Assembly: GCF_003966735.1 (NCBI RefSeq)
Contig: NZ_AP017378.1
Span: 434,001-498,000, forward strand
Source: Desulfovibrio ferrophilus
Lineage (GTDB): Bacteria; Desulfobacterota; Desulfovibrionia; Desulfovibrionales; Desulfovibrionaceae
Length of the DNA stretch: 64,000 nucleotides
Direction of reading: 5' to 3'
Both the position numbers and the translations under genes were made by a program. The notes beneath the pieces were generated by a model that saw nothing but the letters and a program-made list of their open reading frames with translations, did no database searches and was not told where the DNA came from. The first letter of the stretch is position 1, and each line of letters starts with the position of its first letter. Below, one piece after another: positions 1 to 64,000 of this stretch.

Positions 1-19
1 GTAGGCGAAGGTGTTTCAT
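1..19 (-). CDS. 5' end of a gene leaving the left edge (starts MKHLRL)
   Basis: On the minus strand an ATG at 19-17 opens a frame reading MKHLRL before the window ends. A GGAAG ribosome-binding-like sequence lies about ten bases upstream. An in-frame ATG at 52 would also be possible, but it would fall almost on the start point predicted from the ECF-type motif at 60-93. The basic N-terminus could begin a signal peptide, but six codons are too few to say more. It matters mainly as a likely target of the adjacent ECF sigma factor. Confidence 0.4.
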
Positions 20-59
20 GGGAGGTGTTCTTCCGGTTGATGATGAGATCATGGTGGAA

Positions 60-93
60 GAACGGTTGGGGTGCGCAAAACCTGCGCAAAAAG
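60..93 (-). promoter_or_regulatory. Candidate ECF-sigma promoter, copy 1
   Basis: The minus strand carries TTTTTGCGCAGGTTTT followed by CGTTC, with exactly 16 bases between GCAGG (85-81) and CGTTC (64-60). The same two blocks at the same spacing lie upstream of the anti-sigma gene (1591-1625). This copy faces left, toward the truncated gene at 1-19. Spacing fits an ECF -35/-10 pair, but the -35 block is not the common GGAAC type, so the assignment rests on the repeat alone. Confidence 0.5.
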
Positions 94-109
94 TTCTGTT
101 TAATTTGTC

Positions 110-664
110 CTAGGCGGACAGGGGAGAGAGGACGGAGCGCAGGGCTTTGCGGGCACGGACAAGCAGGGATTCCACAGCCGAGACCGTGACATCCATGGCC
201 ATGGCTATTTCATCGTAGCGCAGGCCTTCGTTGTGCCGCAGGATGAGCGCGGTCCGTTGTGATTCGGGCAGACGGCGTACTGCCTGGGCCAGAGCGTCGG
301 CTGTTTCCTGGCGGATGGCGGCGTGCATGGGGGTGTCATGGTCCGGCTGTTCGGGAAGTTGTTCCACAAGTAGTGGTTTCTTCTTGCGTACGTAGTCCAG
401 GCACAGGTTGCGGGCGATACGCATGGCCCAAGCCCGGAAGCTGGTGCCCGGAGTGTAGGTGGCAGCATTGGTAAAGATACGCAGGAATGTTTCCTGGGCC
501 ACGTCCGCCGCTTCGTGGGCGTCGCCCAGAAAGCGGAAGGCAAAGCCATGCACGGACCCCTGGTGTCGCTCCAGCAGTTCCCGGAAGGCTCGATGATCCT
601 CGTCAGCAATAAGCAGCATCAGATGATCGTCATCGAGGGAAGAGTAGTTTTTAAAGAAGAGCAT
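110..664 (-). CDS. ECF-type RNA polymerase sigma factor
   Basis: This 184-residue protein has the two-domain sigma70 family ECF layout. Region 2 includes DVAQETFLRIF and FRAWAMRIARNLCLDYVRKKK-like sequence. Region 4 includes LPESQRTALILRHNEGL and a helix-turn-helix around DVTVSAVESLLVRARKALR. It would direct core polymerase to a small regulon. It is the last gene of a minus-strand trio, 14 bases after the CnrX-like gene and downstream of a zinc-finger anti-sigma gene. The order anti-sigma, periplasmic sensor, sigma is that of cnrYXH-type systems. The signal sensed is not known from the sequence. Confidence 0.93.
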   Translation of the reverse strand: MLFFKNYSSLDDDHLMLLIADEDHRAFRELLERHQGSVHGFAFRFLGDAHEAADVAQETFLRIFTNAATYTPGTSFRAWAMRIARNLCLDYVRKKKPLLVEQLPEQPDHDTPMHAAIRQETADALAQAVRRLPESQRTALILRHNEGLRYDEIAMAMDVTVSAVESLLVRARKALRSVLSPLSA

Positions 665-678
665 TCTGTGATTGTAGC

Positions 679-1125
679 CTAGTGGGGCATCTGGGGGCGA
701 TGGGCTTTCATGTTCTCGATGAATTCGCGAGTTTTCTCCGGGCCAACTTCTTCTCTCATTCGCAACAGGAAAGTGGTCGCAGTCTCAATCTTGTAGCGAT
801 GCAGAAGAAGTTGCTGTTCTGTTAATGCTTCGAGGCGTTGGAGGGTAGGCGGCTCAATACCGGTCAGTTCAAGCATTCGCTTGTTCATGTTGGATTCACG
901 CTTCTGGTGGAAGTCACCCATGGCCTGGTGGAGTTGCAGTTCTGCTTCAAGCAATATCCGACGCTTGGATTCGGGGATTTTCAGTTGGTTGATCTGGTGC
1001 ACTGCTAAATTGTGTCCCCTGTCGGGGGCAGTGAAGAACAGGGCGTGGTGAGCTGCAGCGGCGATGAACCCTATATTAAGGAATATGGAAAACAGGATCA
1101 GGATACGTTTTGTTCTGAGCTTCAC
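679..1125 (-). CDS. Membrane-anchored periplasmic CnrX/CpxP-like sensor protein
   Basis: This protein of 148 residues has one N-terminal hydrophobic segment (about 8-25) and a helical periplasmic part rich in Gln, Glu and His (His 26, 27, 38, 43, 66, 73, 109, 142, 148). Size, topology and position between an anti-sigma and an ECF sigma gene match CnrX-like metal sensors of the heavy-metal-resistance/CpxP fold. The GTG start at 1125 has an AGGAG ribosome-binding site and overlaps the anti-sigma stop by four bases, which indicates translational coupling. A role in signalling metal or envelope stress to the anti-sigma factor is inferred; the metal ligands are not assigned. Confidence 0.7.
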   Translation of the reverse strand: MKLRTKRILILFSIFLNIGFIAAAAHHALFFTAPDRGHNLAVHQINQLKIPESKRRILLEAELQLHQAMGDFHQKRESNMNKRMLELTGIEPPTLQRLEALTEQQLLLHRYKIETATTFLLRMREEVGPEKTREFIENMKAHRPQMPH

Positions 1126-1541
1126 AGGTATTCTCCTTGTCCGTCGATCAATACGGAGAGGGTATCGGTGCTGGTGGTCGATGAGGCAATGGCCGTGCTG
1201 TAGAACGTGGCCGTATACAGAAAGACACCGAGCAGAAGCCCTGCGGCGAGGGCGGTGATCCCCAGTCCTTTGTTGAGTGTGGGTAAGGCTAACCACCATG
1301 AGCCAACCGGTTTTTCAATGGATACGTTGCGTGCTGCAAGCAGGGTGGATGCAATCAGGTCCGGTGTCGGAGGTGGTCCGGGCAAGGCCCCAATATCATT
1401 ATATAGCCGCTGCAACTCGTCGAGGCGTTGCTGGCAGCCTGTGCATTCCAGGACATGCTCCTTGAGATTGCGGGCCTCGCTGGGGGCGAGCTCGCCATCC
1501 AGCCAGGCGTGTATATGCTGATCAGCTTTTTTACAGTTCAT
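1122..1541 (-). CDS. Zinc-finger transmembrane anti-sigma factor
   Basis: This 139-residue protein begins with a cytoplasmic zinc-finger-type anti-sigma domain. Cys3 and the HVLECTGC segment supply the H-x3-C-x2-C signature. A linker and one transmembrane segment (LGITALAAGLLLGVFLYTA, roughly 88-106) follow, with a short periplasmic tail. It should hold the ECF sigma factor encoded two genes downstream at the membrane. The ATG at 1541 is preferred over upstream starts because those would run through the candidate promoter. It is the first gene of the operon and lies divergent from the str operon. Confidence 0.85.
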   Translation of the reverse strand: MNCKKADQHIHAWLDGELAPSEARNLKEHVLECTGCQQRLDELQRLYNDIGALPGPPPTPDLIASTLLAARNVSIEKPVGSWWLALPTLNKGLGITALAAGLLLGVFLYTATFYSTAIASSTTSTDTLSVLIDGQGEYL

Positions 1542-1590
1542 GAGTTCTCCTTGGACCACTGTGTGTGGCATACAATGTCCATATATGATG

Positions 1591-1625
1591 GAACGTACGA
1601 GGACGCAAAAACCTGCGCAAAAAAA
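1591..1625 (-). promoter_or_regulatory. Candidate ECF-sigma promoter, copy 2 (autoregulatory)
   Basis: The minus strand reads TTTTTTGCGCAGGTTTTTGCG and then CGTTC. GCAGG (1616-1612) and CGTTC (1595-1591) are 16 bases apart, exactly as in the copy at 60-93. A start near 1584 would give a leader of about 40 bases before the anti-sigma ATG at 1541. Duplication of the motif before the sigma operon and before its neighbour is typical of an autoregulated ECF system. Confidence 0.55.
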
Positions 1626-1697
1626 ATACCGGGAAAGAGGAACGGACAAATTCCGAGAGAGGCCTTGTGGCGCATCGAAAAAAAAGGCAGGATGTGC

Positions 1698-1726
1698 TTG
1701 ACAGCTTCAGCCCGGCAGTATATTTA
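1698..1726 (+). promoter_or_regulatory. Strong sigma70 promoter of the str operon
   Basis: TTGACA (1698-1703) is separated by exactly 17 bases from TATTTA (1721-1726), close to the sigma70 consensus. Transcription should start near 1733, giving a leader of about 250 bases before rpsL. No better promoter is visible between this site and rpsL. Confidence 0.75.
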
Positions 1727-1825
1727 CCCCGGACTTTGGTTGAATATACCGGCCCAAATGGGTCGGCGTCCACTACTTAACGATTCCTTGGGGATCCTCT
1801 GAGAGTGGAAGATAGCTCTGCTAAG

Positions 1826-1858
1826 AACGGCAGGGGGAATCTTCCCCCTGCCGTTTTT
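1826..1858 (+). terminator. Intrinsic-terminator-like hairpin in the str leader
   Basis: A perfect 14-base-pair inverted repeat (1826-1839 with 1842-1855, core GGCAGGGGGA/TCCCCCTGCC) is followed by a run of Ts. It lies between the promoter at 1698 and rpsL at 1982. No gene is visible on the plus strand upstream of it. It therefore looks like a leader attenuator rather than the end of another gene. A smaller hairpin, GGCGGT/ACCGCC, follows at 1929-1946. Confidence 0.7.
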
Positions 1859-1981
1859 GATACTGTTTAGGCTGGCGTCGAACGGCCGGAAGTTCCGGGA
1901 CCGAGAAACGCGTTTTTCTGAGGCATGAGGCGGTGAGGCAACCGCCCGTAAATGTGCCGCAAATACCGGTGGAGGAAATGA

Positions 1982-2353
1982 ATGCCGACCATCAATCAGT
2001 TAGTGCGTAATAAACGAGTGAAGCAGCTCAAGCGCAAGAAGACCCCTGCGCTGATGGAATGTCCTCAGCGTCGTGGCGTGTGTACCCGCGTGTACACCAC
2101 CACTCCGAAGAAGCCGAACTCCGCTCTTCGTAAGGTGGCTCGTGTGCGCCTCACCAACGGGATGGAAGTTACTTCCTATATTCCTGGTGAAGGTCACAAC
2201 CTGCAGGAGCACTCCGTGGTGATGATCCGCGGCGGTCGTGTGAAAGACTTGCCCGGTGTGCGTTATCACATCATCCGTGGCTCTCTGGACACCTCCGGTG
2301 TAGCGGACCGCCGTAAGGGTCGTTCCAAATACGGCGCCAAGCGGCCCAAGTAA
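1982..2353 (+). CDS. rpsL: Ribosomal protein S12
   Basis: This 123-residue S12 of the small-subunit decoding centre has the conserved [10 protein letters not shown] and [13 protein letters not shown] loops. The lysines at the classic streptomycin-resistance positions are the wild-type ones. GGAGG lies just upstream of the ATG. It is the first gene of the long ribosomal operon and precedes rpsG by 21 bases. Confidence 0.99.
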
Positions 2354-2374
2354 TTTTTTAGGAGTATCTGAATT

Positions 2375-2845
2375 ATGCCTAGAAAAGGCCCTGTGCCCAA
2401 AAGAGAAATTCTGCCTGATCCGAAGTACCGTAGTGTGCTGGCCGCCCGTTTTTGCAACCGGCTGATGCTGGATGGCAAGAAGAGCACCGCCGAGCGCATC
2501 TTCTACAGCGCCCTGGATATCCTGGCAGATAAGTCCCAGGAAGATCCTATTCGTGCATTCGAGAAGGCGATCGACAACATCAAGCCCATGCTTGAGGTCA
2601 AGTCCCGCCGCGTTGGTGGCGCCACGTACCAGGTGCCCCTGGAAGTTCGTCCGGATCGTCAGGTCGCCCTGGCTATTCGCTGGCTGATTTCCTATGCGCG
2701 AGGCAGAGGAGAAAAGGGCATGATCGCCCGTCTGTCAGGAGAGCTGCTGGACGCCTACAACAATCGCGGCGGTGCCGTGAAGAAGAAGGAAGACACCCAT
2801 CGGATGGCCGAAGCCAACAAGGCTTTCGCTCATTACCGCTGGTAG
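2375..2845 (+). CDS. rpsG: Ribosomal protein S7
   Basis: This 156-residue protein is full length for bacterial S7, which nucleates the 30S head and contacts the E site. The N-terminal [18 protein letters not shown] and the C-terminal [15 protein letters not shown] are typical of the family. It sits between rpsL and fusA in the conserved str order. Confidence 0.99.
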
Positions 2846-2861
2846 GTCTTTGGAGTAGATT

Positions 2862-4931
<2,070 letters not shown>

Positions 4932-4944
4932 GGGGGTTCTAATC

Positions 4945-6138
4945 ATGGGAAAAGCAAAATTCGAGCGCACCAAGCCGCACGTTAACATTGGTACCGTCGG
5001 CCACATTGACCACGGTAAGACCACTCTGACCGCAGCTATCACCAAGACCGCCAACATGAAGGGCGGCGGTGCATACGTAGCGTTTGACGAGATCGATAAG
5101 GCCCCCGAAGAGAAAGAGCGCGGCATCACCATTGCCACCGCTCACGTCGAGTACGAGACCGAGAACAGGCACTACGCTCACGTAGACTGCCCCGGTCACG
5201 CCGACTACATCAAAAACATGATCACTGGTGCTGCCCAGATGGACGGCGCGATCATCGTTGTTGCCGCCACCGACGGCCCCATGCCTCAGACTCGTGAGCA
5301 CATCCTGCTCGCCCGTCAGGTTGGTGTGCCTTCTCTGGTCGTCTTCCTGAACAAGGTTGACCTGGTGGACGACGAAGAGCTGCTGGAGCTGGTCGAGATG
5401 GAAGTGCGCGAGCTGCTTTCCAAGTACGACTTCCCCGGCGACGACATTCCGGTCATTCAGGGCTCCGCTCTGAAGGCTCTGGAAGCCGAAACCCTCGACG
5501 ATCCTGCTTGTCAGCCGATCTTCGATCTGCTGGACGCTTGTGACAGCTACATCCCTGAGCCCGAGCGCGACATCGAGAAGCCTTTCTTGATGCCCATCGA
5601 GGATGTGTTCTCCATCTCTGGCCGCGGCACCGTCGTGACCGGTCGTGTTGAGCGCGGCATTGTCAAGGTCGGTGAGGAAGTGGAAATCGTTGGTATCAAA
5701 GATACCACGAAGACCACCTGCACCGGCGTCGAGATGTTCCGCAAGCTGCTTGACCAGGGTCAGGCTGGCGACAACGTGGGCGTGCTGCTGCGCGGCGTGA
5801 AGCGTGATGAAGTTGAGCGTGGTCAGGTTCTGGCTGCTCCCAAGTCCATCAACCCCCATACCAAGTTCAAGGCCGAAGTGTACGTCCTGTCCAAGGAAGA
5901 GGGCGGTCGTCACACTCCGTTCTTCACCGGCTACCGTCCCCAGTTCTACTTCCGTACGACCGACATCACTGGTGTCATCGCTCTGGAAGAGGGTGTCGAG
6001 ATGGTCATGCCCGGCGATAACGCTGTCTTCATCGTAGAGATGATTCACCCTGTGGCCATGGAAAAGGGCCTGCGCTTCGCAATTCGCGAAGGCGGCCGTA
6101 CCGTGGGTGCTGGTGTTGTCTCTGAGATCATGGAGTAA
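4945..6138 (+). CDS. tuf: Elongation factor Tu
   Basis: This 397-residue EF-Tu delivers aminoacyl-tRNA to the ribosome. [18 protein letters not shown] and NKVD give the nucleotide-binding motifs. Full domain II and III sequence follows, ending [17 protein letters not shown] lies just upstream of the ATG. Codon use is strongly biased, as expected for a very highly expressed gene, and this produces a long meaningless open frame on the opposite strand. Confidence 0.99.
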
Positions 6139-6141
6139 GTC

Positions 6142-6459
6142 ATGGTTGCTATGCAGAGCGATCGCATTCGCATCAAAATGAAAGCTTACGACTACCGTAT
6201 TCTGGACAAGGCTGTCGCCGAAATCGTCGACACCGCACGGAATACCGGTGCAAGCATTGCGGGCCCTATCCCGCTGCCCACCAATATCCATAAGTACACC
6301 ATTCAGAAATCGGTGCACGTGGATAAGAAGTCCCGGGAGCAGTTCGAGATGCGCGTTCATAAGCGCCTGCTCGACATCCTGGAGCCGACTCAGCAAACCG
6401 TCGATGCCCTGGGCAAGCTCAGCCTGCCCGCTGGTGTTGACGTTGAGATTAAACTCTAG
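6142..6459 (+). CDS. rpsJ: Ribosomal protein S10
   Basis: This S10 protein of 105 residues starts [19 protein letters not shown]. The C-terminal [19 protein letters not shown] closes the family fold. S10 is a 30S head protein and an antitermination partner (NusE). The ATG at 6142 is three bases after the tuf stop, with GGAG inside the end of tuf. A second ATG at 6151 is a possible start. Confidence 0.98.
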
Positions 6460-6471
6460 AACGAGGTAAGC

Positions 6472-7119
6472 ATGATGGCTAACACGCTTGGCATCATGGG
6501 ACGCAAATTGGGCATGACCCGCATTTTCGGTGACGATGGTACTGCCATCCCGTGCACCGTAATTGCCGCCGGTCCTTGCCCCATCCTTCAGGTGAAGGAT
6601 GACGCGACCACGAGAGATAAATACACGGCCGTTCAGATCGGTTTTGAGGAAGTGGACGAGCGCAAGCTCACCAAGCCAGCCAAAGGTCATCAGGCCAAGG
6701 CTGGACGTGACTACTACCGCCATCTGACTGAGCTGCGTTTGGAAAACGTCGAGGAATTTGAACTCGGACAGGACCTCACCGTGTCCATGTTCACCCCCGG
6801 CGAAAAGGTCAAAGTGACTGGTACTTCCAAGGGTAAAGGGTTCCAGGGCCCCATGAAGCGCTGGAACTTCCGCGGCATGCCCGCATCCCACGGTCACGAA
6901 AAGGTTCACCGTTCAACTGGTGGCATCGGACAGTGCGCTTGGCCTGCAAAGGTTTTCAAGGGCAAGAAGATGGCTGGCCAGATGGGCAATAAAAAGGTGA
7001 CCTGCATTAACGTGGAAATTCTGGACGTACGTCCGGATGATAACCTGCTGATCCTTAAAGGCCAGGTCCCTGGTCCTAAGAACGGGATCATCATGGTCCG
7101 CAAGCAGAATCGAGGGTAG
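6472..7119 (+). CDS. rplC: Ribosomal protein L3
   Basis: This 215-residue L3 has the typical start [13 protein letters not shown] and the central [21 protein letters not shown] loop that reaches toward the peptidyl-transferase centre. A GAGG site precedes the ATG at 6472. A second ATG follows directly at 6475, so the true start could be either. It opens the S10-type protein block with rplD. Confidence 0.98.
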
Positions 7120-7123
7120 GTAC

Positions 7124-7744
7124 ATGGCACTCGTCAAAGTATACGATCAGACCAAGAAAGAAGTGGGCGAGCTCACGCTGGCTCCCGAGGTCTTTGAGGT
7201 GACGGTCAAACCCGAGATTCTGAACCTCGTGGTTCGTGCCCAGCGCGCCAAGTCGCGTGCAGGCACCCACGCCGTCAAAAACCGCTCCGCCGTTCGCGGC
7301 GGTGGCGCCAAGCCCTGGCGTCAGAAAGGCACCGGTCGCGCACGCGCCGGTACCATCCGCAGCCCTCTGTGGCGCGGTGGTGGCACCGTGTTTGGGCCCC
7401 AGGTTCGTTCCTACGAGTTCAAGGTGAACAAGAAGGTTCGTAAGCTGGCCCTGCGCATGGCTTTGTCCTCAAGAGTTGCAGAGGACACCATGATGGTGGT
7501 CGACAGCATCAACCTGAAGGAAGTCAAAACCAAGGCTGTGGCTGAGATTCTCAAGAATCTCGGACTTAGAAAAGCCTTGATTGTTCTCCCTGATGAAGAT
7601 ACTGTCCTTCGTCTTTCTGCCCGGAATATTCCCGGCATCACCATCCTCCAGCAGGACATGTTGAACGTCTATGATGTACTGCGTCACCCGCAGCTCGTGA
7701 TGTTCCAGGATGCCGCGAAAGCGGTGGAAGAGAGGTTGAAGTAA
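7124..7744 (+). CDS. rplD: Ribosomal protein L4
   Basis: This 206-residue L4 contains the conserved KPWRQKGTGRARAG loop that lines the exit tunnel. The C-terminal domain ends in a region running through VLRHPQLVMFQDAAKAVEERL. The stop overlaps the rplW start by one base (TAATG), indicating coupling. Confidence 0.98.
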   Translation: MALVKVYDQTKKEVGELTLAPEVFEVTVKPEILNLVVRAQRAKSRAGTHAVKNRSAVRGGGAKPWRQKGTGRARAGTIRSPLWRGGGTVFGPQVRSYEFKVNKKVRKLALRMALSSRVAEDTMMVVDSINLKEVKTKAVAEILKNLGLRKALIVLPDEDTVLRLSARNIPGITILQQDMLNVYDVLRHPQLVMFQDAAKAVEERLK

Positions 7745-8034
7745 TGGAATACACTCAGATCCTGATTAAGCCGCTGATCTCTGAAAAAGCGACGTATGCC
7801 AAGGAGATGGCCAACCAGGTCGTTTTCTTTGTGCATCCCGATGCCAATAAGATTCAGATCCGTCAGGCTGTTGAAAAGGCTTTTGATGTCAAGGTTTCGG
7901 GCGTTAACGTTATTCGTCGCCGCCCCCGTCCCCGCACCAAATTCGGTCGCGTGACCGGTCAGCAGTCGGGCTACAAAAAAGCCTTAGTGACTCTGGCCGA
8001 GGGCGAAAAGATCGAACTGTTTGAAGGAGTCTAA
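7744..8034 (+). CDS. rplW: Ribosomal protein L23
   Basis: This 96-residue L23 (MEYTQILIKPLISEKATY) is a tunnel-exit protein that docks trigger factor and SRP. Its length is normal. It overlaps the end of rplD by one base and precedes rplB by three bases. Confidence 0.98.
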   Translation: MEYTQILIKPLISEKATYAKEMANQVVFFVHPDANKIQIRQAVEKAFDVKVSGVNVIRRRPRPRTKFGRVTGQQSGYKKALVTLAEGEKIELFEGV

Positions 8035-8037
8035 GCT

Positions 8038-8868
8038 ATGGCCACGCGCAAGCTGAAACCTACTTCGCCGGGCCGGCGCTTCCAGACCATCTCCACGTTT
8101 GAGGAGATCACCACCACGGTTCCCGAGAAGTCTCTGACCATCGGATTGACCAAAAAAAGCGGCCGCAACAACTTGGGCCGGGTGACCTCCAGACGTCGTG
8201 GCGGCGGACATAAGCGTCTGTACCGTATCATCGATTTCAAGCGCGACAAGTTTGAAGTTCCTGCTAAAGTCGCGACTATTGAATACGATCCCAACCGTAG
8301 TGCCCGTATCGCACTGCTGAACTATGCCGACGGCGAGAAGCGTTATATTCTTGCTCCGGTGGGAATCAAGGTAGGCGATCCCGTGGTTGCCGGCGACAGC
8401 GCCGACATCAAGCCCGGTAACGCTCTGTTCTTGGCGAAGATCCCCGTTGGTACCATTGTGCACAACATCGAATTGCACCCCGGTAAGGGTGGGCAGTTCT
8501 GTCGTGCAGCCGGAACCTATGCACAGCTCGTCGCCAAAGAAGGCAAGTACGCACTGCTGCGTATGCCTTCCGGCGAAGTTCGCAACGTGCTGGCGACCTG
8601 CATGGCCACTGTCGGTCAGGTGGGCAACATCCATCACGAGAACATCACCATCGGTAAAGCCGGCCGCGCGCGCTGGATGGGCAAGCGCCCTGAAGTTCGC
8701 GGTGTCGCTATGAACCCGGTGGATCACCCCTTGGGCGGTGGTGAAGGCCGCAGCTCCGGTGGCCGCCATCCGGTCTCTCCGTGGGGTATGCCCACTAAGG
8801 GGTACAAGACTCGTAACAAGAAGAAGCCGTCGTCTAAGCTTATTATTAAGCGCCGCGGCCAGAAATAG
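8038..8868 (+). CDS. rplB: Ribosomal protein L2
   Basis: This L2 protein has 276 residues and carries the conserved [19 protein letters not shown] and C-terminal [13 protein letters not shown] segments. L2 supports subunit association and peptidyl-transferase activity. It follows rplW directly, and its coding sequence ends nine bases before rpsS. Confidence 0.99.
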
Positions 8869-8876
8869 GAGTTGTC

Positions 8877-9158
8877 ATGCCCAGGTCGCTGAAAAAGGGT
8901 CCGTTCATTGACGGACACCTCATTAAAAAGGTGGAGAAGGCCACTGAGAGCGGTGACCGCCGAGTCATTAAGACTTGGTCACGCCGTTCCACCATCATTC
9001 CTGAGATGGTGGGTATGACCTTCGCAGTGCACAACGGCCGCAAATTCATCCCCGTGTTCGTCACCGAGAACATGGTAGGCCATAAGCTCGGCGAGTTCGC
9101 ACCGTCCCGTACATATTTCGGGCACATTGCGGATAAGAAGAGCAAGGCCAAACGCTAA
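8877..9158 (+). CDS. rpsS: Ribosomal protein S19
   Basis: This 93-residue S19 begins [15 protein letters not shown] and includes the [20 protein letters not shown] and [10 protein letters not shown] segments of the 30S head protein. AGGAG precedes the ATG. Confidence 0.99.
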
Positions 9159-9174
9159 AGGATAGGTGGCTGAT

Positions 9175-9507
9175 ATGGAAACGAAAGCAGTTGCCAAATA
9201 CCAGCGTCTTTCGCCTCAGAAGGCGAGGCTGGTGGCCCGTAATGTCTTGGGCCTGCCGGTTGAAGATGCGATCAATATCTTGCGGTTCACCCCCAAGAAG
9301 GCCGCGAAGCTGATCGGTAAAGTCCTGCACTCTGCAGTGGCTAACGCAGAGCAACTTCCCGGTGTCGATGTGGATAACCTCGTGGTGAAGCAGGTGCTGG
9401 TCAACGAGGGCCCGACCCTGAAGCGCATCAAGCCCAGAGCCATGGGTCGTGCCAACCGAATCCTCAAACGTACCAGCCATATCACTGTGGTTGTCGCCGA
9501 GTCGTAG
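9175..9507 (+). CDS. rplV: Ribosomal protein L22
   Basis: This protein of about 110 residues matches L22 from [18 protein letters not shown] to the C-terminal hairpin [20 protein letters not shown], which reaches the exit tunnel. I prefer the ATG at 9175, with AGGTGG just upstream, to the GTG at 9166, because family members begin at this point. Confidence 0.97.
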
Positions 9508-9517
9508 GGAGGCTGTC

Positions 9518-10162
9518 GTGGGACACAAAGTACATCCGTACGGATTCCGTCTTGGATACAACAAGAATTGGCTTTCCCGCTGGTTTGCTAACAAGCAAGA
9601 CTATGCAGCCAATGTCTTCGAAGACGATAAAATTCGTAAGTTCATTAAGAAGAAACTCTATCACGCCGGAATTTCCCGGCTTGAGATTGAGCGCGCCGGT
9701 GGCAAAGTCCGCCTGCTGATCTTCACCGCTCGTCCGGGCATTGTCATTGGACGTAAGGGCGTTGAAATCGAGAAGCTGCGTGGAGAACTGCGGCAGAAGT
9801 TTGACCGCGAATTCACCATTGAGGTGAACGAGATTCGCCGGCCTGAAACTGATGCTCAGCTCGTCGCCGAGAATATCGCCGTACAGCTTGAACGCCGCAT
9901 TGCCTTCCGTCGTGCCATGAAGCGCACCGTGGGCATGGCCCGCAAGTTCGGTGCCGAAGGTATCAAGATCGCTTGCGCAGGCCGCCTGGCCGGTGCTGAG
10001 ATCGCACGTACCGAATGGTACCGCGAGGGTCGCGTTCCTCTGCACACCCTGCGTGCTGATCTGGATTATGGTTTCGCCGAAGCTCGTACCACGTACGGCG
10101 TCATCGGCGTCAAGGTCTGGATCTTCAAGGGTGAAATTCTGGATCAAGAGGTGCAACAGTAA
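9518..10162 (+). CDS. rpsC: Ribosomal protein S3
   Basis: The GTG at 9518, behind an AGGGAGG site, gives the standard S3 start [17 protein letters not shown] longer in-frame extension upstream is not homologous and overlaps rplV. The 214-residue product has the KH-type segment with [15 protein letters not shown] and lies at the mRNA entry of the 30S subunit. Its stop overlaps the rplP start by one base. Confidence 0.97.
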
Positions 10163-10575
10163 TGCTTACACCTAAAAGAACGAAGTACCGCAAACGCTTC
10201 AAGGGGCGTTTGCGTGGCAAGGCCAGCCGCGGTACTACTGTCGCCTTTGGTGATATCGGTATCAAGTCGCTGGAGCATGGTAAGTTGACCAGCCAGCAGA
10301 TCGAGTCCGCTCGTGTGGCCATGATGCGTCACATCAAGCGTGGCGGTAAGGTCTGGATCCGGATTTTCCCGGACCAAGTATATACCTCCAAACCCGCTGA
10401 AGTTCGTCAGGGTAAGGGTAAGGGTGCTCCCGCAGGCTTTTATGCCCCGGTTAAGCCCGGCCACGTGCTCTACGAAATCAAGGGTGTGGATCTTGAACTC
10501 GCCCGCGAAGCCCTGGTTCGTGCGCAGCACAAGCTGCCCATCAAGACCAGGATCGTGCTGAGGGAGGGACTGTAA
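10162..10575 (+). CDS. rplP: Ribosomal protein L16
   Basis: This 137-residue L16 begins [19 protein letters not shown]. The conserved [17 protein letters not shown] segment lies near the A site of the 50S subunit. It is coupled to rpsC by a one-base overlap and precedes rpmC by one base. Confidence 0.99.
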
Positions 10576-10576
10576 A

Positions 10577-10771
10577 ATGAAAGTGAAAGAGCTCAAAGAG
10601 CTGTCCGTTGCTGAGCTGAATGCCAAGTTGGGCGAGTTCCGTCAGGAATTGTTCAACCTCCGCTTTCAGCACGCCACGGCCCAACTTGAAAACACCCAAC
10701 GCCTCCCTGAGGTGAAGAAGACCATTGCCCGGATTATTACTATCGTCCGGGAAAAGGAAGTTGGAGCGTAA
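10577..10771 (+). CDS. rpmC: Ribosomal protein L29
   Basis: This 64-residue L29 ([18 protein letters not shown]) has the [15 protein letters not shown] core. It lies at the tunnel exit beside L23. Length and position between rplP and rpsQ are standard. Confidence 0.98.
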
Positions 10772-10774
10772 GCC

Positions 10775-11041
10775 ATGGCAGAAAGCGCACGTAAGGCCAA
10801 CAAGCGAGTGATGACCGGAATCGTGGTCAGTGACAAGAACGAGAAAACTATTGTCGTTCGCGTCGAGACCCTGGTGAAGCATCCTTTGCTGAAGAAGTAT
10901 ATCCGCCGCCGGAATAAATTCATGGCTCATGATCCAGAGAACGCATGCGGTGTGGGCGACAAAGTCCAGATCGTAGAGAATCGTCCTCTGAGCCGTCGCA
11001 AGCGGTGGACTTTGAAGTCCATTTTGGAAAAAGCCGTTTAG
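10775..11041 (+). CDS. rpsQ: Ribosomal protein S17
   Basis: This S17 protein of 88 residues has the family motifs GIVVSDKNEKTIVV and the C-terminal VQIVENRPLSRRKRW. S17 binds 16S rRNA early in assembly. It starts three bases after rpmC. Confidence 0.98.
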   Translation: MAESARKANKRVMTGIVVSDKNEKTIVVRVETLVKHPLLKKYIRRRNKFMAHDPENACGVGDKVQIVENRPLSRRKRWTLKSILEKAV

Positions 11042-11050
11042 GAGCTAGCC

Positions 11051-11419
11051 ATGATTCAGGTGGAAAGCAGACTCGACGTAGCCGATAATTCAGGCGCCAA
11101 ACAGGTTCTCTGCATCAAGGTGCTCGGTGGTTCTAAACGCCGTTACGCCAGTGTAGGTGATATCATCGTGGTGTCTGTCAAAGAAGCCATGCCCCATTCC
11201 AAAGTGAAGAAGGGTGATGTAATGCAGGCCGTCGTGGTTCGTACTAAAAAGGAAGTGGGCCGTCCCGACGGTTCGTATATCAAATTCGATAACAACTCCG
11301 CGGTGCTTCTCAACAAGTCCATGGAGCCCATCGGGACCCGTATCTTCGGACCTGTGGCACGTGAGCTGCGGGCGAAGAATTTCATGAAAATTGTCTCGCT
11401 GGCGCCTGAAGTGCTGTAG
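11051..11419 (+). CDS. rplN: Ribosomal protein L14
   Basis: This 122-residue L14 begins [17 protein letters not shown] and ends [12 protein letters not shown], the exact family length. L14 helps form an inter-subunit bridge. It is the first protein of the spc-type block here. Confidence 0.99.
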
Positions 11420-11430
11420 AGGATACGGTC

Positions 11431-11754
11431 ATGAAGAAGTTTAAGATTCGCAAAGATGACAAAGTCATGGTCATCTCGGGTAAGGACAAGGGGAAAGTGG
11501 GCAAGGTCCTGAAGATCCAGAAGAAAAAGGATCGGATCTTGGTCGAAAAGGTGAATATGGTCAAGCGCCACACCAAAGCCAACCCCTATACCCAGCAACC
11601 GGGCGGCATTGTGGAGAAGGAAGCTCCTATCCACATCTCGAACGTGGCGCTTTTGTGCGACGCGTGCACCAAGCCGACTCGTGTAGGGTTCAAGGAAGTG
11701 GCCGACGGTAAGAAGGTCCGCTTCTGCAAGAAGTGCAACGAAGTCATCGACTAG
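11431..11754 (+). CDS. rplX: Ribosomal protein L24
   Basis: This 107-residue L24 has the KOW-type start [18 protein letters not shown]. It also carries two CxxC pairs (CDAC and CKKC) near the C-terminus, as seen in zinc-binding L24 variants. L24 initiates 50S assembly. Confidence 0.97.
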
Positions 11755-11765
11755 GGTGTAAGACA

Positions 11766-12305
11766 ATGACACGTCTCGAAGGAATCTATAATGAGAAGGT
11801 TGCTCCCGCCCTCCAGAAGGAGTTCGGATATAAGAGCCCCATGGAATTGCCGAAAATCAAGAGCGTAAGCCTGAATATCGGCCTGGGTGAGGCGAGCACC
11901 AATAATAAGTTGATCGAGGACGCCGTCGAGGAACTTACCTCCATCGCTGGCCAGAAAGCCGTCATTACTCGTGCAAAGAAGTCCATTGCGAACTTCAAAC
12001 TGCGCGAGGAAATGCCGGTAGGCTGCCGTGTCACGCTTCGTGGCGCTGGAATGTGGGAGTTTCTCGATAAGCTCATGAATTTTGCGCTGCCTCGCGTGCG
12101 TGACTTCCGGGGTGTCCGGGATCGCGGCTTTGATGGCCGCGGCAACTTTACCATGGGCATCCGCGAGCACACCATCTTCCCTGAGCTCAACGTAGATCGC
12201 GTTGAGCGTGTGAAAGGCATGAACGTGACCATCGTCACTTCCGCCTCCACGGACAAGGAAGGGAAGGTTTTGCTCGAACTGTTGGGCATGCCTTTCAAGA
12301 AGTAG
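11766..12305 (+). CDS. rplE: Ribosomal protein L5
   Basis: The ATG at 11766 gives a 179-residue L5 starting [16 protein letters not shown]. Upstream in-frame codons belong to rplX in another frame. Conserved [16 protein letters not shown] and DFRGV segments support the call. L5 binds 5S rRNA and contacts P-site tRNA. Confidence 0.98.
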
Positions 12306-12318
12306 GGAGGATACATAC

Positions 12319-12504
12319 GTGTCTCGCAAAGCTTTGCTGAATAAGTCGCAGGATAAACCTAAGTTTTCCAGCCGCGGCTATAACAGATGCCCCATTTGCG
12401 GTCGTCCCCGCGCTTTTATGCGGAAGTTCGGCATTTGCCGTATCTGCTTCCGTAACAAGGCGCTCTCCGGTGAATTGCCGGGCGTCCGTAAATCGAGCTG
12501 GTAA
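12319..12504 (+). CDS. rpsN: Ribosomal protein S14, zinc (C+) type
   Basis: This short 61-residue S14 has a complete zinc ribbon, [10 protein letters not shown]...CRICF, which places it in the C+ class used under zinc sufficiency. It starts with GTG at 12319 behind GGGAGG. The position between rplE and rpsH is standard. No C- paralog is present in the window. Confidence 0.98.
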
Positions 12505-12519
12505 GTCAAGGAGTCTGTC

Positions 12520-12903
12520 ATGGCAGTGATTGATCCCATCGCGGATATGCTTGCCCGAATTCGTAATGCCCACCAGGCATTGCATAAGGACGTCGCGGTA
12601 CCGCGCTCTAAAGTAAAGAGCGCCATCGCCGGCATCCTTAAAGAAGAAGGCTATATTGTCGATTTTAAAGAGGAAGAGCGTGAGATTACTCTGACGCTCA
12701 AATATGCCAAAGGGCGTGCGCTGATCTACGGCATGAAGAAGATCAGCAAGCCTGGCCGTCGTGTATACGTCGGTGCTCAAGACATCCCCAGGGTGCAGAA
12801 CGGACTTGGCATCTGCGTACTGTCGACCTCTCAGGGCGTCCTGGAAGGCACTGTTGCTAAAGCACAGAATGTCGGCGGCGAAGTGCTGTTTGAACTCTGG
12901 TAA
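12520..12903 (+). CDS. rpsH: Ribosomal protein S8
   Basis: This 127-residue S8 begins [20 protein letters not shown] and ends in the family's C-terminal [10 protein letters not shown]8 binds the central domain of 16S rRNA and in some bacteria represses the spc operon. Confidence 0.99.
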
Positions 12904-12915
12904 AGAGGAATAGTC

Positions 12916-13452
12916 ATGTCCAGGATTGGTAAGAAACCCATCGTCGTGCCCTCTGGGGTAGAAGTGACGATCGGGAAAGAAAAGATAGATGTGAAGGGGC
13001 CCAAGGGCACCCTGTCCACTCCGCAGCATGCCAAGATCGTTGTGGAGAAGGAAGGGGAGGACGTCGTCGTCAAGCGCGCCGATGAGACTCGTATCGCCCG
13101 TGCTCAGCACGGCCTCAGAAGGACCCTGATCGCTAACTGCATCGAAGGTGTCACCAAGGGCTACGAGAAAGTTCTCGAAGTGATTGGCGTCGGCTACAAG
13201 GTGCAGGTCCAGGGCAAGAACGTGGTGCTGAACGTTGGTTTCTCCCACCCGGTCGAGTACGCTCTGCCTGCGGGTATTGAAGCCAAGGCTGAAGGAATCA
13301 AGCTGACCATCTCCGGAATCGACAAGCAACTTGTCGGTGAAGTAGCAGCTCAGATCCGTCGCGTTCGTCCGCCCGAACCGTTTAAGGGCAAGGGCATTAA
13401 GTACGCGGATGAAACCATCCGCCGCAAGGCCGGCAAGTCCGGTGCGAAATAG
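12916..13452 (+). CDS. rplF: Ribosomal protein L6
   Basis: This L6 protein of 178 residues begins MSRIGKKPIVVPSGVEV. The C-terminal RPPEPFKGKGIKYADE motif is typical. L6 lies near the factor-binding site of the 50S subunit. Confidence 0.99.
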   Translation: MSRIGKKPIVVPSGVEVTIGKEKIDVKGPKGTLSTPQHAKIVVEKEGEDVVVKRADETRIARAQHGLRRTLIANCIEGVTKGYEKVLEVIGVGYKVQVQGKNVVLNVGFSHPVEYALPAGIEAKAEGIKLTISGIDKQLVGEVAAQIRRVRPPEPFKGKGIKYADETIRRKAGKSGAK

Positions 13453-13464
13453 TAGGGGTTCACT

Positions 13465-13818
13465 ATGAAACTCTCGAAGAATAAAAAACGCCTTCGCAGG
13501 AAGGTCCGCATCCGCAAGAAAGTGAACGGTACCAGCGAACGCCCACGTCTGTGTGTGTATCGCTCCAGCGCTCACATCTATGCACAGCTCGTCAACGACG
13601 AGGCTGGCGAGACCGTTGCCGCAACTTCCACTCAGATTCTGCCCAGCAAGGGTAAGAGCCTGAACAAGGAAAGCGCAACTGAAGTGGGCCGCGAGATCGC
13701 GAAGCTGGCAAAGGAAAAGAACGTCGAGTCCGTGGTTTTTGACCGCAACGGCTATCTTTACCATGGCAGGGTCAAGGCCCTGGCAGACGGCGCCCGCGAG
13801 GGCGGTCTGAAATTCTAA
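13465..13818 (+). CDS. rplR: Ribosomal protein L18
   Basis: This 117-residue L18 includes [16 protein letters not shown] and the C-terminal [20 protein letters not shown]. It binds 5S rRNA together with L5. Confidence 0.99.
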
Positions 13819-13836
13819 GACTGCGGAAGGTAACAC

Positions 13837-14370
13837 ATGGCAATGGAAGGTAGAGGCCCTCGCAAAGACTCCCGTAGGGAGCAATCGGATGAGTTAGGCC
13901 TGATCGAAAAGATCGTTTACCTCAATCGCGTGGCCAAGGTTGTTAAAGGCGGGCGCCGCTTTAATTTCAGCGCGCTTGTTGTGGTCGGTGACGGTAAAGG
14001 TTCTGTTGGTTGGGGTCTGGGCAAGGCCGTGGAAGTCCCCGAGGCTATCCGCAAGGCCAGTGAAAAAGCCAAGAAGACCATGCAGCAGGTTAACCTGCTG
14101 GACGGGACTCTTCCCTACGAGACTTTGGGCCGGTTCGGTGCTGCACGCGTCGTTCTCAAGCCCGCCTCCAAGGGTACCGGCATCATCGCCGGTGGTCCGG
14201 TGCGTGCGGTCATGGAAGCTGTTGGCGTCAAGGATATCTTGACCAAAGCCATCGGCACCAACAATCCGCATAACGTACTGAAGGCCGCCATGGAGGGCCT
14301 GACCTCCCTGCGCAGCGCCAAGGAAGTTTCCGAGCTGCGCGGCAAAAAGCTGGAAACTCCCAGAAAGTAG
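13837..14370 (+). CDS. rpsE: Ribosomal protein S5
   Basis: This 177-residue S5 has the double-stranded-RNA-binding part with [19 protein letters not shown] and the C-terminal [17 protein letters not shown]5 contributes to decoding fidelity. A GGAAGG site precedes the ATG at 13837. Confidence 0.99.
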
Positions 14371-14382
14371 GGGTTAGGACCA

Positions 14383-14559
14383 ATGGAAATGATCAAAATT
14401 CGTCTCGTGAGGAGCACTATTAGCTGCTCTCCGCAACAGAGGAAAACCGTGAAGGCTCTTGGTCTTCGGAAGATCCGCCAGGAAAAGGAGCTTCCCAAGA
14501 ACGGCGCCGTTCTCGGCATGATCGACAAGGTGAACCATCTCGTTGAGGTGATTGAATAA
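14383..14559 (+). CDS. rpmD: Ribosomal protein L30
   Basis: Reading from the ATG at 14383 gives a 58-residue protein starting MEMIKIRLVRSTISCSP and containing the L30 pattern GLRKIRQEKELPKN. The stop at 14557-14559 overlaps the rplO ATG by one base. The gene is short but sits in its expected place between rpsE and rplO. Confidence 0.97.
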   Translation: MEMIKIRLVRSTISCSPQQRKTVKALGLRKIRQEKELPKNGAVLGMIDKVNHLVEVIE

Positions 14560-15005
14560 TGAGACTGCACGAGCTGTATCCGTTCCCCGAGGAACGTAAA
14601 AACCGCAAGCGCATCGGGCGCGGTCCTGCCTCCGGGCAGGGCGGCACTTCGGGTAAGGGCCATAAAGGCCAGAATGCCCGTTCCGGTGGTGGTGTCCCCG
14701 CGTGGTTCGAAGGTGGCCAGATGCCTCTGGCTCGCCGTCTGCCTAAGCGTGGATTTAAGAACCCCTTCCGGGTGACCTACGAGACCATTAATGTTGGTAC
14801 TCTCGTGGCCGCCTTCGAAGGCAAGACCGAGATTACTGTCGACGATATCTACCAGCGCGGCTTGGTTTCCAAGAACGCTCCGGTCAAGATCCTCGGCGAT
14901 GGTGATGTGGGCGCAGCCGTGACTGTTGAGGCTCATCGCTTCAGCAAGTCTGCAGCTGATAAAATCGCCGCTGCCGGCGGAACCGCTAAGCCTCTGGAAG
15001 GTTAG
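14559..15005 (+). CDS. rplO: Ribosomal protein L15
   Basis: This 148-residue L15 begins MRLHELYPFPEERKNRKR. The glycine-rich stretch running GRGPASGQGGTSGKGHKG is typical of the family. It is coupled to rpmD by a one-base overlap and followed four bases later by secY. Confidence 0.99.
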   Translation: MRLHELYPFPEERKNRKRIGRGPASGQGGTSGKGHKGQNARSGGGVPAWFEGGQMPLARRLPKRGFKNPFRVTYETINVGTLVAAFEGKTEITVDDIYQRGLVSKNAPVKILGDGDVGAAVTVEAHRFSKSAADKIAAAGGTAKPLEG

Positions 15006-15009
15006 TTGA

Positions 15010-16326
15010 GTGGCACTCGCTGGGGTTGAGAATCTCGCAAAATTGCCGGAGTTGAAGAAGAAGCTCTTCTGGACGTTCCTACTTTTGGCCGTCTATCGCA
15101 TCGGAATCCACGTCCCCACACCGGGCGTGGATACCGCTGCCTTGCAAGACTTCTTCGACAGTATGTCCAACACCCTGTTCGGACTTTTCGACATGTTCTC
15201 AGGCGGAGGGTTGAGAAACCTCTCTATCTTTGCCTTGGGAATCATGCCGTATATCTCCGCGTCCATCATCATCCAGCTGCTTACCGTTGTCAGCCCCGAG
15301 CTGAAGCGGATGCAGAAGGAAGAGGGCGCGGCCGGACGCAAGAAGATCACCCAGTATACCCGTTACGGCACGGTGTTGATCACCGTTGTCCAGGGATTTG
15401 CCATTGCCATTGGCCTGGAAAGCATGACCAGCCCCGGTGGGGCCTCGGTTGTCCTGTTCCCGGGTTGGGGCTTCCGACTCGTGACCATCATCACCCTGAC
15501 TGCAGGCACCGTATTCATTATGTGGATCGGTGAGCAGATGACGGAACGCGGCATCGGGAACGGCATCTCCATGATTATCTTCGCGGGTATCGTGGCTGGA
15601 CTCCCGAGTGCAGTCACCAATACCATCCGCCTGATGAGTGCGGGTGAATTGACGCTGTTCATTGTACTCCTGTTGATAGCGGTCATGGCCGGTGTGTTGG
15701 CCTTTATCGTCTACATGGAGCGCGCACAGCGCAGGGTTCCCATCCAGTACGCCAAGCGTATGGTTGGCCGGAAGATGTATGGTGGGCAGAGCACACATCT
15801 GCCCTTGCGGGTTAACACCGCAGGTGTTATTCCCCCTATCTTCGCATCGTCAATCCTGATGTTCCCTGCAACGCTTGGGCAGTTCTCCCAGTACGAGTGG
15901 TTGTCAAATCTCTCGGCTTGGTTGGCTCCCAGCACCATATTGTATAATATCTTGTTTGTCGGGTTGGTCATCTTCTTCTGCTTCTTCTACACCGCGATCA
16001 TTTTTGATCCGGCCGATATTGCTGAAAATATCAAGAAGCAGGGTGGATTCATTCCCGGTATTCGCCCCGGTCAGAAGACCAGGGAGTATATTGACAAGGT
16101 CCTGGCACGAATCACTCTGTGGGGATCGCTCTACATTGCAGTTATCTGCGTGTTGCCGATGATGCTGATTTCCAAGGTGGGCGTACCGTTCTACTTCGGC
16201 GGCACTAGCCTGTTGATTGTAGTCGGCGTGTCCATGGACTTCATGTCACAGATTGAGTCTCATCTCATCTCCCGCCAGTATGAGGGGTTGATGGGCAAGG
16301 GACAGAAAATTAAAGGTCGGCGCTAG
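15010..16326 (+). CDS. secY: Preprotein translocase channel subunit SecY
   Basis: This 438-residue polytopic membrane protein has ten predictable membrane segments and the SecY landmarks GVENLAKLPELKKKLFWT, MPYISASIIIQLL and the cytoplasmic loop RRVPIQYAKRMVG. It forms the central pore for Sec-dependent export, which includes the cytochromes and lipoproteins encoded later in this window. It starts with GTG at 15010. The location inside the spc block is standard. Confidence 0.99.
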   Translation: MALAGVENLAKLPELKKKLFWTFLLLAVYRIGIHVPTPGVDTAALQDFFDSMSNTLFGLFDMFSGGGLRNLSIFALGIMPYISASIIIQLLTVVSPELKRMQKEEGAAGRKKITQYTRYGTVLITVVQGFAIAIGLESMTSPGGASVVLFPGWGFRLVTIITLTAGTVFIMWIGEQMTERGIGNGISMIIFAGIVAGLPSAVTNTIRLMSAGELTLFIVLLLIAVMAGVLAFIVYMERAQRRVPIQYAKRMVGRKMYGGQSTHLPLRVNTAGVIPPIFASSILMFPATLGQFSQYEWLSNLSAWLAPSTILYNILFVGLVIFFCFFYTAIIFDPADIAENIKKQGGFIPGIRPGQKTREYIDKVLARITLWGSLYIAVICVLPMMLISKVGVPFYFGGTSLLIVVGVSMDFMSQIESHLISRQYEGLMGKGQKIKGRR

Positions 16327-16328
16327 AC

Positions 16329-17096
16329 TTGCGAAAGGTTCGTGGAATCTATCTTAAGAATAGCGGTGAGATCACAATCATGCGCGAGGCTAACCGGATA
16401 GTTTCGGTTATCCTCGACGCGCTGGGCGAAGCCGTCGAACCTGGTGTTCCCACCATGAGGTTTGAGGAAATTGCCCAGAAAATGTGCCAAGATTTCGGCG
16501 TGAAGCCCGCATTCCAAGGTTATGGCGGTTTTCCATTCGCGCTGTGTTGTTCTGTGAACGAGGAGATTGTCCATGGGTTTCCGTCCGTGGAGCGCGTCCT
16601 TGACGAAGGGGATATCGTCAGCTTTGACATGGGCGTAGTCTACAAGCGGTTTTATGGTGACTCCGCACGCACTTTCGGTGTCGGCAATGTCTCGCAAGAG
16701 GCAACCGATTTGATGAAAGTGACGCGCGAGTCCCTTCTGCTCGGTATCGAGCAGGCCGTTGTCGGAAACAACCTGTATGACGTTTCACGATCCGTTCAGG
16801 ACTACGTCGAATCCCGCGGCTACTCCGTGGTTCGACGGTTCGTGGGGCACGGGATTGGACGAAAACTCCACGAGAAACCAGAGGTTCCTAACTTTGTCCC
16901 GAAAGGGACTATGGGCCCGCCACTCAAGGCGGGAATGGTGCTTGCCATCGAACCCATGGTCTGTATTGGGACCCATGATGTGGAAGTCCTCGAAGATAAG
17001 TGGACAGCCGTGACAAAAGATCGTAAGCTGTCCGCCCACTTTGAACATACTATTGCTGTCACCCCTGAGGGGCCGGTGATACTGAGCGCCAGCTAG
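16329..17096 (+). CDS. map: Methionine aminopeptidase, type I
   Basis: This 255-residue enzyme removes the initiator methionine. Dinuclear metal ligands are recognisable in FDMGVVYKRFYGDSA, GHGIGRKLHEKP, AIEPM and the C-terminal HFEHTIAVT. Translation appears to start at TTG 16329, two bases after the secY stop, with only a weak ribosome-binding site. Low-level coupled translation is therefore likely. Placement between secY and rpmJ occurs in many bacteria. Confidence 0.97.
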   Translation: MRKVRGIYLKNSGEITIMREANRIVSVILDALGEAVEPGVPTMRFEEIAQKMCQDFGVKPAFQGYGGFPFALCCSVNEEIVHGFPSVERVLDEGDIVSFDMGVVYKRFYGDSARTFGVGNVSQEATDLMKVTRESLLLGIEQAVVGNNLYDVSRSVQDYVESRGYSVVRRFVGHGIGRKLHEKPEVPNFVPKGTMGPPLKAGMVLAIEPMVCIGTHDVEVLEDKWTAVTKDRKLSAHFEHTIAVTPEGPVILSAS

Positions 17097-17124
17097 GGAG
17101 CTGGCAGCCTGAGAACAAAAAAAT

Positions 17125-17157
17125 GCGGCAGGTCATGATCATATGACCGGCTGCCGC
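17125..17157 (+). other. Intercistronic hairpin between map and rpmJ
   Basis: GCGGCA (17125-17130) pairs with TGCCGC (17152-17157), and GGTCAT (17131-17136) pairs with ATGACC (17143-17148). Together they form a stem-loop with a small bulge. There is no T-run, so it is unlikely to be a terminator. It could be an RNA processing site or a translational control element before rpmJ. Confidence 0.5.
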
Positions 17158-17175
17158 GGAAAATGGAGCTAGGTC

Positions 17176-17289
17176 ATGAAAGTCAGACCTTCTGTCAAAA
17201 AGATGTGCCCGAAGTGCAAGGTCATCCGCCGCAGGGGCGTTCTCCGGGTTATCTGCGAAAACCCCAGGCATAAGCAGCGCCAGGGCTAG
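17176..17289 (+). CDS. rpmJ: Ribosomal protein L36
   Basis: The ATG at 17176 opens a 37-residue protein, [19 protein letters not shown] and onward, with the zinc-binding CPKC pair and the later Cys and His of the C+ L36 type. AGCTAGG precedes the start. It is the standard gene between map and rpsM. Confidence 0.97.
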
Positions 17290-17306
17290 GTTAAGGGGAT
17301 ATTCAA

Positions 17307-17678
17307 GTGGCACGCATTGCTGGAGTCAACTTACCCAAGAGTAAACGTCTGGACATTGCCCTGACGTACATTTATGGCATTGGTCGCACAACGGCTCTTC
17401 AGATCTTGGACACCGCTGGTGTCGAGTGGACTAAAACCACTGATGATCTGAACGCCGATGAGACCAACGATATCCGTAAGGAAATCGAAGAAAACTATAA
17501 GGTGGAAGGTGACCTGCGCCGTGAGGTTCAGGCCAATATCAAACGTCTGATGGACACTGGCTGCTATCGCGGTCTTCGTCATCGTCGTGGCCTTCCCTGC
17601 CGTGGGCAGCGTACTCACACCAACGCTCGTACCCGTAAGGGTCCCAGACGTTCGGTTGTGGGACGGAAAAAGAAGTAA
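17307..17678 (+). CDS. rpsM: Ribosomal protein S13
   Basis: This S13 protein of 123 residues starts at GTG 17307 ([20 protein letters not shown]) and includes [23 protein letters not shown]-like C-terminal sequence. S13 bridges the subunits in the 30S head. It opens the alpha-operon block. Confidence 0.99.
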
Positions 17679-17740
17679 CGAAAACCGCGGCTTAGTCCTT
17701 ACGACTCGGTCGAGAACTTTCGAATACGGAGATTACGACA

Positions 17741-18130
17741 ATGGCCAAACCCCGTCGCACCGGGAAAAAAAAGGAAAAGAAGAACGTACCCGTGGGCATC
17801 GCCCACATCAAGGCGTCCTTCAACAATACGATCATCACCTTCACTGACCTGAAGGGGAATGTGATCAGTTGGGCTACTTCCGGCGGTAGCGGATTCAAGG
17901 GCTCTCGAAAGAGCACCCCGTTCGCTGCTCAGATCGCTGCTGAGCGCGCAGCTCGCGCTGCTCAGGATCACGGAATGCGTTCCGTTGGCGTTCTCGTCAA
18001 GGGCCCCGGCTCCGGTCGTGAGGCCGCTATGCGCGCCATCAACAACGCCGGTTTCAAGGTCACTTTCATGCGAGACATCACGCCGATCCCACATAACGGC
18101 TGTCGTCCGCCCAAACGCCGCAGGGTCTAA
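17741..18130 (+). CDS. rpsK: Ribosomal protein S11
   Basis: This 129-residue S11 contains [18 protein letters not shown] and the C-terminal [18 protein letters not shown], both diagnostic. It lies on the 30S platform. The 62-base gap after rpsM holds no separate gene. Confidence 0.99.
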
Positions 18131-18156
18131 CCCGGCTGGGTATCCAGGAGGATAAC

Positions 18157-18783
18157 GTGGCAAGATATACTGGAGCGAAATGCCGGCTCTGCCGTCGTGA
18201 AGGGCAGAAGCTGTTTTTGAAGGGCGATCGCTGCTACACTGACAAGTGCGCTTACGAGCGCCGTCCGTATGTGCCCGGTCAGCATGGCCGTCGCCGTAGC
18301 AAGGTCACCGATTACGCAGTTCAGCTGCGCGAGAAGCAGAAAGTCCGCCGCATGTACGGTGTGCTGGAAAAGCAGTTCCGCGCTTACTATCAGCAGGCTG
18401 ATTTGAAGAAGGGTGTGACTGGTCACAACCTGCTCGCTCTTCTTGAAATGCGTCTGGATAATGTGATTTACCGTCTTGGTTTCGCCAACTCTCGCGACCA
18501 GGCACGTCAGCTCGTGCGTCATGGCATCTTCATGATGAATGGCCACCGGGTGAACGTTCCTTCCATGCAGGTCAAGGAAGGCGATGTGATCACTGTCCGT
18601 GAGGAATCCAAAAAGGTCCCCGTGATCCAGGAAGCTCAGGAAGTGATCGCCCGCCGCGGTTGCCCCGATTGGCTCGAGGTTGACGGTTCGGCGCTGAAGG
18701 GTGAGATCAAATCCCGCCCGGTCCGCGAGGACATCCAGTTCCCCATCAACGAGCAGCTGATCGTCGAGTTGTACTCCAAATAA
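18157..18783 (+). CDS. rpsD: Ribosomal protein S4
   Basis: This 208-residue S4 begins [19 protein letters not shown]. Its N-terminal Cys cluster (CRLC and two later Cys) is of the zinc-binding type. The S4 RNA-binding domain with [20 protein letters not shown] follows. It starts at GTG 18157 behind AGGAGG. Confidence 0.99.
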
Positions 18784-18792
18784 CAGGGAGCA

Positions 18793-19839
18793 ATGATGAT
18801 CATCCAAGACGGCGACAAACTGATCAATACGCGCAACTGGTCCGAGCTGGTCAAACCCGAACAGGTCGTTCGCGATGGCAAGAGCAATACGCAGTACGGC
18901 AAGTTCGTGTGCGAACCGCTTGAGCGGGGCTTCGGGACCACCATTGGCAATGCGCTCAGACGCGTACTTCTGTCCTCTTTGCAGGGCGCAGTCATTGTGT
19001 CGGCGAACATCGAAGGCATTCAGCACGAGTTCACCACCATGGACGGCGTTATCGAAGATGTGACCGATATCGTACTCAACTTAAAGCAGGTGCGCTTCGC
19101 CATGAATACGGAGGAGCCGCAGCGCCTGACTCTTGAGGCGAACAAGAAGGGCGTTGTCACCGCCGCCGCCATCAAGGAAAACCAGCGTGTGACCGTGCTC
19201 AACAAGGACCAGCACATCGCGACTCTGTCCGAGGACATCAAACTTCGTATGGATATTGAAGTTCAGATGGGCAAGGGCTATGTGCCAGCCGAGATGAGCG
19301 AAGGTCAGTCCGACGAGATTGGTATGATCCGTTTGGATGCGAGTTTCTCGCCGGTCAAGAAGGTGGCGTATGCCATCGAGCAGGCACGCGTCGGTCAGAT
19401 GACCAACTATGACAAGCTGATCCTTGAAATATGGACTGATGGTTCGGTGACCCCTGAGGATGCCGTTGCCTACAGCGCCAAGATTCTGAAAGAACAGCTG
19501 ACCGTGTTCATCAACTTCGACGAGCAGTCCTCGGACGAGGAACAGGCCAACTCCGTTTCTGGAGAAGACCTGAACCCCAGTCTGTTCAAGGGCATCGACG
19601 AGTTGGAGCTGTCCGTCCGTGCGACGAACTGCTTGAAGAGCGCCAGCATCCGTACCGTTGGCGAACTCGTGCAGCGTACTGAGGCTGAGATGCTCAAGAC
19701 CAAGAACTTCGGTCGCAAGTCTCTTGATGAGATTCGTCGAATCCTGTCCGATATGGACCTCGGATTTGGCATCGTTGTCGAGAGCTTTCAGGAACACTAC
19801 GAGGAATGGCTGAAGAGGAAAGAAAGCGATGAGGCATAA
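18793..19839 (+). CDS. rpoA: RNA polymerase alpha subunit
   Basis: This 348-residue alpha subunit has the N-terminal dimerisation domain ([18 protein letters not shown]). An acidic linker leads to the C-terminal DNA- and activator-binding domain ([20 protein letters not shown]). GGGAG precedes the ATG. The end overlaps rplQ by 11 bases. Confidence 0.99.
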
Positions 19840-20347
19840 AAAAGCCGGTAAGAAACTCAACATGTCCAGCCCCCTGCGCAAGGCTATGTTTCGCAACATG
19901 GCCAAGTCGCTGATCACGCACGAGGCAATCCGTACCACGGAGACTCGCGCCAAGGAGCTGCGCAAGGTCGTTGAGCGGTTGGTGACCTACGCCATCAAGA
20001 ATGACGTAGCTGCACGCCGCCAGGCATATAAAGTCCTTGGCAATCATGGCATGGTCAAGAGACTGTTTGATGAAATCGGCCCCCGCTTTGCAAGCGGTGG
20101 TGGTGGCTACACCCGCGTGATCAAGCTTGGTGCTGTTCGCACCGGCGATGCCGCGCCCATGGCCATTATCGAGTTCAGCAAGAAGGCCGGAGAAGTGGTT
20201 CTGCCCGAGGAGAAGCCTGCCAAGAAGGCCGCTCCCAAGAAGGCTGCCTCTAAGAAAGCCGAGCCTAAGGTTGAGGAGAAGCCCGCAGAAGTTGCTGCTG
20301 AGGAAACTCCCGCCGCAGAGGAAAAGCCTGAGAAGTCCGAAGAGTAA
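19829..20347 (+). CDS. rplQ: Ribosomal protein L17 with a long low-complexity tail
   Basis: Residues 1-120 are a standard L17 ([20 protein letters not shown] onward). About 50 extra residues rich in Lys, Ala, Glu and Pro follow, extending the protein to 172 residues. The tail is probably disordered and may contact rRNA or be dispensable. It overlaps rpoA by 11 bases and is the last gene of the operon. Confidence 0.97.
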
Positions 20348-20386
20348 TCTCCGGAATAGCAGTGGCTTTTCCACTTGAAAAAGATT

Positions 20387-20417
20387 AAAAAGCAGGCCTA
20401 ACGGCCTGCTTTTTTTT
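20387..20417 (+). terminator. Terminator of the ribosomal supercluster
   Basis: AAAAGCAGGCC and GGCCTGCTTTT form an 11-base-pair stem around a TAAC loop, followed by a run of seven Ts. It lies 40 bases after rplQ and marks the end of the long operon. Confidence 0.95.
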
Positions 20418-20456
20418 GGTCTCTTTTAGGTTACAACGCATGCAAGGATGAGGGCT

Positions 20457-21353
20457 ATGGACATCAGACGTCTTGAAGCATTTTCCAAGGTTTATGAACT
20501 GCGTAGCTTTTCCAAAGCTGGTGAGGAGCTGTATCTCTCGCAGCCTACGATTTCTGCACATGTTTCTGCTTTGGAGACAGAACTTGACGTGCGGCTTTTT
20601 GATCGGTTGGGACGCACCATCCTGCCTACTCAGGCAGCCGAAGTTCTCTATCGCTATGCCCTGGATGTATTCAATTCCCTGGCAGCTGCCGAGGCTGAAA
20701 TTCAGTTGCTCCAGGAGCGGGTTGCTGGTGATTTGATCATCGGCGGCAGTACGATCCCTGCCCATTATGTCCTGCCTTCGTTGTTGGCCCGCTTTTCATC
20801 TCGCTACCCCGAAGTGAGAATGGACCTCAAGGTCGCCGATTCCACCAAGATTATTCAACGTCTGATTGGCGGTGAAGGGATGGTTGGGATGGTTGGTGCT
20901 CGCGAGGATCATCCAGATCTGACTTTTGAGAAAGTGCTCATGGACGAACTGGTCATCGTGGGCTCCCCTCCATTGGCATCCAGGACCAAACAGCCTCTGA
21001 TCCCAGCCGAACTGGCATCGCTCCCCTGGATCATGCGTGAAGAGGGGAGTGGGACCCGTCGGGCATTCGAGACAGCTCTTGATGCTCAGGGTGCACCCAG
21101 GCCTCAACCTGTCCTCAAGGTTGAAAGTACCCTGGCAGCCCTACAGAGTGTCCTTGCTGGCATTGGTGTGACCGTAACTTCTCGACTTGCTGCTCGGCCT
21201 TTGTTGAAGACGGGAGAAATCGTTGAGATCCAGGTCAATGGTCTGGACATGCAGCGTGACTTCTATCTCGCTTACCACTCCCGTCGTCATCTGTTCCCGG
21301 CGGCTCGCTATTTCATCGAGTTTATCCGTCAGGAATGTCGACTTGGCGCTTAG
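20457..21353 (+). CDS. LysR-family regulator, selenium-metabolism-associated type
   Basis: This 298-residue protein has an N-terminal winged helix (MDIRRLEAFSKVYELRSFSKA, YLSQPTISAHVSALE) and a two-lobed ligand-binding domain with the GSTIPAHYVLP segment typical of CysB-like regulators. It sits 63 bases upstream of the Sec-containing selD gene in the same direction. That matches the known class of LysR proteins linked to selenium metabolism. The ATG at 20457 follows a GAGGG site; an ATG at 20448 is less likely. Its effector is unknown. Confidence 0.85.
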   Translation: MDIRRLEAFSKVYELRSFSKAGEELYLSQPTISAHVSALETELDVRLFDRLGRTILPTQAAEVLYRYALDVFNSLAAAEAEIQLLQERVAGDLIIGGSTIPAHYVLPSLLARFSSRYPEVRMDLKVADSTKIIQRLIGGEGMVGMVGAREDHPDLTFEKVLMDELVIVGSPPLASRTKQPLIPAELASLPWIMREEGSGTRRAFETALDAQGAPRPQPVLKVESTLAALQSVLAGIGVTVTSRLAARPLLKTGEIVEIQVNGLDMQRDFYLAYHSRRHLFPAARYFIEFIRQECRLGA

Positions 21354-21416
21354 CGTATTCATACTTTCCGACTTTAATATCCAGTTCTGAGAACCTTCAG
21401 CCCCAAGGAGCGCTTG

Positions 21417-22466
21417 ATGTCCGAGAAGATTGTTCTCGTTGATACTGTCAAAGCCGCTGGTTGAGCCGCCAAGATTGCTCCAGGGGACCTGGAGCGAGTA
21501 TTGTCGGTTCTGCCCAGGCAGACCGATCCCCGCATCCTTGCCGGCGATGCCGTGGGCGAGGACGCAGCGATTCTCACCTTTCCGCAGGGTAAGGCACTCG
21601 TTCAGACCGTGGACTTTTTTACGCCCATCGTGAACGACCCGTACCGTTTCGGACAGATTGCTGCGGCCAATGCTCTGTCCGATGTCTATGCCATGGGCGG
21701 CGAACCTTATGCTGCCATGAATATCGTCTGTTTTCCCATCAAGGACATGGACGAGGACATCCTGAAGCAGATCATCAGCGGTGGATATGACAAGGTCCGT
21801 GAATCCGGTGCTGTCCTTGCGGGCGGTCATAGCGTCGAGGATCAGGAAATCAAGTTTGGATTGGCCGTGTCTGGTATCGTGGACCCTGACGGGTACGCCA
21901 CGAATGCCGGCCTCAGGGCTGGTGACAACTTGCTGTTGACCAAACCTTTGGGCACTGGCGTGTTGGCAACAGCGATCAAAGGCAAATGGGAAGGCTCTGA
22001 CGAATTGGAAGAACTGCTGTATACCGTTGCGGCTCGCCTGAATAAGGCGGGGGCCGAGGTTATCAGACGGTTCGGACTCACGGGCGCTACTGATGTGACC
22101 GGGTTTGGCCTGGGCGGACACCTGTTGGAGATGGCCCGTGCCTCTAAGGTTGATATCGAGTTACATCTGGACGATGTCCCGCTCTTGCCACGGGCGTTGG
22201 AATTGGCCGCAGTGGGGCTTATCCCTGCGGGGAGTTATGCCAACAAACATTTTTGTGAGGGGCGGGTTGCCCTTGCTAGTGGCTTGAACAGCACGAAGGT
22301 TGATCTTGTCTTTGATGCCCAGACATCAGGTGGGCTAGTGCTTGCCGTTCCTGATCAGTACCTGGATGAAGCCTGCCAGATGCTTGAATCCGCAGGGGAT
22401 GTAGCGGCGCGCATTGGTCGGGTGCGGCCCACTGAGGGCCAAAAGAGCAAACTTCTGATCCGTTAG
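21417..22466 (+). CDS. selD: Selenide, water dikinase (selenophosphate synthetase), selenoprotein
   Basis: SelD makes selenophosphate from selenide and ATP, the donor for Sec-tRNA and selenouridine synthesis. The reading frame from 21501 lacks the N-terminus. Extending upstream to the ATG at 21417 gives MSEKIVLVDTVKAAG, then TGA (21462-21464), then AAKIAPGDL in frame, which is the SelD active-site region where the family has Cys or Sec. The TGA is thus codon 16, read as selenocysteine, and the product is 349 residues. A bacterial SECIS-like hairpin follows. Other family motifs are present: AAANALSDVYAMGG, GGHSVED and ATDVTGFGLGGHL. Confidence 0.95.
21462..21495 (+). promoter_or_regulatory. 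UGA selenocysteine codon with bacterial SECIS hairpin
   Basis: The in-frame TGA at 21462-21464 is followed after 12 bases by a perfect hairpin: GCTCCAGG (21477-21484) pairs with CCTGGAGC (21488-21495) around a GGA loop. Position inside the coding region, distance and a G in the apical loop fit the bSECIS element recognised by SelB. The coding sense on both sides of the TGA supports recoding rather than a nonsense mutation. Confidence 0.9.
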
Positions 22467-22500
22467 CAGAGGCGGCCTTGTACCGGGCCGACAATCAGCG

Positions 22501-24054
22501 ATGACAATATCCATTACTGATCCCGCGGGACGCACCCTTCAGCTCTCCGCTGATGCCAGTCGCACCTTGGCCCAGACAGTCTTTCTGTCCGGGTACTGGC
22601 AGACAGCGGCGTTGTGCTCTGGGCTTGGGCGCTGTGGACGGTGCCGGATGCAATTTATTTCAGCTGCCCCCGCGCCTGAACCTGATGAGTCCCGCGTGCT
22701 TTCCCAAGAAGAGCTTGCTCAGGGCTGGCGATTGGGATGTCGCCACAAAGCCCTTGCCGGAACAGAAGTCTTCCTGCCGGTCGATCCGGTGCACGCGGCA
22801 CAGAGTGCTGTTCAATCCGTGGCCGAACTTCAGTTGGCAGTGGATCTTGGGACGACCAGTGTACACTGGGAAGCTCTGGACAGCTCTCATGTGGTTGTGG
22901 CTGCGGGAGCGACCCTGAATCCCCAACTCGGCGCAGGCAGTGAGGTTATGTCCCGTCTGGCCTTCGCGGCATCGCCGGATGGCGCAGAGGATTTACGACA
23001 GGTCATTGTGCAACTGTTGCGAGAAATCATTGCTTCGTTGCCGGGGCAGGTCAAACGACTTTCAGTGGCTGGCAATCCGGCCATGACTCTGCTTTTGCTC
23101 GGTGCACCTGTGGATGGAATTTCCAAGGCACCTTATCGTCTGGATGAGCCGGGCGGGCGTGTTGTCTCCCTGGCTGAGGACCTGCCAGAGGCCTACATCC
23201 TTCCGCAATTGGCCCCGTTTGTGGGTGGTGATCTGAGCGCGGGAATGACCGCGTTGCTTATGGCGGAGAGGCCACCCTCAACACCCTTCCTGCTTTCGGA
23301 CATGGGAACCAACGGTGAGTTTCTCTTGGCGCTTTCCGAATCGGAATACATTTCGACCTCGGTCCCGCTGGGGCCAGCTCTGGAAGGCTCTGGCCTGAGT
23401 TGTGGCAACGTGGCTGGCACCGGGACTGTCTCTGCTTTTCGCCTGACCCCGTACGGGCTTGAAGCCAACTGCATTGGTGGTGGCGCCTCCTCCCTTGATG
23501 CAGGGATTACCGGCGCGGGGTATATCTCTCTTCTGGCGATTCTGAAAGAGCAGGGGGTGCTGGACGAGCGCGGCGGATTTGCTTCGGGTGCGACACCTCT
23601 GGCGACCAAATTGGCTCGGGACTTCGTGGATATCCTGGGTGAGCGCCGCTTGAATCTTCCGGGGGGACTGTTCCTGACAGCCTCGGATGTGGAGGAAGTG
23701 CTCAAGGTCAAAGCTGCTTTTGATCTGGCCGTGGGCGCGCTGCTGGAAGCTGCGGGATTATCCTCCGGGGCACTGACCTGTCTCTGTCTGGCCGGAGCTT
23801 TGGGGGCTCATGTTGTTCCGGCCGATCTGGAGAGTCTGGGCTTTCTGCCTCCGGGGTTGGGAGCACGTGTGCGGACCGTGGGCAATACCTCCCTGGCTGG
23901 AGCGCGTCTTGTATTGACGGATGCGGACGCTCGGCATTCTGCCGAAGCATTGCCTGCTCAAACCCGTAACATCGACTTGACGGGCGACCCCGCCTTCGGG
24001 CAGGAGTTTGTGCGCCGCATGCATTTTTGTTTCGGGAACCGCGTCGCTTCATGA
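22501..24054 (+). CDS. RACo-like protein: 2Fe-2S ferredoxin domain fused to an ASKHA (DUF4445) domain
   Basis: This 517-residue protein begins with a plant-type 2Fe-2S ferredoxin domain (C-x5-C-x2-C in CSGLGRCGRC, and the last Cys in LGCRH). An ASKHA-fold ATPase part follows with LAVDLGTTSVHWEAL, LSDMGTNGEFLLAL and GSGLSCGNVAGTG. Such proteins reductively activate corrinoid proteins for methyltransferases, using ATP to drive electron transfer to cobalt. No corrinoid protein or methyltransferase lies nearby, so its partner is unknown. It lies 34 bases after selD with no strong ribosome-binding site. Confidence 0.85.
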   Translation: MTISITDPAGRTLQLSADASRTLAQTVFLSGYWQTAALCSGLGRCGRCRMQFISAAPAPEPDESRVLSQEELAQGWRLGCRHKALAGTEVFLPVDPVHAAQSAVQSVAELQLAVDLGTTSVHWEALDSSHVVVAAGATLNPQLGAGSEVMSRLAFAASPDGAEDLRQVIVQLLREIIASLPGQVKRLSVAGNPAMTLLLLGAPVDGISKAPYRLDEPGGRVVSLAEDLPEAYILPQLAPFVGGDLSAGMTALLMAERPPSTPFLLSDMGTNGEFLLALSESEYISTSVPLGPALEGSGLSCGNVAGTGTVSAFRLTPYGLEANCIGGGASSLDAGITGAGYISLLAILKEQGVLDERGGFASGATPLATKLARDFVDILGERRLNLPGGLFLTASDVEEVLKVKAAFDLAVGALLEAAGLSSGALTCLCLAGALGAHVVPADLESLGFLPPGLGARVRTVGNTSLAGARLVLTDADARHSAEALPAQTRNIDLTGDPAFGQEFVRRMHFCFGNRVAS

Positions 24055-24082
24055 CGCAGATTTTTACAGGATAAGACCACCC

Positions 24083-24733
24083 GTGAAGATTATTGATCTA
24101 GGACTGTGCCCGTACCGCGAGGCTCAGCAAATCCAATTGGACCGCCACGCTGAAGTGGTTGAAGGCGCAGAAGATACCCTCTTCCTGCTGGAGCATCCCC
24201 GTGTAATCACCGTGGGCAAAGCTGGTGGGTTGGAAAATCTTCACGTTCAGCCGGAGTTCTTGGAGCAGCAGGGTATTGATCTTGTGCACGTGACCCGTGG
24301 TGGGAATATCACATGTCATTTTCCGGGGCAGTTGGTGGGATATCCGATCTTCCGCGTGGATAAGCGCCCTGGCGGTGTTAAACGCTTCTTCCATGATATG
24401 GAGGAAACCGTGATCCGTACCTTGGGGTGCATCGGGCTTGATGCTCGTCGTTGGGAAGGGCGCGCAGGCGTCTGGACTGAGACGGGCAAGGTCTGCTCCA
24501 TGGGAATTGCGGTCAAGAAATGGGTCACTTATCACGGCCTGGCGTTGAATGTTGGCGAGGATACCTCGTTGTTTGATATGATCACTCTGTGCGGATTGAC
24601 GGATACCAAAGCCGCTTCCGTTCACGGTGAATTGAAGGCTCTGGGACATGAAGAACGTCCTGGAATGCAGGAGATCAAGGATGTCCTCGAGCAAGAGTTC
24701 CGCAAAGTCTTTGCGGATTCCAAAGTGGCTTAG
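24083..24733 (+). CDS. lipB: Lipoyl(octanoyl) transferase
   Basis: LipB moves octanoate from ACP to lipoyl domains. This 216-residue protein has the RGG region (HVTRGGNITCHFPGQL) and the catalytic Lys and Cys in GKVCSMG and ITLCGLTD. The GTG at 24083 gives the correct family start (VKIIDLGLCPYREA); an upstream in-frame extension overlaps the preceding gene. Its end overlaps lipA by 53 bases, which is unusually long and implies coupling. Confidence 0.95.
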   Translation: MKIIDLGLCPYREAQQIQLDRHAEVVEGAEDTLFLLEHPRVITVGKAGGLENLHVQPEFLEQQGIDLVHVTRGGNITCHFPGQLVGYPIFRVDKRPGGVKRFFHDMEETVIRTLGCIGLDARRWEGRAGVWTETGKVCSMGIAVKKWVTYHGLALNVGEDTSLFDMITLCGLTDTKAASVHGELKALGHEERPGMQEIKDVLEQEFRKVFADSKVA

Positions 24734-25547
24734 GGTCAAGCTACCCAGCGATCCGACCTTTGCGCAGACCGGGGGCCTCCTGAAGGACCTGGGGCTGAAT
24801 ACCGTTTGCCAGGGGGCGAAATGCCCTAACATCTATGAATGTTTTTCCAAGCATGTGGCCACGTTCCTGATTATGGGGCGTACCTGTACTCGTGGCTGTG
24901 CGTTTTGCAATATTGGCCTGGGGAAGGTGGAACCTCTGGACCCGGATGAGCCGAGCCGTGTGGCCGAAGCCGCCAAGCGCCTGCAGCTCAAGCATGTGGT
25001 CATTACCTCCGTCACCCGCGATGATCTGCCCGACGGCGGAGCCGCACATTTCGTCGCTACGATTCAGGCCGTGCGCGAGGCCAAGCCCGGATGCACCATC
25101 GAGGTGCTGATTCCGGATTTTCAGGGTGATGAGACAGCCCTCCGAGCCGTCATCGAAGCCGGGCCCGAGATCATCAACCACAATGTGGAGACGGTGCCGG
25201 ATCTGTATTCGCACATCCGTCCCCAGGCTGATTTCGAGCAAAGCATTGAACTGCTGGAGCGGGTCAAGGCTGCGGGTGTGATTTCCAAGAGTGGTCTGAT
25301 GGTTGGCCTGGGCGAAACCGATGATCAGGTCAGAGTGCTGCTGGACAGCCTGGCGGCTGCCAAGGTGGAAATCGTGACCATCGGGCAGTACATGCGTCCG
25401 TCAGGGGCTCATCCCGAGGTGCTCCGCTACGTGGAACCAGAGATTTTTGAAGGCTACGCCGAATACGGCAAGGGGCTTGGCATCCCCCATGTGTTCTCTG
25501 CGCCTCGGGTTCGTAGTTCGTACAACGCCGCCGACTTTGTAGAGTAG
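24681..25547 (+). CDS. lipA: Lipoyl synthase (radical SAM)
   Basis: LipA inserts two sulfur atoms into octanoyl groups. The auxiliary 4Fe-4S cluster motif CQGAKCPNIYEC, the radical SAM motif CTRGCAFC and the terminal RSSYNA are all present. The ATG at 24681 gives a 288-residue protein; an earlier start at 24648 would add residues encoded deeper inside lipB. With lipB it forms the complete endogenous lipoate pathway. Confidence 0.97.
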   Translation: MSSSKSSAKSLRIPKWLRVKLPSDPTFAQTGGLLKDLGLNTVCQGAKCPNIYECFSKHVATFLIMGRTCTRGCAFCNIGLGKVEPLDPDEPSRVAEAAKRLQLKHVVITSVTRDDLPDGGAAHFVATIQAVREAKPGCTIEVLIPDFQGDETALRAVIEAGPEIINHNVETVPDLYSHIRPQADFEQSIELLERVKAAGVISKSGLMVGLGETDDQVRVLLDSLAAAKVEIVTIGQYMRPSGAHPEVLRYVEPEIFEGYAEYGKGLGIPHVFSAPRVRSSYNAADFVE

Positions 25548-25569
25548 GTCTCAAGGCGTCAATTATCAT

Positions 25570-25658
25570 GCGCTGGCGGCGTTGCTTCGAGCCGCTCGAA
25601 CCCTCGGATAGGTCTGACTATTCCTCGGCCTTGAGCGGCTCTCTCGCTTGGCCAGCGC
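25570..25658. repeat. Long imperfect inverted repeat after lipA
   Basis: An outer stem GCGCTGGC (25570-25577) with GCCAGCGC (25651-25658) encloses an inner stem GAGCCGCTC (25589-25597) with GAGCGGCTC (25633-25641). A loop of about 35 bases remains. It lies in a 380-base gap that has no convincing gene. It could be a dispersed intergenic repeat, a folded 3' RNA or part of a transcription end; its copy number cannot be seen here. Confidence 0.55.
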
Positions 25659-25738
25659 GCGTTCTGCACGTTTTGTGGAAGGGCGGCAATGTTGGCTTCT
25701 GCTCTCGTTTTTATTAAGTAACGCATTGTTATTATGGT

Positions 25739-25779
25739 AACATAAAGGCCCGCTGATTTCTTCAGCGGGCCTTTATGTT
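25739..25779. terminator. Convergent (bidirectional) terminator hairpin between lipA and recJ
   Basis: An 18-base-pair perfect stem, from AACATAAAGGCCCGCTGA at 25739 to its complement ending at 25779, closes around a five-base loop. It sits between convergent lipA (plus) and recJ (minus). The stem ends in T-rich sequence on both strands but lacks a long T tail. The remaining bases to recJ (25780-25927) show nothing convincing. Confidence 0.75.
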
Positions 25780-25927
25780 GGCGAGGTTGTGTGAGCTACC
25801 ATATTTGCTTCCTGCCGAGCATTCAAAACCCTCGCAGGCAAGGCGTCCAGGAGGCGTATTGCAGACCGAAGCATATTCAGACATATGTCAGGGCTGCGAA
25901 CGCCGTGACTACGCGGTCAGCGTGGGG

Positions 25928-27631
25928 CTATGAACGTTCGACTTTCCAGTCCTTGATCAGTAGGTCGATCGTAGCCATCCCCTGATAGCGATCAATCTTG
26001 GGGGTGTAGGCAATGCGTATCTGCTTGCCGCGAATATCCGGGCCGATGGCTTCGGCCTGTCGCCAGGCTTTGGCGTTCAGGGTCATGCCACTGACCTCGT
26101 CGGTGAGCTTCAGTTTGACGTGGTCTTTGCCAAAGGTGCGTCGGTCCGTGACCTTCACAGGCGGTGAGGAGAACACAGGTTCCGCATTGCCCGGCCCAAA
26201 GGGTTGCAGCATCTCCAGTTCCTTGAGCAGATCGAAATCGATATCGGAAAAGGGCAGTTCGCCGTCGATGAAGAGCGTAGCCGTGAGTGGCTTGTCACCA
26301 CACTGGTCGAGTACGGCCTGGTGAAAAGCTGTGCGCAGGGCATCCAGATTGGATTTCTCCAGAGACATTCCGGCAGCCTGCTTGTGGCCTCCAAAACCTG
26401 CCAGTAAGTCGGCGCAGGAGGTCAGACCTGCATGCAGGTCGAATTCGCGGGTGCTTCGGCCGGAGCCCTTGAGCAGATCGCCTTCTTCGGCCAGAATTAA
26501 TGTCGGACGGTAGTAGGCCTCCACAATGCGCGAGGCAACGATGCCGATGACTCCCGGGTGCCAGCCCGGTGCGTGCAACACCAGCCCAAGATTATCCAAC
26601 TGCCCTTCAGCCTGCTTTTTGGCTTCCTTGAGGATCGTGTCCTCCTGGCCTCGGCGGTCCGCATTCAACGCATCGAGTTGTTGGGCGAATGGCCGGGCCG
26701 TTTCATAGTCAGGGGCCAGCAGCAGTTTGAAGGCAGCTTCCGCGTCGCCCAGACGCCCTGAAGCGTTGATGCGCGGTGCTAGTCCAAACCCCACCTGTCC
26801 GGCTCCCAGCGCGGCAGAGGGGGCGTATCCGCTGGCTTCTTTGAGAGCAGCGATACCCGGGCGCGAAGCCTCGGTCACCAGCAGTAATCCATTTTTGACT
26901 AGGATACGATTCTGACCTGTCAGGCGCACCACATCCGCGATGGTGCCCAGCGCCACCAGATCAAGGTACTGACGCATGTCCACGGCCTGCCCCGGAAGCA
27001 GTCGGTTGACCGCTGCCATGAGCAGGAAGGCCACGCCCACGCCAGCCAAATCGGGACAGGGGCAGTCTCCAAGCCGGGGATTGGTCACGGCTGAGGCTGG
27101 CGGTAGCCCTTTTTCCCCGGGGAGGTGGTGGTCGGACACGACCACGGTGATTCCGAGCTCATTGGCTCTTGCGATTTCTTCATGGCTGGTGATGCCGCAA
27201 TCCACCGTGAGCAGCAGTTTTACGCCCTGGGCAGCCAGTTGCTCGATCCCGTCCAGGTTCATGCCGTAGCCGTGCTCCAGCCTGTTGGGGATGTGGTGAG
27301 AGGCCTTAATGCCGCGGGCGTTCATGAAGCTTGTGACGAGGGCAGTGGAGGTTACGCCATCAACGTCATAGTCTCCCCAGACGCAGAATTGCTTGCCTTC
27401 ATTCAATCCTTCGGCCAGTACCTGTGCCGCATCGCTTAGGCCGGGCAGGGTCTCAGGCGCCGCCAGATTGCGTAGACCAGGAGAGAGGAAGACATCCATC
27501 TCCGAGGGGGTTGTCAGGCCACGCTGCCAGAGCAGGCGGGCGATAAGGGGTGAAATTTCCAGGCGCTGTGCCCAGGAGTCAATATCGGTCGGGGCATCAC
27601 TGCCCGGGCGTTCTGTCCAGATGCGATTCAT
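25928..27631 (-). CDS. recJ: Single-stranded-DNA-specific exonuclease RecJ
   Basis: This 567-residue DHH-family 5'-3' exonuclease acts in recombination and mismatch repair. The motifs DYDVDGVTSTAL, SDHHLPGE, the DHHA1 segment GFGGHKQAAG and a C-terminal OB-fold region are present. The ATG at 27631 follows a clear GGAGG, while the more distal TTG at 27658 has no such site. It is the last gene of a long minus-strand group. Confidence 0.96.
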   Translation of the reverse strand: MNRIWTERPGSDAPTDIDSWAQRLEISPLIARLLWQRGLTTPSEMDVFLSPGLRNLAAPETLPGLSDAAQVLAEGLNEGKQFCVWGDYDVDGVTSTALVTSFMNARGIKASHHIPNRLEHGYGMNLDGIEQLAAQGVKLLLTVDCGITSHEEIARANELGITVVVSDHHLPGEKGLPPASAVTNPRLGDCPCPDLAGVGVAFLLMAAVNRLLPGQAVDMRQYLDLVALGTIADVVRLTGQNRILVKNGLLLVTEASRPGIAALKEASGYAPSAALGAGQVGFGLAPRINASGRLGDAEAAFKLLLAPDYETARPFAQQLDALNADRRGQEDTILKEAKKQAEGQLDNLGLVLHAPGWHPGVIGIVASRIVEAYYRPTLILAEEGDLLKGSGRSTREFDLHAGLTSCADLLAGFGGHKQAAGMSLEKSNLDALRTAFHQAVLDQCGDKPLTATLFIDGELPFSDIDFDLLKELEMLQPFGPGNAEPVFSSPPVKVTDRRTFGKDHVKLKLTDEVSGMTLNAKAWRQAEAIGPDIRGKQIRIAYTPKIDRYQGMATIDLLIKDWKVERS

Positions 27632-27688
27632 GATCAGCCAATCCTCCGGCATGATCAATAGCCGGGGGGAACAGGAGCGTCAACGTGA

Positions 27689-28585
27689 TCAGTTGTCCAG
27701 TTGGGCGATAAGAGAGGTGGCTCGGGGTTCTTCGGCGCGGATGGCGAGGTCCGCCAGGAATTGTTCCTGATCGATCTTCCAGGTGTCAAGGAATTCGGGC
27801 CAAGGGCCGGGGATCAATGCCTCAGGATTGTCTGTCAGGAGTGCCAGGGCATCTGCGGTATGCAGAAGTTGGGCGCCGAGGCGGTGGCTTGGGGTGCTGC
27901 TGTTGGGGGCGTGATGCCTGGAGATTGGCTCCGTGATCGTTGCGGGCAGGTTCCATGCAACCAGGGCCATGCCACCAATCACTCCATGGTCCATCCCCCA
28001 ATAACGAATTTCTGCATCGGAATGGGACAAGCCTCTGCTCTGAGCGAGGTGGACAATGGATTGCCAGCTCTCGGGGCGGTGGATAGCGGTGATGGCTTTA
28101 CCAAGGTCGTGTAGGATTCCTGTGGTGTAACACTCACTGGGGTCCAACTGCTCGTCGATTCCAAGCTCGGCGGCGTTGGCCATGATTTCCTTTGCCAGAG
28201 CTTCGGCTGCGATGCCTGTCAGGACTTGATGCCGCCAGTAGGGAGCCAGCTCAAAGTCGTCGCGTCCTTTCAGGCTGCTGGCAACGCCAAGCGCCGCAAC
28301 CATAAGCACCATGGAACGGACCTCATCCAGTCCCATCAGTGAGACGGCACGCGGGATTGTGGTGATGGAGTCCTTCAGGCCGTAATGTGCGGAATTGGCC
28401 AGGGTCAGAACTCGGGCGGTCAATCCCTGGTCGCGGGCGACAGTGGTGGCAATGTCCTCATTGGAATCCGTGGACCAGGGGACGGTTTGTGTAAACAACT
28501 GGGCAATGATTTTGGGAGCACATGGCAAATCCTGATTCAGCTCGGGGAGTTCTTTCAGGAAGCGTTGGCCGCGTTCGGTGCTCAC
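27689..28585 (-). CDS. HDOD-domain protein
   Basis: This 298-residue protein is dominated by an HDOD domain: LPCAPKIIAQLF, ARVLTLANSAHYGLKDSI and IPRAVSLMGLDEVRSMV. HDOD proteins are nuclease-dead relatives of HD phosphohydrolases that act in signalling. No output or receiver domain is attached. The GTG start directly follows the TAA of the TPR gene, so translation is probably coupled. Its partner is unknown. Confidence 0.9.
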   Translation of the reverse strand: MSTERGQRFLKELPELNQDLPCAPKIIAQLFTQTVPWSTDSNEDIATTVARDQGLTARVLTLANSAHYGLKDSITTIPRAVSLMGLDEVRSMVLMVAALGVASSLKGRDDFELAPYWRHQVLTGIAAEALAKEIMANAAELGIDEQLDPSECYTTGILHDLGKAITAIHRPESWQSIVHLAQSRGLSHSDAEIRYWGMDHGVIGGMALVAWNLPATITEPISRHHAPNSSTPSHRLGAQLLHTADALALLTDNPEALIPGPWPEFLDTWKIDQEQFLADLAIRAEEPRATSLIAQLDN

Positions 28586-29461
28586 TTAGACATCCATGGA
28601 GTAGTTCGTGTCGGAATTCTTCTTGGCCTTCTTTTTGGTCACAGGCTTGGCGACACCATTTCTGGTGTTTCCATCTTCGTCCACGAGCTTGTTGTCCTGA
28701 AGGAATTTCAGGAATTGCGCAGCTTCGGCAAAGTCCTTGTTCATATCAATTGCCATCTTCAGATGCAGGGCGCACTCGCCGAATTGTTCGCGCTCATAAT
28801 AGGCACGGGCAATATTGTAGTGCAGGTTCTCATCCGTGGTCGAGAGTTCCATGGCACGCTCGTAGTAATCCACGGATTGTTCGTACATCTTGTTTTTGCG
28901 CAGATTGATGCCGAATTCGTTGAACAGGTGTTTGTGTTCAGTTTCGAATGCCGCGTCGAGCTTGACTAGGCGTTCGAAGATATCATTGGCTTTGGAGTCG
29001 TCTCCGCGTTCCAGATAGGTCAAGCCCAGGCCGAAGTTGGCCCGCACGTTGTCCTCATCAAGATTGATGGCTTGCTCGTATTCCAATTCGGCACTGAAGG
29101 TTTCACCCTTCTCACGGTGCTTGTCGCCTTTGTCCACAGTCTCGGTCAGTTCCTTCATCTTCGGGAACACGGTGGAGACATAGAATTCCGGTTCGGGTGA
29201 AAATTTTTCCAGGAAGTCTTCCTTGGGGACCTTTCGTTTCGGACCGGATGGAATATAGTTAATATTTAGTGGCTGGATTTCAATGCATGCTTCTTGCTCG
29301 TCGACCATCCAGAACGTTTTTTTAACTGTCTTGCGGGTCGTGGTTCCCGTGCCGACTCGTTGAACGGTCTGAGTGGAGAAGACACCCTTGATCTTTTGAT
29401 CGGCGCCATGGTCGATCTGACGCTCTTTGGGGTGTTGCTGTGTGTTTTTATCTTCGCTCAT
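28586..29461 (-). CDS. Tetratricopeptide-repeat protein
   Basis: This cytoplasmic protein of 291 residues has a polar N-terminus, a short conserved beta-rich stretch (KKTFWMVDEQEACIEIQPL) and then at least four TPR-like units (for example FGLGLTYLERGDDSKANDIF and YNIARAYYEREQFGECALHL). It ends in a Lys-rich tail. TPR arrays mediate protein-protein contacts, and no catalytic motif is visible. It lies eight bases after pyrF and abuts the HDOD gene, so it may cooperate with the latter. Confidence 0.85.
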   Translation of the reverse strand: MSEDKNTQQHPKERQIDHGADQKIKGVFSTQTVQRVGTGTTTRKTVKKTFWMVDEQEACIEIQPLNINYIPSGPKRKVPKEDFLEKFSPEPEFYVSTVFPKMKELTETVDKGDKHREKGETFSAELEYEQAINLDEDNVRANFGLGLTYLERGDDSKANDIFERLVKLDAAFETEHKHLFNEFGINLRKNKMYEQSVDYYERAMELSTTDENLHYNIARAYYEREQFGECALHLKMAIDMNKDFAEAAQFLKFLQDNKLVDEDGNTRNGVAKPVTKKKAKKNSDTNYSMDV

Positions 29462-29469
29462 GTTCTTAC

Positions 29470-30171
29470 TTATAACGTGGAACTACACATTTGTTCAAGA
29501 AAAGACAGGGCGGCCTGTTTTGGGTCGGACGCAAGGGTGACCGGACGACCTGCCACCAGGAAATCGGCCCCGGCTGCAACGGCTTGCGCTGGAGTCATGA
29601 CTCGGCGCTGGTCGTCATCGGCCTCTGCCAATCGAATGCCGGGAGTCAGGCACAGAAAATTATTTCCGCAGGTCTTTTTTACAGCCGTTGCTTCGTGACC
29701 TGAGCAAACAACACCGTCCAATCCTGTTTCGCTTCCGGCCTTGGCCAGTGACAGCACCAGGTCTGCAATGCTCTGCCCGGGGGCCAGGGGGAGGTCGTTT
29801 TCGTCCATGCTGGTCAGGACGGTCACGCCCAGCAGCAGCGGTTTGTTCCCGGGGCTGGCAGCCTCATCCAGACCCTGGCGGGCGGCGATCATCATCCGTT
29901 CACCACCGGTGATATGGATGTTGACCATGTCCGCGCCAGCGCTCACGGCGCTTCGAACCGCTCCACGCACGGTGTTGGGAATATCCAGAAATTTGAGGTC
30001 CACAAAGACCTTGAAGCCCATGTCCTTGAGTTCGGCAAGGATGGAAGGACCTTGAGCCGTGTAGAGCTCAAGCCCCACCTTGACCCAAGTAACTGTTCCG
30101 GCAAGCGTGCGTGCCATTTCCATGGCTTGGGCCTTGTCGGGAAAGTCCAGGGCGACGACCAATTCAGCCAT
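29470..30171 (-). CDS. pyrF: Orotidine-5'-phosphate decarboxylase
   Basis: This 233-residue enzyme catalyses the last step of UMP synthesis. The catalytic [11 protein letters not shown] motif and the phosphate-binding [10 protein letters not shown] region are present. The ATG at 30171 has a GGGAG site. A much longer in-frame extension upstream runs through gmk in another frame and is not part of the gene. It is one base from the gmk stop. Confidence 0.96.
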
Positions 30172-30172
30172 C

Positions 30173-30799
30173 TTAATCTCCCTTTGACGTATTGCCGAGG
30201 ATTTCGGCGGGAAGAGTTGGGCGATAAATCGGACGCAGGCCCTCGGCGATATACACGGCTCGTAGTTGGTCATAGGCCACGTCCAGGTCATCATTGATGA
30301 TCCAACCGTCGAAATGTACGGCCTCATTGATTTCGCCCGGGGCGTTGTCCAATCTGCGACGGACGATATCATCGGCATCGGTGCCGCGCCCGAGCAGCCG
30401 ATCCTTGAGAGTTTGGAACGATGGCGGGAAGAGGAACACATGGCAACCTTCGCCCATGGATTGGCGCAATTGTGCAGCCCCTTGGACATCAATGTCGAAG
30501 AGTACATCACGTCCCTCTTCGAGCATCTCCGTCAGGGCCTGCTTCGGGGTACCGTAGAAGTTGCCGTGCACTTCGGCCCATTCGGCGAAGTATCCCGCAT
30601 CACGTCGAGTGATGAATTCGTCCCGGTCCAGGAAGTGATAGTCCACCCCGTTGGCTTCACCGTCCCGCGGGGCGCGGGTCGTACACGAAATGGAAAAGGC
30701 CAGCCGGGGGAATTCTTTCCGCAAACGGTTGGTCAGGGTGCTCTTGCCGGTCCCCGAAGGAGCACAGATGACGAGCATCAAGCCACGACGTTTATTCAT
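30173..30799 (-). CDS. gmk: Guanylate kinase
   Basis: This kinase of about 208 residues converts GMP to GDP. The P-loop [20 protein letters not shown] and VDYHF segments are typical. Two consecutive ATGs (30802 and 30799) could serve as start; the second matches family starts. It overlaps the remA-like gene by about eight bases. A long in-frame N-terminal extension is rejected because it lies inside that gene. Confidence 0.96.
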
Positions 30800-31049
30800 C
30801 ATCGCCCTCATCACTGAATCGCTGGCCAATGGTCTCGGCCTGAATGGCAGAGAGAATGACGTGGTTGGAATCCGAAACGATGATCGAACGGGTTTTTCGT
30901 CCCTGTGTGGCGTCAATCAATCGGGCACCCTGTCGTGCATCCTCACGCAGTCTGCGCATGGGCGACGACGAGGGGTTGACGATGGCGATGACCCGGTTGG
31001 AAACCACAAAATTGCCGAAGCCAATGTTCAGAAGACCGGATTTGTTCAT
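30792..31049 (-). CDS. RemA-family (DUF370) DNA-binding regulator
   Basis: This 85-residue protein starts [20 protein letters not shown] and contains the DUF370 core [17 protein letters not shown] and [22 protein letters not shown]. In Bacillus, RemA is a ring-forming DNA-binding regulator of matrix genes. In other bacteria the gene typically lies between yicC and gmk, as here, and its role is unclear. It overlaps the start of gmk. Confidence 0.93.
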
Positions 31050-31075
31050 GACAGTCCTTTTACAATGTGGCTGAG

Positions 31076-31957
31076 TTATTCAATATTTTGCACTTGCTCG
31101 CGGCACTTCTCAAGTTCGCCCTTGAAGTCCACCACGATTCTTGAAACCTGGGTATCCTGGCCTTTGTTGCCACAGGTATTGATCTCGCGGAAGCATTCCT
31201 GAAGCAGGAAGTCCAAACGCTTGCCAGCGTCTCCGCCGTTGTCCATGACCTTGTCGATGCGCTCCAGATGGGCGGTGAGTCGGGTCATCTCCTCGGAGAC
31301 ATCCAGCTTGTCCGACAGCACGGCAACTTCCTGCAACATTCTGTCTTGATCCAGATCGATGGAGAAACGATCCAGCACCTGCTGAATGCGCGCTTCCACC
31401 GTGGCGAAGCGTTCTTCTTTGATCTGCGGAGTGCGTTCCTTGAGCTGCTCCAGCCACTCCTGGAGGCGGATCAGCCTGCGCGCCAGATCCTGCTGCAGAT
31501 CCCGTCCTTCGGCAGCACGAGCTTCATTCCAATCTTCCAGGGCGGCGATGAGGCCTTTTTCCAGACTCTGCACCAGAGATGGATCGGGCTCGCCATTCTC
31601 ATCATCCCAGAGAAAGGACATGCCCATCATGCGGGTGAAATCGGGTTTGAAGGAGTATTCCATACGCGAGGCGAATTTCTCCATCTGTTGGATCATGGCC
31701 TCTGCCACGGGCTCATTCAGGCGCATCCCCAGAATGTCTGCGCGGGTGACCTGCAGATTCAACTGGATGTTGACCCGACCCCGGGAGGCGTGTTTGCGTA
31801 CAAGTTTCTCAAAGCGGGTTTCCAGGCTGCGGACGCTGGCGGGCAGGCGCCATTTGATATCCAGGTGGCGACCATTGACGCTGCGGACTTCCCATTCCTG
31901 GGCCCAGTCTTTTTCCTGTAGGATGAAACGGCCAAAGCCGGTCATGCTCTTGATCAT
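31076..31957 (-). CDS. yicC: YicC-family endoribonuclease
   Basis: This 293-residue protein has the family N-terminus [10 protein letters not shown], the central [12 protein letters not shown], and the conserved C-terminal block [20 protein letters not shown]. YicC proteins are RNases implicated in RNA decay. The gene heads the yicC-remA-gmk order that is conserved in many bacteria. Confidence 0.95.
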
Positions 31958-32035
31958 ATCCGTATCCTCATTGCCTCCATCGTGCGAAGGCTGATTATCT
32001 GTGTGTCGGTTGCTGACGCACTTGGTTGTGCGCGT

Positions 32036-33400
32036 TTATATCACCAGCGCCGAGACGTCCACGTAATCCTTCCCGCAGCTTACTGGGCTGGCGGCAGTCA
32101 GGCCGCCTGGGGCAGGATTGGTTCCGTCCGTAAATCGGCAGTCCGCATAGTATTCGCAGATGCCGTGAGCCGGGTCACCCCCTTCAACAACGACATCCAG
32201 CCTGTCCAGTGTGGTCAGTCGCTGCATGAATGCGGCCTTCTTGGTTGCCATCATGTCCCGTAGAATCTTGGCCCGTTGCTTTTTGACGGCATGGGGGATC
32301 TGGTCCGGGTAATTGGCCGCTGGAGTTCCTGGTCTGCGAGAATACGGGAAAACGTGTGCGTAGGAAAGAGGGAGTTTTTCGCAGTATTGACGCGTGATTT
32401 CAAAATCTTCATCTGTTTCCCCTGGAAAACCGACTAAGAGGTCAGCTCCTAGCCCGAAAACGGGCCATACGCTTCCGAGCTGCGTCGTGAAATCAACGAT
32501 GTCTTCAGGGCCATAGTGCCCACGGCCCATGCGCCGCAGAACTGCAGGCGCAAGGCTTTGGAGAGACAGATGGAGTTGGGGGCAGATCAGTTGCGAAGCG
32601 CCGAGAACCTCCAATGCCTTGGTTCCCAGTTGCCCGGGGTCCACGGAGCTGATCCGCAACCGCGCACGCCCGGCCCATTGCGGAGCCAATTCGGCGTCCA
32701 TGATCTGCAACAGGTCCCAGAAGTCCATGGCCGGGGTCAGGTCTCGCCCGAACTGGCGCAGGTTGATGCCTGATAAGGTGACTTCGCGCCACCCAGCCTC
32801 GAACAGTCGGTGGACTTCCGCTACGGCGGCTTCGGGAGCTCGGCTGACGGCTTTGCCCCGGGTGCTGGGGATGATGCAGTAGGTGCAGCGGTGTGTGCAG
32901 CCGTCCTGTACCTTGACCACGGCACGAACACGGTTGGAGCCTTTGATGGAAAATTCCGGGAACGAAGGACAACCGGAGTCGTGGTCAGAGGTTGGCGCAC
33001 TGGTGATTTGGGCGGAGCCGTCAGCTTGACTGGTGTGGTCCGGCTGTACTGATGCCATGGGCAATGGGCGCGTCAGCAGGGTTTCCTTTTCCGATTGCGG
33101 GATGATGGCCGTGTCCGGGAAGGCCTCGGAGAGTTCTTCGGCCAGTACCTGGGCGGCGCAGCCGGTGATGACCACTTCGGCATTGGGGTTTTGCCGACCA
33201 AAGCGACGAACAGCGGCCCGCAAGTCGGCCACGGCCTTGGCCGTCACCGCACAGGAGTTGACGACAATGACGTCGGCATTGGCGGGATCGGATGCCTCGA
33301 CACAGCCGCGCGTGGTCCAGGCCTCTCGGATGGATTGGCTTTCGTACTGGTTGATCTTGCAACCGAGAGTATAGATGTGAAAACGTGTGGTCTGGTTCAT
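32036..33400 (-). CDS. mtaB: MtaB-type tRNA methylthiotransferase (t6A to ms2t6A)
   Basis: This 454-residue radical SAM enzyme has the N-terminal methylthiotransferase domain (TLGCKINQYES, NSCAVTAKA, ITGCAAQ), the radical SAM motif CTHRCTYC and a C-terminal TRAM-like part. The GCKxNxxES start points to MtaB rather than MiaB or RimO. It should thiomethylate t6A37 of ANN-decoding tRNAs. The ATG at 33400 lies just after the mnmA stop; a longer frame upstream overlaps mnmA and is rejected. With mnmA it forms a tRNA-thiolation pair. Confidence 0.92.
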   Translation of the reverse strand: MNQTTRFHIYTLGCKINQYESQSIREAWTTRGCVEASDPANADVIVVNSCAVTAKAVADLRAAVRRFGRQNPNAEVVITGCAAQVLAEELSEAFPDTAIIPQSEKETLLTRPLPMASVQPDHTSQADGSAQITSAPTSDHDSGCPSFPEFSIKGSNRVRAVVKVQDGCTHRCTYCIIPSTRGKAVSRAPEAAVAEVHRLFEAGWREVTLSGINLRQFGRDLTPAMDFWDLLQIMDAELAPQWAGRARLRISSVDPGQLGTKALEVLGASQLICPQLHLSLQSLAPAVLRRMGRGHYGPEDIVDFTTQLGSVWPVFGLGADLLVGFPGETDEDFEITRQYCEKLPLSYAHVFPYSRRPGTPAANYPDQIPHAVKKQRAKILRDMMATKKAAFMQRLTTLDRLDVVVEGGDPAHGICEYYADCRFTDGTNPAPGGLTAASPVSCGKDYVDVSALVI

Positions 33401-33402
33401 AG

Positions 33403-34434
33403 TCAGATGATTACACCGCCCGCGAGTACTATCCCATCCGGGGAGTAACACGCGGCCACCTGCCCGGGTGCTGGCAGGGATTGAGGGTTGGTGAAGTCCA
33501 GGCGCATGCCATGGTTTTTCAAATTTGCGCGAACGGGCTGCGCCTGCTGGCGATAGCGGAGCTGAGCCAGAATATCCTGAGGCCATTGATCCTGTGGGAC
33601 CAGCAGATTGACGTCGCGAGCATCGCAGTGCTGGATCAGGGTGCTTTCCCGGGGGCCGACGATGAGCGCGTTGGTCTCCAAGTTCTTGCCGGTAACGTAC
33701 AACGGTTCGGACCATGCCACCCCGATTCCCCGGCGTTGCCCCAGAGTATAACGCCATAATCCCTGATGCCTACCCAGCTCGGTGCCATCGCTCAGGATAA
33801 TTGCTCCGGGCCCGGGTAGTTCAGTCTGCCGTGTGCTGAGAAAGGCGCAGTAATCGTCGTCTGGCACAAAGCAAATTTCCTGGCTCTCGGAGGGCAGCGG
33901 TGGAGTCATCTCGCGGAGTTTGAGCTCGGCCTTGACCTGCTCCTTGGTCCATTCGCCCAACGGGAACACTGCCTTGGAGAGCAGCTTTCGAGGGACCAGC
34001 GAGAGGAAATAGCTTTGGTCCTTGATAGGGTCGAGGCCACGCACCAGTCGGGTGGACTCGCCCTCACCCTTGACGCGGGCATAGTGCCCGGTCGCGATGC
34101 GTTCGGCTCCCTGGCGCAGGGCTTCATCGGCCAGCAGGCCGAATTTCATGGTGCGGTTGCAGACGGCACAGGGATTGGGCGTCAAGCCCTGAATATAGGC
34201 TTGCTCAAAGGGGGCGATGACTTGCTCGTCGAATTCGCGTGAGAGATCAACGGCGGCATAATCGCAGCCCAAGGCATTGACAGCTTTGCCCAGTTCCTCG
34301 GATTTGGCCCGGGAATCATCCGTGGGCGGCAGAAAGAAAGCATGTAGGGCCAGGACTTCATGTCCTGCCTCTGCAAGCAGGACCGCCGTAAACAGGCTGT
34401 CCATGCCTCCGCTGACCGCTACTCCGATACGCAT
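33403..34434 (-). CDS. mnmA: tRNA-specific 2-thiouridylase
   Basis: This 343-residue enzyme makes s2U34 in tRNAs for Lys, Glu and Gln. The PP-loop SGGMDSLFTAVLL, the Cys-containing NPCAVCNRTMKFG with the catalytic CFVPDDDY region, and DQSYFLSLV are present. It starts at ATG 34434, separated from gatA by a hairpin, and ends two bases before mtaB. Confidence 0.95.
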   Translation of the reverse strand: MRIGVAVSGGMDSLFTAVLLAEAGHEVLALHAFFLPPTDDSRAKSEELGKAVNALGCDYAAVDLSREFDEQVIAPFEQAYIQGLTPNPCAVCNRTMKFGLLADEALRQGAERIATGHYARVKGEGESTRLVRGLDPIKDQSYFLSLVPRKLLSKAVFPLGEWTKEQVKAELKLREMTPPLPSESQEICFVPDDDYCAFLSTRQTELPGPGAIILSDGTELGRHQGLWRYTLGQRRGIGVAWSEPLYVTGKNLETNALIVGPRESTLIQHCDARDVNLLVPQDQWPQDILAQLRYRQQAQPVRANLKNHGMRLDFTNPQSLPAPGQVAACYSPDGIVLAGGVII

Positions 34435-34468
34435 CTAGTCTCCATGCCCCAATGATGGCGGAAAAGGA

Positions 34469-34488
34469 AGCCCCGCCGAAGCGGGGCT
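34469..34488 (-). terminator. Hairpin between gatA and mnmA
   Basis: AGCCCCGC (34469-34476) and GCGGGGCT (34481-34488) form an eight-base-pair stem with a CGAA (TTCG on the minus strand) loop. The minus-strand sequence after it, CCTTTTCC, is a weak T tail. It is probably a partial terminator after gatA. Confidence 0.6.
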
Positions 34489-34506
34489 GGGTACAATCTT
34501 GTGGTG

Positions 34507-35973
34507 TTATATCCCTGCAGGTTCCGGCAGCGGCGGCAGGGCCGCTTCCAGAACACCTGCGGTCGACAGCAGCTCTGCTTCGCTGAATTGGGGGCCAAGC
34601 AGTTGCAAGCCAACTGGCATGCTGCTGTCAGCGCCCAGTCCCACGGGTAGGCTCATGCCGGGCAGCCCAGCCAGGTTCAGGCTGATAGTGAAAATATCCA
34701 TCAGGTACATCTTGAGCGGATCGTCGCTGATTTCGCCGATTCCCCAAGCCGTGACCGGCGAGGCCGGACCGGCGATGACGTCGCATTGCTCAAAGGCGTC
34801 CAGAAAGTCCTGGCGCATCAGGCGTCGGACTTGGGCTGCTTTGCGGTAGTATGCGTCGTAATAGCCCGCCGAGAGTACATATGTGCCGAGCATGATGCGG
34901 CGCTGGACCTCGTCACCAAAGCCCTTGCTGCGCGAGGAGGTGTACATGTCGATCAACTCTGCCGCATCCATGTCGCGGACACCGTATCGTACGCCGTCAA
35001 AGCGTGCGAGGTTGGAGCTGGCTTCGGCCATGGCTACGATATAGTACGTTGCCACGGCGTATTTGGTGTTGGGCAGCTGCACGGGTACGATTTCCGCCCC
35101 GAGTTCCGCTGCCTTGTCCACCGCGGCGCGGCAGGCAGCTTCGACTTCACTGTCCAGCCCTTCGCCCCAGTATTCCTCGGGCAGTCCGATGCGCAGGCCT
35201 TTCAAATCGGTTCTGGCTTCGATGGCGGCTGCATAGTCGGGCACAGGCACGTCCACGGAGGTCGAATCTTTGGGATCAAAGCCGGCGATGGCCTGCAACA
35301 GGGCAGCCACATCGCGGACACTGCGCCCCATGGGGCCGATCTGATCCAGGCTGGAGCCATAGGCTACGCAGCCATAACGCGAAACTCTACCATATGTGGG
35401 CTTAAGCCCAACACAACCGCAAAAAGAAGCGGGCTGGCGGATGGAACCGCCGGTATCCGTACCCAAGGTGCCAAAGCACTGCCCGGCAGTTACGGAGGCA
35501 GCGGACCCACCGCTGGAGCCACCGGGAACCTTGCTGGTGTCCCAGGGGTTGGCAGTGGTCTTGAAGGCCGAGTTCTCGGTGCTGGAGCCCATGGCAAATT
35601 CGTCCATGTTGGCCTTGCTGATGATGATGGCTCCGGCCTTGCGCAGGCCTTCCACGGCGGTGGCGTCGTAAAAGGGGACGAAATTTTCGAGGATCTTCGA
35701 ACCACAGGTCGTGGTGATGCCTTTGGTGCACAGGACGTCTTTGAGTGCCACAGGCACTCCCCACAGGGGCTTTGATTTGTCGGGGCCCTTGGCGTCCATC
35801 TCTTTGGCCTGCTTCAGTGCTTGTTCGGCCTGCACGCTAAGCAGTGCATTGAGCTTGGGCTCTGTCGCTTCGATGCGTTCGAGGCAGGCGGACACGGCGT
35901 CCTGAGCGGAAACCTCGCTTGCGGCCAAGGCATCGCGTAGTTCGACGAGCGATTTGTAAATCAGATCTGACAT
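34507..35973 (-). CDS. gatA: Asp-tRNA(Asn)/Glu-tRNA(Gln) amidotransferase subunit A
   Basis: This 488-residue amidase-signature protein releases ammonia from glutamine for transamidation. The catalytic Lys in GVPVALKDV and the Ser-containing [12 protein letters not shown] and [12 protein letters not shown] segments are intact. It follows gatC by about 30 bases; gatB is not in the window. The genome therefore likely makes Gln-tRNA or Asn-tRNA indirectly. Confidence 0.97.
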
Positions 35974-36003
35974 TGCGTATTCTCGCTTGGGCTCAAGGTC
36001 TGG

Positions 36004-36288
36004 CTAGACGATTTTCGGAACGATGAAGTGGCTACCGTCGCTTTGGGGGGCATTGCCCAGGATATCCTCACGCTCGAAGTCCTTGCGGACCTCGTCGGTA
36101 CGCATGCGGGTGACATGCTCCACCGGGGTGTACAGCGGTTCAACTCCATCGGTATCGACCTGGGATAATTCATCCATATAGGCCAGGATGTCGCCCATCT
36201 GTGCAGCGAAGGTGTCCAGCTTTTCCTCGGGGAGGTCCAGCCGGGCAAGCTTTGCAATCTTGGTAACATCGTCGCGTGTAATGCTCAT
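36004..36288 (-). CDS. gatC: Asp-tRNA(Asn)/Glu-tRNA(Gln) amidotransferase subunit C
   Basis: This 94-residue GatC begins MSITRDDVTKIAKLARLDLPE and has the YMDELSQVDTDGVEPLYTP segment that wraps around GatA and GatB. Length is normal. It lies 11 bases after the LppC-like gene and just before gatA. Confidence 0.96.
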   Translation of the reverse strand: MSITRDDVTKIAKLARLDLPEEKLDTFAAQMGDILAYMDELSQVDTDGVEPLYTPVEHVTRMRTDEVRKDFEREDILGNAPQSDGSHFIVPKIV

Positions 36289-36299
36289 GATGATCTCGC

Positions 36300-38423
36300 C
36301 TATTGTTCGTTTTCTTCGGCCTTGCGTTGCTCGATGGTGTCCAGCAGCAGTTGCAGGCGCTGGTTGACTTCTTCGTTGTCGGGTTGAGCTTCCTGAAGTT
36401 TTTTCAGTTCGTCCAGCTCGCGTTTTTCCTGGTTGGCGATGACTCGCTGCTCATGGCGTTTACGGGTGTCTTCCAGACGCTTGTTGAGCAATTCGAGATC
36501 CAGAGGGGCGATGCCCTTTCTGGTGGGGCGGAACAGGAAAAGCTCCTGCTGTACGCGCCCGGCAACGTCCCAGACCAGTGGAGCCATGCTCCAGTCAAAC
36601 CCCGCAGCGATCTGCAGCGCAGAGTTGACGCTATCGGGATTGAAGTTCGAGGACAGGGGGGGCATCATCCCGGCAAAGCGCATGAAGTCATAACCCAGTG
36701 CCACCCAGAAGTCGGGGGCGCCAAGGCCGTCGGCTGCCAGTGCAGTGCGTAGGGCCGATGTGCCGGGGGCGGGATTGTCAGCCCACCAGGGACCGGGAAA
36801 AACCGCCGTGCGGAAATAGTTCATCTCCACGTTTTCGTCTTTGGCCAAACCCTGTCCCCACAGGGCGGGACCCAGCACCAGCAGTCTGTCTTCGTTGTAG
36901 AAGAAGAGCTGTGGGATCAGGATTTTCGCCTGTGACCAGCCGTCGGGTACGAAGATTGCCTGGAAGGGAGGCGCCACAGGTTCGCGTTCTTCCTCGGGGA
37001 TTGCAGAATCGACGCCAAGCAGGGGCGCAACGCTCTTGGACCACTGTGTGGGCTGGGCGGGAGGGTAGCTTCCTATGGCAGTGACTTCGCCGAACCAGTC
37101 TTCCACCTCGGCCATGAAGACCTCGGATGAGCGGTTGCCATAGGGTTCTTGTGGATAGAGTACTGCGAATTCGTTGATAGCGGTTTCGCCCACGGCCAGG
37201 GAAACCAGCGCGCGAGCTTCATCGCGAGGGCTGGAGAAGAATCGCCAAGCGTCCATACCTTCCACTGCACCGCTCAAGCGAGGCAGGAAGGCGAAGCACG
37301 GGCGCTTGGTGGTCAGCCCACGGTTGACCAGGGCTTCGAATTTGTCCTGTCGCAGTGGTCCGCCCATGATAGCGAAGCCGGAAGGCAGGGCCTCGATACG
37401 TTCGATCCAGTCAGAGGCTTCGGTGTTGATCACACGGATGTTGAGCTGTGCGCCCCCAGTGAGAGCTTCCCACTGTGCCGCACCCACGCCCCGCAGGACC
37501 TTCCAGCCGATTTCGGCATAGGGGCCCGACATGGGCAGGGCCAGGGCGACTCCACCGCCGGGCACACCCTGCTCCTGTTGCAGGGGGGAAGCCACCATGG
37601 CGACCAGCGACGGATCAGCGATGTTGCCGAGCCGGGAAAGATTATTCAACAGTTGCCAGGCCTGTGGCCAGGTGTCTGTGCTTTGTCCAAAGCGACGGGC
37701 CTGCTCCAGGCGAACGATGGTATAGGGGAAGTTCCACTGAGATTCTGGCGGGATGATGGAAGCCAGATCATCCAGAGTGCGCCGATCCGTAATCTTGAGT
37801 TCCTCAAGGAAGGCCCGTTCCAGGCTGGCCTGAGAGACCGGGGCCGGAGCCGGAGAGGCTCCATACAGGCGTTCCAGAGTTTGCATGGCCTGTTCGTATC
37901 GACGTTCGTTCCATTGGTCACGGGCCAGGGACAGTCCGGCCCGGAAGCGCAGTTCCCAGGGTCGTTGGTGATCCCTGAGCAGGGAATCCATATGCAGTCT
38001 GGCCTGATCCGGGTGCCCGATGAGGATCAATGCGCGCAGGTAGACCTCGTTCCACTGCCAGGTGTCAGAGGATCCTGGACGCAGTGTGGTCAGCTTGCGC
38101 AGGGCTTCCAGAGAGACATGCCCGTGTCCGTTGTTCACGGCTGAGACAGCCAGGCGTTCCCAGGCCATGGCCTGTTGGGTTTTGGTCAGGCCGCCGCGGT
38201 CCAGCAGGCGCCGATTCAGAACCTCGCTGGAGGCATGGTCCTCAGCTTCCCAGGCTTTATCGGCTTGTGTGGCCGTGCTGGAAGCGGGACTGCCGCTGGC
38301 TGCATCCGGGGTGGTTGGCACAGGGCGTTTGGCACAACCTGTAACCAAGGCCAGTGCCATGACCAGCAGAACGGCGAGCGCTCTGGTGGTAATGGCGGCG
38401 GTATGTTTTTGGTGCTGTCTCAT
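36300..38423 (-). CDS. LppC-like lipoprotein (penicillin-binding-protein activator family)
   Basis: The ATG at 38423 gives a 707-residue lipoprotein with the signal RALAVLLVMALALVTGC. A helical, TPR-like N-terminal half follows, then a periplasmic-binding-protein fold (VALALPMSGPYAEIGWKVLRG) and a coiled-coil tail of about 60 charged residues. This layout matches the LpoA/LppC family, which in gammaproteobacteria activates PBP1A. The tail is an unusual addition. A longer in-frame start would cross the dnaK terminator and is rejected. Confidence 0.85.
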   Translation of the reverse strand: MRQHQKHTAAITTRALAVLLVMALALVTGCAKRPVPTTPDAASGSPASSTATQADKAWEAEDHASSEVLNRRLLDRGGLTKTQQAMAWERLAVSAVNNGHGHVSLEALRKLTTLRPGSSDTWQWNEVYLRALILIGHPDQARLHMDSLLRDHQRPWELRFRAGLSLARDQWNERRYEQAMQTLERLYGASPAPAPVSQASLERAFLEELKITDRRTLDDLASIIPPESQWNFPYTIVRLEQARRFGQSTDTWPQAWQLLNNLSRLGNIADPSLVAMVASPLQQEQGVPGGGVALALPMSGPYAEIGWKVLRGVGAAQWEALTGGAQLNIRVINTEASDWIERIEALPSGFAIMGGPLRQDKFEALVNRGLTTKRPCFAFLPRLSGAVEGMDAWRFFSSPRDEARALVSLAVGETAINEFAVLYPQEPYGNRSSEVFMAEVEDWFGEVTAIGSYPPAQPTQWSKSVAPLLGVDSAIPEEEREPVAPPFQAIFVPDGWSQAKILIPQLFFYNEDRLLVLGPALWGQGLAKDENVEMNYFRTAVFPGPWWADNPAPGTSALRTALAADGLGAPDFWVALGYDFMRFAGMMPPLSSNFNPDSVNSALQIAAGFDWSMAPLVWDVAGRVQQELFLFRPTRKGIAPLDLELLNKRLEDTRKRHEQRVIANQEKRELDELKKLQEAQPDNEEVNQRLQLLLDTIEQRKAEENEQ

Positions 38424-38462
38424 GACCTGCCATGGGGTTGGGGCCGGGGCCGTGTTAGGGAC

Positions 38463-38495
38463 AAAAAAGCCTGTCCGCGCAATGCGCGGACAGGC
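38463..38495 (-). terminator. Terminator of dnaK
   Basis: GCCTGTCCGCGC (38469-38480) pairs with GCGCGGACAGGC (38484-38495). On the minus strand the stem is followed by TTTTTT (38468-38463). It lies about 70 bases after the dnaK stop and ends heat-shock transcription before the LppC-like gene. Confidence 0.93.
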
Positions 38496-38566
38496 AAAAC
38501 TATCCATGTTCAGCCGGGAAGGCAAGTGCACGGAGTGCTCCGCGCCCAGGCCCGGCCAGCATGGGT

Positions 38567-40483
38567 TTAGACTTCCTTGTAATCGGCGTCCACGACATCG
38601 TCATCAGCGTCTGCGGCACCGGCAGCACCGGCTGCGCCAGCCGCGCCAGCAGCACCAGCACCGTCGGCACCAGCCTGCTCATTCTGCTGCTGATACAGCT
38701 GCTCGGCAAGCTTGTGCGAAGCCTGGGACATTTCCTGGGTTGCGGCCTCGATAGCTTCTACATCGTCGCCTTCCATGGCCGTTTTCAGGAGCTCGGACTT
38801 GGCTTCGATGTTGGCCTTCAGTTCGGGGTCGACCTTGTCGCCCAGATCACGCAGAGACTTTTCGCTGGTGTAGAGCAGCGTATCGGCCTGGTTGCGGACC
38901 TCGATGAGCTTCTGCTTGGCCTTGTCTTCCTCGGCGTGGGATTCGGCTTCCTTGACCAGACGCTCGATCTCTTCCTCGGCAAGGCCTGAGGATGCAGTGA
39001 TCTGGATGGACTGTTCTTTGCCGGTTCCCATGTCCTTGGCAGAGACATTGACGATGCCGTTGGCATCGATGTCAAAGGTGACTTCAACCTGCGGGATGCC
39101 ACGGGGCGCCGGAGGCAGTCCGGTCAGTTCAAAGCGACCGAGGGTCATATTGTCAGAAGCCATGGGGCGTTCACCCTGAAGAACGTGGATGGACACGCTG
39201 GGCTGGTTGTCAGCAGCAGTGGTGAACACCTGGCTCTTCTTGGTAGGGATGGTGGTGTTGCGCTCGATGAGCTTGGTGAACACGCTGCCCATGGTCTCGA
39301 TGCCCAGGGACAGGGGGGTGACGTCCAGCAGCAGCACGTCCGTGACGTCTCCTGCCAGGATGCCGCCCTGAATGGCCGCGCCCATGGCGACGACTTCGTC
39401 AGGGTTCACGCTGCGGTTGGGCTCCTTGCCAAACAGTTCCTGTACCTTCTGCTGAACCAAGGGCATACGGGTCATGCCGCCAACGAGGATGACCTCGTCG
39501 ATGTCCGAAGCAGACAGGCCGGCGTCGGCCAGAGCCTTCTTGCAGGGAGCCACAGTGCGCTGCACCAGCTCTTCCACCAGCTTCTCCAGCTTGGCGCGAG
39601 TCAGTTTGACCAGCAGGTGCTTGGGACCGGTCTGGTCAGCGGTGATGAACGGCAGGTTGATCTCGGTCTCCAGAGAGGAGGAGAGCTCTTGCTTGGCCTT
39701 TTCGCCGGCCTCTTTGAGGCGCTGCAGGGCCATGCGGTCGGCGGCAAGGTCGATGCCGTTTTCGCGCTTGAATTCCTCGACGAGGTAGTCAATGACACGG
39801 TGGTCGAAATCTTCGCCGCCCAGGAAGGTGTCGCCGTTGGTGGCACGCACTTCAACGACATTGTCGCCGACTTCCAGAATCGAAATATCAAAGGTACCGC
39901 CGCCCAGGTCGAATACGGCGATTTTTTCGTTGGCTTTCTTGTCGAAACCATAGGCCAGGGAAGCGGCAGTGGGCTCGTTGATGATACGCTTCACATCCAG
40001 GCCAGCGACGCGACCGGCGTCCTTGGTGGCCTGGCGCTGGGAGTCGTTGAAGTATGCGGGCACGGTGATGACAGCTTCAGTGACCTTCTCGCCCAGGTAG
40101 GCTTCGGCGTCGGACTTCAGCTTCTGAAGGATCATGGCCGAGACTTCAGCAGGGCTGTACTTCTTGCCATCCACTTCGACGGCTGCATCCTTATTGGAAT
40201 TGGCCACGATGCTGTAAGGACAGCTCTTGCTCCATTTGGAAATGTCGGTCTCAGCGAACTGGCGCCCCATGAGGCGCTTGATGGCGAAGACGGTCTTGTC
40301 GGGGTTGGTGACGGCCTGGCGCTTGGCCATTTCGCCTACAAGACGTTCTTTATCTGTAAAAGCCACGATGGACGGGGTGGTACGACCGCCTTCGGGGTTG
40401 GTTACGCATTTGGGCTCTTTGCCTTCCATGACGTAGACACAAGAGTTTGTGGTCCCGAGGTCAATACCGATGATCTTGCCCAT
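38567..40483 (-). CDS. dnaK: Hsp70 chaperone DnaK
   Basis: This 638-residue chaperone has [20 protein letters not shown], the phosphate loops [15 protein letters not shown] and [11 protein letters not shown], the substrate-binding domain and the acidic end [14 protein letters not shown]. The ATG at 40483 is behind GGAGG. dnaJ is not next to it. It is separated from grpE by another gene and probably has its own heat-shock promoter. Confidence 0.98.
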
Positions 40484-40594
40484 AACTATTTCCTCCAAAT
40501 GTGATGCTGAAATTGTCTGATTCTTAACGGAAAGCGCGGCCAGAAGCCGCGTGAAGTATGCGTTAGGACAGAATTAAGACTGAAAGAACGGCTG

Positions 40595-40624
40595 TAAAGG
40601 GGGCCAGTGAAAAAATCTTCACAA
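40595..40624 (-). promoter_or_regulatory. Candidate sigma32 (heat-shock) promoter of dnaK
   Basis: On the minus strand TTGTGAA (40624-40618) is followed after 14 bases by CCCCCTTTA (40603-40595). This resembles the RpoH pattern CTTGAA with a C-rich -10 element. It would start dnaK with a leader of roughly 100 bases containing a CGCGGC/GCCGCG hairpin. No CIRCE inverted repeat is visible here or before hrcA. Confidence 0.45.
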
Positions 40625-40729
40625 CTTTCCATTATTCATTTCAAACAAGGCCTGGCGACGATTCTGAAACAGTCCCGGGCATGGGGAAGCCAATAGGCTG
40701 GCGAAGCGATGGTAAGCGGCGTTTGCGAG

Positions 40730-41467
40730 CTATTGCAAATAGGATTGGATAAGGGTTTCAATGTGTTCGGGTGGGATGGAATCGAGTCCCGTCTGCATCC
40801 TGTTTATCAGGGACTGTGGAGTCTGCAGGCTGGTCGCCGCATAGAGGCCGCAGTCATAGAGCGGAAGGACTTCTTCCAGTTCAGAGAAGTTGAATCCATT
40901 GGCGCGGGCCAGTTGTGCCATGGCCGGGGCATTGCCTGAGATGAGGTCCACACGCTCCCAGAAGAGTTTTTTGATGCCCAAATCGTTGGAGGCGGCAACC
41001 TCCAGATTCTCACCAGCAAGGAATCCCTGGCCCTGAAGGAACAACTGGGTCGAGCCGTTTTTCATGACGGCAATGGTGTACTGCTTGGCTTCCTCAAGGG
41101 AAGAGATGTTGATGTTCGTGCGTCGTTTGAGTTTGTAGAGGTTGACGGACAGGCTGGGGATGAGCGGTCCAACCCATTGGAAATGTGGTTCCCTGGCAGG
41201 GGATCTGAGAATGGAGAAGATGAAGACTCCAGAGTCGTTTTGAGCCATATCGTATGCTCGAGCCCAAGGCAGAATCTGGAAATCAGGCTCAAGTCCTGAT
41301 TGGCTGAGAGCCAGACGCAAGATGTCCGTGGACAGGCCGGTGAGCTCGCCTTTGTCATTTGAATAATTGAACGGGGGCCATTGTTCAGTGACAACGGTAA
41401 CATCCGCAGCCTGGGAACAGGTGCCAAATAGAACCAGGGCAAGCAGAATACTGAGAAGTAACCGCAT
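40730..41467 (-). CDS. Periplasmic solute-binding protein, family 3 type
   Basis: The ATG at 41467, with AGGA upstream, gives a 245-residue protein with a signal peptide (MRLLLSILLALVLFGTCSQA). A type-3 (polar amino acid type) binding fold follows: VVTEQWPPFNYSNDKGELTGLSTDILRLA and FSILRSPAREPHFQWVGPL. No ABC permease or ATPase lies nearby, so it may be an orphan sensor or scavenging protein. It lies between grpE and dnaK, an unusual place. A terminator separates it from grpE. Confidence 0.88.
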   Translation of the reverse strand: MRLLLSILLALVLFGTCSQAADVTVVTEQWPPFNYSNDKGELTGLSTDILRLALSQSGLEPDFQILPWARAYDMAQNDSGVFIFSILRSPAREPHFQWVGPLIPSLSVNLYKLKRRTNINISSLEEAKQYTIAVMKNGSTQLFLQGQGFLAGENLEVAASNDLGIKKLFWERVDLISGNAPAMAQLARANGFNFSELEEVLPLYDCGLYAATSLQTPQSLINRMQTGLDSIPPEHIETLIQSYLQ

Positions 41468-41560
41468 ATGATTATTCCTGGTAGAAATGAGCGACACGAA
41501 ACCATAGCTCGTTATGGCGAGTTATGTAAATGGGTTATCTAAAGGACCAGGGAGTATGGC

Positions 41561-41587
41561 AAAAAAAAGGCGCGCCAGAGGCGCGCC
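41561..41587 (-). terminator. Terminator after grpE
   Basis: GGCGCGCC (41569-41576) and GGCGCGCC (41580-41587) form a self-complementary stem with a three-base loop. On the minus strand it is followed by eight Ts (41568-41561). It ends hrcA-grpE transcription before the solute-binding gene. Confidence 0.92.
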
Positions 41588-41610
41588 AGGAAATCAATGT
41601 GTCTGTCCGG

Positions 41611-42195
41611 TTACTCCGGCTTTTTGGAAACCATGGTCTTTGCCGGACGCAGGAGCCTGCCGTTGAGCAGGTATCCGCGCTGCACGACTTGGGTCACCAG
41701 CCCTTCATCAATGTCGTCCCGTTCGTCTTGGCCCATGGCCTCGTGGCGTTCGGGGGTGAATTCCTCTCCTACTTCACCCACGGGCACCAAACCATTGTTG
41801 GCGAGCATGTCCAGAAATGCCTTGCGGGTCATGTCCACACCCATGACGAAGTTCTTGCAGGCTTCTGCCTCGGGGGTGTGCATCAGTGCCAGATCGAGAT
41901 TGTCGACCACGGGCAGCAGATCTGCCAAGACTTTCTCGGTAGCGTATTTGCGGAAGTCGTTCTTTTCCTTTTCCATGCGCTTGCGAGCGTTATCCAGTTC
42001 GGCCAGGGAACGCAGGCGTACGTCTTCGGCTTCTGCTCCTACCGGGCACTGTGGACAGATACGGTCGCGGCACAGAGCCTGAAGCTCGTCTTCGGTGAGT
42101 TCAATTTCGGTGGGGGCGTCGGCGGACACGGTTTCAGCCTCAGCTTCCACGGCCTCAGCAGCCTTGGCGGCGGCTTTATTCTTTTCATCAGTCAT
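41611..42195 (-). CDS. grpE: Nucleotide exchange factor GrpE with a Cys-rich insert
   Basis: This 194-residue GrpE has the coiled-coil core (AELDNARKRMEKEKNDFRKYATEKVLADLLPVVDNLDLAL) and the C-terminal beta domain. Before the coil, the segment ALCRDRICPQCPVGAE carries a C-x4-C-x2-C pattern that E. coli GrpE lacks. This might bind metal or act as a redox or thermal switch, which is inference. It is the second gene of the hrcA-grpE unit. Confidence 0.95.
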   Translation of the reverse strand: MTDEKNKAAAKAAEAVEAEAETVSADAPTEIELTEDELQALCRDRICPQCPVGAEAEDVRLRSLAELDNARKRMEKEKNDFRKYATEKVLADLLPVVDNLDLALMHTPEAEACKNFVMGVDMTRKAFLDMLANNGLVPVGEVGEEFTPERHEAMGQDERDDIDEGLVTQVVQRGYLLNGRLLRPAKTMVSKKPE

Positions 42196-42215
42196 GTATT
42201 TCTCCGTGAAGAATA

Positions 42216-43250
42216 TCAGTATCGGTTGCGGATGAGTTCTGTCAGGACTTGGGCGGTGAAGTCAACCGCCGGGACGACTTTGGCGTAATCCATGCGCAGA
42301 GGACCGATGACACCCACCACTCCGCGTGGGCCACCATCTCCGCCATAGGGCGACGAAATCACACTGTATTCGCTGGGGGAATGTACCCCGCCAGTTTCAT
42401 TTGAAAAGGTGATTTTCATTTCACCGGCTTCGATGGTTCGGTCCAGCAGCTCCAGGAGTCGGGAGCGTTCATCAAACAGGTCAAGAAGTTCGCGTACGGT
42501 TCCGGCTTCCGTGAATTCGGGGTGATCCAGAAGGTGTCCGGCCCCTCCCACGAATAAGTCACGTTCGTCACCGCTATCCATGGTGGCACTGGCCAGGGTC
42601 AAGGCATGGCGATAGAGACGATCCAGACGTTTGCCTGCGCCATCCAGCTCGCGCAGGATCTGGGCCCGTGCACCGGACAGGGTCTGGCCTACAAAATGGT
42701 GGTTCAGATAGTTGCCAAACCGGATCAGATCGTCGCGGGAGAAATCTTCAGCTACAGGCAGCATGCGGTTTTGAACCACACCGCCGTCCAGGACCAGCAC
42801 GGCCATGATCAGTCCCGTGCGGACGGAGACGAAATCAATGCTTCGCCAGCGCACGTCGTGCCCGCTGGGGGCCAGGGTCATGGCCACCTGCTTGGCACAG
42901 GATGACAAGGCCTGGGAGGCCTGGCGCAGCATGTCCGGCAGTTCCATTCCCGTTTCATCCAGGCTTTTGCGGATGGTCTGGCGGGCTTCATCGGAAAGAT
43001 CGCCGGGGGCAAGTACGGTGGCCAGATAATGGCGGAAGGCCCGTGGTGTGGGCACTCGTCCCGCTGAGGTGTGCGGCTGTTCCAGGTATCCCTTGTCTGT
43101 CAGGTCGGCCATGGTATTGCGCATGCTGGCCGGGGACAGAGCCAAGGCGCTTTCGCGCGCAACAATGCGTGAGCCCACAGGATGGGCATTGAGGATGTAC
43201 TGCTCGATGATGGTCGTGAGTACTTTCTTTTCTCTGGATGTCAGCTGCAT
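42216..43250 (-). CDS. hrcA: Heat-inducible transcription repressor HrcA
   Basis: This 344-residue repressor has a winged-helix start (MQLTSREKKVLTTIIEQYI, NAHPVGSRIVARES) and the C-terminal GGVVGVIGPLRMDYAKVVPAVDF. HrcA binds CIRCE operators of chaperone genes. The ATG at 43250 is chosen because upstream in-frame sequence overlaps rfbD. No CIRCE copy is seen nearby, so its operator is probably at groESL elsewhere. Confidence 0.95.
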   Translation of the reverse strand: MQLTSREKKVLTTIIEQYILNAHPVGSRIVARESALALSPASMRNTMADLTDKGYLEQPHTSAGRVPTPRAFRHYLATVLAPGDLSDEARQTIRKSLDETGMELPDMLRQASQALSSCAKQVAMTLAPSGHDVRWRSIDFVSVRTGLIMAVLVLDGGVVQNRMLPVAEDFSRDDLIRFGNYLNHHFVGQTLSGARAQILRELDGAGKRLDRLYRHALTLASATMDSGDERDLFVGGAGHLLDHPEFTEAGTVRELLDLFDERSRLLELLDRTIEAGEMKITFSNETGGVHSPSEYSVISSPYGGDGGPRGVVGVIGPLRMDYAKVVPAVDFTAQVLTELIRNRY

Positions 43251-43353
43251 GGTGTCCCCGTCCGGGAGTTTCCGGCCTAGCTTTGGTGAGTAATCACGGG
43301 GAATGAGGGTGTCAATGACCCGTTGGCGTCGAACGTGCCCGGATGGCGAGGTC

Positions 43354-44223
43354 TTAGTCTTCCTGAGTGGTCTCGCGGTAGACGTAGTCACGAACGGCTT
43401 GGACCCAGGAACGTGGCGTGACACCAGTGGTTTCCGTGAATTTTTCGGTATCCAGGACGGAAAATCCCGGACGCTTGGCCTTTTGGGGATATTCCGAGGA
43501 AGCAATGGCCGTGACTTCACAGGAGACACCTGCCGAGCGGAGGGCCTCGCTGGCTAGTTCGCACCAACTGGCGCGGCCAGCATTGGCCACGTGATACAGG
43601 CCCTTGGCGTCGGCACGGATAAGGTCCAGGCTGTATTTGGCAAGGTCCGGAGTGTAGGTGGGGGACCCAACCTGATCGTGAACCACGCTGACACAGTTGT
43701 TGCGGCGACAGAGATCGAGCATAGTGCGTACGAAATTCTTTTTGCCCGGACCGAAGAGCCAGGCTGTGCGGATAATGAGCAGATCGGGCAGATCCAGAGC
43801 TAGCAACGCACGTTCGCCTTCAAACTTGGTGCGACCATAGACGCATTCGGGTGTGGGTTTTTCTTCTTCCTTGCGTGGGGTCTCGGCTTTGCCACCGAAA
43901 ACGAAATCCGTGGAATAGTGCACCAGCTTGAATGAGCGATCACTGGCCAGACGCCCGAGTATTTCGGGTAGTACGGCATTGACACGCCGCGCCTGGTCGG
44001 ATTCGTCCTCGGCCAGATCCACCTGGGTGTAGGCCCAGGTGTTGAAGACGACATCCGGAGCATGACGATCGAGCAATTCGCCCAATGCAGCAGGATTCCA
44101 GGCGTCATCACTGGGGCGTGGGGTGGTGATCACTTCCCATCCCGCGTCTTCAAACGTCGCCGCCAGAGACATGCCCAACAGGCCTGTCTCGCCACCCAGA
44201 ATCAGGGCCTTGGTACCACTCAT
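43354..44223 (-). CDS. rfbD: dTDP-4-dehydrorhamnose reductase
   Basis: This 289-residue SDR enzyme makes dTDP-L-rhamnose. It has the GGETGLLG nucleotide-binding loop, the YGRTKFEGE catalytic segment and the substrate-binding C-terminal part. Its start overlaps the rfbB stop by four bases. The rest of the rhamnose pathway (rfbA, rfbC) is not in the window. Confidence 0.9.
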   Translation of the reverse strand: MSGTKALILGGETGLLGMSLAATFEDAGWEVITTPRPSDDAWNPAALGELLDRHAPDVVFNTWAYTQVDLAEDESDQARRVNAVLPEILGRLASDRSFKLVHYSTDFVFGGKAETPRKEEEKPTPECVYGRTKFEGERALLALDLPDLLIIRTAWLFGPGKKNFVRTMLDLCRRNNCVSVVHDQVGSPTYTPDLAKYSLDLIRADAKGLYHVANAGRASWCELASEALRSAGVSCEVTAIASSEYPQKAKRPGFSVLDTEKFTETTGVTPRSWVQAVRDYVYRETTQED

Positions 44224-45242
44224 TTTCGATCTCCGTACCAATTGTCCATGAACTTGCGGTATTCACCGCTTTCAATGCTGGCGATCCAGTCGTGGTGATG
44301 TTGATACCAGGCCAGGGTTTCGGTCAGCCCGGTTTCAAAATCATATTGCGGGGCAAAGCCCAGCTCACGGGCTGCAAGATCGTAATCCATGGCGTAGCGC
44401 CTGTCGTGTCCCGGGCGGTCGGTGACAAAGGTCACCAGGTCTTCGGGTTTGCCCAAGGTCCGCAGGATAGCTTGTACCACATCCATATTGGTTTTTTCCG
44501 CATTGCCACCGAAGTTGTATACCGCGCCGGGGCGGCCTTTGAGCAGTGCCAGTTCCACGCCCAGACAATGATCGGTCACGAAGATCCAGTCCCGGACGTT
44601 CATGCCGTCGCCGTATACGGGCAGAGGCTTGTCCGCGCTGGCGAGCTTGAACATCAGCGGGATCAGTTTTTCCGGGAATTGCCACGGGCCGTAATTGTTG
44701 GAACAGCGGGTGATGACTGCCGGGTAACCAAAAGTCTTGAAATAGGAACGAACGATAAGGTCCGCAGAGGCCTTGGATGCCGAGTAGGGGCTATTGGGGG
44801 CCAGAGGATTGTTTTCCGTAAACGCCGGGTCTTCCATGGAGAGTGATCCGTAGACCTCATCCGTGGAGACGTGCACATAGCGTTGGATGTCGGCTTTCAT
44901 GGCTGCGTGAAGCAGGGTCTGTGCGCCATTGACGTTGGTCGTGATGAATGGTGCAGGGTCCGAGATGGAGCGGTCCACATGGGACTCGGCTGCGAAGTTG
45001 ACCACAGCCTCGATGGAATGCTCCTTCAGGATGCTCGCCATGGCGTCGGCGTCGGCGATATCGGCGCGGACGAAGCTGTATCGGCCGTCGTTCTTCTCTT
45101 CCAGGGGCGCGAGGTTGGCCCGGTTGCCCGCGTAGGTCAGCTTGTCCAGGTTGACGATGGACAGGTCCTGATGCTTGGCAAGCATATGATAGATGAAATT
45201 GGTGCCGATGAATCCGCACCCGCCCGTAACGAGCAGTTTCAT
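44220..45242 (-). CDS. rfbB: dTDP-glucose 4,6-dehydratase
   Basis: This 340-residue SDR enzyme converts dTDP-glucose to the 4-keto-6-deoxy sugar. GGCGFIGTNFIYHML, HVSTDEVYGSL, YSASKASADLIVRSY and RPGHDRRYAMD are diagnostic. The ATG at 45242 follows a GACTCACC-type region without a perfect ribosome-binding site. It feeds rfbD for O-antigen or other surface glycans. Confidence 0.96.
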   Translation of the reverse strand: MKLLVTGGCGFIGTNFIYHMLAKHQDLSIVNLDKLTYAGNRANLAPLEEKNDGRYSFVRADIADADAMASILKEHSIEAVVNFAAESHVDRSISDPAPFITTNVNGAQTLLHAAMKADIQRYVHVSTDEVYGSLSMEDPAFTENNPLAPNSPYSASKASADLIVRSYFKTFGYPAVITRCSNNYGPWQFPEKLIPLMFKLASADKPLPVYGDGMNVRDWIFVTDHCLGVELALLKGRPGAVYNFGGNAEKTNMDVVQAILRTLGKPEDLVTFVTDRPGHDRRYAMDYDLAARELGFAPQYDFETGLTETLAWYQHHHDWIASIESGEYRKFMDNWYGDRK

Positions 45243-45382
45243 GGTGAGTCCTTTCAGTCTGTAGCGGTTGGATTTTGGGCCTTTTGACGTGCCCGCCGCG
45301 TCTTGCCACGTTAGCGCATATTTGGCCCGAGTCAAAGCCCGGGACAGATGATGAAAAAAGTCAGGCGAATTGAAGAAAAGGC

Positions 45383-45411
45383 TTGATTCCCGCCCGGAAG
45401 CTGGCTATTTA
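45383..45411 (+). promoter_or_regulatory. sigma70 promoter of the tRNA-Val gene
   Basis: TTGATT (45383-45388) and TATTTA (45406-45411) are 17 bases apart. The start would fall near 45418, leaving a precursor leader of about 84 bases before the tRNA. The -10 element is identical to that of the str promoter. Confidence 0.65.
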
Positions 45412-45501
45412 ACTCCTCCCGCAACACGGAAGCGATGCCGCAAGGCCTTCCTTTAGGGCGTTGCATCCGGGCGGGAAGATGTGCTAAGTCACATTATTAG
45501 T

Positions 45502-45578
<77 letters not shown>

Positions 45579-45586
45579 CTGAATTC

Positions 45587-45616
45587 AAAAGCCGGTCCGA
45601 AAGGGCCGGCTTTTTT
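45587..45616. terminator. Terminator after tRNA-Val (possibly bidirectional)
   Basis: AAAAGCCGGTCC (45587-45598) pairs fully, with one G-U, to GGGCCGGCTTTT (45603-45614) around GAAA, and six Ts follow from 45611. On the other strand it ends in TTTT and may also stop the convergent GGDEF-EAL gene, whose stop is at 45681. Confidence 0.93.
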
Positions 45617-45680
45617 CGTTGTGGTTTCATGATGCTGAGCAATGTGTTTTCGCCTGTCCGCGGCTTCTCCATGGATGTGG

Positions 45681-48050
45681 TTAGACCTGTTTCGGGGATT
45701 GCGGTCCGCGGAGGTCACAACGCGCTGCGGGAACCGGCAGGAGAGGTGGTTGGGCAATGCTGTGTGCTGCCAGTGCTTGTTGTGGGGCGCAAATGGCCTG
45801 TTCAGCCCGATACGCGGACAAGGGCTGGGCGAAGTAGAACCCCTGGCCGAATTCACAACGCAGTTTTGCCAGGGTGGCCTGATGCCATTCGCTTTCAACA
45901 CCCTCAGCCACAACATCCAATCCCAAGCTATGCGCTAATTGGATGATGATCTTTACAATCTCAACATTTTCCTGGGATGTTTTCATGTTGCGGATGAAGC
46001 TGAAATCGATCTTCAGGCTTTCAATGGGGAATTGCTGCAGGTAGCTCATGGATGAATATCCTGTGCCGAAGTCATCAATACTGAAGGTGATGCCCAGCTT
46101 GCGCAGGCGGTTGAGCTTTTCAATGGAGCTTTTCGCATCCTGCATGATCATCGTCTCGGTGATTTCCAGCTTCAGATTTCGGGCTGGCATTCCCGTCTTT
46201 TTCAGGACGCCTTTGATGCAGTCCACCAGGTCTGATTGCGAGAACTGTTTGCCTGAAATGTTAACTGACATGGTGAGATTTCGGGCTGCAGGATGAGTCT
46301 TTTGCCAGGCCACCATGGTGCGGCAAGCCTCTTCCAATACCCAGTGTCCCAGATCGATGATCAGTCCACTTTCTTCGGCCATGGGGATGAACTCTGCTGG
46401 CCCCACCAACCCTCTGTCCGGATGCTTCCAGCGAACCAGAGCCTCAAAACCCGTAAGTCGTGAGTCGTGCAGGGTTACAATTGGCTGAAATTCCAGGAAG
46501 TATTCTTCCCTGAAGATCGCACGACGCATATCGTTTTCCAGGGACATGCGGCGTATGGTCCGTTCGAACATCTTGGGCGTAAAGACCTTGAATCTGTTGC
46601 GGCCCTTGTTTTTTGCATGGTGCATGGCGATGTTTGAATTGCGCATCAGGTCTTCGGGGTGTTCGCAGGTGCAGGGGCTGAGCACGATGCCCAGGCTGGC
46701 TGTGACCGTGACTTCGCGAGTGGAAAGCCTGAAAGGTTCGCGCATGATGTCGCGTACACGCTTGACGATTTGTATGGCCTGACGTGGGGATTCCAGGTCT
46801 TCCAGCAGCAACATGAATTCGTCGCCACCGATTCGAGCGGCAGTATCCACACCCCGGATGCAGCGAAGCAGGCGTTGGGCAACTTCGCTGAGTACAATGT
46901 CGCCAGTGGCATGGCCCAGACAGTCGTTAATGACTTTGAACCTGTCCAGATCGATGAAAATGACTGCGTAGTGGTAATTTTCATTGCGTTTTGCGCGCTG
47001 GATCGAGTGGGCAATGCGATTCAAGCACAGGGTTCGGTTGGCTAACCCGGTCAGGGGATCGTGCAGGGATTCGGCTTCGTGGCGCATTTCGCGTATTTTG
47101 CGGTCGGTGATGTCTTGCAGACTGCAACGAATCCCCAGGTCCTGCCCATCCTTGTCACGTATGGTGCAGTTGGTCTGGCAGACCCACCGCATGTGCCCGT
47201 CGGGTCGAAAGATTCTGAAGTCCACCGCATGGCAACCTGTGGGCGTATGCTTGTTGTATTGTCTCCAATTGGTGATATCGTCGCAGTGGATACACATCTC
47301 GAAAGCTTCCGGGGCATTGAGAAATTGTTGAGGAGTCATGCCCGAGATGGTTTCACATGCCGGATTGACATAGAGCACCTTGCCCAGATGATCTTTCCAA
47401 TACACCCAGTCCAGATTGTGCTCCGCCACAATGTGCCTGAGATCCTCGGATTCCTGCGCGGCCTGTTCTGCCTTGGTGCGTTCGGTTATTTCGGATGCCA
47501 ATTGCCTGTTGGCACGTAGCAGTCCCACCGTGGTCAGGCATTTGGAGACTGCCCCGGCAACAAGGCCGGACATGATTTCCAGCAACATATCGAATGTGGC
47601 TTCGTCGATCTTCAGTGTCCGTGGCGAGGCCAGTATGAATCCGGTATGTCTGCGCCCGTCGTCACTGCAGACATTGAGCGGTGCCCCCCGGATGCGGCCG
47701 CCGTCGGTGTGGGTAGTGGGAACGGCGGCGACCGCTTGGACAATGGACTCGACGTCCAGGTCCACCCGGGAGTGGGCACGTAATCGGTTCGAGAGGTGTT
47801 CCGCTATATCGCCGTCGACTGATGGATCGGCTAGGGGAGCGGGGTCGAACCGTTTAACGTAGGTCTTGGAAAGGCATTCCTTGTCATCGAAATGCATCAG
47901 CACCAGGTCACAATCAAGAACGCTTCCCACGATGTCGCAGGAGGTTTCAAATAGATCGTCCAGGCTCATCAGGGGCAGGCTGGCGAAGGTGTCGCTGCAA
48001 TACCCCAGTCTTGAAAGGACCGATGCCAGGTATGACGTGTCAGTTGGCAT
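45681..48050 (-). CDS. PAS-GGDEF-EAL c-di-GMP turnover protein
   Basis: This 789-residue cytoplasmic protein has an N-terminal GAF-like sensor part (about 1-180), a PAS/PAC pair (about 200-320), a GGDEF domain and an EAL domain. GGDEF is intact (RIGGDEFMLLL), with an RGVD inhibitory site five residues before it. EAL is intact too (FEALVRWKHPDRG). Both synthesis and breakdown of c-di-GMP are possible. The ATG at 48050 has a GGAG site and overlaps the thioredoxin-like gene by 11 bases. No membrane segment is evident. Confidence 0.92.
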   Translation of the reverse strand: MPTDTSYLASVLSRLGYCSDTFASLPLMSLDDLFETSCDIVGSVLDCDLVLMHFDDKECLSKTYVKRFDPAPLADPSVDGDIAEHLSNRLRAHSRVDLDVESIVQAVAAVPTTHTDGGRIRGAPLNVCSDDGRRHTGFILASPRTLKIDEATFDMLLEIMSGLVAGAVSKCLTTVGLLRANRQLASEITERTKAEQAAQESEDLRHIVAEHNLDWVYWKDHLGKVLYVNPACETISGMTPQQFLNAPEAFEMCIHCDDITNWRQYNKHTPTGCHAVDFRIFRPDGHMRWVCQTNCTIRDKDGQDLGIRCSLQDITDRKIREMRHEAESLHDPLTGLANRTLCLNRIAHSIQRAKRNENYHYAVIFIDLDRFKVINDCLGHATGDIVLSEVAQRLLRCIRGVDTAARIGGDEFMLLLEDLESPRQAIQIVKRVRDIMREPFRLSTREVTVTASLGIVLSPCTCEHPEDLMRNSNIAMHHAKNKGRNRFKVFTPKMFERTIRRMSLENDMRRAIFREEYFLEFQPIVTLHDSRLTGFEALVRWKHPDRGLVGPAEFIPMAEESGLIIDLGHWVLEEACRTMVAWQKTHPAARNLTMSVNISGKQFSQSDLVDCIKGVLKKTGMPARNLKLEITETMIMQDAKSSIEKLNRLRKLGITFSIDDFGTGYSSMSYLQQFPIESLKIDFSFIRNMKTSQENVEIVKIIIQLAHSLGLDVVAEGVESEWHQATLAKLRCEFGQGFYFAQPLSAYRAEQAICAPQQALAAHSIAQPPLLPVPAARCDLRGPQSPKQV

Positions 48051-48381
48051 GCGCAATCTCCGCTTCACGGCGAAGGAGCGCCGCGGCATCTGACCGACTC
48101 AGGCTCAGTCCGTAAACATGAAGCGAGGTGGACAGCACCAAGCAAGGCACCCCCGCAATATTTTCTTCTGTGGCAACTCTGCGACCCTCGTCACTATCAA
48201 TCTGTAATATGCGCAGTCTGCACCCCGCCATATGCGCTGCTTCTTTCCAGAAAGCACCGGCAGCTTTGGAGAGCGGGCACCAATCCGCAGTGATCAGCGT
48301 AGGGAAAATCCTTGATGCCGCCTCCGGGTATAACTGGGGGATGACGCATTCTCCATCAATGAAACGAAGCAATTCATCCAT
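48040..48381 (-). CDS. Thioredoxin-fold protein with CPLS motif
   Basis: This 113-residue protein has a thioredoxin-like arrangement. TLITADWCPLSKAAGAFW resembles the active-site strand and helix but has CPLS (one Cys) in place of CxxC. A later GVPCLVLS gives the cis-proline strand. A monothiol or non-redox role is likely. It is translationally coupled to the GGDEF-EAL gene, so it may be a partner or sensor module for it. Confidence 0.65.
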   Translation of the reverse strand: MDELLRFIDGECVIPQLYPEAASRIFPTLITADWCPLSKAAGAFWKEAAHMAGCRLRILQIDSDEGRRVATEENIAGVPCLVLSTSLHVYGLSLSRSDAAALLRREAEIAHAN

Positions 48382-48423
48382 GGATGGGACGGGGCGGAAA
48401 CCTTCCGCCGTGGCATAAGCCCT

Positions 48424-48651
48424 TCAATAGAAACTGGCTGGTCCCCGTCGCTCCGCCTGATATTCCTTCTTGTTTGCGAGGATGGTGGGGGAGCCATACA
48501 ATCCCATTTTCTTAGCCAAGTGAGGCGATGGCACGATATCCAGGCTGAGCGTGAATCGGGATGGCCCTTCTGCGATCAGGTTCTTCATGGTGTCGTGAAG
48601 CTTCAATGCGGGAAGGCAGCCCTTGAAAGCTATGATTTTGATGTTGCGCAT
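48424..48651 (-). CDS. Short thioredoxin/glutaredoxin-like protein with GCLPA motif
   Basis: This 75-residue protein reads MRNIKIIAFKGCLPALKLHD at its start. A helix follows and then GLYGSPTILANKKEYQA, which looks like the cis-proline strand of a thioredoxin fold. The active-site position has only one Cys (CLPA). The ATG at 48651 has only a weak ribosome-binding site; a GTG at 48723 would lengthen it. It precedes the second thioredoxin-like gene by about 40 bases. Confidence 0.6.
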   Translation of the reverse strand: MRNIKIIAFKGCLPALKLHDTMKNLIAEGPSRFTLSLDIVPSPHLAKKMGLYGSPTILANKKEYQAERRGPASFY

Positions 48652-48808
48652 GATGTTCGACTGTCCGTTTTTATGAATTCCATTGACGTCGGGGCTCTTC
48701 ACTTCGACACAGATAATGGACACAATTCACAACGCTTTTTGTCATTACCCAATCGCACGCGATGGCGCGCTCAGCCTTCTTGTTGGTTTGTCATGCCCGT
48801 CATGCCTG

Positions 48809-50155
48809 TCAGGCGCATTGCTCCATGGCTGTTATTGTTCTTTCCAGAGCATCACGCAGGTCTTGGATCTTGAATGGTTTGGCAACATACTCGTTCATGC
48901 CTGCCTGGAGCATCATCTCTTCGTCCCCGGGCATGGCGTAGGCTGTGAGAGCGACAATGGGGATATCTTTCTTGTCGTCTCCTGCCCGGCGAGCTCGTAT
49001 GGCCTTTGTTGCTTCCAGGCCATCCATGATGGGCATTTGTACGTCCATCACCACGACGTCAAAATTATCCTGATGCAGAACATCCAGCACCGCTTGGCCG
49101 TCGGCCACGGAGGTGACCGAGCATCCTGCTTTTTCAAGCTGTCGTTGCACTGCCATGCTGCTGATCCAGTCATCATCGGCTAGGAGGACTTTCAGGGGCA
49201 TGGAAGGAAGCCTCTTTGTGTTTGGAAGTGCTTGTAGTGTTCTGTGGACTGGCTTGATCAGCTCGAAAGTGATGCAGAAGTGGACGGTTGTTCCTCTGCC
49301 TACCTCACTGGCGACGGAAATATTTCCCCCCATGAGAGAAATCAGGCGTTTGCAGATTGGCAGGCCCAAACCAGCTCCCTGATGCACACGAGTGTATCCT
49401 TCGGTGGCATGAGTGAAGGGTTCAAAAAGCATGGAGAGCTTGTCGTCCGGGATACCTGCGCCAGTGTCCGCTACGGAGAAGAGGATTCGGTAGTGCTCGG
49501 GATTGGCGGTCTTCAACGGATAGGCTTCGATGGTGATACTGCCTTTATCGGTGAATTTGAGCGCGTTGCCGACCAGGTTGTTGAGCACCTGCTGCAAACG
49601 GAGTGTGTCTCCGAGGATTTCTTTCGGAATTGTCGGGTCAAAGTGAGAGTGGAGCTCGATGCCTGACTTCTTTGCTGTGGGTTGAAAGAGTTCAACCAGA
49701 TGCTGGAGTGTTTCGGCCAGGTTGAAAACCTTGGTTTCAATCCCTAGTTTGCCCGCTTCTGCCCTGGAGAGCTCAAGGATATCTGCAACAAGGTTCGTCA
49801 GGCGTTTGCAGGAGATGATGCCCCGTTGAGCATAGTCCATTTGTTCCTCGTCTAGATCGGTAGTCATCATGAGTTGGAGCATGCCCATGATGCCATTGAG
49901 TGGTGTGCGTATTTCGTGATTCATGTTGGCTAAAAATTCAGATTTGGTGCGATTGATGATCTCCGCAACGAGTTTATCCTGTTCTGATTCTTGCTTGTCT
50001 TGGTGAACCGTTTCGTTTCGATTGTCTTTGTTCAGTGACTTCTCATTTTGAATATCAAGCTTTTTTTCCAGCACGGAGATGCGTTCCAGAGCTTCTTCCA
50101 GATTGGGCGTGAGTTGTGCTTTTGAGAATCGGCTGTCTTTCATTCTGATGGTCAT
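48809..50155 (-). CDS. Hybrid histidine kinase with C-terminal receiver
   Basis: This 448-residue soluble protein has an N-terminal coiled coil (about 15-60), HisKA with [18 protein letters not shown], a HATPase domain ([32 protein letters not shown]) and a receiver with phospho-acceptor [12 protein letters not shown] and KPF. It lacks a recognised sensor domain, so it may take its signal from partner proteins. It lies downstream of the stand-alone receiver gene in the same direction. Confidence 0.93.
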
Positions 50156-50319
50156 CTGATACCTCAGGGGGATGATGAATTGTATTAATGTGAGAAAGGT
50201 ATATGCAGTGACTTGTCTCTTTATGCTGAGGTTGAACTTGTATTAGTTAAGTAATTTAATACTTTTGTGCGTCAGTGGTTTGTGACTTGTTTTTATGGCT
50301 ATGATTTTTGTTTGTGTAT

Positions 50320-50706
50320 TTAATTTGAGCTTGTTTTCAGTGCAGTCTCTATGACTTGTAATAAAATTGAAATATCAACAGGCTTTCGAAGAAGGTGCAC
50401 ACCGTGGTTATGAATCAACTCCGCATCTTTTTCATAAGAACGATTGTTTGTGATGATGATAATCGGCTTGTTGTTTGTCGATTCTCTGATTGATAACAGA
50501 AGATCCAGCCCTTTTGGAGAAAACTCCATATAATCCAGTATAATAAAGTCGTAATCTTCGGAGTGCTGGAGTAACGCTCCGGGGAGCGCTGTTTTGAGAA
50601 GCCGCATGTCACACTTCATATGGCACATGGCGAGAATATCCCCCAAGGCCTGAAGTGTGGGCTCGTCATCGCCAACCAACATGGTTCGTACTGCTTTTGC
50701 GCACAT
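50320..50706 (-). CDS. Stand-alone response-regulator receiver domain
   Basis: This 128-residue protein is a single receiver: acidic pair GDDEP, phospho-acceptor FIILDYMEF, switch Thr in IIIITNN and Lys in LLRKPVD. No output domain follows, so it may act as a phosphorelay intermediate with the hybrid kinase encoded 164 bases downstream. AGGAG lies five bases before the ATG. Its sequence and flanks are more AT-rich than their surroundings. Confidence 0.9.
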   Translation of the reverse strand: MCAKAVRTMLVGDDEPTLQALGDILAMCHMKCDMRLLKTALPGALLQHSEDYDFIILDYMEFSPKGLDLLLSIRESTNNKPIIIITNNRSYEKDAELIHNHGVHLLRKPVDISILLQVIETALKTSSN

Positions 50707-50813
50707 GCTCTCCTAGAACAAATTGCATGCCAGTGAAGGGCAAGTGCGGATATCTTTTTTAAGTATTTGATATTGTGGGTTTTTTCAGGAGGAAAAAGGC
50801 TGATGCACTTTTT

Positions 50814-50875
50814 GGTTCGACTTTGGAACGCTGTGCTCAGGCGTTCGATATCGAGCGTTGTTCGCTTATGAACGC
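50814..50875. promoter_or_regulatory. Composite palindromic motif, copy A (putative enhancer sites)
   Basis: In the divergent region between the stand-alone receiver gene and the sensor kinase there are three linked elements. These are GTTCGACTTTGGAAC (50815-50829), GCGTTCGA-TATCG-AGCGTT (50841-50859) and GTTCGCTTATGAAC (50860-50873). The central element has the same 14 fixed bases as in copy B (55279-55297), before the cytochromes. Such arrays suit a dimeric activator. The rest of the 337-base intergenic region shows no further gene. Confidence 0.6.
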
Positions 50876-51043
50876 TTTTGTGGAGGGCCGGAGTGTTGTC
50901 GCTGAGGCGTGAGATCAGAGCCCTGCTCGCGACCATGAATCGGGCTTACGTGTGATTTTCGTGTCACCATTGCGGAATTAGTACGAATATGGCAGGAATA
51001 GGTCAATTAATTGAGAGAGGGTTATTACACGGGGGTACTGTTG

Positions 51044-53695
51044 ATGACCATTCGCCGTATGGTATGCACGCTTATGGTGTGCATTTCGCTCTTTATGTTT
51101 TCTGATAGTGCGGACGCCAAGAAAGTTGTTCTCCAGTTGTGCTGGGATCATCAGTTTCAGTTTGCAGGGTATTATGCGGCGAAGTGGCAAGGCTATTTTG
51201 ATGAAGCTGGGTTGGAAGTTGAAATTCAGTCCGCCTATGGCAAGGATGGAAGTTTCAGCAGGGCCATTGATGCTGTTGCTGCAGGTCGGGCGCAATTCGG
51301 TGTAGGTGCTTCGGATATTCTTGTTGCACGTGACAAGGGAATTCCGGTGGTCGTCCTTGCTTCAATATTCCAGCACAGCGCAGCAGAGATCTATGTGCGT
51401 AAGGACAGTGGTATCGGTGGAGCATCCGATTTAACAGGAAAGAAGCTGGTGCGTCGTCCTGGCGACTTATTCGAAGTGGAACTCCAGGCCATGCTGCGAG
51501 CCGAAGGCGTGGACCCGAACTCCTTGGAATATGCGCCCATCAAAAGAGGCGTGAGGCATTACCAACAATTAGCGAGTGGCGAGGTGGATGCGATCCTTGG
51601 CTACCGCCTGACCACCCCCTTTATGTTGCGAAAGCTTGGAGTCGACTTCAGTGTGTTGCGCCCCATGTCCTATGGTGTCGATTTTTATGGTGATTCTCTT
51701 TACACCACCAAGGATGTTATCGACGCTGATCCCGCCATGGTGCAGGCCTTTATCCGAGCAAGCCTCAAGGGTTGGGAATATGCCCTCGATCATGCCGAAG
51801 AGGTTGCGGAGCGCATTTCGAAGGAATTGCCTCGGGTGCATGCGCCTCTGGAGACCACGGAGTTCAACCTGGGCCAGGTGGAGGGGGTAAAGCACCTTTG
51901 TCCCTACCCACACGTGGAATTGCTGGGCCATGTGAATCCTGAGCGCTGGAGACAGATGCATGAACATCTGCGTGAGTATGGCCAGGTCAAGGGCAGCGTT
52001 GATGTTGGTGAGTTGGTGTACGATCCGGCGGCCTGGGATGAGCGGATCAGTCAGCGATTGACCCGGCTGCTTACCGGTGGCTTTGTGGCGGTCGGAATAG
52101 CGGCTTTATTCGTATTTGCCTGGGCTGTCAGTCTTAGAAAAATTGTAGCGAATAGAACTCGTCAATTGGTTGATTCCAATAGCCGGCTCAAGGATCAGGT
52201 TCTTGAGCGTCAACGCGCCGAAGGGTCGTTACGCGAAAGTGAAGAGCGTTTCCGGCAAATGGTCGAAAATATCCATGTGTTCTTTTGGGTGCGAGAAGCG
52301 GATAGTGGCAAGATTCTTTATACCAGTCCTGGCTATGAGCGCATATGGGGGCAATCGTCCGAGGCGCTTTTAGCGGATTCATCAACCTTTTATGATTCTC
52401 TGCATCCTGATGACTGCAGCACCATTCGCGACACCCTGCAGGAAGGCCTGGCGAATCGGGCTGCAGACTGCGAATGCCGTGTTCTACGGCCTGATGGCGA
52501 AATGCGGTGGGTTCGCTGGCGTGTGTTCCCCGTGCTCAATGCCAAGGGCGAAGTCTATCGTCTGGCTGGTGTGGCTGTGGATATCACCAAGCGTCGCCAC
52601 GCCGAAGATCTGCTGCGCGAAAGCGAACGCCGGTACCGGACAATAACCGAGAACCTTCCGGGCGGAATGCTGCTTTTGGATGGCGACATGAAGGTTGTTG
52701 CGGCCAACTCTACATTCAAGCAATGGTTTCCGGAGACTGAACATGATTTCGGCGGCCATTGCTATTCCCTGATGGGCCAGCAGGAACGATGCCCCTTGTG
52801 CCCATGCTCTACGCTGTTTGTTGACGGTGAGGTGCATACTCAGTTCAAGGAATTATCTGTTCATGGGGCGATGCGAATGTTCCGGGTCATTGCCTGCCCC
52901 ATTCGTGATAACGAAGGGAAGGTTGTTCAAGGGGGGGTCATGTACTCCGATGTAACCGAAGAAGTTAAACTCACTGAGCAATTGCAGCGTGCGACCAAGA
53001 CGGAGCTCTTGGCGACCATGAGCAGTGGCATTGCCCACGAAGTCAACCAGCCTTTGAATGCCCTCAAGTTGTGGACAACCGGTTTAATGATGCTGGTGGA
53101 GAATGAAGGGCGGGTGGAGATGCCGAAACTGCTGGAGCAGTTGGGCAAAATCCAGGGCGCAGCAGACAGGATTGCCTCGGTCATTGACCATATGCGAATG
53201 CTTATTCGCAAGGGGGACAATGTGGAGGTGGAGGTCGTTGACCTCAATATGGCTGTGAAGCGAGCCTTGACCTTGATGTCCGCCAAATTGGCGTATCATG
53301 GCATCAAACTGTCGTTGGAGTTGGAGCCGGGGCCCGCTCTGGTTCGGGCCAATGGGATTCAGCTTGAACAGGTCGTGATCAATCTGATGGTCAATGCCGT
53401 TGACATTCACGACACCTATGATCGGCGCGATAAGCAGATTGTTATATCGACCATAAACAATTCCAGCCATATGATCTTGTCTGTCGAAGATAACGGCCCC
53501 GGATTTGCAGATGAACCGGATAAAATATTCGAACCGTTCTACACGACCAAGAGCCATGGCGGAAGCATGGGCTTGGGGTTGGCCCTTGTCCAAACCTTCG
53601 TGAATTCCTGGAACGGTAAGATAACGGCCGGTGCCTCCGAGCAGTTCAAGGGAGCGAAGATAGAGATATCACTGCTCAAGGGAACCGTGTCGTAG
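51044..53695 (+). CDS. Sensor histidine kinase with THI5/NMT1-like periplasmic binding domain and two PAS domains
   Basis: This 883-residue membrane kinase has a signal peptide, then a periplasmic THI5/NMT1-like binding domain (about 25-340; WDHQFQFAGYYAAKWQGYF). One membrane segment (LLTGGFVAVGIAALFVFAWA), two PAS domains (the second with a Cys-rich CPLCPC stretch), HisKA (GIAHEVNQPLNALKLW) and HATPase (VEDNGPGFADEPDKIF, GLGLALVQ) follow. The binding domain belongs to a fold that recognises pyrimidine thiamin precursors and other small molecules; the ligand here is unknown. It lies 22 bases before the sigma54 regulator, its likely partner. Confidence 0.92.
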   Translation: MTIRRMVCTLMVCISLFMFSDSADAKKVVLQLCWDHQFQFAGYYAAKWQGYFDEAGLEVEIQSAYGKDGSFSRAIDAVAAGRAQFGVGASDILVARDKGIPVVVLASIFQHSAAEIYVRKDSGIGGASDLTGKKLVRRPGDLFEVELQAMLRAEGVDPNSLEYAPIKRGVRHYQQLASGEVDAILGYRLTTPFMLRKLGVDFSVLRPMSYGVDFYGDSLYTTKDVIDADPAMVQAFIRASLKGWEYALDHAEEVAERISKELPRVHAPLETTEFNLGQVEGVKHLCPYPHVELLGHVNPERWRQMHEHLREYGQVKGSVDVGELVYDPAAWDERISQRLTRLLTGGFVAVGIAALFVFAWAVSLRKIVANRTRQLVDSNSRLKDQVLERQRAEGSLRESEERFRQMVENIHVFFWVREADSGKILYTSPGYERIWGQSSEALLADSSTFYDSLHPDDCSTIRDTLQEGLANRAADCECRVLRPDGEMRWVRWRVFPVLNAKGEVYRLAGVAVDITKRRHAEDLLRESERRYRTITENLPGGMLLLDGDMKVVAANSTFKQWFPETEHDFGGHCYSLMGQQERCPLCPCSTLFVDGEVHTQFKELSVHGAMRMFRVIACPIRDNEGKVVQGGVMYSDVTEEVKLTEQLQRATKTELLATMSSGIAHEVNQPLNALKLWTTGLMMLVENEGRVEMPKLLEQLGKIQGAADRIASVIDHMRMLIRKGDNVEVEVVDLNMAVKRALTLMSAKLAYHGIKLSLELEPGPALVRANGIQLEQVVINLMVNAVDIHDTYDRRDKQIVISTINNSSHMILSVEDNGPGFADEPDKIFEPFYTTKSHGGSMGLGLALVQTFVNSWNGKITAGASEQFKGAKIEISLLKGTVS

Positions 53696-53717
53696 CCTGC
53701 AGAAGGGGAATTGACGA

Positions 53718-55175
53718 ATGAAGATTTTGATCGTGGACGATGAACCCATCAGCCTGGCCAGCTTGGGAGACATGATTTCCATGCTCAGGTTTGAGCCAGT
53801 GATGTGCAAGGATGCCGAGGAGGCACTCAAACGCTGCTCAGAAACATACTACCCTGTAATCATTACTGATGTGTGCATGCCTGGGATCGATGGCCTCGAA
53901 TTTCTGGAACGTATCAAGAAGAGCAAGGGAACATCCTCCAGTGATGTGATCATCATCACCGGCCACGGTGAAATGGAAACTGCGGTCAAGGCGCTCAGGC
54001 TGGGAGCCTATGACTTTTTGAAGAAGCCTCTGGATGCTCGCGAGCTTGCGGCCGTGGTTGAACGCAGCGCCGAGCATCAGGCCTTGTTGTTTGAGAACAG
54101 AGATCTTTCACAGTGTTGTGATCGGCGCATTCTGGAGGCCACTCTGGATCTGCAGCGCGATTTGGAAGACGCAAGGGAGCAGCTGCGGAAGATTACCGGG
54201 GTGGGCAATATCGTTGTTTCTTCACCCTGCATGCGCCAGATTCTCAATGATGCCAGGCTCTATCATAAAAACACCGATGTCCCCGTGCTTATCGAGGGGG
54301 AGACCGGTACAGGCAAGGAGATTGTAGCCCGGTTGATTCATCATGGCGAAGATGACTTCAAGGCTCCGTTCGTGGATATCAACTGTTCAGCGATTTCGGA
54401 AAATTTGTTTGAGAGCGAGCTGTTCGGCTATGAGGCCGGTGCCTTTACCGGCAGCGATCGGAAAGGATCAAAAGGAAAGCTGGAGGCCGCTGGCAAGGGT
54501 TCTGTTTTTCTGGATGAAATTGGTGAACTGCCCCTGCATATCCAGCCCAAACTACTGCGTGTCCTTGAAGATCGTACTTTCTACAGAGTGGGCGGCATCA
54601 AGAAAATGCCGCTGGAGGCGCGCATCATATGTGCCACCAATTGCAATCTCGAAGAGATGGTGGAGGAGGGCACCTTCCGCCGGGACCTCTATCATCGTTT
54701 GAAGATTGGCTATTTCACAATATTGCCGCTCAGGCAGCGCAAGGAAGATATTGGGCCTCTGACGCAGTTGTTTTTGGCAGACGAGTCCAAAGCCAAAAAG
54801 AAGCGATTCAAGACGGTGTCCAAGGCCGCGTTGGACATGCTCAGGGCATATCCATGGAAAGGGAATGTGCGCGAGCTGAAAAATGTCATTGAGCGGGCTG
54901 TTCTGGTGTATGACGATGACGAGCTTAGAACGGAGCATTTGGAGTTTCTGGCCGTTAAGCCCGGCGCTAACATGGGCTGGCGCCCCTCGTGCAACCTGTT
55001 TGATCTTTCTGATTTGACCCTGCCTGATGAACCTTTCGATCTGGATGAATTCCTGAATGACCTCAAGCGACAGATTGTGATTAAGGCCGTCGGTCGTTTT
55101 GATAATAACAAAACGCAGGCCGCCGGATTTCTCAACTGGGATCGCAACAAGATCTATCGCCTGATGGACGGATAA
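53718..55175 (+). CDS. NtrC-type sigma54-dependent response regulator
   Basis: This 485-residue regulator has a receiver (phospho-acceptor Asp51 in IITDVCMPGIDG, KKPLD), a sigma54-activating AAA+ domain with Walker A GETGTGKE and the sigma54-contact loop GAFTGS, and a C-terminal Fis-like helix-turn-helix (NKTQAAGFLNWDRNKIYRLM). The conserved GAFTGS indicates an active enhancer-binding protein. It is cotranscribed with the sensor kinase and directly precedes the cytochrome operon, which it probably controls. Confidence 0.95.
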   Translation: MKILIVDDEPISLASLGDMISMLRFEPVMCKDAEEALKRCSETYYPVIITDVCMPGIDGLEFLERIKKSKGTSSSDVIIITGHGEMETAVKALRLGAYDFLKKPLDARELAAVVERSAEHQALLFENRDLSQCCDRRILEATLDLQRDLEDAREQLRKITGVGNIVVSSPCMRQILNDARLYHKNTDVPVLIEGETGTGKEIVARLIHHGEDDFKAPFVDINCSAISENLFESELFGYEAGAFTGSDRKGSKGKLEAAGKGSVFLDEIGELPLHIQPKLLRVLEDRTFYRVGGIKKMPLEARIICATNCNLEEMVEEGTFRRDLYHRLKIGYFTILPLRQRKEDIGPLTQLFLADESKAKKKRFKTVSKAALDMLRAYPWKGNVRELKNVIERAVLVYDDDELRTEHLEFLAVKPGANMGWRPSCNLFDLSDLTLPDEPFDLDEFLNDLKRQIVIKAVGRFDNNKTQAAGFLNWDRNKIYRLMDG

Positions 55176-55214
55176 TCTCCCTACCACCGAGTGGCATTTT
55201 TGATGCTGCACAAG

Positions 55215-55258
55215 CACCGCACGATACCTCGAGAGAGAGGTGTCCTGCGGTGTTTTTT
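55215..55258 (+). terminator. Terminator after the sigma54 regulator
   Basis: A 16-base stem from 55215-55230 pairs with 55237-55252 (one mismatch, one G-U) around GAGAGA, followed by TTTTTT. It separates the two-component operon from the cytochrome operon, which therefore needs its own promoter. Confidence 0.9.
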
Positions 55259-55260
55259 AT

Positions 55261-55309
55261 GGTCGAGTTTTGGACCTTGCGTTCGAATGCAAGCGTTCGT
55301 TTTCGAACG
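55261..55309. promoter_or_regulatory. Composite palindromic motif, copy B (putative enhancer sites)
   Basis: Three linked elements occur: GGTCGAGTTTTGGACC (55261-55276), GCGTTCGA-ATGCA-AGCGTT (55279-55297) and the overlapping palindrome CGTTCGTTTTCGAACG (55294-55309). Order and sequence parallel copy A at 50814-50875. The array lies roughly 95-140 bases upstream of the sigma54-like promoter, a normal distance for an NtrC-type enhancer. Confidence 0.65.
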
Positions 55310-55401
55310 ATGGGCGTGCCGGAGAACATGAAGGGTTTATTGTTTTGAATTATTTCCCTGTGATTACGGATGGTTGATGAAATATCTTTTGCTGGTTGGA
55401 G

Positions 55402-55418
55402 TTGGCATACGTTTTGAA
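55402..55418 (+). promoter_or_regulatory. Candidate sigma54 promoter of the cytochrome operon
   Basis: TTGGCATACGTTTTGAA has the -24 TTGGCA block. The GG is followed after ten bases by GA, where the consensus has GC (TTTGA in place of TTTGC). It lies between the putative enhancers and the first cytochrome gene and would give a leader of about 140 bases. The adjacent regulator carries GAFTGS, which fits. The 396-base gap at 55176-55571 holds only this, the enhancer motifs and the terminator. Confidence 0.5.
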
Positions 55419-55571
55419 GTCTTTAGGGAGTCGAATGACATGCGACAGAGGATCACCGGCTTTGCCCGTACTGCCGTTTTGGGCCGCACGGGGAGAGGGA
55501 AAAAGCCAGATGGATGAAATAGTAGTTGTGCAGCCTGCGAGGCCGAACGGGAATGGTTGGGAGGAGTTGAA

Positions 55572-56378
55572 ATGGAATTAGGTTTGTTGAAAATGAGGTT
55601 GGCCTTCGCGGGTGTTCTTGGAATTGCCGTGGTTCTGGTCTGGTTCTGCCCGGTTTCAACGGCGCAGAGCGTTCCTGCTGCGACAAAGTTGACCGATGAT
55701 CATTGCATCGTGTGTCACCCCAAGGAGCCTGCATTGGTTGCCGTCAATGGTGGCAAGCATGGCACTGAGATCGGGTGTCTGGATTGCCATAGAGAGCACC
55801 CGCCCCAAGGGACGCGAGCTGTGCCTGAGTGCACCATGTGTCATACGGGCAAGGAGCATTATACACTGGATAATTGCAGCCAGTGCCATTCTTCGGGGCA
55901 TGCTCCGCTGAATTTGAGTCTTGAGGGCGACATTACCGAGCCATGCCTGACCTGTCATAGCGAACAGGGTGTCGAGGTCAAGCACCACCCGAGCGCACAT
56001 GCCGACATGGCCTGCAACGAATGTCACACCAGCCACCGCGAGGTTCCCGCATGTCTGGACTGTCACTCTTCTCATACCGATAGCATGGACCAGGAGTCCT
56101 GCACGACCTGCCACCCGGCTCACAAGCCTTTGGTGGTCAAGTATGAAAGAGGAACGCCTTCGGAATATTGCAAGTCGTGTCATGAAGAGGCTTTCAACGT
56201 GCTCGCCATCAATACGACAAAGCATCATGACCTGGCTTGTGACAATTGCCACCGTTCAGAGCATAAGGCCGTTCCTCCTTGCTTCGCCTGTCATGGCCGG
56301 CCGCATCCGGAAGCCATGCTTGAGAAATTCGAGGATTGTAGCGACTGCCACGGCACGGCGCACGACCTGAGGCGATAG
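55572..56378 (+). CDS. Periplasmic dodecaheme c-type cytochrome
   Basis: This 268-residue secreted protein has a signal peptide (cleavage near VSTAQS) and twelve CXXCH motifs, from CIVCH at 45 to CSDCH near the end, with many extra His residues for bis-His ligation. It is a strong candidate periplasmic electron carrier. GGGAGGAG precedes the ATG at 55572. The next gene is a clear paralog, with the same heme count and C-terminal CHGTAH end. The tight heme spacing resembles NrfH/cytochrome c3-type and Geobacter periplasmic multihemes rather than an enzyme. Confidence 0.95.
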   Translation: MELGLLKMRLAFAGVLGIAVVLVWFCPVSTAQSVPAATKLTDDHCIVCHPKEPALVAVNGGKHGTEIGCLDCHREHPPQGTRAVPECTMCHTGKEHYTLDNCSQCHSSGHAPLNLSLEGDITEPCLTCHSEQGVEVKHHPSAHADMACNECHTSHREVPACLDCHSSHTDSMDQESCTTCHPAHKPLVVKYERGTPSEYCKSCHEEAFNVLAINTTKHHDLACDNCHRSEHKAVPPCFACHGRPHPEAMLEKFEDCSDCHGTAHDLRR

Positions 56379-56439
56379 CGCGGGCCGGGAGCAACCGGCG
56401 CGATGATTTTAGTAACGGCGACAGCATGAGGTGAACGAT

Positions 56440-57345
56440 ATGAGATTGGTTAAAGGTTTGATGCTGCTTGGTCTGCTTGCGGTCTGCCTGGTGTGCGTGG
56501 CGGCCTGCGAGAAAAGGACCCCGGCCGGGGGCGGTGCTGCGGAGCCGATATCCGTGGAACCTGCGCAGCCGGAAAAGCGTGAAATTGCATTATACGACAG
56601 CGGGGTTTCGCCGCTGACAACCGAGCAGTGCGGACAATGCCATTTCCCTGTCTACGATGCCATCCGGGAGGATGGCGGAAAGCACAAGATTCCGTGTGTG
56701 CAGTGTCATGAGCAGTATCATGCATACAGCCCTCGGAAGCAGAACTTTGATGAGATCATGCCCAAGTGCGGCACCTGTCACGTGGGGCCGGACGGAGCTG
56801 AATTCCACGGTTCGGATGAATCGCTCAAGGATTGCTTGAAGTGTCATGCCGATGTGCACCGTCCTCTGCTTATGGATATGGAGAATCTGTCACCGGATTG
56901 TGGCACCTGTCACAAGCCTGTGGCTGGTGAATTGGTGATGAATCCCAGCGCTCACTCCAGTGATGTGGGTTGTGAGGATTGCCATGCCGACAACCATGGC
57001 AAGATCCCGGAATGCGCCGACTGTCATGAGTCGCATAGTCCGGAAGTGGAAATGACATCCGCCGAATGCATGACCTGCCATCCCGTGCACAAGCCCACGG
57101 TTGTGACCTATGGCGAGGACGTTTCGTCTGCGATTTGTGCAGGGTGTCATGACGATGTGCAGCATAATCTGACCAAGAATATCACCAAGCATACAGATGT
57201 GCCTTGTGCATCATGTCACCTCGAACACGAGGGCATCGAGCCATGCAGCAAATGCCATGGTGAACCGCACTCCAAGACCCTGATGCAGGATACATCGAAG
57301 TGTGGAGATTGCCACGGCACGGCACACGAGCTGGCTGCGGGATGA
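56440..57345 (+). CDS. Dodecaheme c-type cytochrome lipoprotein
   Basis: This 301-residue protein has a lipoprotein signal (LAVCLVCVAAC, Glu at +2) and twelve CXXCH motifs from CGQCH to CGDCH. Its C-terminal third aligns by eye with the preceding cytochrome (ITKHTDVPCASCH, CSKCHGEPH, CGDCHGTAHEL). Membrane anchoring suggests that it docks at the outer membrane, next to the barrel encoded downstream. The ATG at 56440 follows GAGGTG. Confidence 0.95.
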   Translation: MRLVKGLMLLGLLAVCLVCVAACEKRTPAGGGAAEPISVEPAQPEKREIALYDSGVSPLTTEQCGQCHFPVYDAIREDGGKHKIPCVQCHEQYHAYSPRKQNFDEIMPKCGTCHVGPDGAEFHGSDESLKDCLKCHADVHRPLLMDMENLSPDCGTCHKPVAGELVMNPSAHSSDVGCEDCHADNHGKIPECADCHESHSPEVEMTSAECMTCHPVHKPTVVTYGEDVSSAICAGCHDDVQHNLTKNITKHTDVPCASCHLEHEGIEPCSKCHGEPHSKTLMQDTSKCGDCHGTAHELAAG

Positions 57346-57424
57346 AGCAAGAGAACCAACGAGTCCGTACTGCCGGAGCTGTGCACTGCATGCATGGCTC
57401 TGAGCAGGGCGGTAGGAGAGAAAT

Positions 57425-58447
57425 ATGAGACACGGACAATGGATGCGTAACGGGGTGCGATTCTGGGCACTAGGTCTGGTTGCGGTGCTGATGGCCTGCC
57501 CTGCATGGGCAGCAGTGACCGGTCCGTGTGTGGAATGCCATACCATGCACAGCTCTCAGGATGGATCGACGATGGGCAGCAGTGCCGTGGGTATGGCTCA
57601 TTTGACACTTAACGGCTGTATCGGTTGCCATACCAATGGCGGTTTGGGTGGTGTCGCCCCTGTGGTTGACGGCACCTATAATACCGACTCCTGCGCTGGT
57701 GGTACCTTTAAGGAAGGTGCCGGTGGTGTGCAAAGCGATGCGGGCGTCCATAATGTGGACATCGTGATGTCTTCCCTCGGTGAGGACGACACGCTGACCG
57801 GGACCAACATTCCCGGTTTGTCCGGTGGAATGAACTCTGGAAAGGGCGATCAGGATGCTCAAGCCTTGACTTGTGCAGGCAAGAACGGTTGTCACGGCGA
57901 TGCCACCATCGATGGCAACGATGCCGGTATTCAGGGCTTCCACCACGGAGCCAAGGATGGATACCGCTACCTGCAGATCGCAAGCAACCAGGCAGCAGTC
58001 CTCGGTAAGGGTGCCGCTGACTGGGAGGCCGGAATATCCGGTTCTGCAGATGGTACGGGTGGTGAACACAACATCTACAGCTCCGATGTGAGCGCAGGTA
58101 TCAACAAGCTCTGCGCCAACTGTCACCCGGATTTCCACTCGCTGGCCAATACCAATGATGGCAGCAACTGGCTTCGCCACCCCACGGATAACGATATTCC
58201 GACTGCGAGTGGTTGGTCTGCTACGGTGAACTACCGTGAGAATCCGTTCGCTTTCGAAGACATTACCTCCATGGCTCCTGGTACGGCCTATACCGTGACC
58301 GGAGCACAGGTGGCTTGCATCTCTTGCCACCGAGCCCATGGTACGCCTTATGACGACCTGCTGCGTTGGGATTACAATGCCCAATTGGCAGGAAGTACAG
58401 TTAGTTACGGTTGCCTCGGCTGCCATAACAAGCAACGTGGTTCTTAA
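57425..58447 (+). CDS. Secreted multiheme cytochrome with five CXXCH and one CX5CH
   Basis: This 340-residue protein has a signal peptide (ending CPAWA), CXXCH motifs at residues 35, 65, 230, 298 and 330, and an unusual CAGKNGCH at 150-157. The last could bind a sixth heme through a CX5CH site. Hemes are widely spaced, with long Gly-, Asp- and Asn-rich loops, unlike the two compact cytochromes before it. That composition suits an extracellular cytochrome, possibly the surface terminal or a filament subunit, which is inference. GGAGAG precedes the ATG. Confidence 0.92.
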   Translation: MRHGQWMRNGVRFWALGLVAVLMACPAWAAVTGPCVECHTMHSSQDGSTMGSSAVGMAHLTLNGCIGCHTNGGLGGVAPVVDGTYNTDSCAGGTFKEGAGGVQSDAGVHNVDIVMSSLGEDDTLTGTNIPGLSGGMNSGKGDQDAQALTCAGKNGCHGDATIDGNDAGIQGFHHGAKDGYRYLQIASNQAAVLGKGAADWEAGISGSADGTGGEHNIYSSDVSAGINKLCANCHPDFHSLANTNDGSNWLRHPTDNDIPTASGWSATVNYRENPFAFEDITSMAPGTAYTVTGAQVACISCHRAHGTPYDDLLRWDYNAQLAGSTVSYGCLGCHNKQRGS

Positions 58448-58503
58448 GGGAACCTACGGGATCTCTATGGTGCAACACCTCCCACTCCTCCACCATAGGA
58501 CGA

Positions 58504-58536
58504 AGGGGGGGGCTAACGTCCCTCCCCTCAATTTTT
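58504..58536 (+). terminator. Attenuator-like hairpin between the third cytochrome and the NHL gene
   Basis: AGGGGGGGG (58504-58512) pairs with CCCTCCCCT (58520-58528), with one G-U, around a seven-base loop. Five Ts follow at 58532-58536. The genes on either side point the same way and the NHL gene starts 25 bases later, so partial termination is likely. Confidence 0.7.
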
Positions 58537-58561
58537 CGATATATGCGTCAGGGATGGAATT

Positions 58562-59593
58562 ATGAATTTTCTCCGCCTGCGCTCCATAAGACTGATGGCC
58601 CTCCTTGTTTTGCTGGGGATGGTGCGTTTGGGCGCAGCCGAGGACGTTCTGCCGGAGGATGTGCCTCGTTCCGAGGAGCCTGCGGCAATGAGTCACTTTT
58701 CGACTCAGGATGAGAATAGAGCTGAGAAGGCTGTCGTCATGGGGACCGTGTTTGAGGATTACGAAGGCCTCAGGATGTCGTTTCCATCACGGGTCTTCGT
58801 GGATCGGAGTAACGGCGAAGTCTATGTCGTGGACGGCGGCAATTCCAGAATCCTCGTCTATACCCATGATTTGTATCCACTGCTCTCCATGGGCGTTTCG
58901 GATGGCCTGGAAAGCCCCGTGGGTGTTTCCGTGGGCAGCGATGGCTACGTCTATGTGGCTCAGGTTCCAGGCAAGGGCGGCACACAATCCAGAATCTCCG
59001 TATTCAATCCTGCGCTGTCATGGGAGCGCGACATCGTGTTCCAGGGATTCAATGGTGCGGAATCTTTTCGTCCCCGCAACGTACTCGTGACCCCGCAGGG
59101 CGAGCTGTACGTCAGTGGTGACAGTTTTGCCGGTCTGGTTGTCCTGAATGCCGATGGTGTATTCGTCCGTCTGCTGAGTGTTGAGGACTCTGTAGGTGGC
59201 GAGGCCCCGCGGCAAGCCATGATCAGCGATATGGAATTGGATGCCTCCGGGCGGTTGTATCTTCTCAGCGAAGAGATGGGGCGAGTCTACGTGTTCGATG
59301 GAGATGGTGTTCTTCAGCGATCATTCGGGAAGAAGGGTGGTGGCTCGGGCAAGCTCAGTAGGCCCCGGGGTATTGCCTTGGATGAGCGTGAGCGGCGGGT
59401 CTTGGTAGTGGACTACATGCGGCACACGGTAAACGTCTATTCCTGGGAAGGCGAACATCTGTTTGATTTCGGAGGCAAGGGGTGGCGTGACGGATGGTTT
59501 CAATTCCCCAATGACATCGGGGTGGATTCCGTCGGTGACGTTCTTGTAGCCGATACATTCAATAACCGCGTTCAGGTGATGCGTTTGGAATAG
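58562..59593 (+). CDS. Secreted NHL-repeat beta-propeller protein
   Basis: This 343-residue protein has a signal peptide (LMALLVLLGMVRLGAA) and about six NHL-type repeats, clearest in FPSRVFVDRSNGEVYVVDGGN, RPRGIALDERERRVLVVDY and FPNDIGVDSVGDVLVADTFNNRVQV. Such propellers often accompany multiheme cytochrome clusters and mediate protein contacts. No heme motif is present. It is the first gene after the attenuator-like hairpin. Confidence 0.93.
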   Translation: MNFLRLRSIRLMALLVLLGMVRLGAAEDVLPEDVPRSEEPAAMSHFSTQDENRAEKAVVMGTVFEDYEGLRMSFPSRVFVDRSNGEVYVVDGGNSRILVYTHDLYPLLSMGVSDGLESPVGVSVGSDGYVYVAQVPGKGGTQSRISVFNPALSWERDIVFQGFNGAESFRPRNVLVTPQGELYVSGDSFAGLVVLNADGVFVRLLSVEDSVGGEAPRQAMISDMELDASGRLYLLSEEMGRVYVFDGDGVLQRSFGKKGGGSGKLSRPRGIALDERERRVLVVDYMRHTVNVYSWEGEHLFDFGGKGWRDGWFQFPNDIGVDSVGDVLVADTFNNRVQVMRLE

Positions 59594-59634
59594 CCTCGGC
59601 CGGGAGCTAGGGCAAGAGTTGGGGGAGAAAGATC

Positions 59635-61029
59635 ATGCAGTTGGTCATGCGCGTGGTTCTTGTTCTGGTTGCGCTGATGGCGACCGCCTGCACTTCGCTT
59701 GAGAAGATGCCACAAGCCTTTCCGGGTGGGGGAGGGCAGGTTTATTTATATTTTGAAACACTTGGAACCGGTGGGGCAGAGATTCGTTTTGCTCTGTCCG
59801 ATGTGTTTCTGGTGGACGAAGACGGCAGGCGTCATCCACTGGGCGCGGAAGCGGAGCTGTCGTCGGCTGATCCCGATGGTGGTTTGCGGCTGGCTGTGTC
59901 GGGAATGGAGCCGGGCAGATATGTGGGCATGGCGTGGTGCGTGAGTTGGGCCACTGTGGAACGCAATGGCGTCATCGTGCCTCTGGAGCTGCAGGAAACC
60001 GGTGGGGAAACCCTGGTGGAGATTGATTTCACCTTGAAACCTGGTCGCAGCCGGACATTGTTTGCCCAATGGTTCGCCGAGCCTTCATTGTGTGAGGATG
60101 ATGGTTTCCTGCCCAAGCTGACTATACGTGAGCAGCGCGTTGAGTTGGCTTCTTCTCTGATTTTTGTATCCAACGTCGCTGACGCGTCCCTGACCGTGAT
60201 TGATCGATCTCTGAGCCGGGTTGTTGGCTCCATTGCCGTGGGGTCCGCTCCCATGGGCCTTGTTTCCTCCCCAGATGGCACCTGCTTGTACGTCGCCAGC
60301 CATGGTGGACGATGCATTTCGGTGGTGGATGTGGCTGCCGGACATGTGGTGGACACCTTCGGCAACCTTGGCCGCGCCCCTACGGAATTGGCGATATCCC
60401 AGGATGGGGAATTGCTGTTTGCCGTCAATCCGGCCTCGGACAGTGTGACGGTCATTGAAACGGCGACAGGCCAACCCGTGCGCGTGGTTGATGTGGGACG
60501 TAACCCCGGCGGCATCGTTTTCGATGCGGACAGAAACAGGGTGTATGTGGCCAATACCGGCTCAGGCACCCTGTCCGTCATTGATGGCAATACACTTCAG
60601 GTTGTTCGCACCGTGACCGTAGGTCAGGCCCCACGAGGGGTGGCTGTGGCCGATGGCACCCTGTTCGTCACCGATGGCGGGACTTCCACTCTCTGGTTGG
60701 TCGATTTGCCGTCCTATGCCGCGTCGGTGGCGGTTTCTGCAGGAAGTCGCGGGGGGCGTCTGCTGCAAGGGCTGCACGGCATGGTCTACATGACGGCCCC
60801 TGTGAAAGATGAACTGGCATTTGTGCGAACCGCCACTCGTTCTGACGTGAAGAGGGTGCCAATGAACTCGGCTCCCGGGCATATGGCCTTGGATACGGTG
60901 CATCGCAAACTCTACGTGGTTTGTAACGAAGCAGACAAACTGGTCGTTGTGGATGCCTCGATGCGAAAGATCGATACCGTTATGCATGTGGGCAGGAGAC
61001 CCTACGGCGTCACGGTCATCGACGAATGA
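59635..61029 (+). CDS. YncE-like beta-propeller lipoprotein
   Basis: This 464-residue protein has a short lipoprotein-like signal (LVLVALMATAC) and an N-terminal beta-rich domain (about 30-170). Seven YVTN/YncE-type blades follow, with repeated patterns such as VSNVADASLTVIDRSLSRVV and VYVANTGSGTLSVIDGN. It probably lies on the outer membrane or cell surface as a structural partner. Its stop overlaps the start of the barrel gene by four bases (ATGA), showing tight coupling. Confidence 0.9.
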   Translation: MQLVMRVVLVLVALMATACTSLEKMPQAFPGGGGQVYLYFETLGTGGAEIRFALSDVFLVDEDGRRHPLGAEAELSSADPDGGLRLAVSGMEPGRYVGMAWCVSWATVERNGVIVPLELQETGGETLVEIDFTLKPGRSRTLFAQWFAEPSLCEDDGFLPKLTIREQRVELASSLIFVSNVADASLTVIDRSLSRVVGSIAVGSAPMGLVSSPDGTCLYVASHGGRCISVVDVAAGHVVDTFGNLGRAPTELAISQDGELLFAVNPASDSVTVIETATGQPVRVVDVGRNPGGIVFDADRNRVYVANTGSGTLSVIDGNTLQVVRTVTVGQAPRGVAVADGTLFVTDGGTSTLWLVDLPSYAASVAVSAGSRGGRLLQGLHGMVYMTAPVKDELAFVRTATRSDVKRVPMNSAPGHMALDTVHRKLYVVCNEADKLVVVDASMRKIDTVMHVGRRPYGVTVIDE

Positions 61030-63179
61030 ACGACGTGTTGGATTTCATCGTCCTTCAATGCCGGACGGCAGTGAAATGTGCCATATGCGGCCTGATTCTC
61101 CTGCTTGGGGCAATGGCTTGTCCCAAGGGAGGGATGGCGGAGGACAGGGTGAGTGGAGCGCTCCAGCTTTCGTATCGTATCGCGGAGATTCGATCCGGGG
61201 ATGAGGAGCGCATCGATAGCAGTTTTTTGCGGCTTTACAAGGTGCGGTTGAGCAAGGATGTCACCTCTACCGTGAATTTTACAGGGAGCTTTGACTTGAG
61301 CGAGCAAGAGACCAACGAAGTCAAAACAACTTCGCAGATTCCCGAACTGCGGCTCACTGTGTGCAGTGATGTCGTGAACGGGAACGTGGGCTATCGCTTG
61401 GTCGAAAAGGGGTTGCATGGTTTGACCACGGCTTCCGACGAAGAGCGGCGAACCACTGAATCCTGGAATGTTGATCTTGCCACGGCAGCCTTGGAGCGGA
61501 CCCGAATCCGCATGTCCTACCGGCGAGATAGGGACTATGACTACCTCCCCGTGCGGAGCACTGACACTCTGAAGGATGACTGGTTTTGGACAATCGACCA
61601 TGAAGTGATGGATTCCCTGAGTGTTGGCTATAGCTTGCGACTCAGGGAATCTCAGGACCTAGCGGCAGATGTGCGTCAGGACTACCAGAGCAACGAGGGC
61701 TGGTTGCGCTTTAATGACAGGTATCTGGATGACGAGTTGGCTATTTCCGGAAGCTACACGCATACGGTGTCCGAAACTGATATCTCGGTGGGCAGTACGC
61801 CCTACGACGTGGAAACTCAGGTGGCTCCCCTGGCAGGCTTGGGCCGGGAGACGACACCGGGGGCAGGGATTGCTCTGGATCCTTTGGGTGCACTGATCGA
61901 TGGCGATCTGAAATCCAGTGTGGGGTTCAACATCGGCGGAGCCGGGAATACGGATCGCAATCTGGGGCTTGATCTGAATCGTGCTACCCGGGTGGATGAA
62001 CTCAGGGTCTATACCACCGACGCCACGTTCACTCCTGCGGATTATACCTGGGCACTGTACTCCAGTGATGATGGTGTCTTCTGGTCTCAGATCAGTGCGT
62101 CTGCAAGCTTCGTTTACGATGACGAGAAGGACTACTTCGCCATCACCGTACCCGGGGTGGAAAAGCGCTATCTCAAGGTGGTGAACACGACCAATGACGC
62201 CACGGTTTCGCCAATCTATGTCACCGAGATCGAAGCCTATTCCCTGGAACCGCATGCTGCTGATTCCTCGGATAGTGATATGGCCGTGACCAAGAACATT
62301 CAGTTGAACATGAATTACCGGCCCAAGGAATGGCTGCAACTGTCGTATGACATGAGCCAGATCAGGCGCATGGAAGAAGCGGGGGCGGATGAGGTTCGTC
62401 ATGACACGCATAACGCAGGGGTGCGGGTGAGCCATAACCTCGGGGCGTATGTGACGGCTACCGGTCAATATCAGCGGCGTCTTGAGACTCAGACCGGCGA
62501 GCTGGACAGGACGTCGGATTCCTACTTGGCGAACCTGTTGGCTCAACCCATGGAGACTCTGGATGTGGACTTGTCCCTGAGCCGAGTGGATTCGCGCGAG
62601 GGGTCACAGGAAGTGTCCAGCAACAGCGTTGCCCAGATGCATGTGGGGGCATTGCTCAGAAAGGGAGCGCAACTGGACGTTGAAAGCGGGCTGTCCGTTA
62701 ATGAGAATTTTCAATCCGATGCCGTGACTACCGCCAGGAATCTGGACACCAGTCTGCGACTGGAATTGACGCGCAGCCTGACTGCCGATCTGATTCACGA
62801 CATGAGCTGGACGGAGACCGAGCAGGCTTCGAATGTCACCAGGGGGCGGACATCATTCAGCAAGCTTGCCCTGTATTATCGCCCTTCGCGAGTACTCTAT
62901 CTGCGCGGTTCGTACAGCCTCGATCAGGATCACATCACGGGCGTGGAAACGACCAGGCAGGAGTGCACTCTCGGATGGCTGCTGACGAGAAAGCTCCAGC
63001 TGGATACCGGATGGTCCTTGGAGCGTAATGGCAGCGAGAAAAAAATATTCAATGTGGACTTGGCATGGACCCTGAGCCGGATGCTCAACTTGCGATTCGG
63101 CTACGACTGGACTTGGCATCAGGCAGATATTCTGACCGAGGTGCATCAGTATTCCATGGACCTGTCCGCGAAGTTTTAG
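61026..63179 (+). CDS. Outer-membrane beta-barrel (porin-like conduit protein) with a discoidin-like domain
   Basis: This 717-residue exported protein has a Sec signal (CGLILLLGAMACPKGGMAED) and alternating amphipathic strands throughout, with a C-terminal aromatic ending (YSMDLSAKF), all typical of outer-membrane barrels. Within it, residues about 275-408 look like an F5/8 type C (discoidin) fold: VDELRVYTTDATFTPADYTW, LYSSDDGVFWSQIS and RYLKVVNTTNDAT. The gene order suggests an MtrB/PioB-like role in housing a cytochrome across the membrane. Membership of a specific porin family is unproven. Confidence 0.8.
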   Translation: MNDVLDFIVLQCRTAVKCAICGLILLLGAMACPKGGMAEDRVSGALQLSYRIAEIRSGDEERIDSSFLRLYKVRLSKDVTSTVNFTGSFDLSEQETNEVKTTSQIPELRLTVCSDVVNGNVGYRLVEKGLHGLTTASDEERRTTESWNVDLATAALERTRIRMSYRRDRDYDYLPVRSTDTLKDDWFWTIDHEVMDSLSVGYSLRLRESQDLAADVRQDYQSNEGWLRFNDRYLDDELAISGSYTHTVSETDISVGSTPYDVETQVAPLAGLGRETTPGAGIALDPLGALIDGDLKSSVGFNIGGAGNTDRNLGLDLNRATRVDELRVYTTDATFTPADYTWALYSSDDGVFWSQISASASFVYDDEKDYFAITVPGVEKRYLKVVNTTNDATVSPIYVTEIEAYSLEPHAADSSDSDMAVTKNIQLNMNYRPKEWLQLSYDMSQIRRMEEAGADEVRHDTHNAGVRVSHNLGAYVTATGQYQRRLETQTGELDRTSDSYLANLLAQPMETLDVDLSLSRVDSREGSQEVSSNSVAQMHVGALLRKGAQLDVESGLSVNENFQSDAVTTARNLDTSLRLELTRSLTADLIHDMSWTETEQASNVTRGRTSFSKLALYYRPSRVLYLRGSYSLDQDHITGVETTRQECTLGWLLTRKLQLDTGWSLERNGSEKKIFNVDLAWTLSRMLNLRFGYDWTWHQADILTEVHQYSMDLSAKF

Positions 63180-63190
63180 AGGTGGGTGAG

Positions 63191-63865
63191 ATGAAAAATA
63201 TGATTGGTTTGATTCTGTTTTTGAGAAGAGGGACAGGGGCTCTGCCCTTGATGCTGGTCATGGCATCACTGCTGTTGGCAGGGTGCGCCAAGCCCATGAA
63301 TTATGTCCATCCCAATGCGGACCTGAGTTATGTGCGTTCTGTGGCCATCGTGCCATTCAAGAACCTGACTCAGGAAAAATGCGCAGAGGAAAAGGTGATG
63401 CACGTGGTGGCCACCGAGATGCTGCGCCGTGGTGTGGATGTGGTGGAATTCGGCGAAGTGGCCAAGGTGCTGCGTGGCGAGGGGCATGGCAAGGATGAGG
63501 GCTCCATCAATCGCAAGGTGGCTGAAGGCGCTGCCCGCCGTTTGGGGGTGCAGGCGTTTTTGGTGGGTGCGGTGCAGGAGTATGGGCAATCGACCAAGGG
63601 TGGTGACGCCTACCTTGAGGTCTGTGTGTCCCTGCGGCTCATTGATGCCAAGACATGCACAATTTTGTGGGAGGCCACACATAGTCTCAAGGGGACGACA
63701 GTTCTGGACAGGCTGTTTGGTATCGGCAAGCAGAGTCGCACCGATTTGAGCCGGGATGTGGTGGTGGAAATGTTTGCATCATTATTTGAGCATGAGCGTG
63801 AGATGCCGGCGGCATTGGCCCGGCATGAGACCAAGGAACTGCGCAACGGCCTTGCGGGCATGTAG
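63191..63865 (+). CDS. GNA1162/CsgG-like outer-membrane lipoprotein
   Basis: This 224-residue lipoprotein has the lipobox LLAGC. An N-terminal strand SVAIVPFKNLT and a helical-strand pattern (VMHVVATEMLRRGVDVVEFGEVAKVL, AARRLGVQAFLVGAVQEYG) match the CsgG/GNA1162/TolB-N-type fold used in outer-membrane lipoproteins. It follows the barrel gene after 11 bases with GGTGGG upstream. It may assist secretion or assembly of the surface components. Confidence 0.8.
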   Translation: MKNMIGLILFLRRGTGALPLMLVMASLLLAGCAKPMNYVHPNADLSYVRSVAIVPFKNLTQEKCAEEKVMHVVATEMLRRGVDVVEFGEVAKVLRGEGHGKDEGSINRKVAEGAARRLGVQAFLVGAVQEYGQSTKGGDAYLEVCVSLRLIDAKTCTILWEATHSLKGTTVLDRLFGIGKQSRTDLSRDVVVEMFASLFEHEREMPAALARHETKELRNGLAGM

Positions 63866-63887
63866 CCGGAGACCAGGGAGATGGCGT

Positions 63888-64000
63888 GTGCTTCGAAGCC
63901 TGTGGTTGGTGTTGTGGTTGCTGCTACCCTTGTGCGCCATGGCTGCGGAACCGATCCCGCAGGGGCGAGTGCGGCGGGTGGCGGTGATGCCCTTAGGCAT
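63888..64000 (+). CDS. 5' part of a secreted protein, cut by the window end
   Basis: From the GTG at 63888, with AGGGAG seven bases upstream, the frame reads a signal peptide (VLRSLWLVLWLLLPLCAMAAE) and then RVRRVAVMPLG. The latter resembles the first strand of the preceding lipoprotein and of CsgG-like proteins. A second frame from ATG 63881 is also open but has no proper ribosome-binding spacing. It probably continues the same operon. Confidence 0.6.
   Translation, partial: MLRSLWLVLWLLLPLCAMAAEPIPQGRVRRVAVMPLG

Follow-up and report, generated by a model that had tools for sequence, protein, structure and literature searches.

A predicted outer membrane β-barrel with a discoidin-type domain in a long loop, encoded in a conserved cytochrome island of Desulfovibrio ferrophilus

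INTRODUCTION

Desulfovibrio ferrophilus is an iron-corroding bacterium in which an outer membrane pore has been reported as not apparent. Among the barrels that adjoin multiheme cytochromes are the MtrB/PioB porins; the MtrB barrel has 26 strands and is not known to carry a discoidin loop. In Geobacter, the osc (OmcS companion) block GSU2500-2493, which consists of eight genes, has been linked to OmcS maturation and nanowire secretion, and the available text of the two reports names the cytochromes OscC, OscI and OscJ (GSU2501, GSU2495 and GSU2494), with 26 hemes in GSU2495 (PMC12977616, PMC13194489). For sulfate reducers that are partners of ANME, the OetABI system has been described as a porin with periplasmic and surface cytochromes encoded in such islands (PMC10553843); the word "discoidin" is absent from the main text of that report.

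One protein of D. ferrophilus IS5, DFE_0453, has been listed as an "F5/8 type C domain protein" and reported as present in the planktonic, the biofilm and the extracellular samples alike (PMC8322314). The words "barrel" and "porin" are absent from its main text, and DFE_0453 is not called a barrel there. Here, we describe the corresponding gene in a window of 64,000 nucleotides (positions 434,001 to 498,000 of contig NZ_AP017378.1), together with its homologues and their neighborhoods.

RESULTS

Gene layout and homologue samples

The protein is almost certainly DFE_0453, as inferred from gene order: it bears the same domain name and lies between a 7-bladed propeller and a lipoprotein, as described for DFE_0452 and DFE_0454 in the consulted parts of PMC8322314. 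Features of the gene and its neighborhood are collected in Table 1. An in-frame GTG at 61071 offers an alternative start, which would give a signal peptide of 23 residues; Table 2 of PMC8322314 gives no predicted signal peptide for DFE_0453. An assignment of the N terminus as that of a lipoprotein (..GAMAC..) was dropped, as the homologue L031 has no such Cys.

Table 1. Features of the barrel gene and its neighborhood, in window positions
Feature	Positions	Strand	Basis or remark
12-heme cytochrome, DFE_0448 by order	55557..56378	+	
12-heme lipoprotein cytochrome, DFE_0449 by order	56431..57345	+	
5-heme cytochrome, DFE_0450 by order	57425..58447	+	
NHL 6-bladed propeller, DFE_0451 by order	58562..59593	+	
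7-bladed propeller lipoprotein, DFE_0452 by order	59635..61029	+	directly upstream of barrel gene
717-aa predicted outer membrane β-barrel with internal discoidin-like domain, DFE_0453 by order	61026..63179	+	exact ORF
Probable signal peptide, residues 1-38, cut between GMA and ED	61026..61139	+	sequence, inference
Barrel strands 1-11, residues ~41-246	61146..61763	+	family strand model
Discoidin / F5/8 type C (CBM32-like) domain, residues ~271-406, long loop 6	61836..62243	+	sequence profile, model, fold search
Barrel strands 12-28, residues 423-717, C-terminal Phe	62292..63176	+	family strand model, alignment
LpoB/GNA1162-like lipoprotein, DFE_0454 by order	63191..63865	+	ORF opens 63065, likely start 63191

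A profile search matched 66 of 395 genomes, D. ferrophilus included, with some matches partial or weak, and the loci studied are part of these. They supplied 38 homologous ORFs. The domain alignment (A2) holds 34 of them, without the fragments L032, L033 and L069 and the N-containing L060, and the full alignment (A3) has 31 rows, without the short or incomplete L032, L033, L055, L060, L068 and L069 and without L048, which has an odd start. Single sequences were scored for strands in 30 rows, L054 being too short. Another alignment comprises 47 rows that carry the insert. The L072 barrel is identical to that of L031 letter for letter, so the two represent one organism; both were kept in the tree. 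L090, L091 and L093 belong to one genus.

A 28-strand pattern with the insert on the loop side

With a strand model that permits even strand numbers only, and with residues 261-412 (the sandwich) masked in the final models, the family profile yielded 28 amphipathic strands with a score of 15.23, whereas none of 100 column shuffles scored above 5.61. Centre-to-centre spacing in the profile was 24 residues across loops and 13 across turns, and loops varied more in length than turns (standard deviation, 3.5 versus 1.1; p=0.0008, with strand anchors set by eye). An even number of amphipathic strands, with short turns alternating with long loops, is the pattern of an outer membrane β-barrel, and the C-terminal residue is Phe in 21 of the 31 aligned homologues. 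The DFE_0453 barrel is predicted to be closed and to be located in the outer membrane. A full-length AlphaFold2 (AF2) model, built from two sequences (the window protein and L031), had a pLDDT of 27.9 and supports no claim, so that it is sequence periodicity from which we deduce both the barrel and the side on which the insert lies.

Matches to known barrels were few. The whole-protein profile found no convincing solved barrel in the PDB, the only barrel recognized in the list being EstA (3kvn; E, 0.11). At E<=0.01, the 31 members matched the barrel families IAT_beta (three members), OMP_b-brl (two), Omp85 (one) and DUF481 (one). The MtrB/PioB family PF11854 was not among the seven families matched at this threshold, nor did it hit any protein of the whole genome at E<=0.1. 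Thus, while the DFE_0453 barrel resembles the MtrB/PioB porins in strand number and in adjoining multiheme cytochromes, its membership in that family was rejected.

Strands 11 and 12 flank the insert, which falls on the side of the long, variable loops, by rule the extracellular one. A position on the opposite side, as a periplasmic plug or turn-side domain, is very improbable: it scored slightly better in two of the 30 single sequences (L049 and L066), whereas the loop side was preferred by the other 28 and by the family profile, which gave 28 strands for the loop-side model at all five penalties, and turn-side solutions require extra strands or skip strands. In addition, the insert-less cousin L092 has a normal long loop in this slot, with 22 residues after strand 11; its strand count was 30 at two of three penalties and 34 at the third. 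Strand counting and topology, by means of the family profile, support what an earlier sequence-only reading of the window had proposed, namely, a barrel-type protein with the extra domain probably placed in a surface loop.

The insert is a discoidin-type domain

PF00754 matched residues 286-390 of the whole 717-amino-acid protein (E=8.4e-5) with 23.1 bits and the insert alone with 25.9 bits, both under the curated Pfam cutoff of 28.2, and 17 of 34 homologous inserts matched at E<=0.01. When a single sequence was searched against the PDB, the one match (E, 1.3) was taken as chance. A profile built from the 34 inserts matched solved F5/8C/CBM32 domains, namely, those of sialidase (1wcq, 4.1e-7), YeCBM32 (2jd9, 2.4e-6) and galactose oxidase (8tx6, 4e-6). 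The best of five AF2 models of residues 261-413 (two sequences) has nine strands and a mean pLDDT of 60.4, rising to ~75 over residues 301-408, the remaining four being at 31-34. Most of the matches listed for this model by Foldseek and VIA-align were F5/8C, CBM32 or discoidin domains; the top VIA-align Z of 8.6 lies in a range that the tool's note grades as middling, and the case for the sandwich therefore rests mainly on the insert profile. Together, family profile and fold matches combine an F5/8C jelly-roll sandwich with the F5/8C sequence pattern and support the prediction of a discoidin-type sandwich at residues ~271-406, close to the 275-408 of the sequence-only reading. The fold is shared with sialidase (1EUT/1WCQ), galactose oxidase domain 1, neuropilin b1 and factor VIII C2, and the core positions IDGD, Y-S-DG-W, RY-KV and TEIE are conserved as in those domains. 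Unlike them, the insert is embedded in a barrel loop.

The slot holds 143-197 residues in 31/31 aligned homologues, and in this alignment mean pairwise identity is higher for the insert (28.0%) than for the barrel strands (22.5%). The galactose ligands of the 1EUT CBM32 are H539, W542, R572 and E578. With the caveat that the loop alignment is uncertain, none of the 34 inserts has His or Trp in the columns of H539 and W542, and the residues displayed for columns 328-339, the R572/E578 stretch, include no Arg; the insert family thus appears to lack the signature of a galactose-binding CBM32. Galactose need not be the only ligand of CBM32 domains. The earlier suggestion that the barrel has its own adhesion domain for a partner or substrate is weakened by the presence of the insert in all 31 homologues, by its better conservation and by the ligand columns without His and Trp.

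A conserved cytochrome island

Genes were counted in 31 loci that extend 8.2 kb or more downstream of the barrel gene. A 0454-like lipoprotein lies downstream in all 31 and a cytochrome with at least 23 heme motifs follows in 29; the other genes counted in these loci were a SurA-like prolyl isomerase (30), 0455-like (26) and 0456-like (25) genes, a 14- to 17-heme cytochrome (24) and an NHL protein (23). Of the two loci lacking a 26-heme match, one is L060 and the other is L045, where the ORF runs off the end of the locus with 15 motifs; a 26-heme gene is present in 11/11 further loci with room for it. Among 32 loci that reach 2.5 kb or more upstream, 20 have a DFE_0452-like 7-bladed propeller as the gene immediately before the barrel, and 18 of the 22 loci with coverage of both flanks contain a 5- to 8-heme cytochrome of >300 amino acids. 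The recurring block thus comprises two GNA1162/LpoB/CsgG-like lipoproteins (the CsgG match of 0456, at 21.2 bits, is just above the cutoff of 20.8), the isomerase, the 26-heme cytochrome, itself a probable lipoprotein, the 16-heme cytochrome and an NHL propeller. Cousin barrels without the insert have an ordinary loop in its slot and are adjoined instead by a decaheme cytochrome. L095 is a further cousin barrel.

By counting genes only, DFE_0453 would be OscE (GSU2499) of the Geobacter block, the isomerase of which is presumably OscH. The two blocks are apparently equivalent, GSU2500-2493 having its 26-heme and further cytochrome where D. ferrophilus-type loci predict them, a match made by locus numbers and for the cytochromes only, in the parts of the reports available (PMC12977616, PMC13194489); unlike the Geobacter block, that of D. 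ferrophilus has extra genes and a 12-heme pair. OetI (OEU57520.1), as described in the accessible part of PMC10553843, is likewise a β-barrel clustered with periplasmic and surface cytochromes, the likeness being one of description.

DISCUSSION

The explanation that we consider moderately probable is that DFE_0453 is the outer membrane pore of a conserved cytochrome island, with a surface sandwich that docks or caps its cytochrome or nanowire partner. Some 28 strands would form a wide barrel with its long loops facing outwards, the sixth of which would be replaced by the discoidin/CBM32-like sandwich. The isomerase and lipoproteins may assist in placing the barrel and its clients, a multiheme cytochrome of the island may be passed or sheathed by the pore, and the discoidin domain may dock or cap an extracellular cytochrome or nanowire partner. 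The pore could conduct electrons by way of a cytochrome threaded through it, which is the proposal made for OetABI, or it could export nanowire subunits, as proposed for Osc. We favor docking or capping as the role of the domain because the insert is constant in the clade and does not show the residues expected for sugar binding. Counting against this explanation, deletion of the cytochrome genes DFE_0448-0450, 0461-0462 or 0464-0465 left Fe(III) oxide reduction unimpaired, as stated in the available text of PMC9769857. On the same side stand the Pfam score below the cutoff, the poor matches to known barrels, the two single sequences that prefer the turn side and the possibility of CBM32 ligands besides galactose.

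The sequence-only reading, in which an electron conduit carries its own adhesion domain and the discoidin part binds carbohydrates or partner-cell surfaces, draws on the CBM32-type fold, its loop-side position, the neighboring multiheme cytochromes and similar islands described, in the portions available, for ANME-partner bacteria (PMC5539420, PMC10553843). It appears improbable, as an insert that is constant and more conserved than the strands around it is unlike a partner-specific adhesin, and the galactose-ligand columns point the same way. A secretion pore of the OscE type, exporting OmcS-like cytochromes with the help of a SurA-like isomerase and CsgG-like lipoproteins and with the discoidin domain as the site where a filament is nucleated or held as it emerges, is a possibility of some weight, though short of probable. 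It would account for the agreement in gene order with the osc block, for the frequent 5- to 8-heme cytochrome and for the CsgG score of 0456; against it, the barrel is equated with OscE by gene order only, and the 26-heme cytochrome, about as constant as the isomerase, requires a role. The constancy of that cytochrome would fit a porin-cytochrome conduit of the OetI type, in which the 26-heme or 16-heme cytochrome would span the outer membrane inside the barrel as its sheath and the discoidin domain would orient the outer cytochrome, as would the composition of OetABI; against it, the genome has no PF11854 match. We give this conduit about the same weight as the secretion pore.

Overall, the discoidin domain resembles a private adhesin less than it does a conserved, apparently old component of machinery for cytochrome export or wiring. 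A more specific proposal, which is speculative and on balance unlikely, is that the domain is devoted to docking, nucleating or capping either cytochrome nanowires or the 26-heme surface cytochrome and was gained (or lost) with the 26-heme/16-heme block. The cousins without the insert would then work with a parallel system of redoxin and decaheme cytochrome. If so, a pore loop would have taken up a sugar-binding fold whose task is to hold an electrical contact instead of a glycan.

Its membership in a conserved block resembling Geobacter osc makes the DFE_0453 barrel a concrete candidate for the missing outer membrane pore of D. ferrophilus. Since the insert-less cousins indicate that such a barrel exists without the discoidin loop, the loop would be a clean target, and the choice between conduit and secretion pore can be put to the test in a sulfate reducer that is amenable to genetics.

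Results

The barrel gene is a single uninterrupted open reading frame whose start overlaps the stop codon of the upstream propeller gene. Into the barrel, the gene order is 12-heme cytochrome, 12-heme lipoprotein, 5-heme cytochrome, 6-bladed propeller, 7-bladed propeller lipoprotein, barrel and lipoprotein, and past the window it continues with a 535-aa ORF (weak Ig-like matches), a lipoprotein, a SurA-like isomerase, a 26-heme and a 16-heme cytochrome, an NHL propeller and two 6-heme cytochromes. This order matches DFE_0448-DFE_0465 of Desulfovibrio ferrophilus IS5 (PMC8322314, Table 2), from which we infer that the barrel gene is DFE_0453. The accessible part of that paper lists DFE_0453 as "F5/8 type C domain protein", found in planktonic, biofilm and extracellular samples and with no predicted signal peptide. 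The latter may be because the true start is an in-frame GTG that would yield a 23-residue signal peptide, the start used here possibly being 15 codons too early.

Coordinates of the features discussed (window positions unless a locus is named; L070 is the same locus extended past the window)
Feature	Position	Remark
Sensor histidine kinase	51011-53695	NMT1/THI5-like substrate-binding and PAS domains
Sigma-54-type response regulator	53718-55175	follows the kinase
Barrel	61026-63179 (+)	717 aa
Region of the possibly early start	61026-61139	in-frame GTG at 61071
First lipoprotein	L070:9066-9866	starts in the window (63065/63191)
Second lipoprotein	L070:11168-11947
Cousin barrel without sandwich	L096:7298-10759	inside a 1153-aa ORF

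At an E value of ≤1, the barrel matched two Pfam models and no others, both of F5/8 type C; the stronger match covers residues 286-390 (E value, 8.4e-5; below the curated cut-off). The genome (3.72 Mb, two contigs) held one match to the barrel protein, which was also the single PF00754 match genome-wide (E ≤ 0.01). A profile built from 34 homologous inserts matched CBM32/F5/8C domains of known structure, with E values of 4.1e-7 for sialidase, 2.4e-6 for a pectin-binding CBM32 and 4e-6 for galactose oxidase, and CBM32/F5/8C-kind domains again ranked first for the whole-protein profile. Scanned one by one (E ≤ 0.01), 17 of 34 inserts matched PF00754 and 9 matched PF22633, compared with 3 and 4, respectively, of 31 whole proteins. 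The best of five AF2 models of residues 261-413 reached a pLDDT of ~75 over residues 301-408 (means of the other four, 31 to 34), and a fold search with this sandwich gave galactose oxidase domain 1, CBM32s, neuropilin b1, factor VIII C2 and DDR2 among the matches listed, most being F5/8C-type domains with some unrelated chains mixed in. These results bear out the sequence-only reading of a discoidin-type sandwich inside the barrel.

That reading had also placed the sandwich between barrel strands, probably in a surface loop. A full-length AF2 model from two sequences was worthless, and topology was examined by sequence periodicity. Averaged over 30 aligned homologues with five strand penalties, an amphipathy score gave 28 strands, of which 11 precede and 17 follow the insert (15.23 at the middle penalty; 100 column shuffles never exceeded 5.61). 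The strand connections are alternately short turns, spaced 13 residues from centre to centre (length SD, 1.1), and long loops, spaced 24 (SD, 3.5; P = 0.0008, with anchors picked by eye and one truncated row included), and the insert falls in the long-loop class. Scored against a turn-side placement, the loop-side model came out 0.89 ahead (null range, -0.55 to 0.47), and 28 of 30 single sequences favoured it. In outer-membrane proteins, long variable loops generally point outwards. The computation thus agrees with the earlier reading, placing the predicted discoidin domain on the loop side of a barrel-type protein.

In the full alignment, the slot holds 143 to 197 residues in all 31 members. 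Among 17 further insert-type barrels (one from an organism already represented), the insert profile matched 16; the exception, L078, has a slot of 222 residues. Mean pairwise identity was 28.0% for the insert versus 22.5% for the strands (25 nonredundant rows; insert higher in 236 of 300 pairs). The columns aligned to His539 and Trp542 of 1EUT, which we take to be galactose ligands, contained neither His nor Trp in 34 sequences.

Downstream genes were counted in the 31 loci that extend 8.2 kb or more beyond the barrel. A DFE_0454-like lipoprotein was present in 31, the isomerase in 30, a cytochrome with at least 23 heme motifs in 29, DFE_0455 in 26, DFE_0456 in 25, a 14- to 17-heme cytochrome in 24 and an NHL protein in 23. 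A 7-bladed propeller lies immediately upstream in 20 of 32 loci, 5- to 8-heme and 12-heme cytochromes occur within 18 and 7 of 22 loci, respectively, and the 26-heme gene was found in all 11 additional loci with room for it. Loci L075-L077 share the order hexaheme cytochrome, NHL (L075 and L076), 7-bladed propeller, barrel, lipoprotein, 370- to 390-aa protein, isomerase, 26-heme and 16-heme cytochromes. The tabulated lipoproteins, of the LpoB/GNA1162/CsgG kind, flank the 535-aa ORF; the second narrowly passes for CsgG (21.2 bits; Pfam cut-off, 20.8), which recalls curli-type secretion. The tabulated kinase and response regulator perhaps regulate the cytochrome island.

A family profile search matched 66 of 395 genomes of the phylum (E ≤ 1e-5, part of the matches being partial). 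Ten cousin barrels (L090-L099) lack the sandwich: in nine aligned, the slot spans 58 to 61 residues, including the next hairpin, in eight, with masked letters in L097. For L092, the strand model gave 30 strands (34 at the lowest of three penalties) and a 22-residue loop after strand 11; for L090 it gave 32, the stretch at the insert slot being irregular. With an insert-less row as root, a FastTree of barrel columns grouped the insert-bearing proteins in one clade (support, 0.70). No 26-heme cytochrome occurs in the 10 cousin loci, four of which (L094, L095, L098 and L099) stop at contig ends, and a 10-heme cytochrome lies downstream in six (L090-L093, L096 and L097). In both decahemes examined (L090 and L092), the N terminus is a redoxin-like domain, and a separate redoxin is encoded alongside; such insert-less loci are a parallel module. 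Most of the six also carry an NHL propeller and an LpoB-like lipoprotein. In L096, ~560 residues of other sequence precede the barrel match and competing ORFs overlap.

Discussion

Computation reveals a barrel-type protein with a loop-side discoidin domain in a recurring gene block. The sequence-only reading suggested that the sandwich may be an adhesion domain; the discoidin/CBM32 fold stands, and a lineage-specific galactose adhesin is disfavoured. The constancy of the insert, its conservation above that of the strands and the ligand columns without His or Trp favour instead a function inside the machine, as a structural element or in protein docking, ligands other than galactose being possible.

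Geobacter GSU2500-GSU2493, eight genes reported to have a link with the maturation and secretion of OmcS nanowires, GSU2495 being the 26-heme cytochrome (accessible part of PMC12977616), appears to agree in gene order with the block described here, as laid out in L075-L077. In the available portion of PMC13194489, citing Shen 2025, oscC is GSU2501, oscI GSU2495 and oscJ GSU2494, with roles in folding (OscH), secretion (OscE-G) and morphology (OscD). By counting genes, the barrel would be OscE. We take OscD to be propeller-like and OscH to be an isomerase. As far as the accessible text goes, Skennerton 2017 (PMC5539420) described a four-gene core of isomerase, 26-heme, 16-heme and propeller, and SEEP-SRB1a/c without a known conduit porin; Murali 2023 (PMC10553843, accessible part) named a barrel in such clusters OetI.

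We found no literature joining discoidin and extracellular electron transfer, subscription journals being mostly outside coverage, and the word discoidin was absent among the matches listed for any two of discoidin, porin and multiheme cytochrome. In the accessible part of PMC9769857, deletion of neighbouring cytochrome genes left Fe(III) oxide reduction unimpaired, and no barrel deletion was found there.

Lateral transfer of the barrel is likely, since 3 of 199 genomes of its own family carry it (E ≤ 1e-5) and the tree of barrel columns joins their three proteins to barrels from other families (support, 0.96). The barrel would serve as a pore, for conduction or secretion, for or around multiheme cytochromes, and the discoidin domain may be its docking or capping part.
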